Source of the DNA: Solobacterium sp.
GTDB taxonomy: Bacteria > Bacillota_I > Bacilli_A > Erysipelotrichales > Erysipelotrichaceae
Length of the DNA stretch: 64,000 bases
Direction of reading: 5' to 3'
Assembly: GCA_017512555.1 (NCBI GenBank)
Contig: JAFWFE010000011.1
Location: 1-64,000, forward strand
The notes beneath the pieces were generated by a model. That model was not told the origin of the DNA, did not search any database, and saw only the letters and a program-made list of their open reading frames with translations. Within the stretch, counting starts at the first letter, position 1. Each line of letters starts with the position of its first letter. Positions 1 through 64,000 of this stretch are shown here, piece by piece. The position numbers and the translations under genes were made by a program.

Positions 1-941
1 GATCCGTTCTCGTTGATGAAGTCTTCCGCTGTTGATGCGCTGATGTCATAAACCTGGATCGTGTTGGTCTCCAGGGCGGTCTGGATCTGCTGCTGTTCGA
101 GGATGACGTCATAACGTACCACGTCGACGTTTGCCTTCAGATGTCCAGGCAGTTTCTCGGGATCTCCCCACCAGTTGTAGGTCTGCATGAATGTCGCAGT
201 CGCGCCGGACTTGAAGTCGATACATCTGTACTGCCCTGTGCCTACCGGATCACTGCGGAAGCGTTCAGGATTCTTTTCGTATTCCGCTTGGCTGATCGCT
301 ACGATTGAGCCTGTCGCGTTCGCGAGGAAGCCGGGATAATACGGGTTCTTCAGTGTCAGCTGTCCGGTGAATTCTCCGGTCGCGTGGAAGTCTGTCAGGT
401 TCGCCATGGCTCTTGTCTCGATATACTTGTCGTAGAACCACTGCAGATCCTGCGCTGTGATATGATTGCCTTCAAAGTCGTAGATATTATCGTAGATCTC
501 CCAGTCGATGGTCATATTATCATCTTCGATCGACCATTCCTTGACCAGGATACCGACTTCATTGGGTTCACCTACGGCTGTGACCCACATTTTGTCGAGG
601 TATACACTGCCGATACGCATACCTTCGATACCGTTGATAAAGAACGGGTCGAGGGTCTCAAAGGTCATCGCTCCGGACGCGACCATCGTCTTCTTGTCAG
701 AATCCGGTCCCATCGTGACGTTACCTTTTTTCGTTCCTTTCGGTGTCGGTACGGTCAGAGTCTCCATATTTTTCAGAGTCTCGATCGCATCACTAACCGG
801 TGCCGCTTCCTGCGTCTGTTCAGGTTCTTTCGTTTCTGTTGAGGCGGATTGTGCAGGTGTACTGCCGCCATTACCTGAACATCCTGCCAACAAGCCTGCC
901 GCAAGAAGTCCTGCAAATACCTTTCTAAGAGATTTCTTCAT
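1..941 (-). CDS. Family-5 peptide ABC transporter substrate-binding lipoprotein (partial)
   Basis: Extracellular binding lipoprotein of an oligopeptide/dipeptide-type ABC importer; it captures substrate outside the membrane. About 313 N-terminal residues are visible before the gene runs off the left edge (family members are usually 500-600 aa). The start at 941 is set by an AAGGAGG-like site at 951-960. Residues 1-20 form a signal peptide ending in the lipobox LAGC (Cys21 lipidated), followed by a Ser/Thr/Gln/Glu-rich linker to about residue 50. Then come typical SBP_bac_5 stretches: ETLDPFFINGIEG, VGEPNEVGILVKEW, and YRCIDFKSGATATF. The esterase gene lies 38 bp upstream on the same strand with no clear terminator between, so co-transcription is possible. 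The substrate cannot be told from this fragment. Confidence 0.88.
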   Translation of the reverse strand, partial: MKKSLRKVFAGLLAAGLLAGCSGNGGSTPAQSASTETKEPEQTQEAAPVSDAIETLKNMETLTVPTPKGTKKGNVTMGPDSDKKTMVASGAMTFETLDPFFINGIEGMRIGSVYLDKMWVTAVGEPNEVGILVKEWSIEDDNMTIDWEIYDNIYDFEGNHITAQDLQWFYDKYIETRAMANLTDFHATGEFTGQLTLKNPYYPGFLANATGSIVAISQAEYEKNPERFRSDPVGTGQYRCIDFKSGATATFMQTYNWWGDPEKLPGHLKANVDVVRYDVILEQQQIQTALETNTIQVYDISASTAEDFINENG

Positions 942-979
942 TTGTTTTCTTTTCCTCCTTAAATGAACTCTCCATGTTC

Positions 980-2434
980 CTAAAGTTTTAATATCTGACC
1001 CGGCATTCCCTCATCATGACGTTCTGCCGAATCTGCTCTTTCCTGTACACCGAAGTACATTGCCTTGCGGTCATCTTCATACGACGGCCAGTATACAAGT
1101 CCTTCTCCGTTAGGATTACGATGCTGCAGGAAGTTAAGCCAATAGTCAAACATATCTTTCTGTAGTCTTATATATTCAGGATCATCTTTTACTTCGGGAT
1201 GGAGCATAGCATAATATCCTGTCATAATCTGTCCGCCCAGAGTGTGGAAAGCACCCATGGGATCCTTGTCCCAGTCATTTCGGAATAAATATTGTTTTCC
1301 CTTATAACCGGATGTACGATATGTTTCCAGCATCTGAATTGTCGGATACCCGTACAGATAACGGCTCATCTTCCAGATCAGTTCTTTTCCGTTATCCTTT
1401 GGATCCTGCCAGCAATCCCCCAGTTTTTCCATAACATAGTCCGTATTCAGACCGAAGAACTTGGCAAATACTTCTCTGGTGAACTTTGGCGTCATGTGAT
1501 ACGGAGCACTGAATTCATCACGGTTATATCCCGCCAGGATCGTCACGTCGGAAGCTTTACCACTGTGGACGATCTCCAGCGCGTCATCACCATCAAACGC
1601 GATACCGTCAAATACAGGGCCGAAATCATGAAGTCCCGGTCTCCCGAAAGCCTTGTTCATATGTTCGATCAGTTCCTGCCAGGGAGCTGTAAGCAGATAT
1701 TCTTTCAGCTCTTCTTTCGGCATGTGGAAATAATCTGTGAACTTTGAGGCAATCGTCCTCGCTGTATGTAAATCCCGGATACACTGTACAGCTCCGCTTT
1801 CCAGATATGCCTGGGAGAATAATCCTTTTGCCTGTTTGGAAACAAGTAAAGATCCCACCATCTTCGCGCCGGCAGATTCACCCATGACTGTGATTTTATC
1901 CGGATCACCACCGAACGAAGCGATATTCTTCTTTGTCCACTCCAAGGCTTTTACAATATCCAGGAAGCCGGCATTTCCGGACTGGATATACTCCGGTCCG
2001 AGAATCTCATCCAGCTGCAGAAATCCGAATACCGATAAGCGGTAGTTCATTGTCACAACAATAATTCCATGATTTGTCAGCATGGATACATCCGCAAACA
2101 TGTCGTGGTTTCCAAACTGAAAAGCACCGCCGTGGATATGAAACAAAACTGGACAGTTTCCCCTGTGATTTTCCGGTACATAAACATTCAGATACAGGCA
2201 ATCCTCACTGCATTCTTCCGCTTTGATGTTTCCGCCAGGCTGGATATTCTGCGGAGCAGAATTACCGAAACGATCACATACCCGGATACCATCAAAGGAT
2301 TCAGGATCCTGCGGAGGAAGGAAGCGTAGACTTCCCTGCGGTGCTTTGGCATAAGGTATTCCCTTATAGCTTATGTAACCGTTTTCATTGATACCTGCAA
2401 TTTTCCCGTATGTTGTATTAATCACATTATTCAT
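980..2434 (-). CDS. Type-B carboxylesterase (para-nitrobenzyl esterase family)
   Basis: Alpha/beta-hydrolase that cleaves carboxyl esters; no signal peptide, so cytoplasmic. The family front motif TTYGKIAG...GIPYAKAP is at the N-terminus, the oxyanion-hole segment HIHGGAFQFG follows, and the nucleophile elbow is GESAGA. A Glu in NRDEF and the His in GAFHTLGGQI are candidates for the rest of the triad. I chose the ATG at 2434 because the protein then begins in family style (MNNVINTTYGKI); an in-frame ATG at 2467 would add 11 residues, and only a weak AGAGAG site supports the 2434 start. About 484 aa, normal for the family. A terminator separates it from the upstream LysR gene, so it likely has its own promoter. 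Natural substrate unknown. Confidence 0.88.
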   Translation of the reverse strand: MNNVINTTYGKIAGINENGYISYKGIPYAKAPQGSLRFLPPQDPESFDGIRVCDRFGNSAPQNIQPGGNIKAEECSEDCLYLNVYVPENHRGNCPVLFHIHGGAFQFGNHDMFADVSMLTNHGIIVVTMNYRLSVFGFLQLDEILGPEYIQSGNAGFLDIVKALEWTKKNIASFGGDPDKITVMGESAGAKMVGSLLVSKQAKGLFSQAYLESGAVQCIRDLHTARTIASKFTDYFHMPKEELKEYLLTAPWQELIEHMNKAFGRPGLHDFGPVFDGIAFDGDDALEIVHSGKASDVTILAGYNRDEFSAPYHMTPKFTREVFAKFFGLNTDYVMEKLGDCWQDPKDNGKELIWKMSRYLYGYPTIQMLETYRTSGYKGKQYLFRNDWDKDPMGAFHTLGGQIMTGYYAMLHPEVKDDPEYIRLQKDMFDYWLNFLQHRNPNGEGLVYWPSYEDDRKAMYFGVQERADSAERHDEGMPGQILKL

Positions 2435-2534
2435 TGTTCTATTCTCTCTACAAAAAAATCCTAACATCCGTATTTTTTTCTGAACAATGCTTATTCCATA
2501 TAGATGTATTACAGTTTTGTTATAGTAAAAAGTT

Positions 2535-2562
2535 AAAAAAACGCATAATCATGCGTTTTTCT
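2535..2562 (-). terminator. Rho-independent terminator after the LysR gene
   Basis: Inverted repeat AAAAACGCAT / ATGCGTTTTT with a 4-base loop, flanked by A and T runs. It lies between the LysR stop (2597) and the esterase start (2434), so it should end the lipoprotein-LysR transcript. Confidence 0.75.
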
Positions 2563-2596
2563 AAGTAAAACATACGAATCATGTATATCAATTCTG

Positions 2597-3487
2597 CTAT
2601 AACTCAGAACTTTTTAAGACATATTCTATGAAATGATCAATGAAATATTGCGCCATTTCTTCAGACGTTTTTGATATTTCACGATTTCTGTTCACTTTCA
2701 GGTATATTGTTCTGCTGTATTTAGAATCATCCAGCGGCCGGGTAATCAGATGATTACGGAGATTCGGGCGGATCGGCCAGGTATATTCCGGAAGTAAGGC
2801 GATTCCGTTAGTTTCCATGATTCTCTCCATCATAATCCGCGGTGATTCCGCAATCAGTAAGTTCTGCGGATGGAACTCGTATTTATCAAACATGGCTTCC
2901 ATATTATTCCGAAGATTCTTACCTTTTTCAACAGTTATCAAAGAATACTGATTAAGGTCATCCAGGGATATCTGATCCTTTTCATGAAGTGGATGTGTCT
3001 TCAGCATAATCACTGCATACCGTTCTGTCAGGAGTTTTACGGCATGTCGATCTTTGACATTATTGACATCCGAGTATATTAACAGATCCCAGTCAATATC
3101 TTCTTTATTCAGGCCGAATTGTATTTTATACGGTTTATGTATTGCGTTAAATGGTTCCAGAACACCCGGAAACATTGCTGCCGCAGCACAAAGCGCGAAC
3201 ATTACCGTGTCTTCTTTATCCGCATCATTTTTTATCAATTCCTGGTCCATTAAAGACAAATCATCAAAAACTGCTTTACCGTACCGGTACACGATCTCCC
3301 CTGCACTGTTCAGTTTGATTCTGTTCCTTCCGGTCCGTTCAAAAAGACGATACCCAAGATCGTCTTCCAGAGATTTCATTGAACGCGATAAAGATGGCTG
3401 AGATAAATGAAGTTCTTCCGCAGCCTTGGTGATATTCTGTAGCTCAGCGACTTTGAGAAAATACTGCAATTCTGTCAGTTTAATCAT
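2597..3487 (-). CDS. LysR-family transcriptional regulator
   Basis: DNA-binding regulator with an N-terminal winged helix-turn-helix (residues about 1-60; ITKAAEELHLSQPSLSRSMK is the recognition region) and a C-terminal periplasmic-binding-protein-like effector domain. 296 aa, the usual length. It starts 9 bp after the stop of the ZnuA-like lipoprotein gene on the same strand and has no convincing Shine-Dalgarno site of its own, so translation may be coupled to that gene. Downstream, past a terminator, is the carboxylesterase. Effector and targets are unknown; the esterase and lipoprotein genes are the obvious candidates, by position only. Confidence 0.93.
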   Translation of the reverse strand: MIKLTELQYFLKVAELQNITKAAEELHLSQPSLSRSMKSLEDDLGYRLFERTGRNRIKLNSAGEIVYRYGKAVFDDLSLMDQELIKNDADKEDTVMFALCAAAAMFPGVLEPFNAIHKPYKIQFGLNKEDIDWDLLIYSDVNNVKDRHAVKLLTERYAVIMLKTHPLHEKDQISLDDLNQYSLITVEKGKNLRNNMEAMFDKYEFHPQNLLIAESPRIMMERIMETNGIALLPEYTWPIRPNLRNHLITRPLDDSKYSRTIYLKVNRNREISKTSEEMAQYFIDHFIEYVLKSSEL

Positions 3488-3496
3488 TTGTAAGTA

Positions 3497-4498
3497 TTAT
3501 TCCGTTTCCTGTACAACTGCCCTGTCTTCCGTCATGGTTTCCAGAGTCTTCAGGTTCTCATACATGATCGAGAGATAGTCTTTACCCAGTTCTTCTTCAT
3601 TTTCTGTCAGACTGGAAAGATTACTCATCTCTACCCGTTTCAGATCCAGTTCATCTTCCAGCTGGTAAAATAACGTAATCATATCCGGGGTCATGTTAGG
3701 TTCATAGACGATGTATTTCACATGGTCATCGATGATTCTCTGTTTGATGATTTCCAACTGTGCCTTGTTCGGCAGTACGCCATACTTGGATAAGATTACC
3801 GGATAGACTTCAAAGCCATAGGTTTTCTGCCAGTTACCGAAGCTTGCGGTCATGGTCACAAACCGGATCTGTTTATTCTCCTTGGTGTTGGCTGTCGCCA
3901 GAGACTGGTACTGCGCATCCAGGTTGATCAGCTCGGTTTCCAGTTTCTTGTAGTTTTCGTTGAACAGAGCCTGGTTATCCGGGAAGTAACCAATCAGCCA
4001 GTCGCGGATATTCTTGGCCATACTTAACATGGCAATCGGATCGATCCACAGATACAGATCCTTGGTATCCACATCGATATGATCAAATACTTCTCCCTTG
4101 TAGTAAGTAGATTCAATATAAGTAACCGTATCCCCTACCGTTACCGGTGTATAACGGTTAAAGTCATAAACCGCGTTCAGTACGGACAAATCGATCTGGC
4201 TGGAGATGATACTGTTGAATTTCGAATTATACATACTGAGATATGGTTCCATCTGACCGATATGAATAAACACGGCAGAATTCTCCAGTATCTCCTCATA
4301 GTTGGATTTCAGTGTCGCTCTCTGTACGACAACGTTCTCTTGGATCGGCACCAGATATTCATCCGTACCCATGATTCTTTCCGCAAGAAAACCAATCGGA
4401 TATACGGTATAGGCTATCTGTGTCTTTGCCGAAGTACAGCCGGTAAACAAGTTAACGGATAGGAATAAAACAAGAATATGTATCAGCAGTTTTTTCAT
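3497..4498 (-). CDS. ZnuA-like metal-binding-lipoprotein homologue lacking the metal histidines
   Basis: Lipoprotein of the cluster-9 (ZnuA/TroA-type) solute-binding fold: signal peptide with lipobox FTGC (Cys21), then VYPIGFLAERIMG, a DLYLWIDP segment and a C-terminal region ending YLSIMYENLKTLE, all in family order; 333 aa. In active members three histidines bind Zn or Mn. Here the expected positions read VVVQRATL (His site to Gln), DLYLWIDP (usual DPHIWLDP) and MTASFGN (usual H-A-F). No ABC permease or ATPase is adjacent. It therefore may not be a normal metal importer subunit. The ATG at 4498 has no Shine-Dalgarno site and sits 8 bp after a TATAAT box, suggesting a leaderless mRNA. The LysR gene follows by 9 bp. 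Confidence 0.78.
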   Translation of the reverse strand: MKKLLIHILVLFLSVNLFTGCTSAKTQIAYTVYPIGFLAERIMGTDEYLVPIQENVVVQRATLKSNYEEILENSAVFIHIGQMEPYLSMYNSKFNSIISSQIDLSVLNAVYDFNRYTPVTVGDTVTYIESTYYKGEVFDHIDVDTKDLYLWIDPIAMLSMAKNIRDWLIGYFPDNQALFNENYKKLETELINLDAQYQSLATANTKENKQIRFVTMTASFGNWQKTYGFEVYPVILSKYGVLPNKAQLEIIKQRIIDDHVKYIVYEPNMTPDMITLFYQLEDELDLKRVEMSNLSSLTENEEELGKDYLSIMYENLKTLETMTEDRAVVQETE

Positions 4499-4506
4499 CT
4501 GCAGAT

Positions 4507-4512
4507 ATTATA
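4507..4512 (-). promoter_or_regulatory. Extended -10 box for the ZnuA-like gene
   Basis: TGCTATAAT on the minus strand (TGn plus perfect TATAAT). Eight bases separate it from the ATG at 4498, so transcription would begin within one or two bases of the start codon. No good -35 box is seen. Confidence 0.65.
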
Positions 4513-4529
4513 GCATAGTTACCGGAAGA

Positions 4530-5213
4530 CTAATCGAACATCCACCCTTCTTTGCGAAAACTTATATAACTGTTCTGTGAGATGATCAGGTGATCCAGCA
4601 CCTTGATCTTCATTAGGTTACCTGCTTCAATGATTTCCTGCGTCAGAAGAAGGTCTTCCTGGCTGGGCTGGACATTCCCGCTGGGGTGGTTATGCGCAAG
4701 CATGACGGCAGCCGCGCCATACTGCAGAGCTGTACGGAAAATATCCCGGGCAGAGACCAGGCTGGCATCTCCGGTACCTTTAAACAATGTCTCCGTGCCC
4801 AAGACATGGTGCGCATTGTCCAGGAATACCGCAATCATCTCTTCCTGCAGATGATGCCCGATCGTCAGTCTCAGCCACTTGATCAACGCTTCCGGGCGGG
4901 AGATCACATCTTCATCAAATACCTCTTCCCTGGCACATCTGCGGGCAATCTCAAAACAAGCAGAGATCTCCAGCGCCTTTACCTTCGATATTCCTTTGAC
5001 CTGCATCATCTCCTGTAACGTCATGTACGGGATTCCCTTCAAGCCACCCGCAGCCTGTAATAAACGATCCGCGGTATCCAGAGAAGAAGATCCGTTGATT
5101 CCCGTACGGATCAGTAAAGCTAATAATTCCCGTGAAGATAGACTATCTATACCAAAATGTACGGCTTTCTCCCGGGGTTGTTCAAGATTCGGCAATTCCT
5201 TCATCAAAGCCAT
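4530..5213 (-). CDS. radC: RadC family JAB/MPN-domain protein
   Basis: Member of the RadC family, a JAMM metalloprotease-fold protein named for DNA repair but of unclear function. An N-terminal helix-hairpin-helix-like region (residues 20-90; LLIRTGINGSSSLDTA, MQVKGISKVKALEI) precedes the MPN domain with EMIAVFLD, the metal motif AHNHPSG and the following S-x2-D (SQED). About 227 aa. I chose the ATG at 5213 (MALMKELPN) because GGGAG lies about 11 bases upstream; a TTG at 5234 also opens the frame. It is followed by the lipoprotein gene on the same strand and preceded by galE. Confidence 0.92.
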   Translation of the reverse strand: MALMKELPNLEQPREKAVHFGIDSLSSRELLALLIRTGINGSSSLDTADRLLQAAGGLKGIPYMTLQEMMQVKGISKVKALEISACFEIARRCAREEVFDEDVISRPEALIKWLRLTIGHHLQEEMIAVFLDNAHHVLGTETLFKGTGDASLVSARDIFRTALQYGAAAVMLAHNHPSGNVQPSQEDLLLTQEIIEAGNLMKIKVLDHLIISQNSYISFRKEGWMFD

Positions 5214-5269
5214 AAAAAAACATACTCCCTTCAATCATAATATTGTCCGGAATATGTCTTTTCCCCGTG

Positions 5270-6283
5270 TTATCGGATTCCTTCAGGATTTTTCAGTGTA
5301 AAGTTCCAGGAATCTTCACACATCTTATCAATGTCGTATTCTGCCTGCCAGTGCAGCAGTTCTTTCGCCTTTGCAGTATCTGCGTAGCAAGTCGCAATAT
5401 CCCCGGGACGTCTGTCCATGATCTTATACGGAAGTTCATGTCCGCAGGCTTTCTCATAGGCGTGTAATACTTCAAGTACGCTGTAGCCTCTGCCAGTACC
5501 GAGGTTGATCTTTTCCACGCCATGGTGATTCAGCGCGTAATCCAGAGCGCAGATATGTCCTCTGGCCAGATCTACTACATGGATGTAGTCACGTACACCG
5601 GTGCCGTCCACAGTCGGATAATCATTTCCCCAGACCCGCAGATATTCCAGTTGTCCGTTGGCAACTCTGGCGATATACGGTACCAGGTTGTTCGGTATAC
5701 CGTTAGGTACTTCACCGATCAGGCCGGATTCATGCGCACCGATCGGATTGAAATATCTCAGTAACAATACACTCCACTCTACGTCCGAATGACATACATC
5801 TTCCAGGATCATCTCATTCATCAGTTTCGTCGTCCCATAGGGATTGGTCGTATGTACGGCAAAATCCTCCCGGATCGGCACACTGACCGGATCTCCGTAT
5901 ACCGTAGCGCTGGAAGAGAATACGATCGTCTTGACACCCGCTTCTTTCATCGCCTGATACAGGTTTACAGATCCGGAGATATTGTTTTCATAGTAAGTCA
6001 GAGGAATCTGAACAGATTCACCGACTGCCTTATAGCCGGCAAAGTGGATAACTGCTTCAACCGGATTCTCCGCGAAGATCTTACGCAAACCTTCCTTATC
6101 CAGAAGATCAGTCTGGTAGAATTTCGGTCTCTTCCCTGTAATAGTCTCTATACGATCCAGAACCTTAATACTGGAGTTATACAGGTTATCCATGATCACT
6201 ACTTCATGTCCTGCGTTCAGAAGCTCCACACATGTATGGGAACCGATATAGCCGGTTCCTCCGGTAACTAAAATCAATGCCAT
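5270..6283 (-). CDS. galE: UDP-glucose 4-epimerase
   Basis: Interconverts UDP-glucose and UDP-galactose (Leloir pathway, also a supplier of sugar nucleotides for surface glycans); cytoplasmic, NAD-dependent. The extended-SDR nucleotide motif VTGGTGYIGSHT opens the protein, the catalytic Ser is in SSSATVYG and the Tyr-Lys pair in NPYGTTK. 337 aa, the usual length. The ATG at 6283 follows AAGGAG; an upstream in-frame start at 6322 lies inside the end of rseP and adds an unlike tail. No galK or galT is in the window. It follows the rseP gene by only 13 bp and may be co-transcribed with it. Confidence 0.96.
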   Translation of the reverse strand: MALILVTGGTGYIGSHTCVELLNAGHEVVIMDNLYNSSIKVLDRIETITGKRPKFYQTDLLDKEGLRKIFAENPVEAVIHFAGYKAVGESVQIPLTYYENNISGSVNLYQAMKEAGVKTIVFSSSATVYGDPVSVPIREDFAVHTTNPYGTTKLMNEMILEDVCHSDVEWSVLLLRYFNPIGAHESGLIGEVPNGIPNNLVPYIARVANGQLEYLRVWGNDYPTVDGTGVRDYIHVVDLARGHICALDYALNHHGVEKINLGTGRGYSVLEVLHAYEKACGHELPYKIMDRRPGDIATCYADTAKAKELLHWQAEYDIDKMCEDSWNFTLKNPEGIR

Positions 6284-6296
6284 CGTTTTTCTCCTT

Positions 6297-7358
6297 TTAT
6301 CTGAACAATCTGGAAATATCATTCCAGGTCACAAATACCATGATACTGATCAGGATCACCCAGAATACGCCCATGATCGCAGCTTTCAGCTTATGATTGA
6401 GTGGCTTGCCAATGACCTTCTCCGCCAGGACAAGTACCACCTGACCGCCGTCAAGGACCGGCAGAGGAAGTAAATTCATGATTCCTACATTCAGTGATAA
6501 TTCGGCCATCAGGAACATGAAACTCAAGAATCCCAGAGATGCATATTCTGCGGTAGCGTTGTATATACCGACAGGTCCTGCCAGCTGATTCAGACCCTTA
6601 CCGCGGATCAGCTGACGCAATGTACGTACCAGCAGACCGGCAATGGAAGACATCTCCTCCGCCCCGTATCTCCAGCAATTCAGCAGATTTACCTCTTCTA
6701 TTTCAAGATCCGGTCCAATGATACCGATCATGTATGAATCTCTTTCTTCGTTGTATTCCGGCGTAACAGGAATGGATACATTCTGCCCGTTTCTCTCTAC
6801 GACATAGATCAGTTCCTGATCCGCGTACTGCGCCAGAAACATCTGCATATCCGTGAAATCCTTGGGTTTTACGGAAGTACCGTCATTCAGGGAAATGGAT
6901 ACCACAAGATCCCCGCTTTCGAAACCTGCACGTTCTGCCGGAGTATTCTCCATTACCGATTCCACATACGGTTTCGGAGATCTTCCGTAAGCACCGATGG
7001 ATAGATAGATCATGGAGAAGATCACCCAGGCAAGCATGAAATTCATGAATACGCCTGCCAGCATGACAATGATCCGTTTCCATGGCTTGATATCATTGAT
7101 CCTGCGTCCTTCCGGCACAACGACATCCGGATATACTTCATCTCCCTCAGTTTCACCGGCCATAGCCACAAACCCACCGATTGGAATCGCATGGATACTG
7201 TAAACCGTTTCCTTCCCCTGTTTCTTAAACAGTGTCGGACCCATACCAAAAGCGTATTCATAGCAGTAGACACCAAACATCTTCGCTGTAATCAGATGTC
7301 CTGCCTCATGAATACAGATGATCACCGATAATAAGATCAGAAAATAAATAATCGTCAT
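6297..7358 (-). CDS. rseP: Site-2 intramembrane zinc metalloprotease RseP/RasP
   Basis: Polytopic membrane protease that cuts anti-sigma factors and leftover signal peptides within the membrane. The first membrane helix carries the zinc motif HEAGH (residues about 18-22); a PDZ domain occupies about residues 125-210 (VMENTPAERAGFESGDLVVSI); the third zinc ligand lies in LPVLDGG near the C-terminus, followed by two more helices. 353 aa. The ATG at 7358 begins one base after the dxr stop, and this dxr-rseP pairing is common in bacteria. Confidence 0.95.
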   Translation of the reverse strand: MTIIYFLILLSVIICIHEAGHLITAKMFGVYCYEYAFGMGPTLFKKQGKETVYSIHAIPIGGFVAMAGETEGDEVYPDVVVPEGRRINDIKPWKRIIVMLAGVFMNFMLAWVIFSMIYLSIGAYGRSPKPYVESVMENTPAERAGFESGDLVVSISLNDGTSVKPKDFTDMQMFLAQYADQELIYVVERNGQNVSIPVTPEYNEERDSYMIGIIGPDLEIEEVNLLNCWRYGAEEMSSIAGLLVRTLRQLIRGKGLNQLAGPVGIYNATAEYASLGFLSFMFLMAELSLNVGIMNLLPLPVLDGGQVVLVLAEKVIGKPLNHKLKAAIMGVFWVILISIMVFVTWNDISRLFR

Positions 7359-7359
7359 T

Positions 7360-8508
7360 TTATACCTTCAATAATGATTCCGCGTACGCCCTGGCTTCCC
7401 GGTCACTTTCAATCAGATCTTCCAATGTCTGAATCTGACGGTATGCGCACTGATCCAATGTCTCACGGATAATATCCTCGATGCGCAGGAAACCAATCTT
7501 TTCCTGACGGAACGCAAGATTTGCGACTTCGTTGGCACCGTTGAGCACCGCCGGAAGATTACCGCCCTTTTTCGCGACGTTATAGGTCAGAGGAATCAGC
7601 GGGAAGCGTTCTTCATCCATGGCAGCGAAATGCAGCGTACCTGCCTTGGCAAGATCTAGAGACCCCTGCAGATTGATATTCAGGCGATCCGGATAAGTTA
7701 ACGCATACTGGATCGGCAAACGCATATCCGGAACACCCATCTGAGCAAGTACCGCGCCATCAATGAATTCCACCATGGAATGAATGATACTCTCTTCATG
7801 AAGAATACTCTCTATTCTGGCATACGGCACCGCAAATAACCAGTGTGCTTCCATGATCTCAAATCCTTTATTCATCATGGTTGCGCTGTCAATCGTAATC
7901 TTGGCACCCATAGACCAGTTCGGATGAGCCAGAGCATCTCTGACTGTCACCTTGTCAAGCTGACGCCTGGATAACTTACGGAACGCTCCTCCGGACGCAG
8001 TGATGATCAGTTTCCTGACTTCCTCCGGCTTACTTCCCTGTAAACATTGGAAGATAGCGGAATGTTCACTGTCGATCGGATATAAACGCACGTGATTCTC
8101 AATCAACGCGCGGTTGATCAGTTCACCGCCGACAACCAGTGTTTCCTTATTTGCCAGAGCAACATCATGTCCGGATTCAATTGCCTTAAGCGTAGGTTCC
8201 AGCCCCGCAAAGCCAACAAGCGCATTTACAAAGACATCGTAGTTTATCTCGGTAACGATCTTGTTCATGCCTTCCTTGCCGTAAACAAAATGGATATGCG
8301 GATATTCACCCTGCAGTAATTTCGCGTCCTCTGCCCTCTCTACACAGACCATAGGTACCGGATGATCACGCAGGATCGTCCGTGCCGCATTAATATTTCT
8401 GCCTACACCAAACGCTTCCAAAGTAAAACGATCCGGATGCTGAGAAATCACATCAATCGTCTGTAAGCCAATCGAACCACTTGCACCGAGTAATACCAGT
8501 CGTTTCAT
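7360..8508 (-). CDS. dxr: 1-deoxy-D-xylulose 5-phosphate reductoisomerase
   Basis: Second step of the MEP isoprenoid pathway: converts DXP to MEP with NADPH and a divalent metal. The N-terminal Rossmann motif LGASGSIGLQT, the catalytic segment DSEHSAIFQ and TASGGAF are all present; 382 aa, normal length. Its stop region meets the rseP start, and its start overlaps the cdsA stop, making a tight run uppS-cdsA-dxr-rseP. Together with uppS this supplies and elongates isoprenoid units for the cell-wall lipid carrier. It shows that this organism uses the MEP route. Confidence 0.97.
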   Translation of the reverse strand: MKRLVLLGASGSIGLQTIDVISQHPDRFTLEAFGVGRNINAARTILRDHPVPMVCVERAEDAKLLQGEYPHIHFVYGKEGMNKIVTEINYDVFVNALVGFAGLEPTLKAIESGHDVALANKETLVVGGELINRALIENHVRLYPIDSEHSAIFQCLQGSKPEEVRKLIITASGGAFRKLSRRQLDKVTVRDALAHPNWSMGAKITIDSATMMNKGFEIMEAHWLFAVPYARIESILHEESIIHSMVEFIDGAVLAQMGVPDMRLPIQYALTYPDRLNINLQGSLDLAKAGTLHFAAMDEERFPLIPLTYNVAKKGGNLPAVLNGANEVANLAFRQEKIGFLRIEDIIRETLDQCAYRQIQTLEDLIESDREARAYAESLLKV

Positions 8509-9299
8509 TACAATCCAAACCCCCAGAGAATCATCATACCGTTAAACACAAAGAAACAGAACAAAAGACTGTCAATACGGTCCAGGATTCCTCCGTGTCC
8601 CGGAATCAGTGAACCAAAGTCCTTGATTCCAAATCTGCGTTTCACGGAAGAGAATGCCAGATCACCGATTTCCGCAATCGCCGGCAATACCAGACTTCCC
8701 GCAATAATCAATGACTTCGGCAGAAACGGACAGGCCAGATAACCGAAAACCAGGGAGACGATCAGACCGGAGAAATAACCTCCGATTGCCCCTTCCCAGG
8801 TCTTATTCGGAGAAATCCGGGGAATCATCTTATGTTTACCGGTAAATACACCAAAGAAATATGCGCCGGTATCGCAGATAAAACATGCCAGTCCGACATA
8901 AAGTATGCCCAGGCCATTAAATCCGGAATGATAATAACGAATTACAGCCTGCCATCCCAGTGAAACAATCAGAATCAGCAGGAAAGAATATACAACATGA
9001 TCGATCTGGAACTCTTCATGGACAAGCATGATGACAAACAGGAATACCAGTAATCCTGCAGCTACTGCCGCAAACCAGGATACGGGAGTATACGCAATCA
9101 ATTCGATCCACAACGTAAAAAGGATCGTCAGATACCAATGTGGTTTCTGATCAAACAAGGAAGCAATCTCGTATGCCGCAAGAACAGAGATCAATGCCAC
9201 AACGATATCTGCCCAGATTCCGCCGATAATTACAATCGGAATAATAATAGCGGCTAATACAAGTCCCACACAGGTTTTGATCAGCATTCCCTTACTCAT
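8508..9299 (-). CDS. cdsA: Phosphatidate cytidylyltransferase
   Basis: Makes CDP-diacylglycerol from phosphatidate and CTP, the precursor of phosphatidylglycerol (compare pgsA at 43602). About eight membrane helices and the signature near the C-terminus, SSVKRRFGIKDFGSLIPG followed by HGGILDR, are visible; 263 aa. I chose the ATG at 9299, which follows GGAGGTG; the upstream TTG at 9314 lies within that ribosome site. It overlaps the uppS stop by 8 bp. Confidence 0.95.
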   Translation of the reverse strand: MSKGMLIKTCVGLVLAAIIIPIVIIGGIWADIVVALISVLAAYEIASLFDQKPHWYLTILFTLWIELIAYTPVSWFAAVAAGLLVFLFVIMLVHEEFQIDHVVYSFLLILIVSLGWQAVIRYYHSGFNGLGILYVGLACFICDTGAYFFGVFTGKHKMIPRISPNKTWEGAIGGYFSGLIVSLVFGYLACPFLPKSLIIAGSLVLPAIAEIGDLAFSSVKRRFGIKDFGSLIPGHGGILDRIDSLLFCFFVFNGMMILWGFGL

Positions 9300-9996
9300 T
9301 CGTGACACCTCCAAATCGCCTGTCTCTGTTGTTGTACTCCTCCAGACAGCGTTTCAGAACGTCCGGGGTGAACTCAGGCCAGCTCTCCTTGACAAAACAT
9401 AATTCAGCATAGGCGATTTGCCATAGCAGATAATTGGAGATGCGCTGTTCACCGCTGGTACGGATAAGATAGTCCACAGGAGGGATGTCTTTGGTCATCA
9501 GGTATTGTTCGAAGGTTTGTTCATCCAGATCGAGGGATGCCTTGCCGGAAGCTACGTCTCTGGCATATTGCTGAGCCGCCAGGAGGATTTCTCTGTGCGA
9601 ACCGTAATTCATACAGATATTCAGGCTGAGACCGGTATTCGTTTTGGATTCATCAATAGCTTCCTGAAGTACGGCTGCGGTAGCCTTGGGTAGATCATCC
9701 ATCTCACCAAAAATACGGATACGGAAGCCGCGGTCCAGGAATTCTTTCATGTATTTTTCAAAGAAGTAGGCAGGAAGCTTCATCAGATAACTGACCTCAT
9801 CTTTGGAACGTTTCCAGTTTTCCGTGGAAAAAGCATAGATCGTCAGATACTTCACACCAAGTTCATTTGCGGCGATTGCGATGGTGCGCACATTATCCGC
9901 ACCGGCAAGATGCCCGGCAGAACGAGGAAGACCCTGAGCTTTTGCCCAGCGTCCGTTTCCATCCATAATAATTGCCAAATGTTCACACGGTTTCAT
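9292..9996 (-). CDS. uppS: Undecaprenyl (di-trans,poly-cis) diphosphate synthase
   Basis: Cis-prenyltransferase that extends farnesyl diphosphate to the C55 carrier used for peptidoglycan. Motifs: MDGNGRWAK at the N-terminus (catalytic Asp), FSTENWKRS in the middle, and RTSGEQRISNYLLWQ with AELCF near the end. 234 aa. The ATG at 9996 is preceded by GAGGT; an upstream TTG (10008) overlaps that site. Start of the uppS-cdsA-dxr-rseP run. The usual partner frr is separated from it by an ABC ATPase gene. Confidence 0.97.
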   Translation of the reverse strand: MKPCEHLAIIMDGNGRWAKAQGLPRSAGHLAGADNVRTIAIAANELGVKYLTIYAFSTENWKRSKDEVSYLMKLPAYFFEKYMKEFLDRGFRIRIFGEMDDLPKATAAVLQEAIDESKTNTGLSLNICMNYGSHREILLAAQQYARDVASGKASLDLDEQTFEQYLMTKDIPPVDYLIRTSGEQRISNYLLWQIAYAELCFVKESWPEFTPDVLKRCLEEYNNRDRRFGGVTNE

Positions 9997-10031
9997 GGGA
10001 TACCTCAAACTTTATATATTATACACTGAAA

Positions 10032-11030
10032 TCAGTCATTCATACTATCCCCGCAATTTGTATCAAAGGAATAGAACGGACGGCGCAGCTGAAGACAAAC
10101 TTCACGGCCGTCAGGAAGCTGATCCGCAATGATCTGCACAGGACCATTGGAGATTTGTCCTTTTAATAACCATCGGTCATCGTATCTTTCTGTTTCAAGG
10201 ATCCGGCAGGGTTCTCCCTGATCACAAATACGCAGGTCTTCCGGCCGTACGGCGGCGATTCTTTCACCGGATATCTGCTTGCCGAAGAATACATCCCCTT
10301 CCTGTAGATGCCAGGTATTGATTGCGAAATTGCCGAGAAACTGCGCTGTGAAAAGATTCCGGGGTTTTTCGTATAGTTTCTGCGGTGTATCACAGGATAC
10401 CATTCTGCCCTGGTTCAGAAGTAAGATCCTGTCGGCGATATTCATTGCTTCGGTCTGGTCATGAGTGATCATCACCATGGTCATCTTGAGATCTTCCTGC
10501 AGGCGCAGAAGTTCATCCTTGAGTTCGTCTTTAAGACGTTTATCCAGATTACTGAACGGTTCATCCAGAAGCATGATCTCCGGTTTGCGCACAATGGCGC
10601 GGGCAATCCCTGCACGTTGTTTCTCACCGGAAGATAACGACTCGGGATAACGTTCGAGGAGATGTTCAATGTGGAGGAGTTCCGCGGTTTCTCTGCACAT
10701 GGTATCGATTTCTGCTTTTGTATACCCGATCTTCTTCAGCCCGTAGGTGATATTATCTTTCACCCTGGTATGCGGGAATAACGCCGCATCCGGAAAGATC
10801 ATCGCTGTTTTCCGTTCTGCCGAAGACAACGTGCGCAGTTCTTTTCCGTGGATCAGGATGGACCCCTCGTATTCTCCGTTCAGTCCCGCCAGAGCACGAA
10901 GAAAAGTGGTCTTTCCGGCTCCGGAAGGACCGATAATCACAAACTTCTCTCCTTCTCTGATCTCCAGAGAGAGATCGTTCAAGGCAAGGAAGTCATTAAA
11001 TTTTACCGTCAGGTTTTTAACGATAATCAT
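10032..11030 (-). CDS. Orphan ABC transporter ATPase (MalK/PotA-like with C-terminal TOBE-type domain)
   Basis: Nucleotide-binding subunit of an ABC importer. Walker A GPSGAGKTT (residues 34-42), signature LSSGEKQR, Walker B IMLLDEP, and the switch His in MITHDQTEA. The C-terminal 90 residues (IAAVRPEDLRI onward) resemble the regulatory TOBE domain of sugar, polyamine or ferric importers. 332 aa. No permease or binding-protein gene is nearby. The Q-loop, normally Phe-Gln, reads MIFPDAALFPH, with Pro at residue 80 where Gln is expected. The start at 11030 has no clear Shine-Dalgarno site. It sits between frr and uppS, which are usually adjacent, and a hairpin separates it from frr. The transport partner is unknown. 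Confidence 0.85.
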   Translation of the reverse strand: MIIVKNLTVKFNDFLALNDLSLEIREGEKFVIIGPSGAGKTTFLRALAGLNGEYEGSILIHGKELRTLSSAERKTAMIFPDAALFPHTRVKDNITYGLKKIGYTKAEIDTMCRETAELLHIEHLLERYPESLSSGEKQRAGIARAIVRKPEIMLLDEPFSNLDKRLKDELKDELLRLQEDLKMTMVMITHDQTEAMNIADRILLLNQGRMVSCDTPQKLYEKPRNLFTAQFLGNFAINTWHLQEGDVFFGKQISGERIAAVRPEDLRICDQGEPCRILETERYDDRWLLKGQISNGPVQIIADQLPDGREVCLQLRRPFYSFDTNCGDSMND

Positions 11031-11048
11031 GCGGGATATTTACGTAAA

Positions 11049-11076
11049 ACAATGATACGGATGTATCATTGTTTGT
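11049..11076 (-). terminator. Hairpin after frr (likely terminator)
   Basis: Ten-bp inverted repeat ACAATGATAC / GTATCATTGT around a 4-base loop, followed on the minus strand by a short T run. It lies directly after the frr stop and before the ABC ATPase gene. The T run is short, so termination may be partial. Confidence 0.6.
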
Positions 11077-11079
11077 GTT

Positions 11080-11628
11080 TTAGACTTTCAATACTTCTTC
11101 ACTCTTCCTGGCAGCCAGTTCATCAATCTGTTTGATGTAACCGTCAGTTAATTTCTGAACCTCTTTCTCCGCGTCTTTCTGTACATCTTCATCCATAGTT
11201 TCATCTTTCTTAATGGATGTGTTGGCATCTCTGCGGATATTCCGGATCTGAACCTTGGCTTCTTCTGCCATCTTACCGACCTTCTTTGTCATTTCCTTAC
11301 GGGTTTCTCCGGTAAGCGCAGGAATTGTCATACGGATCACCTGGCCGTCACTTTGCGGTGCGATACCGAGATCTGCCGCATGGCAGGCTCTTTCAATATC
11401 CTTAAGACTGGAAGGATCATACGGCTTGATCACCAGTGTACGTCCTTCAACGACGGAAATACCGGCAATCTGGTTCAGCGGTGTCGGAGAACCGTAATAG
11501 TTAACTTCGATTCTGTCCAGCATATGCGGGTTAGCCATGCCTGTTCTGATTGTTGTCAGGTCGTCTTTGAAATGAGCAATTGCTTTTTCCATTCTTTCCT
11601 TGCTTGTATCGACGATGGGATAGGTCAT
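11080..11628 (-). CDS. frr: Ribosome recycling factor
   Basis: Splits post-termination ribosomes together with EF-G. The three-helix bundle protein starts MTYPIVDTSKERMEKAI and contains RTGMANP, the conserved DRIEVNYYG, and VQIRNIRRDANTSIKK; 182 aa, typical. The start follows GGAGGAAAG. It is 13 bp downstream of pyrH, the standard pair, and probably shares its promoter. Confidence 0.98.
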   Translation of the reverse strand: MTYPIVDTSKERMEKAIAHFKDDLTTIRTGMANPHMLDRIEVNYYGSPTPLNQIAGISVVEGRTLVIKPYDPSSLKDIERACHAADLGIAPQSDGQVIRMTIPALTGETRKEMTKKVGKMAEEAKVQIRNIRRDANTSIKKDETMDEDVQKDAEKEVQKLTDGYIKQIDELAARKSEEVLKV

Positions 11629-11641
11629 ATTCTTTCCTCCT

Positions 11642-12343
11642 TTACTTGATTACCGTACCGGTAACCTCACCTTTCACTGCTTTCAGTATATTTCCGGGTT
11701 CATTCATATTGAACACCAGGATCTCGATCTTGTTGTCCATGCACATACTTGTTGCGGTACTGTCCATGACCTGAAGATTTTTATTCAGAAGATCCATATA
11801 CGTCAGATTATCGAATCTTACCGCATTGGGATCTTTCTTAGGATCTGCGGAATATACACCATCTACACCGTTCTTCGCCATCAGGATCACATCCGCACGG
11901 ATCTCCGAAGCTCTTAACGCAGCAGTTGTATCGGTGGAGAAATACGGGCTTCCCGTACCGCCGCCGAAGATGACAACTCTGCCCTTTTCCAGATGTCTTA
12001 CAGCTCTGCGCTGGATGAACGGTTCTGCTACCTTCGGCATCTCAATTGCCGTCATCACACGTGTCTGTACGCCGATTCCTTCCAGATATGTCTGGATTGC
12101 CAGAGCATTGATCACCGTAGCCAGCATTCCCATGGAATCTGCTGTTACACGATCTGCACCCATTTCATTCAATGTCTTTCCCCGGATGAAGTTTCCTCCC
12201 CCGACAACGATTGCGACTTCTACACCAAGTTCCTGTACTTCCTTGATTTCCGCAGCCAAAGCTTTTAAAACCTCAGGATCGAAGTTTTTATTATTTCCTG
12301 ATAATGCTTCACCGCTGAGTTTAAGCAAAACACGCTTATACAT
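11642..12343 (-). CDS. pyrH: UMP kinase
   Basis: Phosphorylates UMP to UDP in pyrimidine nucleotide synthesis; hexameric amino-acid-kinase fold. Visible motifs are [11 protein letters not shown] at the N-terminus, [27 protein letters not shown] and [12 protein letters not shown]; 233 aa. Start preceded by an AGGT site. It heads the pyrH-frr unit and is divergent from the Ppx/GppA-like gene; a TGCTATAAT extended -10 box lies at 12370-12375. Confidence 0.98.
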
Positions 12344-12369
12344 AATCGGTACCTACTTTCATTGTTTTT

Positions 12370-12375
12370 ATTATA
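12370..12375 (-). promoter_or_regulatory. Extended -10 box for pyrH-frr
   Basis: TGCTATAAT on the minus strand, about 25 bases upstream of the pyrH start codon; -35 weak. It sits between the divergent pyrH and Ppx/GppA-like starts. Confidence 0.6.
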
Positions 12376-12412
12376 GCATTACAGATAAAACTTATATCGA
12401 TGAAAATCGAAA

Positions 12413-12418
12413 TATTAT
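12413..12418 (+). promoter_or_regulatory. -10 box for the Ppx/GppA-like gene
   Basis: TATTAT (or the overlapping TTATAT at 12415-12420), 10-12 bases before the ATG at 12431. No Shine-Dalgarno site is present, so the mRNA would carry a leader of about 3-6 bases. The -35 region is weak. Confidence 0.45.
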
Positions 12419-12430
12419 ATGATTTAACTG

Positions 12431-13309
12431 ATGAAGAACTACGGTGTTATCGATATCGGATCAAATACGATCGTACTGCTTATCTATTCCGCTGAAAAGA
12501 AGTTCAAGATTCTTTACCATGAATCTCAGCCTGTACATCTGATCCAGTATGTACAGGACGGACATATGCAGGAAGAAGGTATACAGCGTGCCTGTGAAGT
12601 TCTTTCGCATTACCGGGAAGTATGTACATCCTTCATTCTTGAGGACCTGCAGGCATTTATTACAGAGCCCTGGCGGAATATAGACAATGCGGAAGATATG
12701 TTAAGACGTTTCCGTAGCTATGTACCGGTTACACCGCTGAGCGGTGTAGAAGAAGCCAGACTGGACTATCAGGGTTCCCTGCTGGACTGCGCGGATATTC
12801 TTTCCGGCAATGCCTTTGATATCGGCGGCGGCAGTACGGAATTCATCTGTTTCCGTGATCATCAGATCCTGGAAGCAGTCAGTATCCCCTATGGATGTGT
12901 ACGCCTGTCGGTATTGCCGGTGACGGAATCCTTTACCGGTCCGATCGTACAGGAAACCCTGCGGAAATACCCGGGACTGACACAAGAGCCGTCAGATACG
13001 CTAATCGGGATCGGCGGTACGTGCAGGGCTGCCGGCAAGATGGCTAAAGCAGTATTTGGCACAAGACACACACATTCTCTCAAGAACCTGGAAACGATCT
13101 ATGATCTGTTACAGAACCAGGATCCGGAAACGACCGCAGTGATGAAAAAAACAGTCTCTGCCGGAAGACAGAGTGTATTCCTGCCGGGACTGAATATGTT
13201 ATTGTCAGTAATGCATGCGTACCAGGCAAAGTATCTGAGAGTATCCAAAGGATGTGTCAGGGAGGGATTCCTTTTGAAATATATGTTACCGGGCAAAGAG
13301 CAGCGGTAA
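12431..13309 (+). CDS. Ppx/GppA-family phosphatase-like protein (exopolyphosphatase family)
   Basis: ASKHA-fold enzyme of the family that removes phosphate from polyphosphate or pppGpp. The first phosphate-binding motif is VIDIGSNTIVLLIY (residues 6-19) and the second is FDIGGGSTEFICF; IGIGGTCRAAGK resembles the adenosine-site glycine motif. 292 aa, near the short form (about 300 aa) without the C-terminal HD extension. Alone on the plus strand, divergent from pyrH and converging on the chromate transporter pair. The ATG has no Shine-Dalgarno site. Substrate (polyP or pppGpp) cannot be decided from sequence. Confidence 0.85.
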   Translation: MKNYGVIDIGSNTIVLLIYSAEKKFKILYHESQPVHLIQYVQDGHMQEEGIQRACEVLSHYREVCTSFILEDLQAFITEPWRNIDNAEDMLRRFRSYVPVTPLSGVEEARLDYQGSLLDCADILSGNAFDIGGGSTEFICFRDHQILEAVSIPYGCVRLSVLPVTESFTGPIVQETLRKYPGLTQEPSDTLIGIGGTCRAAGKMAKAVFGTRHTHSLKNLETIYDLLQNQDPETTAVMKKTVSAGRQSVFLPGLNMLLSVMHAYQAKYLRVSKGCVREGFLLKYMLPGKEQR

Positions 13310-13312
13310 ATG

Positions 13313-13334
13313 AAAAAACTGCCGATCAGGGCAG
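13313..13334 (-). terminator. Terminator after the chromate transporter pair
   Basis: CTGCC / GGCAG stem with a 6-base loop followed on the minus strand by six Ts. It lies between the converging Ppx/GppA-like and chromate transporter genes and serves the latter. Confidence 0.75.
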
Positions 13335-13335
13335 C

Positions 13336-13902
13336 CTAAAACAGCATATACAAGATCGTACCTGCCAAAGCAGTACCGAAGATGATTTTGATTGGTCCTA
13401 CTTTGTATTTTCGTATCAGCAGGAGAGATACAGCAAACAATCCGATTTCAATGTATCGCGGAGTAACTTCCGGGATTTCTTTTAATACACTTGTCCCGAA
13501 AAAAGCCAGAAGTAAAATTGTCAGTCCCGCACCTGCAATCATCGCCACAACAGCCGGCCGTAATTCTCCCAATACACTTTTGACAACACCTAGATTTCTG
13601 TATTTCGTATAGAAGTATGCAAGCGTAAGTACAATGATCAGCGAAGGTGTAATACATCCAATCGTACAGATAATTGCTCCGGGAAGACCAGCCATTTTCT
13701 GACCGACAAAAGTAGCACTGTTGACTGCAATCGGTCCGGGGGTCATTTCCGCAATGGTTGTCAGATCCGCGTATTCGGCCATCGTCAGCCAATGCTTCCC
13801 TTCGACAACCAGATTTTGAATCAGAGGCATGGCAGCATATCCGCCCCCAAAAGCAAATAATCCAATCTGGAAATAAACCAGAAAGAGTTCCAGATATATC
13901 AT
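13336..13902 (-). CDS. Chromate transporter (short CHR subunit, second of pair)
   Basis: Membrane protein of the CHR superfamily, in which pairs of short subunits form an anion (chromate/sulfate) carrier. Motifs: FAFGGGYAAMPLIQ near the N-terminus and MTPGPIAVNSATFVG; about five or six hydrophobic segments; 188 aa, half the length of the fused form. Its start overlaps the stop of the upstream partner by 4 bp, so the two are translationally coupled. Real substrate unknown. Confidence 0.92.
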   Translation of the reverse strand: MIYLELFLVYFQIGLFAFGGGYAAMPLIQNLVVEGKHWLTMAEYADLTTIAEMTPGPIAVNSATFVGQKMAGLPGAIICTIGCITPSLIIVLTLAYFYTKYRNLGVVKSVLGELRPAVVAMIAGAGLTILLLAFFGTSVLKEIPEVTPRYIEIGLFAVSLLLIRKYKVGPIKIIFGTALAGTILYMLF

Positions 13903-14471
13903 GACTTCACCTCTTTCTTGTTCTTCAACGACAGCGCAAGACCAAGTACGATGAAAATCAGAACGATTGTGACGGCACTGACCTTAAAGATCCAGGAGGC
14001 GATAAAAGCCGCAAACATCAGTAGAATATTCAGTATATTCCCGGATTTAAACACGTTTTCCGCCAGATCGATCACTACATCCACAATGATTGCCGCAACA
14101 CCCGCACGCATGACACGAAGCGCAGTTTGCACAATCAGATTCGTTGAGAATGCATCGTAGATCATACATACAATGCTGATGATCACGATTGGCGGAATCA
14201 CGGTTGCCAATGTGGATAATAAAGCCCCTTTCAGTCCGGCAATCCGGTAGCCGAAAATAATCGCACTGTTTACTGCCAGCGCTCCGGGAGAGGATTGCGC
14301 AATCGCTGTCATATCCAGCACTTCATCATCGGTGATCCAATGCAATTCATCACAGAATTTCTTTCTCATCATACCAATGATGACAAAGCCTCCTCCAAAA
14401 GTAAAAGCAGATATTGCCATCATGGAAAAAAACAGTTTTATCATGCTGATTTTTGGTTTTGATTCTTCCAT
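13899..14471 (-). CDS. Chromate transporter (short CHR subunit, first of pair)
   Basis: Homologous to its downstream neighbour: FTFGGGFVIIGMMRKK and QSSPGALAVNSAIIFG mark the CHR half-domain. 190 aa, with several membrane helices. A GGAG site lies 9 bases before the ATG. In characterised pairs the two halves take opposite membrane orientations and both are needed. No other ion or sulfur gene is adjacent. Confidence 0.92.
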   Translation of the reverse strand: MEESKPKISMIKLFFSMMAISAFTFGGGFVIIGMMRKKFCDELHWITDDEVLDMTAIAQSSPGALAVNSAIIFGYRIAGLKGALLSTLATVIPPIVIISIVCMIYDAFSTNLIVQTALRVMRAGVAAIIVDVVIDLAENVFKSGNILNILLMFAAFIASWIFKVSAVTIVLIFIVLGLALSLKNKKEVKS

Positions 14472-14581
14472 CTGTCTGTTCTCCGTATCTCTCTCGTCTA
14501 TTATGTCATAGAATTTCTGACAAAAACTCTTTATTTATCCAGAAGATATTCTCCAGCGTGTTTTAGTTGTCTGTAAAGAAA

Positions 14582-14614
14582 AGAAAATCCGGTTCATATG
14601 GGAACCGGATTTCT
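14582..14614 (-). terminator. Terminator after rpsB-tsf
   Basis: Stem AATCCGGTTC / GAACCGGATT with a 6-base loop, followed on the minus strand by a T-rich tract. It starts 12 bases past the tsf stop. Confidence 0.85.
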
Positions 14615-14625
14615 CTGGTTAAGAA

Positions 14626-15513
14626 TTAACGAGCCATTGCGGCAACTTCTGCAGCGAAGTCATCCGCTTTCTTTTCAATGCCTTCTCCGACCTTATAACG
14701 TGTGAAGCACTTTACTGCAGCGTGGTTGTCAGACAGATACTTTCCGCACTTGATATTCTGATCAAGGAAGAAGATCTGATCTACCAGACACATATCCTGC
14801 AGAGACTTGGAGAGTCTTCCTTCAACGATACCGGCTCTTACTTTTTCCGGCTTGTTTGCCAGGGATTCATCGTTCTGTACGAGTGCTTCCTGAATGGAAC
14901 GCTCATGTTCGATGACTTCCTTCGGCATATCATTGCGGGATACGTAAGTCGGTGTCATGGAAGCGACCTGCATAGCCATGTTCTTGGCAACCTGAGCATC
15001 TTCAGAACCGCTTAAGACAACAACTGCAGAGATCTTTCCGCCCATATGCATGTAGCTTCCGAAGATCTCATCATCATTCTTGTGAATGACTTCGAAACGG
15101 CGCAGAGTAATCTTTTCACCGATGATTGCTACAGCATTGATAAAGTCATCATTCAGAGTTCCGCTTGCTGTAGGAAGAGCAAGTGCAGCTTCGAGATCTG
15201 CCGGTTCATTTTTCAGGATCTCATCTGCCACAAGCTCCAGAAGTCCAAGGAATTTATCATTCTTGGCAACGAAGTCTGTCTCGGAGTTGATTTCTACTAC
15301 AACTGCCTTATTGCCGTCGATTTTAACACGGGTAAGACCTTCAGCCGCAATACGGCCTTCCTTCTTCTCTGCCTTGGCAGCACCTCTTTTACGCAGCCAG
15401 TCGACAGCTGCCGTCATATCACCGTCGCACTCGACAAGAGCCTTTTTGCAGTCCATCATACCTGCGCCGGTCTGTTCACGTAATTCTTTTACCTGAGCAG
15501 CAGTAATTGCCAT
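14626..15513 (-). CDS. tsf: Elongation factor Ts
   Basis: Nucleotide exchange factor for EF-Tu. N-terminal UBA-like domain (VKELREQTGAGMMDCKKAL), then the conserved TDFVAKND loop that contacts EF-Tu, then two core subdomains ending in a coiled segment with VDQIFF. 295 aa, usual size. It begins 2 bp after the rpsB stop; the rpsB-tsf pair is nearly universal. Confidence 0.98.
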   Translation of the reverse strand: MAITAAQVKELREQTGAGMMDCKKALVECDGDMTAAVDWLRKRGAAKAEKKEGRIAAEGLTRVKIDGNKAVVVEINSETDFVAKNDKFLGLLELVADEILKNEPADLEAALALPTASGTLNDDFINAVAIIGEKITLRRFEVIHKNDDEIFGSYMHMGGKISAVVVLSGSEDAQVAKNMAMQVASMTPTYVSRNDMPKEVIEHERSIQEALVQNDESLANKPEKVRAGIVEGRLSKSLQDMCLVDQIFFLDQNIKCGKYLSDNHAAVKCFTRYKVGEGIEKKADDFAAEVAAMAR

Positions 15514-15515
15514 GA

Positions 15516-16481
15516 TTATTCTCCTTCCTTTACTGCTTCAGCAGCCGGAGCTGCCGCAGCTTCTTTTACTTCTGTTTCCGCGGGTTTGTTTTCATCCGCT
15601 TTTCTTGCATCCTTACGGAATACACGTCTTTCTCCGTTGTTGTACGGACGACGTTCTCTCTGCTGCTGAGCACGGCGTTCTTCATATCTCTGACGACGCT
15701 TTCTCTCGTATTCTGCAGCCTGCTGTTCGACGTTGATCATCACATCGCTCATGGTGATGTCATCGCTTGCTTCATCTTCCTGATATGCTGTTTCCAGTAC
15801 ACCGCCCTTTGCTTCTACGATTGCATCCGCAATAACGCTTACCATCAGCTTGACAGAACGTACAGCATCATCGTTACAAGGAATCGGATAATCGACTACT
15901 GTCGGATCCGCATTGGTATCGATCAGCGCAAATACAGGAATATTCAGTTTCTTCGCTTCTGCTACTGCATTGTGTTCTTCCAGAGGATCTACCACAAATA
16001 CAGCATCCGGGAGCTTCTTCATTTCTTTGATACCGCCGAGGAAGTTATTCAGACGATCCTTCTTCTTCAGTAAACCGGACTGTTCCTTTTTCGTATAAAC
16101 GTTAATCGTTCCGCTTGTTTCCATTTCTTCGATTTCAATCAGTTTCTTGATTGACTTCTGAATGGTACGGAAGTTTGTCAGAGTTCCGCCGAGCCATCTC
16201 TGGTTGACATAGAAACTGCCGGAACGGATCGCTTCTTCCAGGATCGTTGCCTGTGCCTGTTTCTTTGTGCCGACGAACAGTACTTTACCACCCTTTTCGG
16301 TGATTTCCTTGATTGCGGTAAACGCATCAGTCAGTTTTTCCTGCGTCTTTTCCAGGTCGATGATATATACACCGTTCTTGGAAGTATAGATGTAGGGACG
16401 GAACTTTGGATTCCACTTTCTGGTCTGGTGACCGAAATGAACTCCGTTTTCAAGCATTTTCCTCATTGAAACAACAGCCAT
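15516..16481 (-). CDS. rpsB: 30S ribosomal protein S2 with a long charged C-terminal tail
   Basis: Small-subunit ribosomal protein. Start [19 protein letters not shown] with FVGTKKQAQ and [12 protein letters not shown]; the ATG at 16481 follows a GTGAGG site, and the longer frame to 16604 runs through the leader RNA. The core ends near residue 245; the remaining 75 or so residues are an extension with an Arg/Gln/Glu-rich part ([17 protein letters not shown]) followed by an Ala/Glu/Lys-rich acidic end. Typical S2 is 230-260 aa and this is 321. Transcribed with tsf from a promoter behind a structured leader. Confidence 0.97.
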
Positions 16482-16513
16482 TTTAATTAACCTCACTTTC
16501 CGTTGTTTTCCGC

Positions 16514-16617
16514 CACAGTTTCGGGCACTGCCAACATACTGAACCCTGTATGCACGGGGCAGTGAATCCACTGTGTGAGTAGTACATCTCGTGCTGAAAA
16601 GCACATAAAAAGAGATG
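16514..16617 (-). promoter_or_regulatory. Structured mRNA leader of rpsB-tsf (candidate S2 autoregulation)
   Basis: On the minus strand the leader folds into two elements. First, CATCTC (16617-16612) pairs with GAGATG (16590-16585) around an inner GTGC/GCAC hairpin. Second, a nested stem: CACAGT (16575-16570) with ACTGTG (16519-16514), CACTGCC (16564-16558) with GGCAGTG (16532-16526), and GCATAC (16553-16548) with GTATGT (16539-16534), separated by short internal loops. Such design is typical of ribosomal-protein autoregulatory leaders. I do not recognise a named family for it. Confidence 0.65.
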
Positions 16618-16626
16618 CCGAGTAGT

Positions 16627-16632
16627 AGTATA
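16627..16632 (-). promoter_or_regulatory. -10 box for rpsB-tsf
   Basis: TATACT on the minus strand just upstream of the structured leader; transcription would start near 16620, one base before the first hairpin. The -35 match is poor. Confidence 0.5.
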
Positions 16633-16646
16633 TCACAGAATATACA

Positions 16647-16672
16647 GAAAAAGATAGAATTTATTTCTATCT
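16647..16672 (-). terminator. Terminator after xerC
   Basis: GATAGAA / TTCTATC stem with a 5-base loop followed by TTTTTC on the minus strand, between the xerC stop and the rpsB promoter. Confidence 0.75.
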
Positions 16673-16692
16673 CTTGTATTTTTCTTTTAGTT

Positions 16693-17616
16693 TTAATCCT
16701 TTCGGCGTGTATGCGGATGTGCCTTGTCGATCACCTGGCGCAATTTATCCGTAGTCACATGCGTATAGATCTGTGTCGTGGAGAGATTCTCATGTCCCAG
16801 CAATTCCTGGACGATACGCAGATCAGCGCCGTTATCCAGCAGATGTGTCGCAAACGAATGTCTTAACATATGCGGGTGGACATGGATCGGAAGACCGGCT
16901 CTTTCCGCACTTTGGTCAATGATCATCTGGATGGATCTGGCTGTGATCGGTTTCCCCTTCTGACTGACAAAGAGTATCCCATGTTCAGGCTTATCTTCCA
17001 TGAATACGGGACGTGAAGCCTGCAGATACAGATCGATCAGCTGACCGCAGCGCTTGTAGAAAGGCACCATGCGTTCCTTGCTTTCCTTGCCGAGTACCAC
17101 CAGGTAGTGCTCCGGCAGATTGATGCGGGCGATTTCCAGTCCCGCGCATTCTGATACACGCAGACCGCAGGCATAAATTGTTTCTATGATACAGCGGTCA
17201 CGGATATCTACAGGATCACTCAGATCAAAACTGTTCAAGATCCTCTCCATCTGTTCAAATGTCAGATATTCCGGTAATTTTCGTCTTTCGCTGGTACCTT
17301 TGAATACCTTGACCGGGTTATTCTCTATCCCTTCATACTTGTTTAGGTAACGGTAGAAGGAGCGTAGTGAGGAAAGATTCCGGGAATAACTAGCATTGGA
17401 TAACGGTTTACCGCCAATCACCCCTGTACGCAGTTCTGTAACATACTGGCTGACATGGGCTTTCGTCACATCCTCAAACGATGTGATTTCCTGTTCCTGA
17501 AGCCACGTGATAAAACGTCCGACATCGCGGCGGTAGGCATCACCGGTATCTTCGGAACCAGTACGTGAAATCATGATATGCGCAATAAAACGATCCAGAG
17601 ATTCCTCAAAGTTCAT
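16693..17616 (-). CDS. xerC: Tyrosine recombinase XerC
   Basis: Resolves chromosome dimers at dif with a XerD partner and FtsK. N-terminal SAM-like core-binding domain (residues 1-90) and a C-terminal catalytic domain with Arg in [18 protein letters not shown] (H-x2-R), the His in [10 protein letters not shown] and the nucleophile Tyr in QIYTHV. 307 aa from the ATG at 17616, which has GAAGGA upstream; an ATG at 17622 is an alternative. Overlaps the trmFO stop. Assigned XerC rather than XerD by the topA-trmFO-xerC order. Confidence 0.93.
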
Positions 17617-18898
17617 ATTCATCCTTCATCTCTTTCAGGATAGCCAGGGATTGCGGAGCATACGCATCCTTGCGTTCTTTTTTCTTTACGTTTTCTTTCA
17701 GGCTCATAATACCGAAATTGGCATTCATCGGCTGGAAGTTCTCCTTGGACGCATGAGATACATAGTAGGACATCGCCCCGATCATCGTATACGGACCCGG
17801 GCAGAACATCTTCTGTCCCTTCAGATAACGTGCCATATTGATGCCTGCCAGTAATCCGCTGGCTGTGCTTTCCACATAGCCCTCCACACCGGTAATCTGT
17901 CCGGCAAAAAACAGATCTTCGCGTAACCGGCACTGGTAGCTTTCATCCAGGCACTGCGGCGAGTTGATATAGGAGTTTCTGTGCATGACCCCGTAGCGGA
18001 TGATTTCTGCGTGTTCCAGTCCCGGAATCATATGGATGATCTCTTTCTGGGCAGGCCATGTCAGATGCGTCTGGAAACCAACGAGATTGAACGCGGATGC
18101 GACTGCGTCTTCTTTCCGCAGCTGTACGACCGCGTACGGACGTTTACCATCTTTTTCCAGCCCTACAGGCTTCATCGGGCCGAACAGTAACGTCTGTCTG
18201 CCACGTTTGGCCATGACTTCAAAAGGCATACATCCTTCAAAGTAGACTTCTTTCTCAAATGCCTTGATCGGTACGGTATCCGCGTTGATCACCGCATCAT
18301 AAAAATGTTCGAATTCTTCTTTATCCATCGGGCAGTTGACGTAATCTGCCGTGCCCTTGTCGTAACGTGATTTCCAGTAGGCCTTGGTAAAATCTATGGA
18401 TTCCGCAGTAACGATCGGAGCTTCCGCATCATAAAAGTAACAGTATTGTTCCTGCAGTAATTCCTTGATTGAATTCATCAGATCATCCGAAGTCAGAGGA
18501 CCTGTCGCAATAATCACCGGTCCCTCCGGAATCTTTTTCTGTTCTTCTTCCACAACTTCAATTAACGGATGAGAACGGATAACCTGTGTCACCGCATCCG
18601 AGAACTTATGACGATCTACCGCCAGAGCGCTTCCTGCCGGCACCTGGTGTTCATCTGCCTTGGCCATGATCAAAGAGTCAAGAAATCGCATTTCTTCCTT
18701 AAGCAGACCACAGGCATTGTTTAAAGCATTGGAACGCAGTGAATTCGAACATACCAGTTCCGCAAACTGATCAGACGCATGCGCCGGAGATTTTTTCTTC
18801 GGCTTCATCTCCACCAGCTTTACCGGAATTCCGCGTTTTGCGAGCTGCCAGGCTGCTTCACATCCTGCAAGACCGGCGCCGACTACCGTAACGATCAT
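17606..18898 (-). CDS. trmFO: Folate/FAD-dependent tRNA (uracil-54-C5)-methyltransferase
   Basis: Makes ribothymidine at tRNA position 54 with methylene-tetrahydrofolate. The N-terminal FAD motif is [38 protein letters not shown] and [10 protein letters not shown] are family signatures. 430 aa, usual length. Start overlaps the topA stop by 4 bp; the stop overlaps the xerC start. Standard topA-trmFO-xerC operon. Confidence 0.97.
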
Positions 18899-20940
18899 GA
18901 TCTGCGGCTGCCTCTTCTTGATGTACGTCTGCGTGTAGCTGTAGTCTTGGCTTCAATCGGCTCCCCTTCTACAGTCTCCATATGACGGCATTTCGGGAAA
19001 TTGGAACAGCCGAGGAAGTATGTACCGTAGCGGCTCTTCCGCTTCAGCAATTCACCGCCGCAGTCCGGACAGATCTTTCCGGTAGGTTCAGCCTTCTCCT
19101 TGGTTTCGTCCTCCAACTGACGTGTATATCTGCACTTCGGGAAGTTTCCGCAGGAGATGAACTTACCGAAACGTCCGGTACGATAGACTAATTCTCCGCC
19201 GCATTCCGGGCAGATCTCCCCGGTCTTCTCGGGCTGGATCTTCTCCATATTCTCATACGCTTTGGTTAACAAAGGCGTAAACTTATCCCAGAAGTTCTGC
19301 AGTACGTTGACTTCATCCGCGTTTCCTTCCGCGATATCATCCAGCTTGTTTTCCATCTGCGCGGTATATTTCACGTTGATGATACTGGAAAAGAATTCAT
19401 CTAGTTTCTCTACGGTCAGTTTCCCCTGTTCAGTCGGGAAAAATACCTTGGTCTTACCGGAAGCGGAGGATTTCTCCAGGGAACAATATCCTCTCTCCTG
19501 GATCGTATCGATAATCATCGCATAGGTAGAAGGTCTTCCGATTCCCTCTTCTTCCATCTGACGGATCAGTCTGGCTTCGGTATATCTTGCGGGTGGTTCG
19601 GTAAAGTGCTGATTGCATTTCAGTTCGGCAGCAGTCAGTTCTTCTCCCTGGCTCAGCATCGGCAGGATGATATCCTTACTGGAGTCATACTCTCCGTAGA
19701 CTTTCAGCCATCCGTCAAATACCATACGGCTTCCGGTCGCGGTAAAGTCATAGATTCCCTGGGTCAGGGTCACACCGGCACTGTTATAACGGGCAGGAGC
19801 CATCAGAGAGGCCAGAGCTCTGGCATAGATCAGTTTATATAAGCGATACTGTTCGCTGGTCAGGTGGCTCTTGATCTTCTCCGGATGATGATTAATGTTG
19901 GTCGGGCGGATCGCTTCGTGGGCATCCTGGGCATTGACATCATTACTGACACGGTAATATCCCAGATACGGCTTGCCGAATTCCTGTGTGATATATGCCT
20001 GCGCGGAACGTACATAGACATCGGATAAACGTGTACTGTCGGTACGCATATAGGTGATCAGACCTTCTTCACCGTTGCCTACATCTACGCCTTCATAGAG
20101 TCTCTGTGCCACAGCCATGGTTCTCTTGGCGGAGAAGCCGAGTTTTGTGGAAGCTTCCTGCTGGAGTGTAGAAGTAATAAAGGGCTTGAAGGCGGCGCGT
20201 TTTCTCTCTGCTTCCTTGACTTCGCTGACCGTGAAAGGCCCCTGACATTCGTCGTAGACTTTCCGGGCTTCTTCCCCGGTATGCAGTTCTGCTTTTTCCC
20301 CGTTGATTCTGGCCAGGGATGCTTCAAATACGGTACCGTCCTTGACAAACTTACCGTCAATTGTCCAGTATTCTTCCGGTGTAAATGCTTCGATCTCCTT
20401 TTCTCTTTCCACGATCAGTTTCAAAGCTACGGATTGTACACGTCCGGCAGATTTGGATTTGATCTTGCTGTTCAGTAACTTGGATAACTTAAAACCGATA
20501 ATACGGTCCAGAATACGTCTGGTTTCCTGAGAATGGACCAGATCCATATCTATCGCACGAGGATGTTCAAAAGCTTCCTTGACAGCGTTCTGGGTAATTT
20601 CGTGAAACGTGACACGATCTGCCTCTGTCTCGGACAATCCCAGTTCGTCTGCCAGGTGCCAGGAAATCGCTTCTCCTTCACGGTCCGGGTCGGTTGCCAG
20701 ATAGACACTGTCTGCCTTAGCTGCTCTCTTCTTCAGGTCATTGACGACATCGGTCTTATCCTTGGATACTTCATATGTCGGATGAAAACCATTCTCGACA
20801 TCAACACCCAGTCCGTCCTTACCCTTGATTGCCAGATCACGGATATGACCCTTGCTGGATACGACCGTATAGTCATTCCCTAAATATTTCTGAATCGTCT
20901 TCGATTTGGAAGGTGATTCTACAATTACCAGTTTCTTCAT
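18895..20940 (-). CDS. topA: DNA topoisomerase I
   Basis: Type IA topoisomerase that relaxes negative supercoils. The TOPRIM domain starts the protein ([12 protein letters not shown]...DPDREGEA), the catalytic Tyr is in [11 protein letters not shown], and two C-terminal zinc ribbons (CPECGG...CGNFPKC and CPDCGG...CSNFPKC) precede a basic tail of Arg/Ser ([12 protein letters not shown]). 681 aa. First gene of the topA-trmFO-xerC run; dprA lies 40 bp upstream. Confidence 0.97.
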
Positions 20941-20980
20941 AATTACCTCTTCAGTAAACAGATTATAGGATATCTTATCT

Positions 20981-21733
20981 TTATATTCTTTGACAAGACC
21001 CTAAATCTTCAAGTTGTGCAAAATCATACAGGATCATGGCTCCCTGTGAAATCAGTTTATTACACCCTTCCCCCGCTTCAGACATGAACGGATGCGGTAC
21101 ACAATAGACATCCTTACTGAGATTGATTGCTTCGTTGACCGTATGCATCGTACCGCTTTTACAGGCCGCCTGGGTAACGATCACTGCCTTCCCCAATGCC
21201 GCAAGGATACGGTTGCGCCAGGGAAAGTGTTTCTTACGTACACCGGTATCCGGCGGATATTCACTGAGAATCAGATGATCACGCATGGCTCTGTACAGAT
21301 CACGATTCTCTTTGGGATATTGTACGCTGAGACTGCTGCCGATAACACCGATCGTCTTTCCTCCGCAGCGTATAGCCGTATGATGCACCAGCGCATCCAC
21401 ACCTTTGGCCAATCCCGAGATCATGACATAATCCAGACATAATCTTGTGGTAATATCTCTTGTGACCTGAATACCATAGTCATCGGGATTCCGTGAACCT
21501 ACGACTGTGATTCCATCCTTTTTTAATAATGACGTGTCTCCCTGATAATAGATGACCCACGGAGGAAAACGTAGTTCTTTCAGCGTCTGAGGATAGATTT
21601 CGTCATAGATGGTAAAGTAAGATGCCTGTGGTACTGAACCAGGCTTTTCATGGTTTCGTACAGCTTCTGCAATCCTTGTCCAGTCTCCTTCGTATTTCAG
21701 TGAATAAGATGCCAGTATTTCTTGTCTGTTCAT
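20981..21733 (-). CDS. dprA: DNA-processing protein DprA (short form)
   Basis: Loads RecA on incoming single-stranded DNA in natural transformation. Rossmann-like core with VVGSRNPDDYG, SGLAKGVDALVHH, GVIGSSLSVQYP and SGTMHTVNEAI. About 250 aa: it lacks the C-terminal winged-helix domain of longer DprA proteins and has only a short N-terminal part. The ATG at 21733 follows GGAGG; the longer frame to 21757 has no such site. Upstream is rnhB behind a terminator. In B. subtilis and relatives dprA likewise lies upstream of topA. Confidence 0.95.
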   Translation of the reverse strand: MNRQEILASYSLKYEGDWTRIAEAVRNHEKPGSVPQASYFTIYDEIYPQTLKELRFPPWVIYYQGDTSLLKKDGITVVGSRNPDDYGIQVTRDITTRLCLDYVMISGLAKGVDALVHHTAIRCGGKTIGVIGSSLSVQYPKENRDLYRAMRDHLILSEYPPDTGVRKKHFPWRNRILAALGKAVIVTQAACKSGTMHTVNEAINLSKDVYCVPHPFMSEAGEGCNKLISQGAMILYDFAQLEDLGSCQRI

Positions 21734-21759
21734 AATACCTCCATACATCTTATACACGG

Positions 21760-21786
21760 AAATAAAAGAACTCCCTGAGGAGTTCA
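21760..21786 (-). terminator. Terminator overlapping the rnhB stop codon
   Basis: GAACTCC / GGAGTTC with a 4-base loop followed by TTTTATTT on the minus strand. The 5' base of the stem overlaps the rnhB TGA at 21784-21786, so the stop codon lies at the edge of the hairpin. Confidence 0.85.
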
Positions 21787-22401
21787 GAATAAAGTTTGTT
21801 GTCTGGCGGCGACAGGCCCATAGCTGCGTCTGTGGATCGGTGTAATACCCAGACGGTCAATTGCTTCCAGGTGTTCCTTTGTCGGATATCCCTTGTGTTT
21901 CGCAAAGCCGTAACCAGGATAGATTTTATCGTATTCCACCATCAGACGGTCTCTGGTGACTTTGGCAAGGATGGAAGCTGCCGCAATCGATACACTCTTC
22001 TGGTCACCTTTTACCAGCGGGATCACTGTCTTATCCATCTCCAGAGGCATGGCATCGGTGAGGACGATCTCTGCGGGTAAATCACCCGCAATCTCCAGCA
22101 TACTCTTCTGGGTTGCCCGGTAGATGTTCAGACGGTCGATTTCTTCCGGTTCCACCAGTTTGATTTCATAGTACAGCGCATCTTCCAGGATCCAGTCAAA
22201 GAGTTCTTCCCGCTTTTTCTCCGTCAGTGCCTTGGAGTCATAGATCAGCGGGTTTTCATCCCCGATTTCGAAGACGACACCGGCAACACATAGAGGACCT
22301 GCCAAAGGACCTCTTCCGGCCTCATCAATACCGACGATATACTTGTGTTCCTGCCAGAACTGGTGTTCATACTCATTCGGACAGATCTTGTTCTTTTTCA
22401 T
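21784..22401 (-). CDS. rnhB: Ribonuclease HII
   Basis: Removes RNA from RNA-DNA hybrids and single ribonucleotides from DNA. Motifs: GIDEAGRGPLAG (Asp-Glu pair), LTDAMPLE and the later catalytic Asp in VTRDRLMVEYD. 205 aa. Its start lies 29 bp inside the end of rbgA, so translation is probably coupled. The rbgA-rnhB order is standard in Bacillota. Confidence 0.96.
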   Translation of the reverse strand: MKKNKICPNEYEHQFWQEHKYIVGIDEAGRGPLAGPLCVAGVVFEIGDENPLIYDSKALTEKKREELFDWILEDALYYEIKLVEPEEIDRLNIYRATQKSMLEIAGDLPAEIVLTDAMPLEMDKTVIPLVKGDQKSVSIAAASILAKVTRDRLMVEYDKIYPGYGFAKHKGYPTKEHLEAIDRLGITPIHRRSYGPVAARQQTLF

Positions 22402-23257
22402 CTGTATTCTCCAGTGTCAGCCTGCCGGTCTTTCCCCGGCGGAATTCACGCAGGAAGAGGATTGCGGCTCTCTCTTCATCCGGAAGATCGTTTTCTTTCC
22501 GGAGATTCCGGCTTTCGGCGATCTTTTTCAGTTTATCTTCACGGGAGGATTGTTCATCCATACCGTATTCTTTCTCCAAGGTTCCGGGATACAGATGACA
22601 GATCTCATCGATCGTTACTCCGGTGATTTCCTTCAAGTCAAGAATATCTTCCTTGATGGCTCCGGTCGCAGCCAGAAATACCGCTGTCTTATGATCATCG
22701 AACTTAGGCCACAGTACACCTGGTGTATCCAGGATATCCAGTGTCTTACCGCAATGGATCCAGGATAAAGAGCGGGTTACACCAGGTTTATCTTCGGTCT
22801 TGGCGACAGACTTACCGGCAATCCGGTTGATCATCGTACTCTTTCCGGAATTGGGTATACCGCACACCATGGCGCGCATGGCCCTGGGACGTATACCTCT
22901 GGAAATCATTTTCCGGCGTTTTGGTTCGGTCAGCTTCATACAGGCATCGATGATTTGTTTCTTCGCTGTAGAGTCATGTGCCAGATCCAATGCCAGCACA
23001 TCCTGAGAATCTGATTTCAGTGCCCTTATCCACTCCTGGGTCTTTTCCGGATCTGCGAGATCTGCCTTCGATAAAATGATCATCCGCGGACGTTCTCCGA
23101 TCAGCTGATCCAATACCGGATTCTTACTAGCACGGGGGATCCTGGCATCCCGGATCTCAATGACCATATCGGCCGCTTTGAGGTGTTCTGCCATATCTCT
23201 CCTGGCTTTCTCCATATGCCCCGGATACCAGTTTATCGTTGTCTTATTCTCACTCAT
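22373..23257 (-). CDS. rbgA: Ribosome biogenesis GTPase RbgA (YlqF)
   Basis: Circularly permuted GTPase needed for late 50S assembly. The G4 motif LSKADL comes first, then G1 GIPNSGKST, then G3 DTPGVLWPKF; a C-terminal RNA-binding region follows. 294 aa. It starts 4 bp after the lepB stop and runs into rnhB. Confidence 0.96.
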   Translation of the reverse strand: MSENKTTINWYPGHMEKARRDMAEHLKAADMVIEIRDARIPRASKNPVLDQLIGERPRMIILSKADLADPEKTQEWIRALKSDSQDVLALDLAHDSTAKKQIIDACMKLTEPKRRKMISRGIRPRAMRAMVCGIPNSGKSTMINRIAGKSVAKTEDKPGVTRSLSWIHCGKTLDILDTPGVLWPKFDDHKTAVFLAATGAIKEDILDLKEITGVTIDEICHLYPGTLEKEYGMDEQSSREDKLKKIAESRNLRKENDLPDEERAAILFLREFRRGKTGRLTLENTDEKEQDLSE

Positions 23258-23261
23258 GAAA

Positions 23262-23795
23262 TTACCAGTTTACCACACCAAAATATTGAAACGGATACAG
23301 GATCAGAATTCCCTTACCGGAGACCTGTGACTGTTTGAACGGTCCGTAATACCGGGAATCCTTACTCACAGGACGATTATCTCCCAGACAGAAATACTCG
23401 TTATCCTTCAGTGTAAATGCCGGGATATCATTGGTAACGATTCCCTCAGCCAGGAAAGGTTCTTCTGTCACTGTACCATTGATATACAGTTTTCCTTCTT
23501 TATACTCCACGGTTTCTCCGGGCAGACCAATGAGTCTCTTCACCAGGTACTCTTTTGGTTCATCCAGACGCAGGATCACGATATCAAAGCGTTCGGCACC
23601 ACTTATACGATAACCAATCGTATTGGAGAAACCTACCGAACCAGGCTGTAATGTCGGGAACATGGATGAACCCTGTACCTGTACGGGACGAACAATAAAC
23701 GTAGCCGTAACGAAAAATACCGCAAAACTCCAGAACAGGGTCTTGAAGAAATCGCCGACATCACTTTCTGTAGATTTTTTGTTTTCTTTTGTCAT
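23262..23795 (-). CDS. lepB: Signal peptidase I
   Basis: Cleaves Sec signal peptides at the outer face of the membrane. One N-terminal membrane helix (residues about 20-40), catalytic Ser in GSSMFPTL and Lys in YLVKRLIGLPGE, and box E GDNRPVSKDSR. About 177 aa from the ATG at 23795, which follows GATAGGA; a TTG at 23810 is less likely. It sits between rplS and rbgA. Confidence 0.95.
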   Translation of the reverse strand: MTKENKKSTESDVGDFFKTLFWSFAVFFVTATFIVRPVQVQGSSMFPTLQPGSVGFSNTIGYRISGAERFDIVILRLDEPKEYLVKRLIGLPGETVEYKEGKLYINGTVTEEPFLAEGIVTNDIPAFTLKDNEYFCLGDNRPVSKDSRYYGPFKQSQVSGKGILILYPFQYFGVVNW

Positions 23796-23844
23796 AATCC
23801 TATCATACAAAATATAAGCCCTGTCTGAACAGGGCTCTTTTTCA

Positions 23845-24198
23845 TTACTTCTTACGATCTTCTTTAATACGCGCGTTCTTCGCGGACAGACCTCTTAAGT
23901 ATGTCAGTTTAGCTCTGCGTACTTTACCACGACGGGCAACTTCAATGTGATCGATGATCGGTGAATGTACCGGGAATGTTCTTTCTACGCCGATACCGCC
24001 GGAAATCTTTCTGACTGTGAAGGAAGCGCCGATACCGCCGTTATTTCTGGCAATGACAACACCCTCAAACATCTGAATACGGGACTTTTCGCCTTCTTTG
24101 ATACGTACATACACTTTAACTGTGTCCCCTGCCTTGAAATTCGGGACATCATTACGCATCTGTTCCTTTGTGATTTTTTCTACCAAATCCAATTTCAT
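23845..24198 (-). CDS. rplS: 50S ribosomal protein L19
   Basis: Large-subunit protein at the subunit interface. Conserved [25 protein letters not shown] and the basic end [13 protein letters not shown]; 117 aa. Start preceded by AAGGAG. In many Bacillota it directly follows trmD; here trmD ends 5 kb away and rplS has its own strong promoter. Confidence 0.98.
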
Positions 24199-24278
24199 CT
24201 TTCTTCTCCTTTTACCAATTGATCAACTGCTCTTAGCCAAGTATGCCAGCGGAACAGAGACGCACATAGTGCCTAAAG

Positions 24279-24307
24279 ATAATAGCACAGATTATCGGAT
24301 AGAACAA
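24279..24307 (-). promoter_or_regulatory. Promoter of rplS
   Basis: TTGTTC (24307-24302), 17-base spacer, TATTAT (24284-24279) with an upstream TGn. Transcription would start about 75 bases before the coding region. The leader contains GTGC/GCAC and CTCT/AGAG complementary patches that might form an L19-type regulatory hairpin; this part is weak. Confidence 0.7.
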
Positions 24308-24424
24308 GAAGAAATTACAGGTCTTTGTATGACGGTGTACCACGTGTAATCCAAACCGGCAATATCGGGGAAGCCTGTCACAAAACGATAACAAATCATC
24401 TCATTTAGTATACATTCAATATTA

Positions 24425-24453
24425 TTGTTTAACACTATTATTCGAAGTAAAAT
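24425..24453 (+). promoter_or_regulatory. Promoter of the QueC-like / APC permease pair
   Basis: TTGTTT (24425-24430), 17-base spacer, TAAAAT (24448-24453). The transcript would have a leader of about 33 bases with AAGGAG at 24482-24487. Divergent from the rplS promoter; the 294-bp region between the two start codons shows no gene. Confidence 0.7.
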
Positions 24454-24492
24454 AAATACAATCCTATCAAGGTGCTTTAATAAGGAGAAAAA

Positions 24493-25284
24493 ATGGAATC
24501 ACAAAATCAGAACACAAGACATTCCGTGACATTACTATGGTCCGGAGGATGGGACGGCACATTCCGATTACTGCAGCTTTGTCAGAATGACATCACGATT
24601 CAGCCTGTTTATGTAACCGATTCGGATCGTTCTAGTACAGAAATCGAAAAGCAGCGGATCGATGAGATCCTGAAGATTTGCAGGGAAAGGTTTCCCGCGG
24701 AAATCAGAGATGTGACATTCTATGATAAAAATTGGATACTTGAAACATGTAAAGATGAACAAATATCTTCCTCTTTCCGGCATCTGAGAAAAACTTATAA
24801 TCTCGGAAGCCAGTATGAATGGTTTGCCCTGCTTACCAGATATCTTGATCAGAAAATGGAGTGCGGTGTCGTTCACCAGTATCACGGCAAGGTAGAAGAA
24901 GCCATTGATCATGAAGGTACTATGGAATTGATCCAGGGGGATTTCCTGCCGGGACGGTATCACGTTCTTCCGAAAGAAGATCAAACGAGTGCCTATGATG
25001 TCTTCGGCAATCTGATCTTTCCGATTATCCGTCTTACCAAAAAAGATGAAGAAAACATTGCCCGTGATAACGGATGGATGGATATCATGAACCTGAGCTG
25101 GTTCTGTCACACTCCGATCCATGGAGAACCCTGTGGTGTGTGCGGACCATGTGAAGATGCGATGAATACCGGAATGGAATGGCGTCTTCCGGCTGCCGCA
25201 AAACGCCGGTACAAATACCGCAAACTCATCCGCTTCTGTAAAAGAATCAAAAACCGCATATTAAGAACGAGAAAAACAGTATGA
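24493..25284 (+). CDS. QueC-like PP-loop ATP-pyrophosphatase of unknown substrate
   Basis: Adenine-nucleotide alpha-hydrolase fold protein related to QueC (7-cyano-7-deazaguanine synthase). The PP-loop SGGWDG is at residues 17-22, and a four-Cys zinc-type cluster lies near the C-terminus (Cys205, Cys214, Cys217, Cys220; CGVCGPC). QueC joins ammonia to a carboxylate with ATP and then makes a nitrile. 263 aa, longer than QueC (about 220), with a basic tail of Arg/Lys. No queD, queE, queF or folE is in the window. It overlaps the APC permease gene by 4 bp, so the two form one unit. Function unknown; an ATP-dependent amidation or nitrile-forming reaction on a transported acid is conceivable. Confidence 0.75.
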   Translation: MESQNQNTRHSVTLLWSGGWDGTFRLLQLCQNDITIQPVYVTDSDRSSTEIEKQRIDEILKICRERFPAEIRDVTFYDKNWILETCKDEQISSSFRHLRKTYNLGSQYEWFALLTRYLDQKMECGVVHQYHGKVEEAIDHEGTMELIQGDFLPGRYHVLPKEDQTSAYDVFGNLIFPIIRLTKKDEENIARDNGWMDIMNLSWFCHTPIHGEPCGVCGPCEDAMNTGMEWRLPAAAKRRYKYRKLIRFCKRIKNRILRTRKTV

Positions 25285-26693
25285 CAAAACAAAACGAAAT
25301 TAAACTCGAGAAGAAACTCTCACCAGTGGATGTCTGGTCACTGGCTCTTGGATGTATCATTGGCTGGGGCGCATTTGTAATGCCAGGAAATACGTTTCTG
25401 GTAAAAGCCGGTCCGTTGGGAACAGCGATTGCCATGACTATCGCCGCTGTCATCATGATCATTATCGCTTTTAACTACAATTATATGATCCGGAAATATC
25501 CGGTTGCCGGAGGTGAGTTTACTTTTACCAAACAGGCATTTGGAAAAACACACGCGTTTATTTGTTCCTGGTTTCTTGGTCTATCCTATCTGGCTATTGT
25601 CCCTCTGAATGCTACAGCGCTGGCTCTGATCGGCAGAAATCTGATGAATAACATCTTTCAGATCGGGTTCCACTACTCAGTAGCCGGCTATGATATCTAT
25701 TTCGGTGAGATCCTGCTGGCAGCTTTTGCTCTGCTGTTGTTCGCCTTTCTGAGTATCCGAGGCGTCAAATTCACAGGCATATTACAAACCGGACTTGTCT
25801 TTGCCTTGGTCGGAGGTGTGTTGATCATAACGACCGCTGCCCTGTTGAATCCCAACGTTTCTCTTTTTGGTATTACTCCTGGTTTTCAGCCGGATATTCC
25901 ACCATTGAGCGGAATCCTTGCGGTAGTGGCGGTAGCTCCCTGGGCATTCGTTGGCTTTGATACAATTCCCCAGGCTGCGGAAGAGTTTAACTTCTCCCCT
26001 TCCAAAACCGTGTTTATCATGATTCTTTCCATCATCTTCGGTGCTGGTGTCTATATTGTTTTGAACACGGTGACAGCTGCCGTTATCCCTGCCGGGTATG
26101 CGGACTGGGCGGAATATATCCGTGATCTTCCCAACTTGAATGGTATGATGAGTCTTCCGACATTCCATGCCGGATACCAGCTGCTGGGAAACTGGGGTGT
26201 ATTTTTCCTTGGACTCGCGGTGACCGGTGCAATCCTCTCCGGTATTATGGGTTTCTACATGGCAACCAGTCGTCTGTTATACTCCATGGCAAAGGAAAAT
26301 GTTTTACCTTCATGGTTTGGCAGACTAAATACACTTCACCGAACACCCTCAAACGCGATCCTGTTTATCCTGCTCATTTCCCTGGCAGCGCCTTTTTTTG
26401 GCAGAACAGCGCTTGGCTGGATCGTTGATATGTCTTCCATCGGTGCCGCAATCGGATATGGCTATACTTCCCTTTCCGCATACAAGTTTGCCAAGGCAGA
26501 AAACAAGAAAAATATCATGATAACAGGAATTCTGGGAACGATTCTGTCACTGGTATTTGTTGTTCTCCTTCTGGTTCCGATTCCCATGTTTAACTGTTTC
26601 CTGGGTAAAGAATCCTATATTTGTCTGATCATCTGGATCATTCTTGGTGCACTATTCTATACATACACCGCAAAAGCATCTACCGGAAAATAA
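25281..26693 (+). CDS. APC-superfamily amino acid permease
   Basis: Secondary transporter with about 12 membrane helices, 470 aa. The first helix carries the APC substrate motif (GCIIGWGAFVMPG), and PVAGGEFTFTKQAFG, PWAFVGFDTIPQAAEE and ATSRLLYSMAKENVLP are typical amino-acid/polyamine permease segments. The start overlaps the QueC-like stop by 4 bp (ATGA), giving translational coupling. The substrate cannot be read from sequence. The partnership suggests it carries the substrate or product of the QueC-like enzyme. Confidence 0.9.
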   Translation: MTKQNEIKLEKKLSPVDVWSLALGCIIGWGAFVMPGNTFLVKAGPLGTAIAMTIAAVIMIIIAFNYNYMIRKYPVAGGEFTFTKQAFGKTHAFICSWFLGLSYLAIVPLNATALALIGRNLMNNIFQIGFHYSVAGYDIYFGEILLAAFALLLFAFLSIRGVKFTGILQTGLVFALVGGVLIITTAALLNPNVSLFGITPGFQPDIPPLSGILAVVAVAPWAFVGFDTIPQAAEEFNFSPSKTVFIMILSIIFGAGVYIVLNTVTAAVIPAGYADWAEYIRDLPNLNGMMSLPTFHAGYQLLGNWGVFFLGLAVTGAILSGIMGFYMATSRLLYSMAKENVLPSWFGRLNTLHRTPSNAILFILLISLAAPFFGRTALGWIVDMSSIGAAIGYGYTSLSAYKFAKAENKKNIMITGILGTILSLVFVVLLLVPIPMFNCFLGKESYICLIIWIILGALFYTYTAKASTGK

Positions 26694-26715
26694 TAACCTG
26701 AAGTATCATCGGATT

Positions 26716-26748
26716 AAAAAACTTGAGATTTCACTTCTCAAGTTTTTT
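26716..26748. terminator. Bidirectional terminator between the two convergent accessory operons
   Basis: ACTTGAGA / TCTCAAGT stem with a 7-base loop, flanked by six As on the left and six Ts on the right. It can end the APC permease transcript (plus) and the ComB-like transcript (minus). Confidence 0.9.
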
Positions 26749-26785
26749 ATTATCCAACTCTGTCTGCTCTTTTATGTTTTTTTAT

Positions 26786-27484
26786 TCATTGGTCAAAGAA
26801 TACAGCCCGGTTAATCAGTATATTTCCTTCCTTTTCGCAACGTATCACAAAGTCAAAGATATCTCTCTTGATGCACATCCAGAAGTCTCCTTCCGGGAAC
26901 CGGTACTGTTCTTCCGGACGGAAGAATTTCTTTCCTTCCTGGTATCTCAAGTTTAATAACTGTTCATCAATATCCGGGATTGGATCACTGACCAGCAGAC
27001 TGCGCAGATATTCCGCACATAAGACATCTTCTTCCGTATCCTTCTCTCCAGCCAGTCCCATAGCCACCAGAGAGACAATTTCCGGATTACGCTGACGGAT
27101 GTATTCTGCCGTAGCTTTGGCATTCACAAAGCTGCCTGTAAGAATCTCCCGGGCACGTACGGCACGCATGATTCCCTGGGTACCTGCGCTGGTCGAGTGG
27201 ATCATCGTACGGTGCGCAAAAGACAGAGATTCCACGGAAGATGGTGAATTGCCGTAATCACAGCCTTCCACCTTGATTCCCTGCCGTTCTCCAAAGAGAA
27301 GATACTCCGGATGTGCCTGTTTCATCGCAAATGCCTGATCCAGGGCTGCTACAGGATAGATCTTCTCTGCACCTTGGGAGAATAAATACGCTTCCAGGGT
27401 GAATGCCCGGAAAACATCAATGATCACGGTCAGACCGGAAGCCTGTTCCGCACCTTCCAGTAAATGCAGGATCTGTATCTTCAT
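26786..27484 (-). CDS. ComB-like 2-phosphosulfolactate phosphatase family protein
   Basis: Member of the ComB family (PF04029), whose named member hydrolyses 2-phosphosulfolactate in coenzyme M and sulfolactate synthesis. Seen: VIIDVFRAFTLEAYL, GERQGIKVEGCDYGNSP and HSTSAGTQGI, matching the family's conserved blocks; 232 aa. Its start overlaps the stop of the second trmD gene by 4 bp. No other sulfonate genes are in the window, so the real substrate may differ. Last gene of the unknown-TrmD-ComB unit. Confidence 0.8.
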   Translation of the reverse strand: MKIQILHLLEGAEQASGLTVIIDVFRAFTLEAYLFSQGAEKIYPVAALDQAFAMKQAHPEYLLFGERQGIKVEGCDYGNSPSSVESLSFAHRTMIHSTSAGTQGIMRAVRAREILTGSFVNAKATAEYIRQRNPEIVSLVAMGLAGEKDTEEDVLCAEYLRSLLVSDPIPDIDEQLLNLRYQEGKKFFRPEEQYRFPEGDFWMCIKRDIFDFVIRCEKEGNILINRAVFFDQ

Positions 27485-28206
27485 CCTTTTCCCTCATTTC
27501 TTATCTCTTCGAGAAGCGCGGATTCTTCCGCAGTCAGTTCTTTCTGTGCCAGCAGGTCCGGACGGAAATGCAAGGTCCTGCGCAGGGATTCCTTCAGACG
27601 CCACAGACGGATCTTTTCGTGATTCCCGGAAAGCAGTACCTCCGGTACTTCCCTGCCCCGGAAGACTCTGGGATGCGTATACTGCGGATACTCCAGCAAT
27701 CCCGACTCAAAGGATTCCTCTGCGGTGCTCTCTGCCCGGATCACGTTTTCCTGCAGTCTGGTTACAGCGTCTACCAGGACTGCCGCAGCGCTTTCTCCGC
27801 CGGACAGGATATAATCCCCGACCGAGATCCATTCATCTGCTGTCTCTGTAATTCTCTCGTCAATTCCTTCATAATGTCCGCAGATCAGGATCAGTTCTTC
27901 TTTTTCGCTTAATTCGCGGACTTTGGCCTGGTTCAGAGGTGTACCTGCCGGCGTAAACAGGATCACTGTAGATCTGGCACTGCGGTGCTGATCCAAAGCA
28001 GAAAAAACCGGCTCCGGTCGCAGGATCATACCCGGACCGCCGCCGTAGGGAGAATCGTCAATATGCCGGTAAGACCCGGACGCGTAATCCCGCAGATCCA
28101 CGATATTCAGCGTCAGTTCCTTCTTCTGTATCAGTCTTTGAATCAGCGGATATTGTTCCAGGGATTCCAGCATCTGCGGAACAATTGTCAGTATCGTGAT
28201 GATCAT
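27481..28206 (-). CDS. Second TrmD: tRNA (guanine-37-N1)-methyltransferase paralogue
   Basis: SPOUT (trefoil-knot) methyltransferase closely like TrmD: YGGGPGMIL (residues 54-62), the SAM-binding knot GHYEGIDERI and ISVGDYILSGGE, and the linker/C-terminal part LLEYPQYTHP with LLSGNHEKIRLWR. 241 aa, full length, no frameshift. The interdomain-linker acid that is Asp in the usual EDSF motif is Glu164 here, the same as in the copy at 29145. The gene overlaps its neighbours by 4 bp on both sides (unknown protein upstream, ComB-like downstream). The locus copy at 29145, coupled to rimM, is taken as the housekeeping enzyme; this one may have altered substrate choice. Confidence 0.88.
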   Translation of the reverse strand: MIITILTIVPQMLESLEQYPLIQRLIQKKELTLNIVDLRDYASGSYRHIDDSPYGGGPGMILRPEPVFSALDQHRSARSTVILFTPAGTPLNQAKVRELSEKEELILICGHYEGIDERITETADEWISVGDYILSGGESAAAVLVDAVTRLQENVIRAESTAEESFESGLLEYPQYTHPRVFRGREVPEVLLSGNHEKIRLWRLKESLRRTLHFRPDLLAQKELTAEESALLEEIRNEGKG

Positions 28207-29093
28207 TGGTTATCCTGTGCCTTTGCCTGGCTAAGTTCAAGCATGTCCTGTAATTCCCTGGTATTCAGAGGTTCGATCACCTTATGCCCTGCATCATAGT
28301 ACTTTGTCTTACTGCGCGGAAGGACGACATTCAGGTCATCAAAGCGTATGGTACCCAGTACTTTTGACGTATTAGAGTCATACAGGGAGATCAGCCAGTG
28401 ATCAACACGGATCTTATCTTTCTGATCATACATGGTAAACGGAAGACCTGGTTTATCCGGGAAGATGATTGGTACACCGGCAGGCAGAAAATACGTTCCC
28501 GTATTCTGCTGTACACGGACTTCCGGTTCCGCTATGTAGTAGGTTTTATTTTGTAACTCGTGCATCCACTGTCCGAACGCTTCCGCATCCGTACAGTATC
28601 CGATTTGTTCGGCTTCCTTACTTCCCAATACCAGTCTGTGCATGGCACAGCTCAGGGAAAGATTGCCGGATCCTTCCAGTACCTTGGGTAAGAGTTCATT
28701 TAACAGACGTACGTTTTGTCTCTGGATGTCTTCTTCTTTTTCATCCAGACGGCTTAATGAGAGATGATTCCCGTTGATTTCTATACTTCCGGTCCAGTAT
28801 TCTCCTGCCCTGTGGACAAGCTGAAACAGCTCGTGGATCTCTTCCACGTTGGCAGGAAGCGGCAGGAGGATCTTAAGTTCTGTTTCATTTTCTTTATCCC
28901 AGTTCGTACGTATGCCTCTGCCAATCTTATTTTCACAGTAAAGAACCAGCATATTCCGTGTGGTCTTGTTCTTTACCAGATGATCACGGCTGAAATAGCC
29001 ATACCGCAATGTATCGCCGGTCATCAATTGTAAAGGAATACTTTTCGGGAATTTGGTGATCTGTGTCAGAACGACATTGATTTCCGTATTCAT
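28203..29093 (-). CDS. Conserved-looking protein of unknown function
   Basis: I do not recognise this 296-aa protein. It has no signal peptide or membrane helix, begins MNTEINVVLTQITKFPKS and seems to be an alternating strand/helix cytoplasmic protein; it might be of the DUF4299 type, which I cannot confirm. An AGAGGT site precedes the ATG at 29093. Its end overlaps the second trmD start by 4 bp, and that gene overlaps the ComB-like gene, so the three are one translational unit. An extended -10 like TGGTATCAT lies about 20 bases upstream, with TTGAGA 15 bases before it. Confidence 0.8.
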   Translation of the reverse strand: MNTEINVVLTQITKFPKSIPLQLMTGDTLRYGYFSRDHLVKNKTTRNMLVLYCENKIGRGIRTNWDKENETELKILLPLPANVEEIHELFQLVHRAGEYWTGSIEINGNHLSLSRLDEKEEDIQRQNVRLLNELLPKVLEGSGNLSLSCAMHRLVLGSKEAEQIGYCTDAEAFGQWMHELQNKTYYIAEPEVRVQQNTGTYFLPAGVPIIFPDKPGLPFTMYDQKDKIRVDHWLISLYDSNTSKVLGTIRFDDLNVVLPRSKTKYYDAGHKVIEPLNTRELQDMLELSQAKAQDNQ

Positions 29094-29144
29094 TCATGTA
29101 CCTCTGTTATTGGTATGATACCATATTCCGATACTTCTCAAAGA

Positions 29145-29870
29145 TTATTTTTGTTCAGGATCATCCCACTGATCCAGAAGTTTCTTTTCTTCTTTAGTCA
29201 GTTGATGTTTTTCGAACAGATCCGGGCGTATTTCTCTGGTTTTGAGCAGTGATTGAAGCAGGCGCCATTTCCGAATATTCTCGTGATGCCCGGATAACAA
29301 GATTTCCGGTACGGGATGACCATCATAGACAGCAGGCTGCGTATACTGCGGGTATTCCAGAAGTTCCTGGTCAAAAGATTCCTCCTCAACAGAGTCATTG
29401 GAAATTACACCCTGGCATAAGCGTATCACACTGTCCGCAATGACCATGGATGCCAGTTCCCCGCCGGTCAGTACGTAATCCCCGATGGACAGGCATTCAT
29501 CCACGTATTCTTCCACACGCGCGTCAATGCCCTCATAATGGCCGCACAGGAAGATCAAATGGTCATACTGCGTCAGCTGCCGGGCTTTCTTCTGGGTATA
29601 GACGTTCCCCCGGGGATTCATCATCATACAGTAGCTTTCCGGTGTGCGGACACTGTTCAGGGCATCGATGACCGGCTGGCATTTCATTACCATTCCGGCA
29701 CCACCGCCAAACGGAGTATCATCCACATGTCTGTACTTATCCAATGCGAAATCACGGATCTGTACAAAATCCACCTGGACCTTACCTTGTTCGATACTTC
29801 TGCCGATGATCGATGTATGAATGAAATTCTCATACATCTCCGGAAACAGCGTCACAAACGTGATTCTCAT
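29145..29870 (-). CDS. trmD: tRNA (guanine-37-N1)-methyltransferase
   Basis: Methylates G37 next to the anticodon to prevent +1 frameshifting; essential SPOUT dimer. Motifs FGGGAGMVM, GHYEGIDARV and SIGDYVLTGGE form the SAM knot, followed by LLEYPQYTQP and LLSGHHENIRKWR. 241 aa. The linker acid normally Asp (EDSF) is Glu164. Its start overlaps the rimM stop by 4 bp, as in the standard rpsP-KH-rimM-trmD cluster, so I take this as the housekeeping copy. Confidence 0.96.
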   Translation of the reverse strand: MRITFVTLFPEMYENFIHTSIIGRSIEQGKVQVDFVQIRDFALDKYRHVDDTPFGGGAGMVMKCQPVIDALNSVRTPESYCMMMNPRGNVYTQKKARQLTQYDHLIFLCGHYEGIDARVEEYVDECLSIGDYVLTGGELASMVIADSVIRLCQGVISNDSVEEESFDQELLEYPQYTQPAVYDGHPVPEILLSGHHENIRKWRLLQSLLKTREIRPDLFEKHQLTKEEKKLLDQWDDPEQK

Positions 29871-30376
29871 AACAATCCTTCGATCACATGTACCGTGATC
29901 ACGCCTTCTTCATCATCAATATCCGTGATAAATTCCGGAACATAGGGAATCAGCGCGTCTTTCATTCCTTCTCTTTCCACACGCAGATTATTCTGTGCAC
30001 CGCGGGTTTCTTCCACATCGATCACAGTTCCGATCAGGTTACCCTCTTCATCCTTCACCGTCAACCCAATCAGTTCATCCACGTAATATTCTCCCTCCGG
30101 AAGATCCTGTCTGTCACTATCCGCAATCAAGATCTCACAGGTCTTGTACTTCTCTACCAGATTGATATCCTGCAGACCCTCAAATGCCACCAGCGCATAA
30201 CCTTTATGTACTCTGTAAGAAACCGGATGCACCGGAATCAGTTCGTCCTGATAATCGATATAGACCGTACTGCCTTTCGCATAACGTACTTCATCAAAAT
30301 CAGACCAACTCTCGATCTTCAGTTCTCCTTTTAAGCCATGTGTATTGACGATCTTACCGATAGCGATATACTCCAT
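29867..30376 (-). CDS. rimM: 16S rRNA processing protein RimM
   Basis: 30S maturation factor that binds S19. Starts MEYIAIGKIVNTHGLKGELKI (the family front motif), with the PRC-barrel domain after residue 90 (GEYYVDELIGLTV, LIPYVPEFI). 169 aa from the ATG at 30376, which follows AAAGGAG; the longer frame to 30415 is not needed. Between khpA and trmD. Confidence 0.96.
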   Translation of the reverse strand: MEYIAIGKIVNTHGLKGELKIESWSDFDEVRYAKGSTVYIDYQDELIPVHPVSYRVHKGYALVAFEGLQDINLVEKYKTCEILIADSDRQDLPEGEYYVDELIGLTVKDEEGNLIGTVIDVEETRGAQNNLRVEREGMKDALIPYVPEFITDIDDEEGVITVHVIEGLL

Positions 30377-30417
30377 ATACTCTCCTTTCTGAGAAAAAAG
30401 GATGCATAAATGCACCC

Positions 30418-30666
30418 TCAGACTTTCTCAAATTTGATCGTTACTCTCTTATCTTCCGCATGTGAAGCCACCATCATGACTTGACGCAAAGCCGAAGCCA
30501 TCGTACCTTTACGACCGATCAGTCTGGCGATATCTTCATCTTTCGCATAGACATAGAGTATAACTTCTCTATGATTATCCGCCGGCATTTCCTTGACTAC
30601 AAGATTTGCCTTGTCTTCGACAAGTGGTTCAATCAGATCAAATAATACTCTATCCAACGCTGCCAT
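30418..30666 (-). CDS. khpA: KH-domain RNA-binding protein KhpA
   Basis: Small single-KH protein (82 aa) that binds RNA and, in other Gram-positives, works with KhpB in cell elongation and RNA control. The KH loop is IARLIGRKGTMASALR. It starts 2 bp after the rpsP stop; this rpsP-KH-rimM order is standard. Confidence 0.95.
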   Translation of the reverse strand: MAALDRVLFDLIEPLVEDKANLVVKEMPADNHREVILYVYAKDEDIARLIGRKGTMASALRQVMMVASHAEDKRVTIKFEKV

Positions 30667-30668
30667 AC

Positions 30669-30947
30669 TTACTTTTTACTAGCCTTTTTCTCTTCGTGAT
30701 ATCTCTTCAGAACGCCTTCCTGAGAAAGGATCGTACGAACAGTATCCGTAGGCTGAGCTCCATTCTTGAGCCATTCCAGAGCTTTCTCCGCATCCAGATG
30801 AACCTCTGCAGGCTGAGCTGTAGGATTGAAATAACCCAAAGTATCAATGACACGTCCGTCTCTCGGAGAACGTGAATCTGCCGCAACGATACGATATCTC
30901 GGTGCTTTCTTCGCACCCATTCTTGTTAATCTTAATTTGACTGCCAT
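30669..30947 (-). CDS. rpsP: 30S ribosomal protein S16
   Basis: Small-subunit protein; [20 protein letters not shown] is diagnostic, with [16 protein letters not shown] following. 92 aa from the ATG at 30947, preceded by AAGGAG; an upstream frame to 30980 overlaps the promoter. First gene of rpsP-khpA-rimM-trmD. Confidence 0.98.
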
Positions 30948-30971
30948 AATATTTTTCTCCTTACCAGAGAT

Positions 30972-31016
30972 ATTATTCACATTTTATCACTATCTGTCAA
31001 GTATTTTATCTTGACA
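30972..31016 (-). promoter_or_regulatory. Promoter of rpsP-khpA-rimM-trmD with inverted repeat at -35
   Basis: TTGACA (31000-30995), 17-base spacer, AATAAT (30977-30972). The -35 hexamer is one arm of a 7-bp inverted repeat TGTCAAG / CTTGACA (30995-31001 and 31010-31016, 8-base loop), which lies directly after the ffh stop codon. No T run follows, so it looks more like an operator or chance than a terminator. Confidence 0.65.
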
Positions 31017-31018
31017 CT

Positions 31019-32416
31019 TTAATTTCTTCTTCTGGAAGCGTTCAGCTGATCCAGCTGTTTCTGCGCATCTTCCATCATCTTCATGGCTTTTTCTTCATCC
31101 AGCTGACCATTCTTTGTCATACTCCCCATCATATCCATGGCTTTCTTTGTCTTTTCCCACTGCTTGAGGAGTTTATTGACATCGTTAACTGTCGTTCCGG
31201 AACCTGCCGCGATTCTCTTCTTCATTGTACTGCGGATCCTCTCCGGATGTCTGCGTTCTGCCAGCGTCATGGACTGGATCATTGCCTTTGTACGTTTCAT
31301 ACTGTCAGCCGCTTCATTCTCGTTGATCAGGTCCGAATACTGCGAATATCCCGGCAGCATACGCAGAATACCGCCTAACGGACCAAGTTTCTGCATCTGT
31401 TCCATCTGTTTCAGCATATCGTCCATGTCAAACTGTCCGGACAACATACGCTGGGCAGCTCTCTCCGCTTCTTCCAGGTCCATCTTCTCCTGTGCGCGTT
31501 CCACCAGGGAGACCACATCACCCATACCGAGAATACGGTCTGCCATACGCTCCGGATAGAAGATATCCATGTCTTCGATCTTTTCACCTTCACCGACAAA
31601 TTTGATCGGCACATTGGTGATCTTACGTACGGATAAAACACCACCACCGCGGCTGTCACCGTCAAACTTCGTGACAACAAGTCCTGTAAGAGGCAGTTGT
31701 TCAGAGAAGGAACGTGCCACGTTGACAATATCCTGACCGGTCATCGCGTCAACCGTAAGCAGAATATCATCCGGATGCACAAGCGCTTCAATATCACTCA
31801 ATTCCTGCATGAGTTCTTCATCGATATGAAGACGGCCGGCCGTATCGATGAATACCGTATCATACCCCTGTTCACGGGCATACTGCATACCCTGACGCAC
31901 TGTCTCCACCGCGTTGACTCCCGTACCCAGAGAGAATGTCTCGATACCAAGTTCATTCCCCAGTGTTTTTAACTGGTCGATTGCTGCGGGACGGATCACG
32001 TCTGCCGCAATAAACATCGGATTCCGGTTGTATTTATTGATACAGATCCGGGCAATCTTCGCCGCACTGGTTGTTTTACCGGTACCCTGAAGACCAACCA
32101 GCATGATCACAGTAATCCCGCTTTCCTTGAAATTCAGTTCCGCCTGATTGTCTCCGAGCAGGGAAATGATCTCGTCATGGACGATCTTGACCAACATCTC
32201 TCCCGGTTCAACACTGTTGATGACATCTTCACCACGAGCTTTATTCCGCACATCGTCCAGGAATTCCTTGACGATCCGGTAGTTCACATCCGCTTCCAGA
32301 AGTGCCAGACGCACCTCTTTCAGCATATCCTCCATATTCGCATCGGTCAGTTTTCCCTTGCCGATAATATTACGCATTGATTTATTCAAACGTTCACTTA
32401 AGGAATCAAAAGCCAT
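31019..32416 (-). CDS. ffh: Signal recognition particle protein Ffh (SRP54)
   Basis: GTPase that binds signal sequences with 4.5S RNA and targets nascent membrane proteins. N domain, then the G domain with Walker A GLQGTGKTT, VIRPAAIDQL, DTAGR and TKFDGDSRGG, then a Met-rich M domain (MEQMQKLGPLGG onward). 465 aa from the ATG at 32416 (MAFDSLSERLN), which has AGAGGTGA upstream. No ylxM gene precedes it; a MarR regulator does, beyond a terminator. Confidence 0.97.
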   Translation of the reverse strand: MAFDSLSERLNKSMRNIIGKGKLTDANMEDMLKEVRLALLEADVNYRIVKEFLDDVRNKARGEDVINSVEPGEMLVKIVHDEIISLLGDNQAELNFKESGITVIMLVGLQGTGKTTSAAKIARICINKYNRNPMFIAADVIRPAAIDQLKTLGNELGIETFSLGTGVNAVETVRQGMQYAREQGYDTVFIDTAGRLHIDEELMQELSDIEALVHPDDILLTVDAMTGQDIVNVARSFSEQLPLTGLVVTKFDGDSRGGGVLSVRKITNVPIKFVGEGEKIEDMDIFYPERMADRILGMGDVVSLVERAQEKMDLEEAERAAQRMLSGQFDMDDMLKQMEQMQKLGPLGGILRMLPGYSQYSDLINENEAADSMKRTKAMIQSMTLAERRHPERIRSTMKKRIAAGSGTTVNDVNKLLKQWEKTKKAMDMMGSMTKNGQLDEEKAMKMMEDAQKQLDQLNASRRRN

Positions 32417-32450
32417 ACCATCACCTCTCAACTAATGTATTTTACCATAG

Positions 32451-32477
32451 AAAAAGCTGTATGTTTACAATACAGCC
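32451..32477 (-). terminator. Terminator after the MarR gene
   Basis: GGCTGTAT / ATACAGC stem, 7-base loop, then TTTTTC on the minus strand, between marR and ffh. Confidence 0.8.
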
Positions 32478-32483
32478 AATTCC

Positions 32484-32927
32484 TCACTTCAGATTATTTT
32501 TCATCACATCCAGATAATTCAGGATCGTATGAATATCTTCATTCGAAAGACCTTCGGTAACTTCATAACCCCATTCCGATACGGTTTTGCGGATCTTCGG
32601 AATCAGCGCTTCCCCTTCCGGTGTCAGATACAGACGGTATTTCCGGCGGTTTTTCGGGTTTCTCTCACGAATGATATATCCCTGTTCTTCCAGCTGTAAT
32701 GCGCTTCTGGCAATTCTGGTCTTATCGATATTCAGTATTTCCACCAGGTTCTCCTGACTTAATCCCGGCTCATGCCAGAGCGTGATCAGGAAAAAATACT
32801 GATGTCCGATCAATCCATACGGAGCCAGATGTTCATTCATATATCTGCGGCGATGTCTTTCCAGCCGTCCGATACCGGCACCGAGAGCCCGCATGTCTTC
32901 AATTTGTTGTTTCGTACGTTTACTCAT
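32484..32927 (-). CDS. MarR-family transcriptional regulator
   Basis: Winged-helix dimeric repressor, 147 aa: LSQENLVEILNIDKTRIARS is the recognition helix region and RNPKNRRKYRLYLT the wing. The start is preceded by GAGGTGG. Its own promoter (32963-32991) carries a palindrome over the -10 box, so it probably represses itself. No efflux pump or other target gene is adjacent; downstream is ffh. Confidence 0.92.
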   Translation of the reverse strand: MSKRTKQQIEDMRALGAGIGRLERHRRRYMNEHLAPYGLIGHQYFFLITLWHEPGLSQENLVEILNIDKTRIARSALQLEEQGYIIRERNPKNRRKYRLYLTPEGEALIPKIRKTVSEWGYEVTEGLSNEDIHTILNYLDVMKNNLK

Positions 32928-32948
32928 AATACCACCTCAGCACGCAAC

Positions 32949-32991
32949 TGTTGCTAATAACAACATTACATATCCCTGCCCGAGATGTCAA
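32949..32991 (-). promoter_or_regulatory. MarR gene promoter and overlapping operator
   Basis: TTGACA (32991-32986), 17-base spacer, TAATGT (32968-32963). The inverted repeat TGTTG / CAACA (32949-32953 and 32961-32965, 7-base centre) overlaps the -10 box and the start site. That spacing suits autorepression. Confidence 0.75.
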
Positions 32992-33003
32992 GAAAAACAG
33001 TAT

Positions 33004-33025
33004 GTACAATACAGTATTGTTGTAC
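33004..33025. repeat. Palindrome upstream of the MarR promoter
   Basis: CAATAC A GTATTG (33007-33019) is a perfect 6-bp palindrome, extended imperfectly to GTAC at both ends. It lies about 15 bases upstream of the -35 box and may be a second regulator-binding site. The rest of 33026-33112 shows no feature I can support. Confidence 0.45.
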
Positions 33026-33113
33026 GCCAGACGATCCAGCTGTTCATTTTTACGGAGTCATGATATGACATTGCCGGAATCACACAGTACCGATGCCAGC
33101 GGATAACCATTTA

Positions 33114-33157
33114 TGGAAAAAGCTCTATGGAGTCTATACTCCAACAGAGCTTTTCTT
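33114..33157 (-). terminator. Terminator after the SSB paralogue
   Basis: Long stem AAAGCTCT-TTGGAGT / ACTCCA-AGAGCTTT with one mismatch and a 4-base loop, followed by TTTTTCC on the minus strand, about 40 bases after the gene. Confidence 0.8.
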
Positions 33158-33194
33158 ATTGAACAACCTGGTTTACCTGAGAAACACGATATTC

Positions 33195-33524
33195 TCAGGC
33201 ATTTCTCATTCGTTCTGAGATGAAAGATACTTTCTCTGCCACTACTTCACTGTTGTAGTAACGTACATCATTCTTGTCATAGACATCTGCCTGCAGTCTG
33301 CCCTTGACTGCCACCACACTGCCGGGCTTGCAAACTGCCGCGCATTCTTCCGCAATCCCCTTCCATAAAATCACCTGAAACAGGTCGGATGCCAGTACAC
33401 CATCTTCATTACGGAAACTGCGGTCAACCTCCAGGATCATCTTCCCTACGGTATTTCCCTGAGCCGTCTTCCTTACATCCGGCAGTTCCTTGACTCTTCC
33501 GACAAGAACACATTGATTTAACAT
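33195..33524 (-). CDS. Short single-stranded DNA-binding protein paralogue
   Basis: OB-fold SSB: starts MLNQCVLVGRVKELPDVR, with VEVDR-like LEVDRSF, SDLFQVILWKGIAEECAAV and VAVKGRLQADVY. 109 aa: it ends right after the OB fold and lacks the Gly/Gln-rich linker and acidic tip (DDDIPF-like) that recruits partners in the housekeeping SSB. It is a single gene between terminators, not beside rpsF/rpsR. It may be an accessory (competence or YwpH-like) SSB. Confidence 0.85.
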   Translation of the reverse strand: MLNQCVLVGRVKELPDVRKTAQGNTVGKMILEVDRSFRNEDGVLASDLFQVILWKGIAEECAAVCKPGSVVAVKGRLQADVYDKNDVRYYNSEVVAEKVSFISERMRNA

Positions 33525-33606
33525 AACTTCGCCTCCTGTTGATGTGTACTGATTATGTCAGTTAAGGGATGAGAATACAAATCCGTAAACTTGTTCGTTT
33601 TGAAAC

Positions 33607-33641
33607 AAAAAGACAAATTTCTATGATAGAAATTTGTCTTA
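33607..33641 (-). terminator. Terminator after the Cys-rich membrane peptide gene
   Basis: AGACAAATTTCTAT / ATAGAAATTTGTCT-type stem with a tight loop followed by TTTTTG on the minus strand. Confidence 0.85.
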
Positions 33642-33661
33642 TCTGAAACTAATACACAAAT

Positions 33662-33865
33662 TCAGATACCCAGATACTTCCGGATACGATTTCTTCTTCT
33701 GATCACTTTCTGCGCCTTTTTCACATCATTGACCCAACGACAGGTACTGCCGCATGTATTACAGTTTCCGCCGCAGCTGCTGATCCCTGTTTTCTTAAGA
33801 TACAGGATATCCAGGATGACGATTATGACGAGGATCACCAGAATGACCCAGGATGCCAGATTCAT
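33662..33865 (-). CDS. FeoB-associated Cys-rich membrane protein family peptide
   Basis: 67-aa peptide: one N-terminal membrane helix (residues 4-24), a cluster of four cysteines (CGGNCNTCGSTC, residues 31-42), then a basic amphipathic tail. This matches the small FeoB-associated Cys-rich family found next to ferrous iron transporters. No feoA or feoB is near; ftsK lies upstream. A strong GGAGGCGG site precedes the start. Role unknown; metal or thiol chemistry at the membrane is plausible. Confidence 0.8.
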   Translation of the reverse strand: MNLASWVILVILVIIVILDILYLKKTGISSCGGNCNTCGSTCRWVNDVKKAQKVIRRRNRIRKYLGI

Positions 33866-33890
33866 GGTAACCGCCTCCTTTCAAGGATTA

Positions 33891-36527
33891 CTACTCTCCG
33901 GGTTTGATCAGTACATCTCTGGGTTTGGAACCCTTGGCTGCGCCGATCACACCTTCCTGTTCCAGGTAATCAATCAATCTTGCGGCACGGTTATATCCGA
34001 TACCGAAGCGTCTCTGCAACAGAGAGGTAGATGCTTTCTGCTGGGCAATCACATAGTCACGGATTTCAGGATATAACGGATCCACATCCTGCGGACTATT
34101 GCCGAAGCCGGAACTTTCACCGTTGGTTTCATTCAGTGTCACAAAGCGGTCATCGTATTGCGGAGTTGCCTGCTGTGAGACATAATTCGCAATACTTTCG
34201 ACTTCGCTGTCACTGACATATACGCCCTGTACACGCATGGCATTGGATTCACCAATCGGCAGGTACAGCATATCACCATAGCCTAACAAGCGTTCTGCGC
34301 CGACATGGTCCAGAATCGTACGTGAATCAATACCACTGGATACCGCAAACGCGATACGGCTCGGGATATTGGCTTTAATGACACCGGTAATGACATCGGT
34401 GGAAGGTCTCTGTGTAGCAACGATCAGGTGAATACCGGCTGCTCTTGCCAGCTGTGTGATACGCTGAATTGAGCTTTCTACTTCTTTTCCGGCGACCAGC
34501 ATAAGATCCGCAAGTTCATCGATAATGACTACGATATACGGCATATGCGCCAGTCTTGGTTCAGCATCCGCCGGTTGTTTATCCACTTTGTCGTTGAATC
34601 CCTGGATATTCCGTACACCGGTACGGGAGAACGCATCATAACGCTGTTCCATGATCTCTACGATGATCTTCAGGGCATTGCTGGCCATCAGGGCATCGTT
34701 AATGACCGGTCCGATCAGATGAGGAATATTGTGGTATGGTGTAAATTCCACCTTCTTAGGATCAACCAGGAGAAGTTTTACCGCATCCGGTTTTGTCCTC
34801 ATTAAAATCGAAGTAATAATCGAGTTCATACATACCGATTTACCAGAACCTGTAGCACCGGCAATCAGCATATGCGGCATCTTATCCAGACGGCAGGTCA
34901 CCGGCTTGCCGAAGAGGTCTTTACCAAGATAGATCGTTAACGGATGATCATCGATCTTTCCTGTGGTTTCATCAATCAGTTCTTTTAATTTTACCGGTGT
35001 AGACTTCACATTCGGAATTTCTATACCAACTGCGTTATGTCCCGGAATCGGTGCTTCTATACGTACATCCTTTACGGCCAGCTGCATCTTGATATCATCG
35101 GCCAGGCCAAGGATCCGGGACACCTTGATGTTGGATTCCGGTTTGATTTCAAATTTCGTGACTGCAGGACCGATATGTGTATCCATCAGAGTCGCTTCAA
35201 TATCAAAGTTACGCAGTACCTGGATCAACAGCTCACCCTTCTCCTGGGCAGCGAGAACATTCTCCTGGTTGTTATTTCTGTCTTTCTCCGAAAGATGAAC
35301 ATCTCTGGCATTCGGTATCTTATACTTCTTTGCCCGGATCTTCCGTTCTTCTTCCGGTGTGACTTTCTTCGTTTCCGGTTTTGCCGGTTCCGGTGCAGGT
35401 TTTTTGACCTGAGGCGCAGGCATCGGGCCTACAACTTCTTCTTCCGGTTCCTGTACAGGAATGATCTCCTCTTCTGTTCCTGCGTCCACATCGTCGTATT
35501 CTTCCTCATCGTATACATTCAGATTCTCAAAAGAAGACTCATACGAAGGTCTGGACGGCGGAATACTGTGGCGGTCCACCAGATCATCCACACTGAGGAA
35601 CATGGTCTTCTGCACCGGATCTTCTTTCCTCTCTTCCTTCATACCACTGAGGAAATCACTGGTTTCGGGATGATCATCCACGACCAGGGAATCCATGATC
35701 CCGTTGCTGGGAATGACTTCCTGTACTTTTGGTGTGATCGTCAGTTCTTCCGTATCATCTACTTTCAGCATTGTTGAAGGTTTTTCCAGCTGGTTCTCTG
35801 TCAGTTTCAGAGGGACATCCTGCGGCGCCGCAGGTGATGGAGTCATGGGTTTCGCCTTGGCTACCGCCTGTACAAGCGGAGGTTCTTCCTCTTCTTCGTC
35901 ATCATCCTCTTCATAATCTTCCGTGGAGAAGTATTCCACAACTGTGTGGAACGCGTCCTTATATACCTTGAGATTCACCAGCAACAAAGCAGAGATCACC
36001 AGCAGTACACCGATCACTAACATCGTACCGGTACGGTCCACCAGCATCGTTGTCAATGCCAGCAATAATGCCCCGATCAAACCGCCGCCGACCTTTACCG
36101 CTCCTGCACTTTCAAAATAAGAAGAAAGATCTGCTGTGTAATCCAGGTAGATATCCCACCCGCGCATATCTTTCGGTGTATCGCTGAGCGCGCACCAAAG
36201 CAGGATCGCAGTAACGATTAAAATGATAGCCAGCGGGTTCTTACTCCTTGTGCTGCCCTCTTTATGCCTGTTGATAATCGTTATCACGATCTGTAAAACG
36301 ATGATGACCATGACAATGACATACAGCTTACCAAACAAAAATCTCTGCAGGTTACTGAGGAATTTACCGATCATACCCATCTTGGTATAGGCAATGATGG
36401 TTATGGCAGACAGGATCACGATGGCGATCCACTGTCTGAGTTCTTCTTCCTGCTGAATTTCCGCCTTGGTCTTTCTGCGTTTCGTTGTCTTTTTCTTCGT
36501 CGTTGTCTTCTTCTTACTCTGCGCCAC
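33891..36527 (-). CDS. ftsK: DNA translocase FtsK/SpoIIIE
   Basis: Septal DNA pump that clears the chromosome from the division site and activates XerCD. N-terminal Lys/Thr-rich stretch, about four membrane helices in residues 33-190, an acidic linker (EEDDDEEEEEPP near 210) with Pro-rich part to about 400, then the RecA-like motor with Walker A GATGSGKS and Walker B VVIIDELADLM, and a C-terminal gamma winged helix (LLQRRFGIGYNRAARLID) that reads KOPS-like sites. 878 aa. Directly downstream of the RNase J gene, as spoIIIE lies near rnjB in Bacillus. Confidence 0.96.
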   Translation of the reverse strand: MAQSKKKTTTKKKTTKRRKTKAEIQQEEELRQWIAIVILSAITIIAYTKMGMIGKFLSNLQRFLFGKLYVIVMVIIVLQIVITIINRHKEGSTRSKNPLAIILIVTAILLWCALSDTPKDMRGWDIYLDYTADLSSYFESAGAVKVGGGLIGALLLALTTMLVDRTGTMLVIGVLLVISALLLVNLKVYKDAFHTVVEYFSTEDYEEDDDEEEEEPPLVQAVAKAKPMTPSPAAPQDVPLKLTENQLEKPSTMLKVDDTEELTITPKVQEVIPSNGIMDSLVVDDHPETSDFLSGMKEERKEDPVQKTMFLSVDDLVDRHSIPPSRPSYESSFENLNVYDEEEYDDVDAGTEEEIIPVQEPEEEVVGPMPAPQVKKPAPEPAKPETKKVTPEEERKIRAKKYKIPNARDVHLSEKDRNNNQENVLAAQEKGELLIQVLRNFDIEATLMDTHIGPAVTKFEIKPESNIKVSRILGLADDIKMQLAVKDVRIEAPIPGHNAVGIEIPNVKSTPVKLKELIDETTGKIDDHPLTIYLGKDLFGKPVTCRLDKMPHMLIAGATGSGKSVCMNSIITSILMRTKPDAVKLLLVDPKKVEFTPYHNIPHLIGPVINDALMASNALKIIVEIMEQRYDAFSRTGVRNIQGFNDKVDKQPADAEPRLAHMPYIVVIIDELADLMLVAGKEVESSIQRITQLARAAGIHLIVATQRPSTDVITGVIKANIPSRIAFAVSSGIDSRTILDHVGAERLLGYGDMLYLPIGESNAMRVQGVYVSDSEVESIANYVSQQATPQYDDRFVTLNETNGESSGFGNSPQDVDPLYPEIRDYVIAQQKASTSLLQRRFGIGYNRAARLIDYLEQEGVIGAAKGSKPRDVLIKPGE

Positions 36528-36547
36528 TTCGAATCCTTTCTTGTTTA

Positions 36548-38212
36548 TCAGTCTGCCGTATTGATTTCCACGATTGCGGGCAGGATCATCGGCCGTTTTC
36601 CTGTCTCTTTCATGACATACCGGCTGATTCTCTCCCTGGCTTCCGCCCGGCAGTTCAGATTATCGTAACTATTAGATTTTACCGCATCTTCGATGGTTTT
36701 TTCCATAATCGTACCGATTTCCTTAATGATATAATCCGCATCTTTCAGATAGATTACACCTCTGCTCTGTACGTCCGGACCACCGATGACTTCCTTCGTC
36801 GCATGGTTGACCACCACACCTACAATGATCGCACCATCCGTACTCAATACTTCTCTGTCCTTTAATACCATGCCCTGGGCATCCAGGTTATCATTACCGT
36901 CAATCAGCACATCCCCGACATTGATCATGTCATAATTCCGTTCCAGCTGTCCGTCCGTGATCGTTGCGATCTGCCCGTCATCCAGGACGAGGATACTGGT
37001 TGCGGGATACCCCATATTCAGCGCTATATTCGCGTTGGAGATCAGCTGACGATACTCACCCTTTACCGGAATATAATACTTCGGATTGATCAGGTAGATC
37101 ATCATCTTCAGATCTTCAATAGACGCATGCATACTCCAGGCACGCTTGCTGTCCACCGCATGTACCTTGGATGTTTCATAGTACAGGTCATCTTCCATGG
37201 CGCTGGCTTCACGTTCCGTACCAGGCACGCCCGGTGACGCGATGATCACGGTATCTGTTTCTCTTAACTGGATCAGATCATCTTCACGGGACGCGATCTT
37301 GTGTACTTTCTTGAACAGTGTAGAACCGGTGCCGCCGATGATCACCACGACATTCTCCAAATCATTGTTGAAGTTCTGCGGAGCGATATCCAGTCCTACA
37401 GGAATACGGTAATATCCAAGAGAAGCCATATCCTGCATCAGGTTCCTCAGTTCGTCATCATAGATCATGATCTTGCGGTTAAACCGGTAAGCCAGTTCAA
37501 CGATTTCGATAACACGATACAGATTCTGGCTGTAGGTAGTGATAATAATACGGCCGTCCGCTTCTTCAAAATACGGCTCGATCTGCTTGGTAATACGGTG
37601 ATTCGGAGCGCTGTGTCCCTCTCTTGTCGAACCGACAGACTCTGTCATCAAGGCCAGAACACCCTTGGAACCGATATCCGTGATATCCAGCATATCAAAC
37701 TTGAACGCATCTGCCTTGGTATCATAGTCTACGATAAATTCACTGGTATATACGACATAGCCATCTTCGGTCTTGATTGCCACACCGAAACCATCCGCGA
37801 TAGACTGTGTTGTTCCAAACGTACGTATCTGCGTATTGCCGATCTTGAACGTTGAATTTCTCTTGATCCGGTGGATGTTGTAGTCTTTCAGTTTCTCTTT
37901 ATGCGCGACTCGTTCAAACATCTTGGCTGTTAACGGTGCCATATATACCGGTACATTGACTTCCTTCAGGAAATGTACCAGAGCTCCCATCACATCATCA
38001 TGACCATGAGTGATAAACACTCCTTTGATTCGTTCACTGTTTTCTTTCAGATACTGGAAATCCGGGATGATCATTTCTACACCCAGAGAATCACCATCCG
38101 GATATTTCATCCCGCACTCAATAACGAAAATATCTTCGTTATTCTCTACGACAAACATATTTTTACCGTCTTCGTCGAGACCGCCCAGCGCAAAAAACCG
38201 AACTTTGCTCAT
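36548..38212 (-). CDS. rnjB: RNase J2-type protein with degenerate active site
   Basis: Beta-CASP metallo-beta-lactamase protein of the RNase J family, 554 aa. In active RNase J1 the zinc motif is HxHxDH; here it is HGHDDV (residues 69-74) with the last His lost. The usual HSIPDS reads QSIADG, TGDFKFD reads TSEFIVD, and HGE near the C-terminal half of the beta-CASP core reads KGE, so most metal ligands are absent. It likely serves as the J2 partner of an RNase J1 encoded elsewhere. Start follows GGAGGG. Its position next to ftsK matches rnjB in Bacillus. Confidence 0.88.
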   Translation of the reverse strand: MSKVRFFALGGLDEDGKNMFVVENNEDIFVIECGMKYPDGDSLGVEMIIPDFQYLKENSERIKGVFITHGHDDVMGALVHFLKEVNVPVYMAPLTAKMFERVAHKEKLKDYNIHRIKRNSTFKIGNTQIRTFGTTQSIADGFGVAIKTEDGYVVYTSEFIVDYDTKADAFKFDMLDITDIGSKGVLALMTESVGSTREGHSAPNHRITKQIEPYFEEADGRIIITTYSQNLYRVIEIVELAYRFNRKIMIYDDELRNLMQDMASLGYYRIPVGLDIAPQNFNNDLENVVVIIGGTGSTLFKKVHKIASREDDLIQLRETDTVIIASPGVPGTEREASAMEDDLYYETSKVHAVDSKRAWSMHASIEDLKMMIYLINPKYYIPVKGEYRQLISNANIALNMGYPATSILVLDDGQIATITDGQLERNYDMINVGDVLIDGNDNLDAQGMVLKDREVLSTDGAIIVGVVVNHATKEVIGGPDVQSRGVIYLKDADYIIKEIGTIMEKTIEDAVKSNSYDNLNCRAEARERISRYVMKETGKRPMILPAIVEINTAD

Positions 38213-38241
38213 AGGATCCCTCCATTCATATGATTATTACT

Positions 38242-38270
38242 ATTATAAGTCAAATTCCAACCTCGAACAA
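38242..38270 (-). promoter_or_regulatory. Promoter of rnjB-ftsK
   Basis: TTGTTC (38270-38265), 17-base spacer, TATAAT (38247-38242) on the minus strand, followed by a leader with GGAGGG before the rnjB ATG. Confidence 0.75.
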
Positions 38271-38290
38271 TGATACACAACGACAGGAAA

Positions 38291-39730
38291 TCAGTTCTCT
38301 TCCATCTCTCCGTTCAGGGAATAACTACGTGCTTCCGTAATTTTCACCTTGACCAGATCTCCCGCATACACCTGATTCGCAGTAAAATTCACCAGCTTGT
38401 TGTCAGCGCTGTATCCGGCATAGACATGGTCATTCTTCTTGGATATTCCGTCACATAATACTTCTACGGTCTTACCGACATATTCTTCATTCTTCTGTCT
38501 GGCATACATACCGATTCTCTCGTTTAAACGTTCCAGACGTTCTTTCTTGACTTCTGCGGGGATGTTATCCAGCATGGCTGCCGCAGGTGTTCCTTCCCGG
38601 GGACTGTAGATGAAGGTAAAGGCTGCATCAAACTTACAGTAATCTGCCAGTTTCAGCGTATCCTCAAACTGTTCTTCGGTCTCCTGCGGGAAACCGACGA
38701 TAATATCCGTAGTAAAGGTCATCTGCGGGATCTTGGCCTTGATTTCATCATACAGGTCAAAATAACGGGAAGAGGTATATCCCCTGTTCATCTTCTTCAG
38801 GATCTCGTCAGAACCGCTCTGTACCGGTAAATGAAGAGAATTCATGATGTTATCATACTTGGCCATGACATCAATCGTAGAAGATGTATAGTCACGGGGA
38901 TGCGATGTATAAAAACGGATACGGTCGATTCCGGTCAGCGCACACTGTTCCAGTAACTGTGTAAATCCATCCTGCATCTGCAGATCCTTGCCGTACGCAT
39001 TGACATTCTGTCCCAGCAAAGTGACTTCCTTACCTCCGGAAGCCTTGAATTCCCGGATCTCTTCCAGAATATGTTCCATCTTCCGTGAACGCTCTTTACC
39101 GCGTGTATACGGGACGATACAGTAAGTACAGAACTTATCGCATCCGTACATGATATTCACATAGGCTTTATGACGATGTGTACGAGACACCGGCAAACCT
39201 TCGGTAATTCTGCCCTCAATGGATTCCACATCCACAATACGCTGTCTTCTATGCATAAAATCTGCCAGCAATTCAGGAAAACGATCCAGATTATGTGTAC
39301 CGAAGATAATATCCACCTGGGGATACTTCTTCAGCAAAGTATCGACGATTCCTTCTTCCTGCGCCATACATCCGCACAGTACAAAGATCTTCTCAGGATC
39401 CTTCTTCTTCAGTGGTTTCAGATTTCCGACTTCTCCCAGGACATGTTCTTCCGCATTCTTCCGGATCGCGCATGTGTTGAAGAGGATCACATCCGCGTCT
39501 TTCTCTTCTTCTGCTTCGGTGAAGGACATGGACTTCAGTAAACCGCTCAGTGTCTCCGAGTCACGTACGTTGGCCTGACACCCGTAAGTGCGGATCGCAA
39601 AAGTCTTTCCCTTACCGATGACAGACATCTCCGGGGTCATCAGAAATTCACTGACTTCTGCCTGCTGGTTGCGGGTCATTCTCTTCCTTGCGGCATTCTG
39701 GTCGGGTAATTTATAATCATTCTTTTTCAT
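38291..39730 (-). CDS. miaB: tRNA-2-methylthio-N6-dimethylallyladenosine synthase
   Basis: Radical-SAM methylthiotransferase acting on i6A37 of tRNA. UPF0004 domain with cysteines in RTYGCQAN, FNTCAIR and LCGCMAQ; radical-SAM cluster CDKFCTYC; C-terminal TRAM domain after residue 410. 479 aa including an N-terminal extension of about 40 residues, common in Gram-positive MiaB. No Shine-Dalgarno site precedes the ATG at 39730; TATAAT ends 9 bases upstream, so the mRNA is probably leaderless or nearly so. Confidence 0.96.
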   Translation of the reverse strand: MKKNDYKLPDQNAARKRMTRNQQAEVSEFLMTPEMSVIGKGKTFAIRTYGCQANVRDSETLSGLLKSMSFTEAEEEKDADVILFNTCAIRKNAEEHVLGEVGNLKPLKKKDPEKIFVLCGCMAQEEGIVDTLLKKYPQVDIIFGTHNLDRFPELLADFMHRRQRIVDVESIEGRITEGLPVSRTHRHKAYVNIMYGCDKFCTYCIVPYTRGKERSRKMEHILEEIREFKASGGKEVTLLGQNVNAYGKDLQMQDGFTQLLEQCALTGIDRIRFYTSHPRDYTSSTIDVMAKYDNIMNSLHLPVQSGSDEILKKMNRGYTSSRYFDLYDEIKAKIPQMTFTTDIIVGFPQETEEQFEDTLKLADYCKFDAAFTFIYSPREGTPAAAMLDNIPAEVKKERLERLNERIGMYARQKNEEYVGKTVEVLCDGISKKNDHVYAGYSADNKLVNFTANQVYAGDLVKVKITEARSYSLNGEMEEN

Positions 39731-39739
39731 ACGCTGAGT

Positions 39740-39745
39740 ATTATA
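39740..39745 (-). promoter_or_regulatory. Extended -10 box for miaB
   Basis: TGGTATAAT on the minus strand, 9 bases before the miaB ATG and just past the ferredoxin terminator. The -35 is poor. Confidence 0.65.
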
Positions 39746-39751
39746 CCACAG

Positions 39752-39797
39752 AAAAATCCCCGGCGATTGATGTCCTCTTCAATACCGGGGATTTTAT
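39752..39797 (-). terminator. Terminator after the ferredoxin gene
   Basis: AATCCCCGG / CCGGGGATT stem with an inner ATTGA/TCAAT pairing, followed by TTTTTC on the minus strand. Confidence 0.85.
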
Positions 39798-39806
39798 TAA
39801 CTTTGC

Positions 39807-39983
39807 TTACTTCTCTGTAATTGCTTCTACAGGGCAGGTTCCGATGCATGCACCACAGCCGATGCAGATTTCTTCATTAGATTCGGACTTGCCTTCTTCA
39901 TCAAGTTCAAGAGCACCTACAGGGCATACACCTACGCATGCACCACAGCCGATGCAAAGTTCCTTATTAACAGTTACTGGCAT
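39807..39983 (-). CDS. 2[4Fe-4S] ferredoxin
   Basis: Small electron carrier of clostridial type, 58 aa. Two cluster motifs: Cys10-13-16-20 (CIGCGACVGVCP) and Cys40-43-46-50 (CIGCGACIGTCP). The two halves are an obvious internal duplication. The ATG at 39983 follows a strong AGGAGG site. It has its own terminator and no partner oxidoreductase nearby, so it is probably a general low-potential carrier of an anaerobe. Confidence 0.95.
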   Translation of the reverse strand: MPVTVNKELCIGCGACVGVCPVGALELDEEGKSESNEEICIGCGACIGTCPVEAITEK

Positions 39984-40039
39984 TTGTTGTTCCTCCTATG
40001 CATAGATTATACCACTTTTTTCTCTTTGAAAAGTAAAGA

Positions 40040-40816
40040 TTATTCTGCGGGTCTTTCCATGATCCGGGTGATGTTCACTGCCCGGTTGGTCTGGTCATCG
40101 ATTTCAACGACACAGCCGCAGATCACCGCCGGTCCTTCCGCCGGGACAAAGTGGGTTTTTTCACTGTTCAGCGTACGCGCAAGCACTTCCTCCACACTGC
40201 GTCCGAGAATACTCTGGAACGTACCGCACATGCCGGCATCAGTGATATAGGCGCAGCCGTCCAGGATCTGTTCATCTGCTGTCTGTACATGGGTATGGGT
40301 ACCGAATACGGCAGTTACCTGATCCTTGAAGATGTGGAAGAAGATTTCTTTCTCTCCGGTCGCTTCCGCGTGAAGGTCAACGATGATGATCTCTGCCTCG
40401 ATCTCTTTCAGAAGTCTCTTCATCACTGTGATCGGAGATTCTGCGGCCTGATCCATGAAGATCGTTCCCAAAAGATTGATCACCGCTATGCGCTTTCCCA
40501 TGCACTCCCGGACGACATAACCCCTGCCGGTCTCCGCAGGATCCATATTCTCGGGGCGGATCAGATCCGGACAGTGGTCAAACTGATCCATGATCTCCCT
40601 TTTGGAATACGCATGATTTCCCAACGTGATCACATCCACACCGGCATCCTTCAGACTCTGGTAGATCTTTGTGGTAATTCCCTTCCCGTGGGCGGAATTC
40701 TCCGCATTGATGATTGTAAAGTCAACATCATAGGCCTGCTGAAGAAATGGCAGGCGCTGTAAAACAGCGTTCCTGCCACTTTTCCCGACAATATCTCCAA
40801 GAAATAATATCTTCAT
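40040..40816 (-). CDS. ymdB: YmdB-family metallophosphoesterase (2',3'-cAMP phosphodiesterase)
   Basis: Calcineurin-like phosphodiesterase known in Bacillus to influence biofilm and motility decisions. Motifs FLGDIVGKSGR, NAENSAHGKG, TLGNHAYSK and FGTHTHVQTAD give the two-metal site; 258 aa. It starts 1 bp after the rny stop, the standard pair. Confidence 0.95.
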   Translation of the reverse strand: MKILFLGDIVGKSGRNAVLQRLPFLQQAYDVDFTIINAENSAHGKGITTKIYQSLKDAGVDVITLGNHAYSKREIMDQFDHCPDLIRPENMDPAETGRGYVVRECMGKRIAVINLLGTIFMDQAAESPITVMKRLLKEIEAEIIIVDLHAEATGEKEIFFHIFKDQVTAVFGTHTHVQTADEQILDGCAYITDAGMCGTFQSILGRSVEEVLARTLNSEKTHFVPAEGPAVICGCVVEIDDQTNRAVNITRIMERPAE

Positions 40817-40817
40817 C

Positions 40818-42368
40818 CTACTGTGCTAATTCCTGAACACGTAATTCACGGATCAGAGTCACTTTGATCTGACCCGGATAAGTCATTTCTCTTTCAATCT
40901 TATCCTTGATCTCATGCGCGACCTTGACCATGGTAATATCGTTGATCTTTTCCGGATGTACCATGACACGAATCTCACGGCCGGCCTGGATCGCATAAGC
41001 CTTTTCTACACCTTCGAACCCTGTAGCAATCTTTTCCAGCTGTTCCAGACGCTCGATATAATTCTCCATCGACTCATAACGCGCACCAGGACGGGCAGCA
41101 CTCAATGTATCTGCCGCAGATACCAGTTCCGCGATAATATCCGTTGTCTGGACATCTCCGTGATGAGATTCGATGGAATTGATGACGATCTCGTTCTCTC
41201 CGTATTTCTTCGCGATTCTGGCACCCAGTTCCACGTGACTGCCTTCCTGCTCGAAATCTACGGCTTTACCGATGTCATGAAGCAGACCTGCACGTTTCGC
41301 AAGACTCTGGTTCAGACCAAGTTCCGCAGCCATAATCCCCGCAAATGTCGCAACTTCCACAGAATGTTCCAGAATATTCTGTCCGTAACTGTAACGATAA
41401 CGCAGACGTCCAATCAGTTTAACCAGTTCTTTGTTGATTCTGCCGATACCAAGTTTGAAGATTGCTTCATCACCATACTTCTGGATTGATTCATCCAGTT
41501 CCCTGGTCACCTTTTCCACAACATCTTCAATTCTTCCCGGCTGGATCCTTCCGTCCTTCATCAGGATTTCCAGAGACTGTTTGGCAATCTCACGGCGGAT
41601 CGGGTCAAAACAGGAAACCGTGATCACATCCGGTGTATCATCAATGATCAGATCTACGCCGGTAGCCTGCTCAATTGCCTTGATGTTTCTTCCTTCACGG
41701 CCGATGATCCTGCCCTTCATATCTTCACTAGGCAAGGTAACTACGGATACCGTACGCTCCAGCACTTCTTCCTGTGAATAACGCTGGATCGCGTTGGCAA
41801 TGATATTTCTGGCATTCGCGGCAGCTTTTTCCTGCGCGATTTCATCTTGTTCGTGAAGATATGCGGCAATATCCTTTTCGCATTTCTTTTCCACGGCTTC
41901 CATCAGTTCAGCGCGTGCTTCTTCACTAGTCATGTTTGCAGCCTTTTCCAGTACCTGGATCTGACTGTCAATACGCTGCTGAAGATCCACTTCCATTCGG
42001 CGGATGTTCGCAAGTTTGTCATCTGTAAGCTTTACTTGTTCATCTAATTTCTTTTCTTTGGCAGCGAGATTCTCCTCACGGAAACTAAGCTGATCTTCAC
42101 GTCTAAGAATCTTGTTTTCCGCCTGCTGAATACGATTTCTCTGATCTTTCAGCTCACGTTCTGCCTGCTGCTTTAATTCCAAAGCTTTCTGCTTTGCATC
42201 AAGTTCTGCCTGACGCAGAATATTCTCTGCTTTTGATTTAGATTCCTCAAGAATAGACTTAGCTTCATTTCTGCTTTGATCTAAGCCTGAACGACTTGCC
42301 ATCACCATGACGGCGATACCAATAACAATACCTAGAACACCGGCCAAAACAGCAAAGATATAATTCAT
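40818..42368 (-). CDS. rny: Ribonuclease Y
   Basis: Membrane-anchored endoribonuclease that starts mRNA decay. One N-terminal membrane helix (residues 3-23), a long coiled coil to about 200, a KH domain with GRIIGREGRNIKAIE, and an HD domain with LLHDIGKAVD. 516 aa. Start preceded by GGAGGGG. With rnjB, this gives the window two parts of the RNA-decay machinery. Confidence 0.97.
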   Translation of the reverse strand: MNYIFAVLAGVLGIVIGIAVMVMASRSGLDQSRNEAKSILEESKSKAENILRQAELDAKQKALELKQQAERELKDQRNRIQQAENKILRREDQLSFREENLAAKEKKLDEQVKLTDDKLANIRRMEVDLQQRIDSQIQVLEKAANMTSEEARAELMEAVEKKCEKDIAAYLHEQDEIAQEKAAANARNIIANAIQRYSQEEVLERTVSVVTLPSEDMKGRIIGREGRNIKAIEQATGVDLIIDDTPDVITVSCFDPIRREIAKQSLEILMKDGRIQPGRIEDVVEKVTRELDESIQKYGDEAIFKLGIGRINKELVKLIGRLRYRYSYGQNILEHSVEVATFAGIMAAELGLNQSLAKRAGLLHDIGKAVDFEQEGSHVELGARIAKKYGENEIVINSIESHHGDVQTTDIIAELVSAADTLSAARPGARYESMENYIERLEQLEKIATGFEGVEKAYAIQAGREIRVMVHPEKINDITMVKVAHEIKDKIEREMTYPGQIKVTLIRELRVQELAQ

Positions 42369-42413
42369 CTATACCCCTCCATTTCTCCGTTGTCAGAGCA
42401 ATGCTCTTTTACT

Positions 42414-42441
42414 ATTATAACCGAAGAATATCAATATTCAA
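42414..42441 (-). promoter_or_regulatory. Promoter of rny-ymdB
   Basis: TTGAAT (42441-42436), 16-base spacer, TATAAT (42419-42414). The leader has a small AGAGCA/TGCTCT hairpin before the ribosome site. Confidence 0.7.
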
Positions 42442-42460
42442 AACAAAAGAACGGGAAATG

Positions 42461-42493
42461 AAAACCATCGGTTTTATAATAAAACCGATGATT
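42461..42493 (-). terminator. Terminator after recA
   Basis: CATCGGTTTT / AAAACCGATG stem with a 5-base loop followed by GGTTTTC on the minus strand, between recA and rny. Confidence 0.75.
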
Positions 42494-42512
42494 TAACTTA
42501 TACGTATTTTGT

Positions 42513-43556
42513 CTATGCCTCTGCCTTTTCTGCTGTCTGCTCCTTATTCGCAAACAGTTTTGCCTTCAGCTGATCAGTGACTTCCGCGTCGATCTCCGGG
42601 TGATTCTTCAGGAATTCACGCACAGTCGCAAAGCCCTGGCCGATCTTCTCGCCCTGGTAGGAGAACCAGGCACCGGACTTTTCAATGATACCGTTCTCTA
42701 CCGCAAGGTTGATTACTTCATCAACGTGGGAGATACCTTCACCGTAGATGATATCCAGAGTCGCTGTCTTGAACGGAGGCGCTACCTTGTTCTTGACGAC
42801 CTTGACCTTGACCGAGTTACCAATGACCTCACTGCCGTTCTTCAAGCTTTCCCTGCGGCGTACATCCAGACGTACAGAAGCGTAGAATTTCAGCGCTCTG
42901 CCGCCCGGAGTTGTCTCCGGATTGCCGAACATGATGCCCACCTTCTCACGTAACTGGTTGATGAAGATCGCCGTACAGTTGGAACGATTCATCACGCCCG
43001 CAAGCTTACGCATGGCCTTGGACATCAGTCTTGCCTGCAGACCTATGGAAGAATCACTCATTTCCCCATCCAGTTCTGCCTGCGGAACCAGGGCTGCTAC
43101 AGAGTCAATGACCACCAGGTCGATTGCCCCGGACTTGATCAGCACTTCCGTGATCTCCAGAGCCTGTTCACCGGAATCCGGCTGGGAAAGAATCAGTTCA
43201 TCGATATCCACGCCGAGATTTCTGGCATATACCGGGTCGATTGCGTTTTCCGCGTCGATGAACGCACAACGTCCGCCGGTTTTCTGACATTCCGCAATGG
43301 CATGTAACGCCAGAGTCGTCTTACCGGAAGATTCCGGACCGTAGATCTCTACGATACGTCCTTTGGGATAACCGCCGATACCAAGCGCATAATCAAGAGC
43401 CAGGGATCCTGACGGAATCGCATCCACGGATACTTCCGCCCGGTCACCAAGTCTCATGATACTGCCTTTACCGTATTCTTTTTCAATTGCCTTTAACGCA
43501 TCTGCCAACAATTTATCCTTGTTGTTGTCTGTATCTTTTGTTTTCTCACTCGCCAT
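42513..43556 (-). CDS. recA: Recombinase RecA
   Basis: Strand-exchange ATPase and SOS co-protease. Walker [13 protein letters not shown]-like DNA loop segments, [20 protein letters not shown] (L2 region) and a short acidic C-terminus; 347 aa. It follows pgsA by 45 bp with a GGAGAAG site, probably in one transcript. I saw no LexA-type palindrome in that gap. Confidence 0.98.
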
Positions 43557-43601
43557 AAACTTCTCCTTCTGCTTATCATATAACCCGGATTTTCAGAATT
43601 C

Positions 43602-44195
43602 CTACTTACTCTCCAGAATATCTTCCTTCAATTGATTGAAATAGGACAATCCGCTGGCAAAACTGATCAATGCCGCAAACCACAGCACAATATCGGATAC
43701 CGGCAGACGCCATAACTCAAACGGAAGATTATTCAGCAGGATCAGGGCTATGGAGACCATCTGTAATACTGTCTTCAGTTTTCCCATCATCTGTGCCGAT
43801 ACAACTTTACCGTTGTTGGCCGCGACCATACGCATTCCGTCTACCGCGATATCCCGGCAGATCATGATGATCACCGGCACTACCGGAATGATCCCGCGGC
43901 TGACAAACAGGACAAACATCGTCGTTGTCAGCATCTTATCCGCAATCGGATCCGCAAACTTGCCGAACGTTGTCTGCAGGTGATACTTACGGGCGATCTG
44001 ACCGTCCAGAAGATCGGTGATTGCCGCGATAAAGTAGATTCCCAGACATATCAGATTAATGGAAGAAATCGAATATTGTCCGACCATGAATGCTCTTGGT
44101 TCAATTCCCACCTGGGCATACGGAAAGATATAGACCAATATGATTACAGGAACCAGTACGATTCTGAGTAAAGTCAATCTATTTGGTAAATTCAT
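43602..44195 (-). CDS. pgsA: CDP-diacylglycerol-glycerol-3-phosphate 3-phosphatidyltransferase
   Basis: Membrane enzyme making phosphatidylglycerol phosphate from the CDP-DAG produced by CdsA. CDP-alcohol phosphotransferase signature DGQIARKYHLQTTFGKFADP followed by IADK (D-G-x2-A-R...G-x3-D-x3-D); about five membrane helices; 197 aa. The pgsA-recA adjacency is common in Bacillota (often with cinA between). Confidence 0.95.
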   Translation of the reverse strand: MNLPNRLTLLRIVLVPVIILVYIFPYAQVGIEPRAFMVGQYSISSINLICLGIYFIAAITDLLDGQIARKYHLQTTFGKFADPIADKMLTTTMFVLFVSRGIIPVVPVIIMICRDIAVDGMRMVAANNGKVVSAQMMGKLKTVLQMVSIALILLNNLPFELWRLPVSDIVLWFAALISFASGLSYFNQLKEDILESK

Positions 44196-44233
44196 AAACC
44201 CACCTCAATATCTCTAGTAAGTATAGCATAAAA

Positions 44234-44262
44234 TAAGGGATATTCATGAATATCCCTTAACA
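44234..44262 (-). terminator. Terminator after rnpB
   Basis: AAGGGATATTC / GAATATCCCTT stem just past the 3' end of the RNase P RNA, followed by a short T run on the minus strand. Confidence 0.8.
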
Positions 44263-44265
44263 AAT

Positions 44266-44608
44266 ACACTCGGTAAGCCATGTTCTGTTCTCTTTGCAGA
44301 GAGGCAGCCATTTATCTGTGCTTTCACACCCCCTGCCTGGTTTCATTTCACCGGCAGAGATTCTCCTACCAAATTTGGATTTCTCGCTTGCGGGGTTTAT
44401 CGCGTTCCACCGGTATGGTTTCCCATCCGCTTCGTCACTGTGACACTTTCAGGAACATCCCCATGGGTATAACCTTTAGGTTCCGCTCCGCCGTCAGCTT
44501 TCACTGCCTGACCTTATGACTTCGATCAGCACAATCACTACCGTCATCGCAGACGGTGCGAGCATGGACTTTCCTCTGATGGATAACCACCAGCGGCTGC
44601 CTGAGTGT
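44266..44608 (-). ncRNA. rnpB: RNase P RNA (rnpB), Bacillus type
   Basis: Catalytic RNA that trims tRNA 5' ends. The conserved block GAGGAAAGTCCATGCTCGCA lies near the 5' end, and the 3' part carries ACAGAACATGGCTTAC. The ends are set by P1: ACACTC at 44608-44603 pairs with GAGTGT at 44271-44266. About 343 nt, somewhat shorter than the Bacillus subtilis RNA. The 5' end touches the last base of the gpsB stop codon; the gpsB-rnpB order is usual in Bacillota. Confidence 0.93.
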
Positions 44609-44949
44609 TATTGTCTGTTTTTCCGCTGCTCAAAGACTTCTTCTTCAAGACGGGAGAGACGCTTCAGAATATCGATATTGCTGGCACCCTGTTGGGCCGG
44701 TGTAGGATTGGCTTCCAATGCTCTGGTACGGCCTTCCACTTCAATCAGTTTCGCCCGCAGAGACGCATTTGTACGCTCCAGTTCAGCAATCTTCTGGTTC
44801 AGATTACTTGTAATCTCCTGATAGGTCTGATAATCCTGAATGACCAGATCGAGAAAAGCATCTACTTCCGTAGCGTTATAACCTTTGAAATCAATGTTAA
44901 ATTCCTTATCCAGTATAGTCTGGATATCCAGATTTACCTTACCTGCCAT
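44608..44949 (-). CDS. gpsB: Cell-division regulator GpsB (DivIVA family)
   Basis: Coiled-coil adaptor that links cell-wall synthases to division. N-terminal DivIVA lipid-binding domain (ILDKEFNIDFKGYNATEVDAF), coiled coil in residues 40-75, variable linker and a C-terminal RLSRLEEEVF helix. 113 aa from the ATG at 44949 (MAGKVNLD), with AGGAG and GGAAG upstream; the longer frame to 45003 covers its promoter. It lies between rnpB and the divergent recU-pbp1a genes, matching Bacillus. Confidence 0.94.
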   Translation of the reverse strand: MAGKVNLDIQTILDKEFNIDFKGYNATEVDAFLDLVIQDYQTYQEITSNLNQKIAELERTNASLRAKLIEVEGRTRALEANPTPAQQGASNIDILKRLSRLEEEVFEQRKNRQ

Positions 44950-44971
44950 ATCTTCCACGCTCCTGAAAGAT

Positions 44972-45000
44972 ATTATTGCAGTTTGACCGATGAAAATCAA
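44972..45000 (-). promoter_or_regulatory. Promoter of gpsB-rnpB
   Basis: TTGATT (45000-44995), 17-base spacer, AATAAT (44977-44972) on the minus strand, giving a short leader before the gpsB start. Confidence 0.65.
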
Positions 45001-45029
45001 CAAAACTTCCTTATTTCAATTTGAAAATG

Positions 45030-45035
45030 TATAAT
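45030..45035 (+). promoter_or_regulatory. -10 box for recU-pbp1a
   Basis: Perfect TATAAT ending 8 bases before the recU ATG at 45044. No Shine-Dalgarno site is present; a leaderless mRNA is implied. The -35 region is poor. Confidence 0.6.
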
Positions 45036-45043
45036 ACTGAATA

Positions 45044-45616
45044 ATGGTAAATTATCCAAACGGAAAAAAGTACACCAGCACGAAGATCCTGACTGAAGCC
45101 GGCGGACGAGGCATGGAACTGGAGAAGGAAATCAACCTTACCAATACGTTTTACCTGTCCAATGACATCGCCGTGATCCACAAGAAACCTACCCCGGTGA
45201 CGATTGTCAACGTTGACTATCCCAAACGCAGTGCAGCCAAGATCACCGAAGCTTATTTCAAGCTTCCCAGCACGACTGACTATAACGGGATCTACCGGGG
45301 GAAATATATCGATTTTGAGGCGAAGGAATGCCAGTCCAAGACTTCTTTTCCCTTGAAGTCCATCCATGAACACCAGCTCCGTCATCTGGAACAGGTCATG
45401 CGTCACGGCGCTGCAGCCTTCCTGATCATCCGTTTCTGTTATTACGAAGAAACATACCTGGTCGATGCCGGAAAGATCCTCTCCTTCACCAGAGAAGAAG
45501 AGCGTAAATCCATCCCCTACGGATGGTTTAAAACCAATGGAATCTTAATCCCCGGAAGCTATGTAAAACCTGTGGATTATCTTAAAATAGTAGATAAGTT
45601 ATACTTCAGTGAGTAA
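45044..45616 (+). CDS. recU: Holliday junction resolvase RecU
   Basis: Nuclease that cuts recombination crossovers in Bacillota. Motifs: GGRGMELEKEIN, the catalytic core YRGKYIDFEAKECQSK (D-x-E-x-K) and FLIIRF; 190 aa. It is 5 bp upstream of the class A PBP gene, the standard recU-pbp pair. The ATG lacks a Shine-Dalgarno site and sits directly behind a TATAAT box. Confidence 0.96.
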   Translation: MVNYPNGKKYTSTKILTEAGGRGMELEKEINLTNTFYLSNDIAVIHKKPTPVTIVNVDYPKRSAAKITEAYFKLPSTTDYNGIYRGKYIDFEAKECQSKTSFPLKSIHEHQLRHLEQVMRHGAAAFLIIRFCYYEETYLVDAGKILSFTREEERKSIPYGWFKTNGILIPGSYVKPVDYLKIVDKLYFSE

Positions 45617-45621
45617 ACGGA

Positions 45622-48291
45622 ATGACGAAGAAAGTACAGAAAAGAACACCGGCGCCGAAGAAACCGGTGCGCAGAAAAGTGAAGAAACCAAAAAGGAAAG
45701 TCAACCACCTGCATCTGTGGACGGTGATCCTGGCTTTTGTGCTGGTTCTGGAATTGATTGCGGGTGTTGCCGGCGTAGTAGTACTGCGGGGCATGCTGAA
45801 AGATGAGCCGGTACTGAATACACAGGACTTCCTTTCTCCGGAATCCACACATATCTTCGATGCCAACGGCACCCAGATTGCGGATGTCGGCACACAGTTA
45901 AGAGAAAACGTCAGTTACAACGAGATGTCTGAAGCTCTGATCGATGCCTTCATCGCGATTGAAGATTCCCGGTTCTTTGACCATAACGGCTTTGATTCCC
46001 CGCGTTTCATCAAGTCTGCGCTGGTCAATGCTAAGAATATGCTCACACACAACAGTTCCCGACAGGGCGGCTCCACCTTTACCATGCAGCTGGTAAAACT
46101 CACCTACTTCCAGAATGAAGAAACCGGTGTCAGCCGGCAGAAGAACCTGGAGTATAAGTTCCAGCAGATCGACCTGGCCAGAGATCTGGAGAAAGAGATC
46201 GACAAACGTTCGATCTTCGAATTATACCTGAACAAGATGAATTTCGGCGGTACCGGGAATATCCGCGGTATCGAGAAAGCTTCGGAATACTACTACGGCA
46301 AACATGCCAGTGAACTGAATCTGGCGGAAAGCGCCATGCTTGCGGGTGTCATCAACTCCCCTTACTGGTATGATCCCCATAACTATCTGGACTATGCTAC
46401 AGCACGGAGAAATACCGTCCTGCAGATGATGCTCAGACACGGATATATCAACAGAAATGAATATAAGCTGGCTCTGACGGTCAACGTTGAGGATACGCTT
46501 GTTGATCCTCTGAGCAACCTTGCCGGCGGTACTGCCTACGCCTATCAGTCCTATATTGACACGGTAATTACGGAAGTACAGAACCTGACCGGTCAGGATC
46601 CTTACAGTGTAGCCATGGATATCTACACGTATATGGATCCGAGGATCCAGGAAGTCGTAGACACGATCCAGAAAGACCAGAATCCGGATGTTGTGTTCCC
46701 GGATGAGCTCATGGAATGCGGTATCGTATCCATGGATAATCACACAGGAGAGATCGTTGCCATCGGCGGCGGCAGAAACTACGGACGCGGCGGTGCCATG
46801 CTGCTGAATCACGCGACCCAGCAGTACAAGCAGCCGGGTTCCAGTGTCAAGCCGATCGTTGACTACGCACTTGCGTTTGAGTATCTCGGCTGGGCAACCA
46901 GTCATGTAGTGACTGACAAACCGATCTTCTATGAAGGAACGGATAAAATCGTACATAACGCCGGGGGGAATTATTCCGGTCAGGTCACCCTGCAGTATGC
47001 TCTGAGTATGTCACTGAATACACCGGCGATCCAGACCCTGCAGGAAGTCATAAACAAGGCCGGATGGCAGACGGTTGTAGATTACATACGCAGTCTCGGC
47101 TTCAGCCGTGTAACCCCGGAAAACTTTGACATCGGGTTTGCAATCGGTGGTTCCAACTTTGAAGTATCTGTACGGGAACTTGCGGCAGCCCACTCCATTA
47201 TCATGAACGGCGGCAATTACATCACTCCGCATACCGTTAGCCGGATCGTCTTCCGCAACGGTGAAGCCGATACGGTCGTGCCTTCTTACGAAGCCGTCAA
47301 CGTATTATCAGAACAGGCTGCCTACCTCACCGCAACCCTGATGTACAACGTCGTCAGCGACTATGTTTATACGCAGCCTCTGCGCCGGAATTATGCCGTA
47401 TACGCCAAGACCGGAACGACTGACTGGGGTGAAGATGGTCTGCAGTATAATATTCCCCGTACAGCTTCCAAGGATAAGTGGATGGTCTGTGAAACCAGCA
47501 AGTATACTACTGCTGTTTGGGTAGGATACGAAAAAGGTATCAAGGATGCCAATACTTACTTTGATCAGTATAAGTCTGACCTGAATCTTCCGGGAAAGAT
47601 CTGTAATGTCCTGCTTAGTGCACTATGTGATGATCTGCAGCCGGAAGCTGTGCCGATGCCCTCCGGTATCTCCTATATCACTCACCTTGTCGCAACCTTC
47701 CCCTACACTGCCGCACCGCCGGAAGCCAATGGGCAGTACCAGGTGACCGGTATGATCAAGACAGACAAATACAGTCTGGCGGATTATGACAAGGCCAAGG
47801 TAGAGAGCCTGTATGAGTTCAATGCGGACTACGAACCGGGAACTCTGCACCTCTACTGGACCCCATATCCGGATGAAGAGAAACTGCAAGTTGCGGATGA
47901 CAAGATGGATATCAGCCTGTACTCCGGAGAAACCCTGGTCTTACAGGCAACCGGAAGACGTATGTTTGACTACAGTTGGTTATACGGACCGATTCGCTAT
48001 AAAGCACGGATCATGCAGGAAGGTGTAGTCGTAGACAACGTGGTTTCCGATTCGGAATACATGGATCTGGATATCATCCTGGCCCAGGATACTGCTACGG
48101 AAGTATGTGGTTACTACGGCTATGAGAACAATGATTCCCAGTCCAAGGAAGTTTGTGTTGCCTTCCGTACACAGAAACCGCCGGAACCGGATCCTACACC
48201 GGAACCGACCGTTGAACCGACACCGGAGCCTACGCCGGAAGAAACAGAACCACCGGTTGACGAAGAAAATAATGAAGCTGAAACAGGTTAA
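45622..48291 (+). CDS. pbpA: Class A penicillin-binding protein 1A
   Basis: Bifunctional peptidoglycan synthase. Cytoplasmic Lys/Arg-rich N-terminus, one membrane helix (residues about 34-58), GT51 glycosyltransferase domain with AIEDSRFFDHNG, RQGGSTFTMQ and RSIFELYLNKMNFG, and a transpeptidase with SSVK (nucleophile Ser), SLN and KTGTT. The tail is rich in Pro/Glu/Thr (PTPEPTVEPTPEPTPE). 889 aa. The symbol is generic. The stop codon lies in the loop of its terminator. Confidence 0.96.
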   Translation: MTKKVQKRTPAPKKPVRRKVKKPKRKVNHLHLWTVILAFVLVLELIAGVAGVVVLRGMLKDEPVLNTQDFLSPESTHIFDANGTQIADVGTQLRENVSYNEMSEALIDAFIAIEDSRFFDHNGFDSPRFIKSALVNAKNMLTHNSSRQGGSTFTMQLVKLTYFQNEETGVSRQKNLEYKFQQIDLARDLEKEIDKRSIFELYLNKMNFGGTGNIRGIEKASEYYYGKHASELNLAESAMLAGVINSPYWYDPHNYLDYATARRNTVLQMMLRHGYINRNEYKLALTVNVEDTLVDPLSNLAGGTAYAYQSYIDTVITEVQNLTGQDPYSVAMDIYTYMDPRIQEVVDTIQKDQNPDVVFPDELMECGIVSMDNHTGEIVAIGGGRNYGRGGAMLLNHATQQYKQPGSSVKPIVDYALAFEYLGWATSHVVTDKPIFYEGTDKIVHNAGGNYSGQVTLQYALSMSLNTPAIQTLQEVINKAGWQTVVDYIRSLGFSRVTPENFDIGFAIGGSNFEVSVRELAAAHSIIMNGGNYITPHTVSRIVFRNGEADTVVPSYEAVNVLSEQAAYLTATLMYNVVSDYVYTQPLRRNYAVYAKTGTTDWGEDGLQYNIPRTASKDKWMVCETSKYTTAVWVGYEKGIKDANTYFDQYKSDLNLPGKICNVLLSALCDDLQPEAVPMPSGISYITHLVATFPYTAAPPEANGQYQVTGMIKTDKYSLADYDKAKVESLYEFNADYEPGTLHLYWTPYPDEEKLQVADDKMDISLYSGETLVLQATGRRMFDYSWLYGPIRYKARIMQEGVVVDNVVSDSEYMDLDIILAQDTATEVCGYYGYENNDSQSKEVCVAFRTQKPPEPDPTPEPTVEPTPEPTPEETEPPVDEENNEAETG

Positions 48292-48306
48292 TGTTTCAGC
48301 TTTTTC
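48274..48306 (+). terminator. Terminator enclosing the PBP1a stop codon
   Basis: AAGCTGAAAC / GTTTCAGCTT stem followed by Ts. The TAA stop at 48289-48291 falls in the 8-base loop, so translation must finish before the hairpin can fold. Confidence 0.85.
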
Positions 48307-48320
48307 TTTCTATATGATTT

Positions 48321-48962
48321 TTATACGGATTGTTTCTTCTGGTGTTCTTTCTTTTCCTTACAGATTCCCTGGAACGGGCATCTCTCACATTCCGGATTGC
48401 GGGCATGGCAGAGATAGCGTCCGAAGAAGATCAGCTGATGATGTGTCTTGATCCAGCGTTCCTTTGGAATTTTGCGCTTCAGCTTGGTTTCCACCGTAAG
48501 CAGGGTGTCATCCATCTTGGCAAGTCCCAGACGCTTGGATACCCGGTTGACATGTGTATCCACAGCCAGCGCAGGTACGCCGTAACACTCGCTCATGATC
48601 ACATTGGCGCACTTTCTTCCGACTCCGGGAAGTTTTACCAGATCTTCCATGTTGTCCGGAACTACTCCCCCGTACATCTCCACAAGTCCTCTGGCCATTC
48701 CCTGGATCGCCCTGGCTTTATTGTGGTACAACCCAAGAGATGCGATACATTGTTCGATCTCCTGCAGGTTCCCCTGCGCAAGACTTTCCGCGTCCGGGTA
48801 TTTTTCAAATAATGCCGGGGTTACCCTGTTCACGCTGGCATCGGTGGTCTGTGCTGACAGGACGACAGCCACAGCCATTTCATAGTGATTACGGTGATTC
48901 AGTTCACAGCGGGCATCCGGGAATAACTGATCCAGATGTTCCAGTATCTCTGCCGGTTTCAT
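48321..48962 (-). CDS. nth: Endonuclease III
   Basis: DNA glycosylase/AP lyase for oxidised pyrimidines. Helix-hairpin-helix LPGVGRKCANVI with catalytic Lys before it and the catalytic Asp in VDTHVNRV; the [4Fe-4S] loop is C-x6-C-x2-C-x5-C (CHARNPECERCPFQGIC). 213 aa. Start overlaps the dnaD stop by 4 bp; dnaD-nth is a standard Bacillota pair. Confidence 0.97.
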   Translation of the reverse strand: MKPAEILEHLDQLFPDARCELNHRNHYEMAVAVVLSAQTTDASVNRVTPALFEKYPDAESLAQGNLQEIEQCIASLGLYHNKARAIQGMARGLVEMYGGVVPDNMEDLVKLPGVGRKCANVIMSECYGVPALAVDTHVNRVSKRLGLAKMDDTLLTVETKLKRKIPKERWIKTHHQLIFFGRYLCHARNPECERCPFQGICKEKKEHQKKQSV

Positions 48963-49456
48963 CGGGTATTCCCCTTCAGGATTGCTTCAACATAGGAGAG
49001 ATTCAATTTCTGGTAGGTACTGGCTTCCCGTAATGCGTCAATAATCTGCTTGCGGTCATATTCACGGTTCCAGTCACTGATCTTCTGCATCTCTTTCTGG
49101 GACAGCGTACGGCCGAATTCCTGCTCAAATAACTCAAACAGGGAAACATCCATCACCGAACGATCACGCGCCGTATTCGCCTCAAAAAGCCCATCCAGAA
49201 CGAAACGTATACGCTTGCTGGAAGCTTTGATATCCAGGTATTTCCGGGCGCAGAGAACAGAGATGATCCGGTCCAGTTCATCCATCTCCAGATGACACTT
49301 CTTACTCAGGATCTCCATACTGATCTCCATGTGATGCTCATTATAAAAATCAATTAACAAAACCAGGATCAGTTCCTGACTGTTCAGTCCCAGTTCCTCT
49401 ACATTATCCAGGATCCAGTCCCGGTGATTTACATAATTCTGCTCATACCACTTCAT
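48959..49456 (-). CDS. dnaD: DnaD-domain replication protein (short)
   Basis: Primosomal protein that helps load the helicase at origins and stalled forks. N-terminal winged helix (residues 1-90; LNSQELILVLLIDFYNEH) and a C-terminal DnaB2/DnaD helical domain with LSQKEMQKISDWNREYD and the family end YVEAIL. 165 aa, shorter than Bacillus DnaD (about 230). The ATG at 49456 lacks a Shine-Dalgarno site; TATAAT ends 13 bases upstream. Confidence 0.9.
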   Translation of the reverse strand: MKWYEQNYVNHRDWILDNVEELGLNSQELILVLLIDFYNEHHMEISMEILSKKCHLEMDELDRIISVLCARKYLDIKASSKRIRFVLDGLFEANTARDRSVMDVSLFELFEQEFGRTLSQKEMQKISDWNREYDRKQIIDALREASTYQKLNLSYVEAILKGNTR

Positions 49457-49469
49457 ACGCTGTTTTTTA

Positions 49470-49491
49470 ATTATAACGTAAATTCAGTGGT
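49470..49491 (-). promoter_or_regulatory. Promoter of dnaD-nth
   Basis: TTGTGT, 16-base spacer, TATAAT (49475-49470 on the minus strand). Transcription would start about 6 bases before the dnaD ATG. Confidence 0.55.
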
Positions 49492-49523
49492 ACACAAGAA
49501 AGAAAAACGATTCCGGAGAATCG

Positions 49524-50720
49524 TTAATCTGTATAGTTGTCAAAATAGCCCTGAACGTAGACAAACGGTGTACCTTTGTCTCCGCTGCCGGAAGTCAGAT
49601 CCGCCAGTGAACCAAGCAGGTCAGTTAATCTTCTCGGTGTGGTTCCTTCAGAAACCATATGGCCTTTTAACTGCGCATCTTTCTTGGCAATAGATGCACG
49701 GATCGCATCTTCCAGTTCAATACCACGGAGATCCTTGAAGGCATCATCTGCCAGGTATTTCAGCTTCAGTTCATTCGGCTGACCGATCAGACCGTCGGTA
49801 TAACCCGGAGATACCACCGGATCTGCCAGTTCCCAGATCTTTCCTACCGGATCCTTGAAGGCACCGTCACCGTAGACCATGACTTCAATATTCTTACCGG
49901 TCTTTTCTCTGAGATCTGCGGCAACTCCGTCCACAAACGGCTGACAGTTGACCGGGAACAGTTTCACCATGTTTTCCGTAGCCTTGTTGGACCCGAGCAG
50001 TCCGTACTTATCGTTATATCCGCTTCCGTTCACCGGTGCGTTCAGGACTTCATCCATGCCCAGAACGATTTCGGCGCCGGCCTGTTTCAGCAGACGTTTT
50101 GTTCTCTGTCTGGTGTGAATATCACAGGTGAGAACATTCTTTGTGTATTCTACGATTGTCGAAGGACGGTTGGACAACAGAATCACTGCTTCCGCACCCT
50201 CTTCTTCGATGATCTGGCGATAATAGCCGAGATAATCCATATCCGTAAACGGATGACGAGACTTGCCGAACATTTCTTCAAACTGTTCCTGTGTCATGAC
50301 ATCACGATAAGGATCGATATCCTTCGCATCCAGAGCATCAATGTTTACCAGGTGATTTCCTACTTCATCACTCGGATAGCTGAGCTGCAGAACGATCTTC
50401 TTCGCACCGCGGGCAATCCCTCTCAGACAAATCGCAAAACGATTACGGGATAAAATCGGGAACAGGACACCGACGGTCTCCCCGCCGAATTTCGCCTTGA
50501 CATCCTCTGCGATATCATTGATAGACGCATAGTTTCCCTGACTTCTGGCGAGTATAGATTCTGTAATGCAAAGGACATCTCTGTCTCTTGCGACGAGTTC
50601 ACCGTTGGCAATCGCCTGCATGACCGTGTCCACAACGATCTTACGCAGATCATCACCTTCTCGGATAATCGGTGCACGCAGTCCGCGTGATACCGTACCA
50701 CTGATTCTTCCCATAAACAT
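49524..50720 (-). CDS. CofE-like (F420-0:gamma-glutamyl ligase family) protein
   Basis: Homologue of the enzyme that adds glutamate to the F420 precursor; relatives in F420-lacking Bacillota have no fixed role. Seen: GLRAPIIREGDDL, ARDRDVLCITESILAR near the N-terminus, and VYGDGAFKDPVGKIWELADPV in the second half. About 398 aa, longer than archaeal CofE (about 250). The start is ATG 50720 or 50714; an AAGGAG site at 50725-50730 fits either. Monocistronic; no F420 genes in the window. Function unknown; a GTP-dependent gamma-glutamyl ligation is an inference only. Confidence 0.75.
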   Translation of the reverse strand: MFMGRISGTVSRGLRAPIIREGDDLRKIVVDTVMQAIANGELVARDRDVLCITESILARSQGNYASINDIAEDVKAKFGGETVGVLFPILSRNRFAICLRGIARGAKKIVLQLSYPSDEVGNHLVNIDALDAKDIDPYRDVMTQEQFEEMFGKSRHPFTDMDYLGYYRQIIEEEGAEAVILLSNRPSTIVEYTKNVLTCDIHTRQRTKRLLKQAGAEIVLGMDEVLNAPVNGSGYNDKYGLLGSNKATENMVKLFPVNCQPFVDGVAADLREKTGKNIEVMVYGDGAFKDPVGKIWELADPVVSPGYTDGLIGQPNELKLKYLADDAFKDLRGIELEDAIRASIAKKDAQLKGHMVSEGTTPRRLTDLLGSLADLTSGSGDKGTPFVYVQGYFDNYTD

Positions 50721-50774
50721 ACTTCTCCTTAACAAAAATATTCTACTCTTAATACTCAAAAAATAAACAGGAAA

Positions 50775-50803
50775 TTGCAAAGATCTCGTCTCAATGATAA
50801 TAT
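50775..50803 (+). promoter_or_regulatory. Promoter giving a leaderless mRNA for the gene at 50811
   Basis: TTGCAA (50775-50780), 17-base spacer, TAATAT (50798-50803) with TGn upstream. Seven bases separate the -10 box from the ATG at 50811, so +1 should fall at the start codon. Confidence 0.75.
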
Positions 50804-50810
50804 TTTGAGT

Positions 50811-51314
50811 ATGTTTAAAAGACTGTTGATGAGTTTCATGACAGTAGTTTTGGTTTACACTCTGTTACTGGTAGGATTCCGTTTATTTGAACCAGAGAAG
50901 ATTTCTTCTTCCTCCTTCGATGATCACGCCAGCCTGGAACTACTAAACTATGAAACATTAAAAGATTACACGATGAACAGCGGCCCTTCGGTGATCCACT
51001 ACTATTTTTTCTGCAGTCCGGAGAATAACGACTGTGTGTATGTGCACGATACGATCCTGACATCTGTTGCCGGCAAGACCAATCTTGATTTGTATCACCT
51101 GATCGAATACGTGGATATCAGTTCTCTGGAACAGAAACTTGAGACAAACCGTCTCAAGAGCGAATGGACGATCAACACTTATCCTGCCCTGCTGGCCTGC
51201 CGTGTAGAAAACGGCAAGATCATCGTATCCAACAAGATCGAGTGGGATTCCAGCCATCCGATCAGTGACGATGATATTATCCAGTGGCTGACAAAGAACG
51301 GACTGATCCACTAA
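50811..51314 (+). CDS. Membrane-anchored protein of unknown function, possibly thioredoxin-like
   Basis: I do not recognise this 167-aa protein. It has a short cytoplasmic start, one membrane helix (residues about 7-24) and an extracellular domain. The segment VIHYYFFCSPENNDC (Cys68, Cys75) followed by a helix, and later NTYPALLACRVENGKI, resembles the strand-Cys-helix and cis-Pro layout of a thioredoxin fold, but the Cys spacing is C-x6-C rather than C-x2-C. The frame is open from a TTG at 50775, but that would lie in the promoter; ATG 50811 has no Shine-Dalgarno site. Monocistronic, divergent from the CofE-like gene. Confidence 0.75.
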   Translation: MFKRLLMSFMTVVLVYTLLLVGFRLFEPEKISSSSFDDHASLELLNYETLKDYTMNSGPSVIHYYFFCSPENNDCVYVHDTILTSVAGKTNLDLYHLIEYVDISSLEQKLETNRLKSEWTINTYPALLACRVENGKIIVSNKIEWDSSHPISDDDIIQWLTKNGLIH

Positions 51315-51326
51315 GTGAGTCAATGA

Positions 51327-51357
51327 AAACAGCAGGTTTATATCCTACTGTTTTTTG
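51327..51357 (+). terminator. Terminator after the 50811 gene
   Basis: ACAGCAGG / CCTACTGT stem with one mismatch and a 7-base loop followed by six Ts, between the convergent 50811 gene and rsfS. Confidence 0.7.
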
Positions 51358-51366
51358 AACTGTATT

Positions 51367-51705
51367 CTATCCCTCGTACCGGTGAAGCGGCTTGTCTCCC
51401 CAGAGATTCTCCAGACGATAGGTTTGTCTGGCATCCTCAGTAAAGATATGCACGATCACATCGAACAGATCTACCAGGATCCAGGAACTGCCTTCACTTC
51501 CTTCTCTGGTACGTACTTCATAGCCGCGTTTCTCTGCCTCGTTGATCAGGTCTTCCGCCAGAGAATTCGCATGCCTGAGATTACGTGCCGTAGCGATCAC
51601 AAAGTAATCCGTAAACGGTGTCACTCCCCGCATATCGATATCGATGATATTCTCCGCCAGTTTTTCAGATAACAGATGTTCGGTAAATTCCAGTAATTCA
51701 GACAT
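51367..51705 (-). CDS. rsfS: Ribosomal silencing factor RsfS
   Basis: Binds L14 and blocks subunit joining when nutrients are short. Motifs IIDIDMRGVTPFTDYFVIATA and GSSWILVDLFDVIVHIF-type end are diagnostic; 112 aa. Start overlaps the yqeK stop by 8 bp; last gene of the parE/parC-yqeH-yhbY-yqeK-rsfS run. Confidence 0.96.
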   Translation of the reverse strand: MSELLEFTEHLLSEKLAENIIDIDMRGVTPFTDYFVIATARNLRHANSLAEDLINEAEKRGYEVRTREGSEGSSWILVDLFDVIVHIFTEDARQTYRLENLWGDKPLHRYEG

Positions 51706-52501
51706 TTTTCTCTTTCTCCATAGCTTCGATGGCTTCTTTCAGAACCAGATCTCTTCCGGCGGTAAGATCCTTCATACTTAAGGCAACTTCTTTGTCCGAG
51801 TTCCACCCGCGGGTAGGTTCGGTCTTATCCGCAATATACAAGATCTTCGCTAGTTTACTATTACTATTCCCCAATGTATGCGCATAGACAGCGTTCAGGA
51901 TCTCCGGATCGCTGATTCCCAGTTCTTCTTTGAGCCAGGTAACTGCTGTAAAACTATGCCATACATTTGGATGATACTTTAAGTTTACAGGATAATCCCG
52001 TTTCATGACAGCTTCATTCCATTCATAGGAACTGTTTTTTGTGACATCATGCATCAGACCGGCCTGGTATGCCTTGCGGGTATCCACACCATGTGCCTGG
52101 GCCAGACGTACGCACAACTTCGCTACTTCCATGGAATGTGAAGCACGGGAAGTTTTTAACCTGGCACTGATAATTTCTTCAAAGTACAGTCCATGTTCCA
52201 GAAGATATCTCCTGGTGCCGGAAGCACACAGGCTGAAATGTCCCTCTCTGACCTTTTCCTCATCCCTGGTATCGATCGTATATCCCAGTAATCCGCTGAT
52301 CTTCTCTCCCGTACAAAGTCTGCGCCAGGGACGTACTGCCTTCCTTAACAGTGCCATACGCACCTTATACGGCAGGATACCCTCCTTCTCTGCGCAGAGG
52401 ATAATCCGGTCCAGAGAATTCTCTTTGCAGATCTTTCGGATCTGCCGGATCTCACTCTCTGTTACCGGGTCAAAAGATGCGGTTACGGCGCCGATTCTCA
52501 T
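51698..52501 (-). CDS. yqeK: YqeK HD hydrolase with a degenerate NadD-like N-terminal region
   Basis: The C-terminal half (residues about 112-267) is a YqeK-type HD-domain phosphohydrolase (symmetrical Ap4A hydrolysis in relatives): His122 in SHSMEVAKL, HD at 151-152 in LMHDVTKN, AVTWLKEELG and VYAHTLG. The first 110 residues look like a shrunken NadD: MRIGAVTASFDPVTESE stands where NadD has GGTFDPPHxGH, and CASGTRRYLLEHGLY resembles the NadD end (SST-x-IR...HGLY). The nucleotide-binding HxGH is gone. Bacillus has separate nadD and yqeK at this place. It overlaps yhbY by 4 bp and rsfS by 8 bp. Confidence 0.87.
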   Translation of the reverse strand: MRIGAVTASFDPVTESEIRQIRKICKENSLDRIILCAEKEGILPYKVRMALLRKAVRPWRRLCTGEKISGLLGYTIDTRDEEKVREGHFSLCASGTRRYLLEHGLYFEEIISARLKTSRASHSMEVAKLCVRLAQAHGVDTRKAYQAGLMHDVTKNSSYEWNEAVMKRDYPVNLKYHPNVWHSFTAVTWLKEELGISDPEILNAVYAHTLGNSNSKLAKILYIADKTEPTRGWNSDKEVALSMKDLTAGRDLVLKEAIEAMEKEKNV

Positions 52502-52785
52502 GGCAGGATGATCCTGGGTTCACGGGAGCGGCGGTACAGCACAAAGGTATTGCCGATGGTCTGCACGATCTCACTGTGGGTCAGTCTGGCAAGATCAAAA
52601 ATGATTTCTTCGTGGTCTTCAGAGACCGTCTTCAGCATCTTTATCTTGACCAGTTCTCTGGCTTCCAGGGCATCATCCACGGTATGGATAAGATTATCAC
52701 TTAATCCGTCCTTTCCAATCTGAAATAATGCTCTCTGTGTCTGTGCGATACTGCGCAGATATCGTTTCTGTTTTCCGCTTAACAT
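52498..52785 (-). CDS. yhbY: YhbY-type CRM-domain RNA-binding protein
   Basis: Small ribosome-assembly protein with one CRM domain, 95 aa: KQKRYLRSIAQTQRALFQIGKDGLSDNLI, and the GxxG-like loop region is IGKDG, with FVLYRRS near the end. Overlaps yqeH by 1 bp and yqeK by 4 bp. Confidence 0.95.
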   Translation of the reverse strand: MLSGKQKRYLRSIAQTQRALFQIGKDGLSDNLIHTVDDALEARELVKIKMLKTVSEDHEEIIFDLARLTHSEIVQTIGNTFVLYRRSREPRIILP

Positions 52786-53834
52786 CAGATCATCGCCTTT
52801 CTGTACGTCACATTGACATTCACGGGAGCTTTAACTTCCAGTACCTGTACATTCCCGGAAACACAAATCCACCCAAGTCCGTCAATCACTATGTCTGTTT
52901 TTTCTTCTGTTTTCTTTACTTTTGAGGTGGTAAAGCGGTCTTCCTGCGGTACCGGGACAAACAATTCCCCGTAATGCGCCTGCCAGAGTTTATCCGCGTT
53001 TTCCGCCTTGGCACGATGGATCGCCACCTGGTCTGCCAGATAGAATACCGCCGTGGCCTTTCTGACCTTGTGCAGAATGATCTGGACCATTCCGCCGATG
53101 GTATAACACTGATCCTCGTGCAGCTGATATACTCTCGGTTTTACCGCATGAACCGGCAAGATCTCACTTAACTGGTCCTCTTTTACCGCCTTTAACATAC
53201 TCTGACGGATCTCTATGCCCGGTGTATCGATATACAACTGGTCCTCCGTCTGTATTTCGTTGAAATCCAAGGTCGTTCCGGGATAACGTGAACTGGTCAG
53301 GATCTCCTGTCCGATGATCCGGTTGATCAGAGTACTCTTGCCGGAATTGGCCTTGCCCATGAAGATTACCGGCTGATCCTTGGCCATCTTACGAATCACC
53401 TGCTTTAACTCCAGGATTCCTTCCTCATCTTCCCGTGATGTCACGAATACACCTTTTACCTGTGTATTCAGATCATTCAATCTTCGGAAAATAAACTGGG
53501 AGAGATGATTGTTGCTCAGGGTATCCGGCAGAAGATCTCTCTTTGTACATACCAGGAGAATATCTCTTCCCGGCAGTTTCCGGTTCATACCAGGGATCAT
53601 CCCTGCCTCAAAGTCAAACAGGTCTGCGACCCAGACGATCAGTCCCTGACGCTTCTCTATCCCTTCCAGAACAACATCACTGTCAATTCCTTCTGCCATG
53701 GAGAACATCAGATCATCATAATGAATCAGGCGAAAACAACGCTGACAGTATTCACTGCCTGCTTTCGGTGTATATCCGGGCAATTCCGGATGATCACTCT
53801 GTAAATGTGCTCCACATCCCTTACAGATACTCAT
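52785..53834 (-). CDS. yqeH: Ribosome biogenesis GTPase YqeH
   Basis: Circularly permuted GTPase needed for 30S assembly. N-terminal zinc finger (CKGCG...YCQRC), then G4 CTKRDLLP, G1 GKANSGKSTL, G3 DTPGIE, and the C-terminal domain. 349 aa. Start overlaps the parC stop by 4 bp. In Bacillus aroE lies between yqeH and yhbY; here it is missing. Confidence 0.96.
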   Translation of the reverse strand: MSICKGCGAHLQSDHPELPGYTPKAGSEYCQRCFRLIHYDDLMFSMAEGIDSDVVLEGIEKRQGLIVWVADLFDFEAGMIPGMNRKLPGRDILLVCTKRDLLPDTLSNNHLSQFIFRRLNDLNTQVKGVFVTSREDEEGILELKQVIRKMAKDQPVIFMGKANSGKSTLINRIIGQEILTSSRYPGTTLDFNEIQTEDQLYIDTPGIEIRQSMLKAVKEDQLSEILPVHAVKPRVYQLHEDQCYTIGGMVQIILHKVRKATAVFYLADQVAIHRAKAENADKLWQAHYGELFVPVPQEDRFTTSKVKKTEEKTDIVIDGLGWICVSGNVQVLEVKAPVNVNVTYRKAMI

Positions 53835-56335
53835 TCATTCTCTCCGTCAAATAAACTGATCTTCTCCACATCCTCGTGGATCTCATCTTGTATTTCCGCA
53901 GGCTTATCGATGATCCTGCACTCTTCAATCCCTTTTTCCATGTACCATCCGCTCTTCAGTTCCAGAGGATTACTGAAGGTTGTATCCGTAGACTTCAGCG
54001 GCACTTCCGCCACTCTCAGTTTCTTATCTTCCTGATCGGTGAACTTTAGTTCTCCGAATCCGCGGATTGGCTCCGCATACTGGATATACTGCGGATTGGT
54101 CTTGACTTTCTTCGCAATCAGACTGCCCTTGACCGGACGGTTGCCTTCCTGGATCTCTTCGGTTTTTACCCGTTTCATGGCGCCGTTCTGTGTCACAAAC
54201 AACACCGAAGATGTCTCCGCCAAAATTGCGCAGGCACTTGCCAGACTGTCTCCTTTGCCTAAATTCAAGGCCTTGACACCTTTGGAGTTCTTCCCTGTCG
54301 TCGGTACCTGGCTGAGGTCATAGCGGCTTGCCAGACCTTCTCTGGATACCACCACGATCTGCTGGTCCGGATAGGCCAGGAATGCCTTGACCATGTTACT
54401 TTGGCCGACACTCATTGCCGGCATGACACGGGAATTCCGCTGTACCACCCATTCCGATACCGGTGTCTTCTTGATCTGTCCGTTTTCACTGATTGTGATG
54501 ATCCAGGCATACGTATCAAAGTTCTTGACCAGTACCACGTTACGGATCTTGTCTTCTCCGTCGATACGCACGAATTTATTCAGATGTCCGCCGGTATCTC
54601 TCCACTTCGCTTCATCGATCTGCCATACCGGGAGATACGCATAATTCCCCCTGCTGGTAAACAACAACAGTGTATCCAGAGTATCACACTCAATACTTCC
54701 GATGATCTCATCCCCTTCTTTACGGCCGGTGGGTATGCCCTCACTGGCACCGAAGGAACGCATGGATACACGTTTGACATAACCATCACGGCTGACTGTC
54801 ACCATGACTCTTTCGTTGGCAATCATACTGGTCTTGTCGATGACGATGTCGGAAACTTCATCTTCCAGTGTCGTTCTTCTGGAATCTCCGTATTCTTCCT
54901 TGATCTTCTTTAACTCCTTGATGATCACCGAGCGAAGTACTTTGGGATTCTCCAGAATCAGTTTGGTTTCTTCGATCTTGTTTACAAGTTCCGCAAATAC
55001 TTCTCTTAACTCATAGATATCCGTGTTGGATAACCGGTAAAGACGCAGATTGACGATTGCTTCTGCCTGCGGTTCCGTAAACCCGAATTCCGCAATCAGG
55101 TTCTTCTTGGCATCTGCCTTATCCTGAGATCTGCGGATACAGGCAATGACTTCATCCAGGATGGATACTGCCTTCATCAGGCCTTCCAGGACATGACAAC
55201 GCGCTTCCATACGATCCAGCTCATACTGTGAACGCCGGATCACCACTTCCTTACGGAAATCAATAAACGCGTCCAGAAGTCCCAGCAGTCCCACCTGTAC
55301 CGGTCTCTGGTCAATGATTGCCACATTGTTATAGTTATAGTAGATCTGTAAATGTGTATTCTTGAAGAAATAGTTCAGGATCATCTGAGGATCCGCATCC
55401 TTACGGATATCAATGACAATACGCAAACCGTTACGGTCACTTTCATCACGGACATCCAGAATACCGTCAATCTCCTTATCCAGACGGATCTCATCCATTT
55501 CCTTGATCAGATCACTCTTGATGACTTCATACGGGATCTCATGAACAATGATCTGGTTACAGCTCTTCGTTTCTGTGATCTCTGTTCTGGCGCGGACAAC
55601 GATACGTCCGTGTCCGGTCGTAAACGCCTCCTTTATGCCGGCAGCTCCCTGAACGATCCCACCGGTCGGAAAATCCGGTCCCGGCAGATATTCCATGACT
55701 TCTTCCAGAGAGCACACCGAGTCATTCAGACGGCAGATCGTTGCGTCAATCACTTCATTGATATTGTGCGGAGGCATGTTGGTCGCATATCCTGCTGCAA
55801 TACCGGTCGCCCCGTTGACCAGCATCACAGGAAAAGGCACCGGCAGTACTGTCGGCTCATTTTCAGTATCGTCAAAGTTCGGAGCCATCTCCACGGTATT
55901 CTTGTCCAGGTCATCTTCCATGACTTCGTTGACCTTGGCCAGACGTACTTCCGTATAACGCATGGCAGCTGCCGGGTCATCGTCAATGGAACCGTTATTC
56001 CCCTGCATATCGATCAGGGGCAGACGTACTTTCCAGTCCTGGGACATACGCACCATGGCATCATAAACCGAAGTATCTCCGTGGGGATGATAATTACCGA
56101 TGACCAGACCTACGGTCTTGGCCGATTTCCGGTAGGGATGGTCCCAGGTATTACCGTCATGGTACATCGCGTACAGGATTCTTCTTTGTACCGGTTTCAG
56201 CCCATCTCTGGCATCCGGAAGTGCTCTTTCCTGAATGATATACTTGGCATATCTGCCGAAGCGGTCACCCATGATATCTTCCAGCAAGGCAGGAATAACG
56301 ACTGTATTATCCGTAATCTCTTTCTTCTTCGCCAT
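53831..56335 (-). CDS. parC: DNA topoisomerase IV subunit A
   Basis: Breaks and rejoins DNA to unlink daughter chromosomes. Starts with ERALPDARDGLKPVQRRIL, quinolone-region GNYHPHGDTSVYDAMV (Ser-like position is Thr), catalytic Tyr in AMRYTEVRL, then beta-propeller repeats in the last 300 residues. No QRRGGKG GyrA box was found and the partner is ParE, so ParC rather than GyrA. 834 aa. Starts 2 bp after parE. Confidence 0.95.
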   Translation of the reverse strand: MAKKKEITDNTVVIPALLEDIMGDRFGRYAKYIIQERALPDARDGLKPVQRRILYAMYHDGNTWDHPYRKSAKTVGLVIGNYHPHGDTSVYDAMVRMSQDWKVRLPLIDMQGNNGSIDDDPAAAMRYTEVRLAKVNEVMEDDLDKNTVEMAPNFDDTENEPTVLPVPFPVMLVNGATGIAAGYATNMPPHNINEVIDATICRLNDSVCSLEEVMEYLPGPDFPTGGIVQGAAGIKEAFTTGHGRIVVRARTEITETKSCNQIIVHEIPYEVIKSDLIKEMDEIRLDKEIDGILDVRDESDRNGLRIVIDIRKDADPQMILNYFFKNTHLQIYYNYNNVAIIDQRPVQVGLLGLLDAFIDFRKEVVIRRSQYELDRMEARCHVLEGLMKAVSILDEVIACIRRSQDKADAKKNLIAEFGFTEPQAEAIVNLRLYRLSNTDIYELREVFAELVNKIEETKLILENPKVLRSVIIKELKKIKEEYGDSRRTTLEDEVSDIVIDKTSMIANERVMVTVSRDGYVKRVSMRSFGASEGIPTGRKEGDEIIGSIECDTLDTLLLFTSRGNYAYLPVWQIDEAKWRDTGGHLNKFVRIDGEDKIRNVVLVKNFDTYAWIITISENGQIKKTPVSEWVVQRNSRVMPAMSVGQSNMVKAFLAYPDQQIVVVSREGLASRYDLSQVPTTGKNSKGVKALNLGKGDSLASACAILAETSSVLFVTQNGAMKRVKTEEIQEGNRPVKGSLIAKKVKTNPQYIQYAEPIRGFGELKFTDQEDKKLRVAEVPLKSTDTTFSNPLELKSGWYMEKGIEECRIIDKPAEIQDEIHEDVEKISLFDGENE

Positions 56336-56337
56336 GA

Positions 56338-58263
56338 TTATTCCACCTTAAAAGAATCTTCCAAAGTAAACTGGATATTATCTTCGATCCATCTCCGCCT
56401 CAGTTCTGCCTTATCTCCCATCAGCGTGGATACTCTTCTCTCCGCAAGTACACCATCATCGATTCCCACCTGGATCAAGGTACGGCTTTCCGGGTTCATT
56501 GTAGTCTCCCACAACTGGGTGGCATTCATCTCACCTAAGCCTTTATAACGCTGTACTTCCACCTTGCCTAGTTTTCTGCGTACTTCGTCCAGTTCATCAT
56601 CTGTATAACAATACCGGGATTGTTTTCCCTTGGTTACCTTGTACAGCGGAGGTAAGGCGATATAAACCATCCCCTGTTCCACCAGAGGTCTCATATACCG
56701 GTAGAAGAAGGTTAACAGCAGGATCTGGATATGCGAACCGTCATCATCCGCATCGGTCATGATGATGACTTTCCCGTAGTTGGATTCCTCATAGTTAAAG
56801 TTACCGCCTACTCCTGCCCCAAGCGCATGGATCAGGGTATTCAGCTCCATATTCTTCTCAATATCACTCATCGTGCATTTTTCGGTATTCAGGACTTTAC
56901 CACGAAGCGGTAAGATAGCCTGATAACGGCTGTCTCTTCCCTGTTTGGCACTTCCTCCGGCAGAATCACCCTCAACCAGGAATAACTCTTTATGTTTGGC
57001 GTCCTTGGACTGTGCAGGCGCTAATTTACCGGACAGGACTTTCTCATTCTTGCCGATCTTCTTGCCCTTACGCACTTCTTCTCTTGCCTTGCGGGCCGCA
57101 TCCCTGGCCATGGCAGCTTTCTGCATCTTCCGGAACAGCTGGTCACTCTGATCGCGGTTCTCCTCCAGCCAGTACATCAGTTTGTCGGATACGACAGCGT
57201 CTACTGCCGGTTTTGCCTGGGGTGTACCCAGTTTCCCCTTGACCTGTCCTTCAAACTGTAACATCTCTTCCGGTACGGAAATCGAAATGATGGAAGTCAG
57301 TCCCTCACGCACATCACTGCCTTCCAGGTTCTTGTCCTTATCCTTCAAAAGTCCGTATTTCCGCGCGTAATCGTTGACTGCCTTGGTAAACGCAGACTTA
57401 TATCCCACCTCATGCGTACCGCCGTCACTGGTACGGACAAGATTGACAAAACTATAGGTACTCTCCTGATAATCATCCGTGTACTGGAAAGCACATTCCA
57501 CCTTGATTCCCAGGGCTTCCCCGCTGAATTTCACCGGTTTTGTGATCGTTGTACGATCTTCGTGAAGATAATCCAGGAAAGCCAGCAGTCCGTCTTCATA
57601 ACAGAAAGTTTCACTGACTGTTTTCTTTCCGCGTTTATCCGTGACGGTAATGGCTATACCGCTGAGCAGGAACGCTTCTTCCCTGGCTCTTTCACATACC
57701 GTTTCGTACTTGAATTCCGTTGTGGAAAATATACGCGGATCCGGTTTGAACGTGATCTTCGAGCCGGTCCGGTTTGTCTTGCCGAGTTCTTCGAGCTTGC
57801 CGATCTTCTGATCTCCGTGATCAAAACGCATGCGTACAAGCTTGCCGTCATGCGCCACTTCCGCCACCAGCCATTCACTCAGGGCGTTGACAACCGAAGC
57901 GCCTACACCGTGCAGACCGCCGGCTGTCTTATATCCGCCTTCACTGGTAAACTTACCTCCGGCATGGAGAACCGTAAAGATTACCTGCAGGGTATTCACA
58001 CCACTTTCGTGTGTACCTATAGGCATACCTCTACCTTCATCCTGTACCGTACAGGAGCCATCTGCCTCCAGAGTAATATCGATTTTCTTGCCAAACCCGT
58101 TCAGGGCTTCATCGACGGCATTATCCACGATCTCCCAGATCAGGTGATGCAGACCTCTAGCATCTGTAGAACCGATATACATGCCCGGACGTTTCTTGAC
58201 CGCTTCCAGTCCTTTCAGGATCTGTATACTGTCATCGTTATATTGAGTAGTGTTACGCGCCAT
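56338..58263 (-). CDS. parE: DNA topoisomerase IV subunit B
   Basis: ATPase subunit. GHKL motifs VKKRPGMYIGST, EIVDNAVDEAL, DEGRGMPIG and GLHGVGASVVNAL; TOPRIM domain with LVEGDSAGGSAKQGRD and TDADDDGSHI. About 641 aa from the ATG at 58263 (MARNTTQYND), which follows GGAGAAAA. The open frame runs to 58530 but that part is antisense or intergenic in style. Coupled to parC. Confidence 0.97.
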   Translation of the reverse strand: MARNTTQYNDDSIQILKGLEAVKKRPGMYIGSTDARGLHHLIWEIVDNAVDEALNGFGKKIDITLEADGSCTVQDEGRGMPIGTHESGVNTLQVIFTVLHAGGKFTSEGGYKTAGGLHGVGASVVNALSEWLVAEVAHDGKLVRMRFDHGDQKIGKLEELGKTNRTGSKITFKPDPRIFSTTEFKYETVCERAREEAFLLSGIAITVTDKRGKKTVSETFCYEDGLLAFLDYLHEDRTTITKPVKFSGEALGIKVECAFQYTDDYQESTYSFVNLVRTSDGGTHEVGYKSAFTKAVNDYARKYGLLKDKDKNLEGSDVREGLTSIISISVPEEMLQFEGQVKGKLGTPQAKPAVDAVVSDKLMYWLEENRDQSDQLFRKMQKAAMARDAARKAREEVRKGKKIGKNEKVLSGKLAPAQSKDAKHKELFLVEGDSAGGSAKQGRDSRYQAILPLRGKVLNTEKCTMSDIEKNMELNTLIHALGAGVGGNFNYEESNYGKVIIMTDADDDGSHIQILLLTFFYRYMRPLVEQGMVYIALPPLYKVTKGKQSRYCYTDDELDEVRRKLGKVEVQRYKGLGEMNATQLWETTMNPESRTLIQVGIDDGVLAERRVSTLMGDKAELRRRWIEDNIQFTLEDSFKVE

Positions 58264-58287
58264 TCTTTTCTCCGTTTCAACTAAGTT

Positions 58288-58293
58288 ATTATA
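58288..58293 (-). promoter_or_regulatory. Extended -10 box for parE-parC
   Basis: TGTTATAAT on the minus strand, about 25 bases before the parE ATG. Weak -35 (TACAGA). Confidence 0.6.
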
Positions 58294-58307
58294 ACAGAAA
58301 ACCTTGC

Positions 58308-58601
58308 TTATCTGTAGACCAGCAAAAGATATATCAAAACAGCAGTTAATCCGCCGATACCCTCGGTCAAAGGATAGATAACAGGTATGCGGTAACCGCA
58401 GAAATAACACTGTCCATGGCACAGAAAATAGCCCAGAACCGGAATCAGTTCCATGATTGTCAAGACTCTTCCGCAGCCTTCGCAATGACTGCGTGGAATA
58501 TCCGTACGGGTATTTCTCTCCCGGAGGCACAGGATGCAGGAATAGCAGGAGCTTCCAAGAAAAAAGACCAGGATCATACGCAGAAAATCTGTTGTTCTCA
58601 T
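58308..58601 (-). CDS. Stand-alone prepilin-peptidase N-terminal (A24_N-like) domain
   Basis: 97-aa membrane protein resembling only the first domain of prepilin peptidases: a membrane helix (residues 8-25), then SHCEGCGRVLTIMELIP, LGYFLCHGQCYFCGYRI (two Cys pairs of the zinc site) and YPLTEGIGG followed by a second helix. It stops there; the aspartyl protease half of the family (about 150 more residues) is absent, and the gene ends cleanly 15 bp before the parE -10 box. The start at 58601 has only a weak ribosome site; an upstream in-frame start at 58658 would cross into plsY's promoter. It may be a remnant or an independent small protein. Confidence 0.65.
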   Translation of the reverse strand: MRTTDFLRMILVFFLGSSCYSCILCLRERNTRTDIPRSHCEGCGRVLTIMELIPVLGYFLCHGQCYFCGYRIPVIYPLTEGIGGLTAVLIYLLLVYR

Positions 58602-58644
58602 ACTATTCTTATTACAGAAAAAGACAAAACTCCCTGAATTGAAG

Positions 58645-58650
58645 TATAAT
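58645..58650 (+). promoter_or_regulatory. -10 box for plsY
   Basis: TATAAT, 24 bases before the plsY ATG, with GAGGGT in the leader; weak -35. Divergent from the A24_N-like gene. Confidence 0.6.
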
Positions 58651-58674
58651 AATTTCATTAATGAGGGTATGACT

Positions 58675-59280
58675 ATGCGTATATTACTGGCGGTTATTAT
58701 CAGCTATCTGTTTGGATCGGTGCCCTGGGCATTGGTCATCGGCAAGGTATTCTACAAAACAGATGTCCGTAAGGCAGGCTCAGGAAATCTCGGTGCCAGC
58801 AACGCCGGACGTGTACTGGGAAAGAAAGCCGGAATCAGCGTAACGATTCTGGACGCATTGAAGGCATTTCTGTCCATGTTGATTGCGTCGGTCATTGCGC
58901 CGGAAGCGATCCTCTATGCCGGACTGGCCTGTTGTATCGGACATTGTTTCCCCATCTTTGCCGGATTCAAGGGAGGCAAAGCCGTAGCTACTTCCTACGG
59001 GTATCTGCTGGGTATCACGGTATTACTGACCAAGCATTACTTCGGGGAGTTATTACTGCCTGTACTCTGCTTCTTTGTTGTCCTGTATCTGGGAAAGATG
59101 GTATCCCTGGCCAGTATCTTATCCCTGTTATGCGCGGTGATCATGACCTTCTTCTTTCATGAACCGATGCCGATCCGGATCTGCTTATTCCTTCTCTGGT
59201 TATTTGTGACTTATCGTCACCGCAGTAATCTGGAGCGTATCCGCAACGGTACAGAGAACAAGATCAAGTGGATGGGTTAG
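58675..59280 (+). CDS. plsY: Glycerol-3-phosphate acyltransferase PlsY
   Basis: Acylates glycerol-3-phosphate from acyl-phosphate at the membrane, the first step to phosphatidate. Motifs: YLFGSVPWALVIGK, GSGNLGASNAGRVLG, and GHCFPIFAGFKGGKAVAT; five membrane helices; about 201 aa from the ATG at 58675, spaced 6 bases after GAGGGT (ATG 58669 is too close). Next to parE as in many Bacillota. Works upstream of CdsA and PgsA. Confidence 0.96.
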   Translation: MRILLAVIISYLFGSVPWALVIGKVFYKTDVRKAGSGNLGASNAGRVLGKKAGISVTILDALKAFLSMLIASVIAPEAILYAGLACCIGHCFPIFAGFKGGKAVATSYGYLLGITVLLTKHYFGELLLPVLCFFVVLYLGKMVSLASILSLLCAVIMTFFFHEPMPIRICLFLLWLFVTYRHRSNLERIRNGTENKIKWMG

Positions 59281-59303
59281 TTCCTGTCCAGGTGAATTGG
59301 ATA

Positions 59304-59340
59304 ATAAAACCGCAGTTCCTGATGAACTGCGGTCTTTTCT
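59304..59340. terminator. Bidirectional terminator between plsY and the M18 peptidase gene
   Basis: CCGCAGTTC / GAACTGCGG stem with a 5-base loop, A-rich on the left and T-rich on the right; serves both converging genes. Confidence 0.85.
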
Positions 59341-60705
59341 TTACCGGATCTTTGCCAGGAAGGCTTTGTATGCGCGGTAGCCTTCATATACATCGGCCTT
59401 GGATACAACTTCGCTCGGTGCGTGCATGTTCTGTACAGGGATACCGGCATCGATGACATCCATGTTCAGGTTGGCCAGGATATAGGCAATCGTTCCGCCT
59501 CCGCCGACATCGACAGCACCTAATTCACAGGTCTGGAATGTAATCTTGGCATCGTCCATGACTTTGCGGATCTTTGCGATATATTCCGGGTTGGCATCGT
59601 TGGAGCCGCCCTTTCCGCGGGAACCGGTAAACTTCATGAAGACGATACCGCCGCCGAAGTAAGCACTGTTCTTCGGGTCATTGACTTCCGGATAGTTCGG
59701 ATCCAGAGCGTTGGATACATCACTGGATAACATCTTGGAGTTGGTGAAGGTTTCATTGATCTCCACAAGAGAGGTCTTTCCCTGCATAGCGAGGAGTTTT
59801 GTAACAACCATCTCAAACCAGCGTGACTGCATGCCGGTGGCGCCTACAGAGCCGATTTCTTCTTTATCTACGAGAATACAGCAGGAAGTACGTTCTACAT
59901 CTTCCGTCTCCAGAATCGCCCGTAATGACGTATACGCACATACTCTGTCGTCATGACCGTAGCCCATGATCATGGAACGGTCCAGGCCGTAATCTCTGGG
60001 TTCATCTGCCGGGACAACTTCAATCTCCGCAGACAGGAAGTCATCTTCTTCGATATCGTACTGGTCCTTGAACCACTTCAGGAGGTATGCCTTTACCGGA
60101 TCTTTCTCAGTCTTGGCAAGCGGACGTGATCCTGCCAGAACATCCAGTTTTTCTCCCTCTACGACATTAGACGCAGGTTTTTTCATCTGTTCGGCAGCCA
60201 GGTGAATCAGCAGATCACTGACACCGACAACCGGATCACTGTCCTTCTCACCAATGCATACTTCAACGATCGTACCGTCTTTCTTTACCACAACACCATG
60301 TAAAGCCATCGGTCTGGCAACCCACTGATATTTCTTTATACCGCCGTAGTAATGCGTATCCAGAAGCACGAGACCATCTTTTTCATAGATGGGATGCTGT
60401 TTCAGATCCAGACGCGGTGAATCGATATGCGCACCGAGAATATTCAATCCTTCCGTCAGCGGTTTTTTACCAATCACAAACAAACAGAGATTCTTCTTAC
60501 GGTTTATGGCATAGACCTTATCCCCTGCCGATAACTCCTTTACGGTATCCAGGTTCTTGAATCCTGCCTTGACTGCCAGTTTCTCTGCTTCTTTCACAAA
60601 TTCACGTTCTGTTTTCGTGCTGCCGAGGAATTTACGGTAATCTTCGCCAAAGGCAAATAACTTCTTTTCCTCTTTCGCTGTTAGTTTTTCCCAAACTGTT
60701 TTCAT
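59341..60705 (-). CDS. M18-family aminopeptidase
   Basis: Dizinc cytosolic aminopeptidase, often cutting acidic or neutral N-terminal residues. Zinc/catalytic segments LGAHIDSPRLD, GYGHDDRVCAYTSL, VDKEEIGSVGATG and NMHAPSEV; 454 aa. Start overlaps the hflX stop by 4 bp. Probably a housekeeping peptide recycler. Confidence 0.94.
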   Translation of the reverse strand: MKTVWEKLTAKEEKKLFAFGEDYRKFLGSTKTEREFVKEAEKLAVKAGFKNLDTVKELSAGDKVYAINRKKNLCLFVIGKKPLTEGLNILGAHIDSPRLDLKQHPIYEKDGLVLLDTHYYGGIKKYQWVARPMALHGVVVKKDGTIVEVCIGEKDSDPVVGVSDLLIHLAAEQMKKPASNVVEGEKLDVLAGSRPLAKTEKDPVKAYLLKWFKDQYDIEEDDFLSAEIEVVPADEPRDYGLDRSMIMGYGHDDRVCAYTSLRAILETEDVERTSCCILVDKEEIGSVGATGMQSRWFEMVVTKLLAMQGKTSLVEINETFTNSKMLSSDVSNALDPNYPEVNDPKNSAYFGGGIVFMKFTGSRGKGGSNDANPEYIAKIRKVMDDAKITFQTCELGAVDVGGGGTIAYILANLNMDVIDAGIPVQNMHAPSEVVSKADVYEGYRAYKAFLAKIR

Positions 60706-61961
60706 TGTATTCCTTCTTTCTTGTTTCGCCGGTATGACCTGTACGGACGCAGATAATCCATCGGTCCGCAGATCCGCACATAGACTCCGTCTTCGTTTTC
60801 TTCCAGAGTTTCAACGCGTAGTACTGACCGGCTTCTGTTCAACATGCCTATTTTAGCATACGGCAGAAAACAGGTCATCTCTTCTTCCGCCGGATACAGG
60901 ACTTTTGTGATCTGCGCCATCAGTTCATCAATTCCTTCCCCGGTAAGACAAGAGATAGTGAGTCCAAACAATCCGTCCGTGGAATCCAGAAGATCAATCT
61001 TGTTGTATACGGTAAGTACAGGCAGGTGATCTGCCTGGATATGTTTCAGTGTTTCCAGCGTGATTTCTTCTTTCTGCCGGTATGCCGGGTCGGAAGCGTC
61101 TACCACATTAAGCAGCAGATCTGCTTCGGAAGCGGCTGACAGTGTCGTACGGAAAGACTCAATCAGTTCATGCGGAAGTCTTGAGACAAACCCTACCGTA
61201 TCGTAGAGAAGAAACTCTCTTGACTGATATCTCAGTCTCCGCACACTGGTGTCCAGGGTCGCAAACAACATGTCTTTTTCTTCTACCTGACGTTTAGCCA
61301 GACCGTTTCTTTTTAACATCTGGTTCATCAGAGAACTTTTCCCGCTGTTGGTGTAACCGACCAGTGCTACTCTGCGGATCACCGATTTCTGACGTCGTTC
61401 CTGGGCTCTGCGGTGATCTTTTTCCACCACGGACAGTTCTTTCTTCAGTTGACGGATACGGTTTTCCACCTGCCGGTGCACAAGCGTACTGCGCATTTCA
61501 CCGGAACCGCGGTTGGCCACACTGCCTCCGCGCTGATGGCTCTCGGTTTCGTTGGTTTCCGTGATTGTGGACAGAGAGTGCTGCAGAGAGGCAATCTCCA
61601 CCTGTAGTTTGGCTTCCTTGGTACGTGCCCTGGTCTCAAAGATATGCAGGATCAGGGAGGTTCTGTCCATGACCCTCAGATCCAGCAGTTCGCCCAGACG
61701 GTGGATCACCGCCGGCGGCACCGGGCTGCAGAACAATACCAGATCCGCTTCCAGAGCCTTGATCATACTCCGCAGTTCTTCTACTTTCCCGGCACGAAAA
61801 CCGGTATCCGGATGAATAGAACGTGCCTGCTGGCTGATTTCCCCGATAACTTCGATCTCTGCGGCAGCACATAGTTCCCGGCACTCCTGCAGATAGTATT
61901 CATCGTATTCCCGGATATCTTTGTATATATACGCAAGAATGGCTTTTGCGCTATTCTCCAT
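60702..61961 (-). CDS. hflX: Ribosome-associated GTPase HflX
   Basis: Splits stalled 70S ribosomes under stress. N-terminal HflX domain (residues 1-190; HPDTGFRAGKVEELR, DRTSLILHIFETRARTKEAK), G domain with GYTNSGKSSL, YDTVGFVSRLPHELI and VYNKIDLL. 419 aa. It begins 11 bp inside the end of the amidohydrolase gene, so the three genes 61951-63513, hflX and the M18 peptidase form one unit. Confidence 0.96.
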   Translation of the reverse strand: MENSAKAILAYIYKDIREYDEYYLQECRELCAAAEIEVIGEISQQARSIHPDTGFRAGKVEELRSMIKALEADLVLFCSPVPPAVIHRLGELLDLRVMDRTSLILHIFETRARTKEAKLQVEIASLQHSLSTITETNETESHQRGGSVANRGSGEMRSTLVHRQVENRIRQLKKELSVVEKDHRRAQERRQKSVIRRVALVGYTNSGKSSLMNQMLKRNGLAKRQVEEKDMLFATLDTSVRRLRYQSREFLLYDTVGFVSRLPHELIESFRTTLSAASEADLLLNVVDASDPAYRQKEEITLETLKHIQADHLPVLTVYNKIDLLDSTDGLFGLTISCLTGEGIDELMAQITKVLYPAEEEMTCFLPYAKIGMLNRSRSVLRVETLEENEDGVYVRICGPMDYLRPYRSYRRNKKEGIQ

Positions 61962-63513
61962 AGACGATCCTTCCGCCGCTTACGGTCATCAGGATCTTTG
62001 TGCTGAGAATCTCCTCAACAGGGATCTTCGTCAGATTCTTATCCATGACGGTAAAATCCGCAAGCATACCAGCCTTGATCTCTCCAAGTTCATCTTCTCT
62101 TCCCATCAGTTTCGCACCGTTTACCGTATAGGAAGCGATGGCTTCATCTACGGTAAGACACTCTGCCGGATTCATCGTATCCCCGGTTGTTGTGGAACGG
62201 CGGGTGACAGCCAGATAGATACCACGCAAAGCATCCGGGATGGTTACCGGCGCGTCAGACCCGTTTCCGGCAAGCACATGATGGAATAACGTACGGTATG
62301 GATAACTACATTCTGCCAGTTTTTCATCAACTCTCTGCGGCAGGATCTGCGCGTCATCGTCAACAAACAGAGACTGGAAATAACAATCCAGGTTCATGTC
62401 GATGACTTTCTGGATCTGGTCCGGACGCATGATCTGGCAGTGAACAATACCATAATGGAGCGGATTGCCCGGCAGGACATATTTCTCAAAGGTATTCAGG
62501 ACCTGGTCCAGTGTGCGGTCACCGATCGCGTGGCAGATTGCCGGCATATTGTACTGGTTGGCCAGCTGTACATACGTATCCAGATCTTCATCTTCGTAGA
62601 TCAGGATTCCTTTTTCTCCCGGATGATCGGGATAGTCTTTAGTCATGGCAGCGGTCTCAGCACCGAGAGATCCGTCACAGATCATCTTCAGCGGGCCGAT
62701 CTGGAAGTAATCATCCCCGACACCAGTGGTATATCCCTCATCCAGGAACGATGCCAGATCCTGCGGGCTCTCAAATTCGCACTGTTCGCTTACACGTACA
62801 TTGAGTTTACCCTGGTAAGACAGCTGCATGAACGCGTCCGTAACCATCTTCCAGTCCTTGACCACAGAAACATAATCATCAGAACAGCAGGATGTGATTC
62901 CGAAACGATTCAGTTCTCCTGCCGCCAGCATGATCCACTCTTTCAGTGTATTCATGTCGATATTCCCGTACGCTCCCTTGATCAAACTCAGGGCATTTTC
63001 ATCCATGAATCCGTGTTCAAAATCGATCTTTCCACCTTCTACAGTCGTCGTTTCATTGATTCCTGCCAGTTCCATGGCTTTGGAGTTTACACTCATCACA
63101 TGGCCGCAGGTACGGATGACCGCGATCGGTAGATCTCTGGATACTTCATCCAGCATCTGCCTGGTCGGGCGTACCGGTATATCAAAATACTCTTCGTTAT
63201 AACCGCGGGCAATGATCCATCCGCTGTGTACGGTTTCTGCCTTGCGGCGGATGCGCTCCAGTAATTCCTCCACGGACTTGCACTGGTACAGCTGTACGCC
63301 GTTCTTAAAAGAACCCAGACCTGCCAGATGGAGATGTGTGTCAATGAATCCCGGTGTCACAAAAGACCTGTGAAGATCGATGATTTCTGTATCTTTGTCT
63401 GCCTCTGCCAGCACTTCTTCGGTGGTGCCGGTGAGTACGATGTGTTCATCTTCTGTTAAAAATGCAGTATCTTCTTTGTTCCAGATTTCTGCGTTGATCC
63501 ACGCTTTACGCAT
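61951..63513 (-). CDS. YtcJ-like amidohydrolase (amidohydrolase family 3)
   Basis: Metal-dependent TIM-barrel hydrolase of amide or imide bonds. The metal motif GFIDTHLHLAG, the central KMICDGSLGAETAAM, ICHAIGDRTLDQ and GSDAPV are family marks; 520 aa, usual length. No signal peptide. The GAGG ribosome site lies in the 3' arm of a terminator hairpin just upstream. First gene of the amidohydrolase-hflX-M18 unit. Substrate unknown. Confidence 0.9.
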   Translation of the reverse strand: MRKAWINAEIWNKEDTAFLTEDEHIVLTGTTEEVLAEADKDTEIIDLHRSFVTPGFIDTHLHLAGLGSFKNGVQLYQCKSVEELLERIRRKAETVHSGWIIARGYNEEYFDIPVRPTRQMLDEVSRDLPIAVIRTCGHVMSVNSKAMELAGINETTTVEGGKIDFEHGFMDENALSLIKGAYGNIDMNTLKEWIMLAAGELNRFGITSCCSDDYVSVVKDWKMVTDAFMQLSYQGKLNVRVSEQCEFESPQDLASFLDEGYTTGVGDDYFQIGPLKMICDGSLGAETAAMTKDYPDHPGEKGILIYEDEDLDTYVQLANQYNMPAICHAIGDRTLDQVLNTFEKYVLPGNPLHYGIVHCQIMRPDQIQKVIDMNLDCYFQSLFVDDDAQILPQRVDEKLAECSYPYRTLFHHVLAGNGSDAPVTIPDALRGIYLAVTRRSTTTGDTMNPAECLTVDEAIASYTVNGAKLMGREDELGEIKAGMLADFTVMDKNLTKIPVEEILSTKILMTVSGGRIVYGE

Positions 63514-63557
63514 AAGAAAACCTCAACTTCCTGCGTATAGTATAACAGTAGTTGAGG
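63514..63557 (-). terminator. Terminator that embeds the next gene's -10 box and ribosome site
   Basis: CCTCAACT (63557-63550) pairs with AGTTGAGG (63528-63521), followed by TTTTCTT up to the amidohydrolase ATG at 63513. The 21-base loop holds an extended -10 box, TGTTATACT (TATACT at 63544-63539), and the 3' arm holds GAGG, the ribosome site of the next gene. Confidence 0.75.
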
Positions 63558-63576
63558 ATATTTGTATTCCACTGTG

Positions 63577-64000
63577 TCATTCTTCACTATGGATGAGACA
63601 AAGCTCTGTGTTTTGTATATCCAGGTCTTCCGCAGAGATCGGATCCTGATTTGTTCCCTGCAGGGTCAGTTTTCCACTGCCGTCAATACGCAGATCATCC
63701 ACACTGTAGATTACAGCATCTTCTCCGGATTCATCCTTGCCATGCGTACCCAGTACGGAAGATGTCCCGTCAGGAACCGTTATGATCGTCCGTTGGGAGT
63801 TCTCCACTGTGATCACCGGACCTTCTTCGGCCGATAATCCGGTATTCTCCAGGACCAGGTGTACATCTCCTTCTTCTTCAGAATTCACGATAATTCTGGC
63901 ATGATCGTTCTTCCCGCTGATCGTATAGGTGCCGGGAGAACTGATCATCACCGAGGAGTAGAAGTAATGTACTCCCCTGCCGCTGCAGGTTACCCCGTCC
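63577..64000 (-). CDS. Carbohydrate-binding-domain (Cthe_2159-like) protein, partial
   Basis: C-terminal 140 residues of a protein whose start lies beyond the right edge; the frame is open to position 64000. SPGTYTISGKNDHARIIV, VHLVLENTGLSAEEGPVITVE and SVDDLRIDGSGKLTLQG match the repeated beta-helix of the PF14262 carbohydrate-binding family, which binds acidic polysaccharides in a clostridial member. The protein ends soon after the SAEDLDIQNTEL strand, so fewer repeats follow than is usual. Probably secreted, but the signal region is not visible. Confidence 0.75.
   Translation of the reverse strand, partial: DGVTCSGRGVHYFYSSVMISSPGTYTISGKNDHARIIVNSEEEGDVHLVLENTGLSAEEGPVITVENSQRTIITVPDGTSSVLGTHGKDESGEDAVIYSVDDLRIDGSGKLTLQGTNQDPISAEDLDIQNTELCLIHSEE

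Follow-up and report, generated by a model that had tools for sequence, protein, structure and literature searches.

A second TrmD clade with a distinctive tRNA-contact loop beside the canonical TrmD of Erysipelotrichaceae and distant relatives

TrmD is the textbook example of a single-copy, mostly essential enzyme and is an antibiotic target, so why would a Solobacterium genome encode it twice? The stretch of DNA analysed here (the window; 64,000 nt) contains two trmD genes on the minus strand, separated by 0.9 kb. The initial annotation called both intact, and the open reading frames bear this out: each encodes 241 aa and has no stops or frameshifts. The gene order on the minus strand is ffh-rpsP-khpA-rimM-trmD1 (32431 down to 29145), followed by a DUF4299-like gene, trmD2 and a ComB-like gene. 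TrmD1 (29145..29870) is the copy within the canonical ffh-rpsP-khpA-rimM operon; rimM (29867..30415), the marker of the canonical trmD locus, overlaps the start of trmD1, and khpA, rpsP and ffh fill 30418..32431 (ffh, 31019-32431). TrmD2 (27481..28206) is preceded by the DUF4299-like gene (28203..29093; 296 aa, a PF14132 relative with E 1.6e-8) and followed by the ComB-like gene (26786..27484; PF04029), and the 4-bp ATGA overlaps at both of these junctions are real. A genome search finds exactly two TrmDs, TrmD1 and TrmD2. Both are on the same 71-kb contig, and both copies likewise share contigs in four related genomes (G072, G059, G056 and G147), which rules out a binning artefact or contamination.

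TrmD2 belongs to the TrmD family on all the defining features tested other than genomic location, as judged from its sequence and predicted fold. It scores 271 bits against TIGR00088 (302.5 for TrmD1; NCBI equivalog cut-off, 195) and 284.6 against NF000648 (cut-off, 220), and both TrmDs match PF01746 (E 5e-58 and 2e-58). The Lachnospiraceae and Spirochaetales relatives of TrmD2 described below also pass the equivalog cut-off. The AlphaFold model of TrmD2 (pLDDT 83) contains both the trefoil-knot SPOUT domain and the C-terminal domain, and its closest structures in the PDB are TrmDs without exception (TM 0.85). Residues are numbered here as in E. coli/H. influenzae TrmD; the numbered residues of the E. 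coli reference match those cited in reviews. In this numbering TrmD2 retains the catalytic residues R154, D169 (as E), S165 and F171, while D50, which reads G36, and G59 are conserved in both the TrmD1 and TrmD2 groups. The counterparts of R154 and D169 in the window are R150 and E164 (27715..27759, minus strand). The D to E substitution was considered as a special trait of TrmD2 and rejected, being common among single-copy Firmicutes TrmDs. In no case is rimM upstream of TrmD2, which places it outside the rpsP-rimM-trmD-rplS arrangement; this operon location is typical of TrmD, and is no requirement for family membership. TrmD2 thus resembles the TrmDs of H. influenzae (4YVI) and E. coli (1P9P) in being a full-length, two-domain SPOUT protein with the catalytic, G36-reading and AdoMet residues kept. 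It differs from them as a separate clade without rimM linkage and a second copy beside a normal TrmD, in having the loop GS[FY]R..DDS rather than DK[HY]...DD[TY], and, for some members, in carrying a fused HD, APH or nitroreductase domain.

TrmD2 is an old, separately conserved clade, distinct from every rimM-linked TrmD. The long, separately conserved branch that the initial annotation had proposed to look for is present in each tree: TrmD2s are monophyletic in a 187-sequence tree (SH-aLRT 100) and in a 91-sequence tree (99/95), where the clade also takes in two Lachnospiraceae TrmDs that do not adjoin rimM, from genomes that each have another TrmD that does. With further Lachnospiraceae and Spirochaetales members added, the clade stays single (support 98). 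When the loop columns are removed, the tree with the clade intact has the higher likelihood (+37.6, p-AU 0.91); therefore the loop does not create the clade, and the idea that the grouping is an artefact of a shared loop motif is rejected. TrmD2 of the window accordingly combines the three features of this GS-loop clade, namely a GS[FY]R-x-x-DD[S/N/D] loop, monophyly and no rimM linkage. Nesting in the 187- and 91-sequence trees hinted that TrmD2 arose in the window's genus (g1) and was later passed to other genera, an idea that did not hold up. Trees with the g1 TrmD2s as one clade (p-AU 0.74) or all Erysipelotrichales TrmD1s as one clade (0.69) are not rejected, so the data are compatible with more than one source lineage and branching point.

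TrmD2 is less constrained than TrmD1, yet clearly under purifying selection. When both genes are compared across the same species pairs, TrmD2 gives a dN/dS of 0.05-0.18 and TrmD1 one of 0.01-0.08, with the TrmD2 value usually about 1.1 to 5-fold higher, and the identity between TrmD2 and TrmD1 is only about 47-51% in the g1 pairs listed. A recent pseudogene or relaxed duplicate is rejected on these grounds; the separate clade and the purifying selection together exclude the "very recent duplicate with relaxed constraint" that the initial annotation had set against a distinct role. Plain redundancy is a different matter: TrmD2 might do the same job as TrmD1 and be kept by chance or for extra capacity, as its identical catalytic set, its dispensability in several lineages (below) and its usually higher dN/dS would allow. 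We consider this improbable, given the long-term retention of TrmD2 at the dN/dS values above, its recurrence in unrelated families, and six positions that distinguish it from TrmD1. Across 65 TrmD2s, D37, S45, R47, S52 and F171 never vary and G44 hardly does, which is not the case in TrmD1.

The distribution of TrmD2 is patchy. In a class-level sample (Bacilli) of 395 genomes, of which 343 come from outside the order, the window's genome alone has two TrmD matches. Among 315 Erysipelotrichales genomes most genera have one TrmD, and two are found mainly in g1 and in genera g18 and g44; by sequence, the carriers of TrmD2 are 45 of 70 g1 genomes, 19 g18 genomes and one g44 genome. Wherever two full TrmDs are present, one adjoins rimM (TrmD1) and the other is elsewhere (TrmD2). 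Members of g1 include rumen and goat-gut Erysipelotrichaceae as well as Solobacterium MAGs. A survey of 299 Lachnospiraceae genomes yields seven with a TrmD2-type copy, whose scores stand well apart from those of ordinary TrmDs, and one further genome from outside that survey (L215) brings the Lachnospiraceae total to eight. Two Spirochaetales genomes carry TrmD2, and all of the Lachnospiraceae and Spirochaetales carriers except one Spirochaetales MAG have another TrmD too. TrmD2 is missing from four near-complete g1 genomes (G057, G066, G055 and G103), which therefore do without its activity. TrmD2 is a dispensable gene that has been lost or gained in several lineages.

The gene also moves between loci, and probably between phyla. 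The DUF4299-trmD2-comB arrangement of the window occurs in only three genomes (G000, G072 and G059). A common setting in g1 is capA-trmD2-azlDC; in others TrmD2 is found with an S58 peptidase, or between a thioredoxin-like protein and an aminopeptidase. The DUF4299-like gene lies 3' of trmD1 in many g1 genomes, whether or not trmD2 is also there, and the ComB-like gene likewise occurs elsewhere without trmD2. Guilt by association in the operon is therefore rejected, and the coupling of trmD2 with these two neighbours, which had been offered as a functional clue, loses its force; the lack of a steady partner argues for a self-contained function. Some TrmD2s are fused to other domains, namely an HD domain (most of g18), a nitroreductase (G154) or an APH-like kinase domain (the two Spirochaetales). 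TrmD2 was not found on known plasmids or phages, and viral contigs gave no match; the best matches listed from the plasmid and phage search have 44-47% identity and resemble ordinary TrmDs of chromosomes, several of them annotated trmD/rimM.

Such a distribution would suit a spare m1G37 enzyme that is insensitive to a natural inhibitor or toxin and spread horizontally, in the manner of resistant second aminoacyl-tRNA synthetases. The spread through Erysipelotrichaceae, Lachnospiraceae and Spirochaetales is probably horizontal and nearly always places TrmD2 beside a normal TrmD, its loci are variable, and the APH-like fusions fit the same idea. We nevertheless regard a resistant or backup enzyme as quite improbable. 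Known TrmD inhibitors bind in the AdoMet knot, and TrmD2 diverges in the tRNA-contact loop instead; the plasmid and phage searches do not favor this explanation either, and the literature search yielded no natural TrmD inhibitor.

The divergence of TrmD2 is concentrated in a single region. Clade-specific positions cluster in residues 35-54, which hold eight of the top 20 (1.7 expected, p 4e-5), and a control comparison of two TrmD1 groups gives no clustering of this kind (p 0.23). In the linker and C-terminal domain clade-specific positions are scarce, with two of the top 20 against 7.7 expected. In the window, residues 36-54 of TrmD2 (VDLRDYASGSYRHIDDSPY; 28045..28101, minus strand) form the clade-specific loop, which includes D50, S52 and Y54 (contact roles from PMC5372744), and the same loop in its canonical form is represented by residues 43-54 of TrmD1 (LDKYRHVDDTPF; 29709..29744, minus strand). 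The clade consensus is GS[FY]R..DDS[P], as opposed to DK[HY]...DD[TY]P in canonical TrmDs. In the TrmD-tRNA structure, loop residue D50 reads G36 and residues 52 and 54 contact the phosphates of nucleotides 26-28, while G37 is acted on by R154 and D169 of the opposite subunit (PMC5372744; PMC9508554). Subunit A of the complex thus gives the AdoMet pocket and the D50/R52/Y54/G59 loop, and subunit B gives R154, D169 and the C-terminal domain (PMC5372744).

Because the catalytic and AdoMet residues are kept and the loop is changed, TrmD2 looks catalytically able, with an altered handling of the anticodon branch. The reading that we prefer, with confidence that is evenly balanced, is of two tRNA guanine-N1 methyltransferases at work side by side: TrmD2 would be active and AdoMet-dependent, and would differ from TrmD1 in how it holds the anticodon branch. 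The clade keeps the AdoMet knot, S165 and what would be the readers of G37 (R154, D/E169), of G36 (D50) and of the position-38 phosphate (G59). The changed 35-54 loop of subunit A, with its contacts to G36 and the anticodon-stem phosphates, would alter the grip on the tRNA. The requirement for G36 may be the same as in TrmD1, since D50 and G59 are unchanged; the new loop might then change the choice among G36-G37 tRNAs, or the conditions in which they are methylated, and the work of making m1G37 may be divided between the two enzymes. The initial annotation had suggested an altered tRNA target, and the position of the clade-specific residues lends support to a change in tRNA recognition. In its strongest form, in which TrmD2 methylates some RNA other than G36-G37 tRNAs, the suggestion draws on the changed loop and on variation of H201, part of the D-stem reader, among TrmD2s. 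Such a switch of substrate appears highly improbable, as TrmD2s hardly ever depart from the G37 reader (R154, D/E169 and S165), from D50 or from the SGxH D-stem motif.

If TrmD2 does share G36-G37 tRNAs with TrmD1, there is a substrate set for the two enzymes to divide: six of the 42 tRNA genes listed by ARAGORN in the window's genome have G36-G37, namely those for Pro (UGG, AGG and CGG), His (GUG) and Leu (CAG and GAG). The tRNA-Val (GAC) of this genome has C36-G37. The importance of m1G37 lies mainly in the charging of tRNA-Pro and in frame maintenance (PMC8643618).

In one lineage, the TrmD2-type loop is found in the rimM-linked gene instead. Nine g1 genomes (G062, G063, G070, G071, G073, G074, G087, G093 and G116) have a rimM-linked TrmD1 that bears the TrmD2 loop (APGSYRHVDDS) and is otherwise TrmD1-like, and TrmD2 is absent from all nine. 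(A copy in G116 labelled TrmD2 proved to be an incomplete second record of that genome's TrmD1, and was taken out.) Outside this lineage, the loop motif is confined to TrmDs that do not adjoin rimM. The association between the loop in a rimM-linked TrmD and the absence of TrmD2 has a Fisher p of 2e-5, before correction for relatedness. In a tree of RimM, KhpA, RpsP and Ffh, the nine nest inside g1 as one or two neighboring groups, so the loop in their TrmD1s is derived; gain by gene conversion or by convergence is possible. These genomes fit the loop being the functional part, with only one or two evolutionary events behind them.

A reduced form of TrmD2 (mini-TrmD2; 142-143 aa) is found in four genomes, three of g44 (G255, G257 and G258) and one of g1 (G088), and in the last it occupies the site of the full TrmD2 in G075. 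It has the TrmD2 loop and the AdoMet knot, but R154, D169, the C-terminal domain and part of helix 1 are missing. The G258 and G255 genes differ at 34 synonymous and 6 nonsynonymous sites (dN/dS about 0.06), so the mini form is constrained in this pair. By the known mechanism it could not be catalytic alone; a full TrmD1 is present in all four genomes, and pairing with TrmD1 is thus worth testing. Extended to the whole clade, such pairing would give a TrmD1:TrmD2 heterodimer with TrmD2 as a dedicated tRNA-gripping subunit A and TrmD1 as subunit B. The clade-specific changes do fall on the surfaces used by subunit A, largely sparing the linker and C-terminal domain, and a constrained mini-TrmD2 would be catalytic only if a partner supplied the missing half. 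We judge the heterodimer unlikely, however. Full-length TrmD2s keep R154, D/E169 and a constrained C-terminal domain, as expected of self-sufficient homodimers; those of Lachnospiraceae and Spirochaetales face quite different TrmD1 partners; and mini-TrmD2 may represent a derived use of its own. Trm6/Trm61 is a paralogous, heteromeric tRNA methyltransferase in which one duplicated subunit gave up catalysis and serves tRNA binding. It offers a precedent for the non-catalytic, tRNA-binding role that mini-TrmD2 would need, but has an unrelated fold and site (m1A58, in eukaryotes), and a TrmD heteromer is hypothetical. Were it real, m1G37 would be made in part by a heteromeric TrmD with an altered reader of the anticodon branch, the first TrmD of this kind, and mini-TrmD2 would be the most reduced form of a tRNA-gripping subunit.

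Two known systems bear comparison with TrmD2 itself. TrmD-Tm1570 fusions (Calditerrivibrio nitroreducens, 8B1N) also have an extra C-terminal domain on TrmD, although their partner is another SPOUT domain and those of TrmD2 are HD phosphohydrolase, nitroreductase or APH-like domains. SPOUT duplications of the RlmB/YfiF type (PMC1829167) likewise keep a paralogue of a single-copy RNA methyltransferase as a separate lineage; for TrmD, the literature searched showed no such paralogue lineage. That literature, which covered few subscription papers and is therefore weak evidence of novelty, contains no description of a second TrmD lineage, and the "trmD2" of PMC11073494 is a frameshifted single gene.

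The second TrmD class thus appears to be real, conserved and undescribed, and from its residues is probably a specialised m1G37 methyltransferase. A conserved second class in gut bacteria would mean that the making of m1G37 may be shared out among enzymes. The transfer of the loop into TrmD1 with loss of TrmD2, together with the mini form, amounts to a natural experiment on how TrmD chooses its tRNAs. Annotation pipelines place two different TrmD clades under one name, and the assumption that TrmD is a single target may fail in organisms that bear TrmD2.

The mini-TrmD2 proteins, 142–143-aa forms of the second TrmD that occur in three genomes of genus g44 and one of the window's genus, g1 (L208:2648-3076, L209:2586-3014, L210:2654-3190 and L173:2475-2906), all lack the catalytic residues R154 and D169 (E. 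coli/H. influenzae numbering) as well as the C-terminal domain. The g44 copies lie between rlmB on one side and the rplK-rplA region on the other, and are preceded by cysS and a mini-RNase III-like gene.

Elsewhere, TrmD2 has C-terminal fusion partners, which are enzyme domains that differ by lineage: HD (L095, L098 and L093), nitroreductase (L105) or, in Spirochaetales, APH-like (L235 and L251). The TrmD2 of G256 (L106:2883-3926) carries a C-terminal extension of ∼110 aa, with no Pfam match. In G116, it is the rimM-linked TrmD1 that has a fusion partner, a tyrosine phosphatase domain (Y_phosphatase3; L107:1555-3060).

In G120, the rpsP-khpA-rimM-trmD operon is compact apart from a rimM-khpA gap of ∼1 kb (L108:4706-5776). 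Immediately 3′ of trmD1, many g1 genomes have a DUF4299-like gene (window 28203-29093, minus strand). The gene at window 24493-25284 (plus strand), whose 263-aa product partially matches QueC (E 1.4e-4), overlaps that of an amino-acid permease; G072 also has this pair.

Among the tRNA loci of the window genome, the anticodon loops of tRNA-His(GUG) and tRNA-Val(GAC) contain G36-G37 and C36-G37, respectively.
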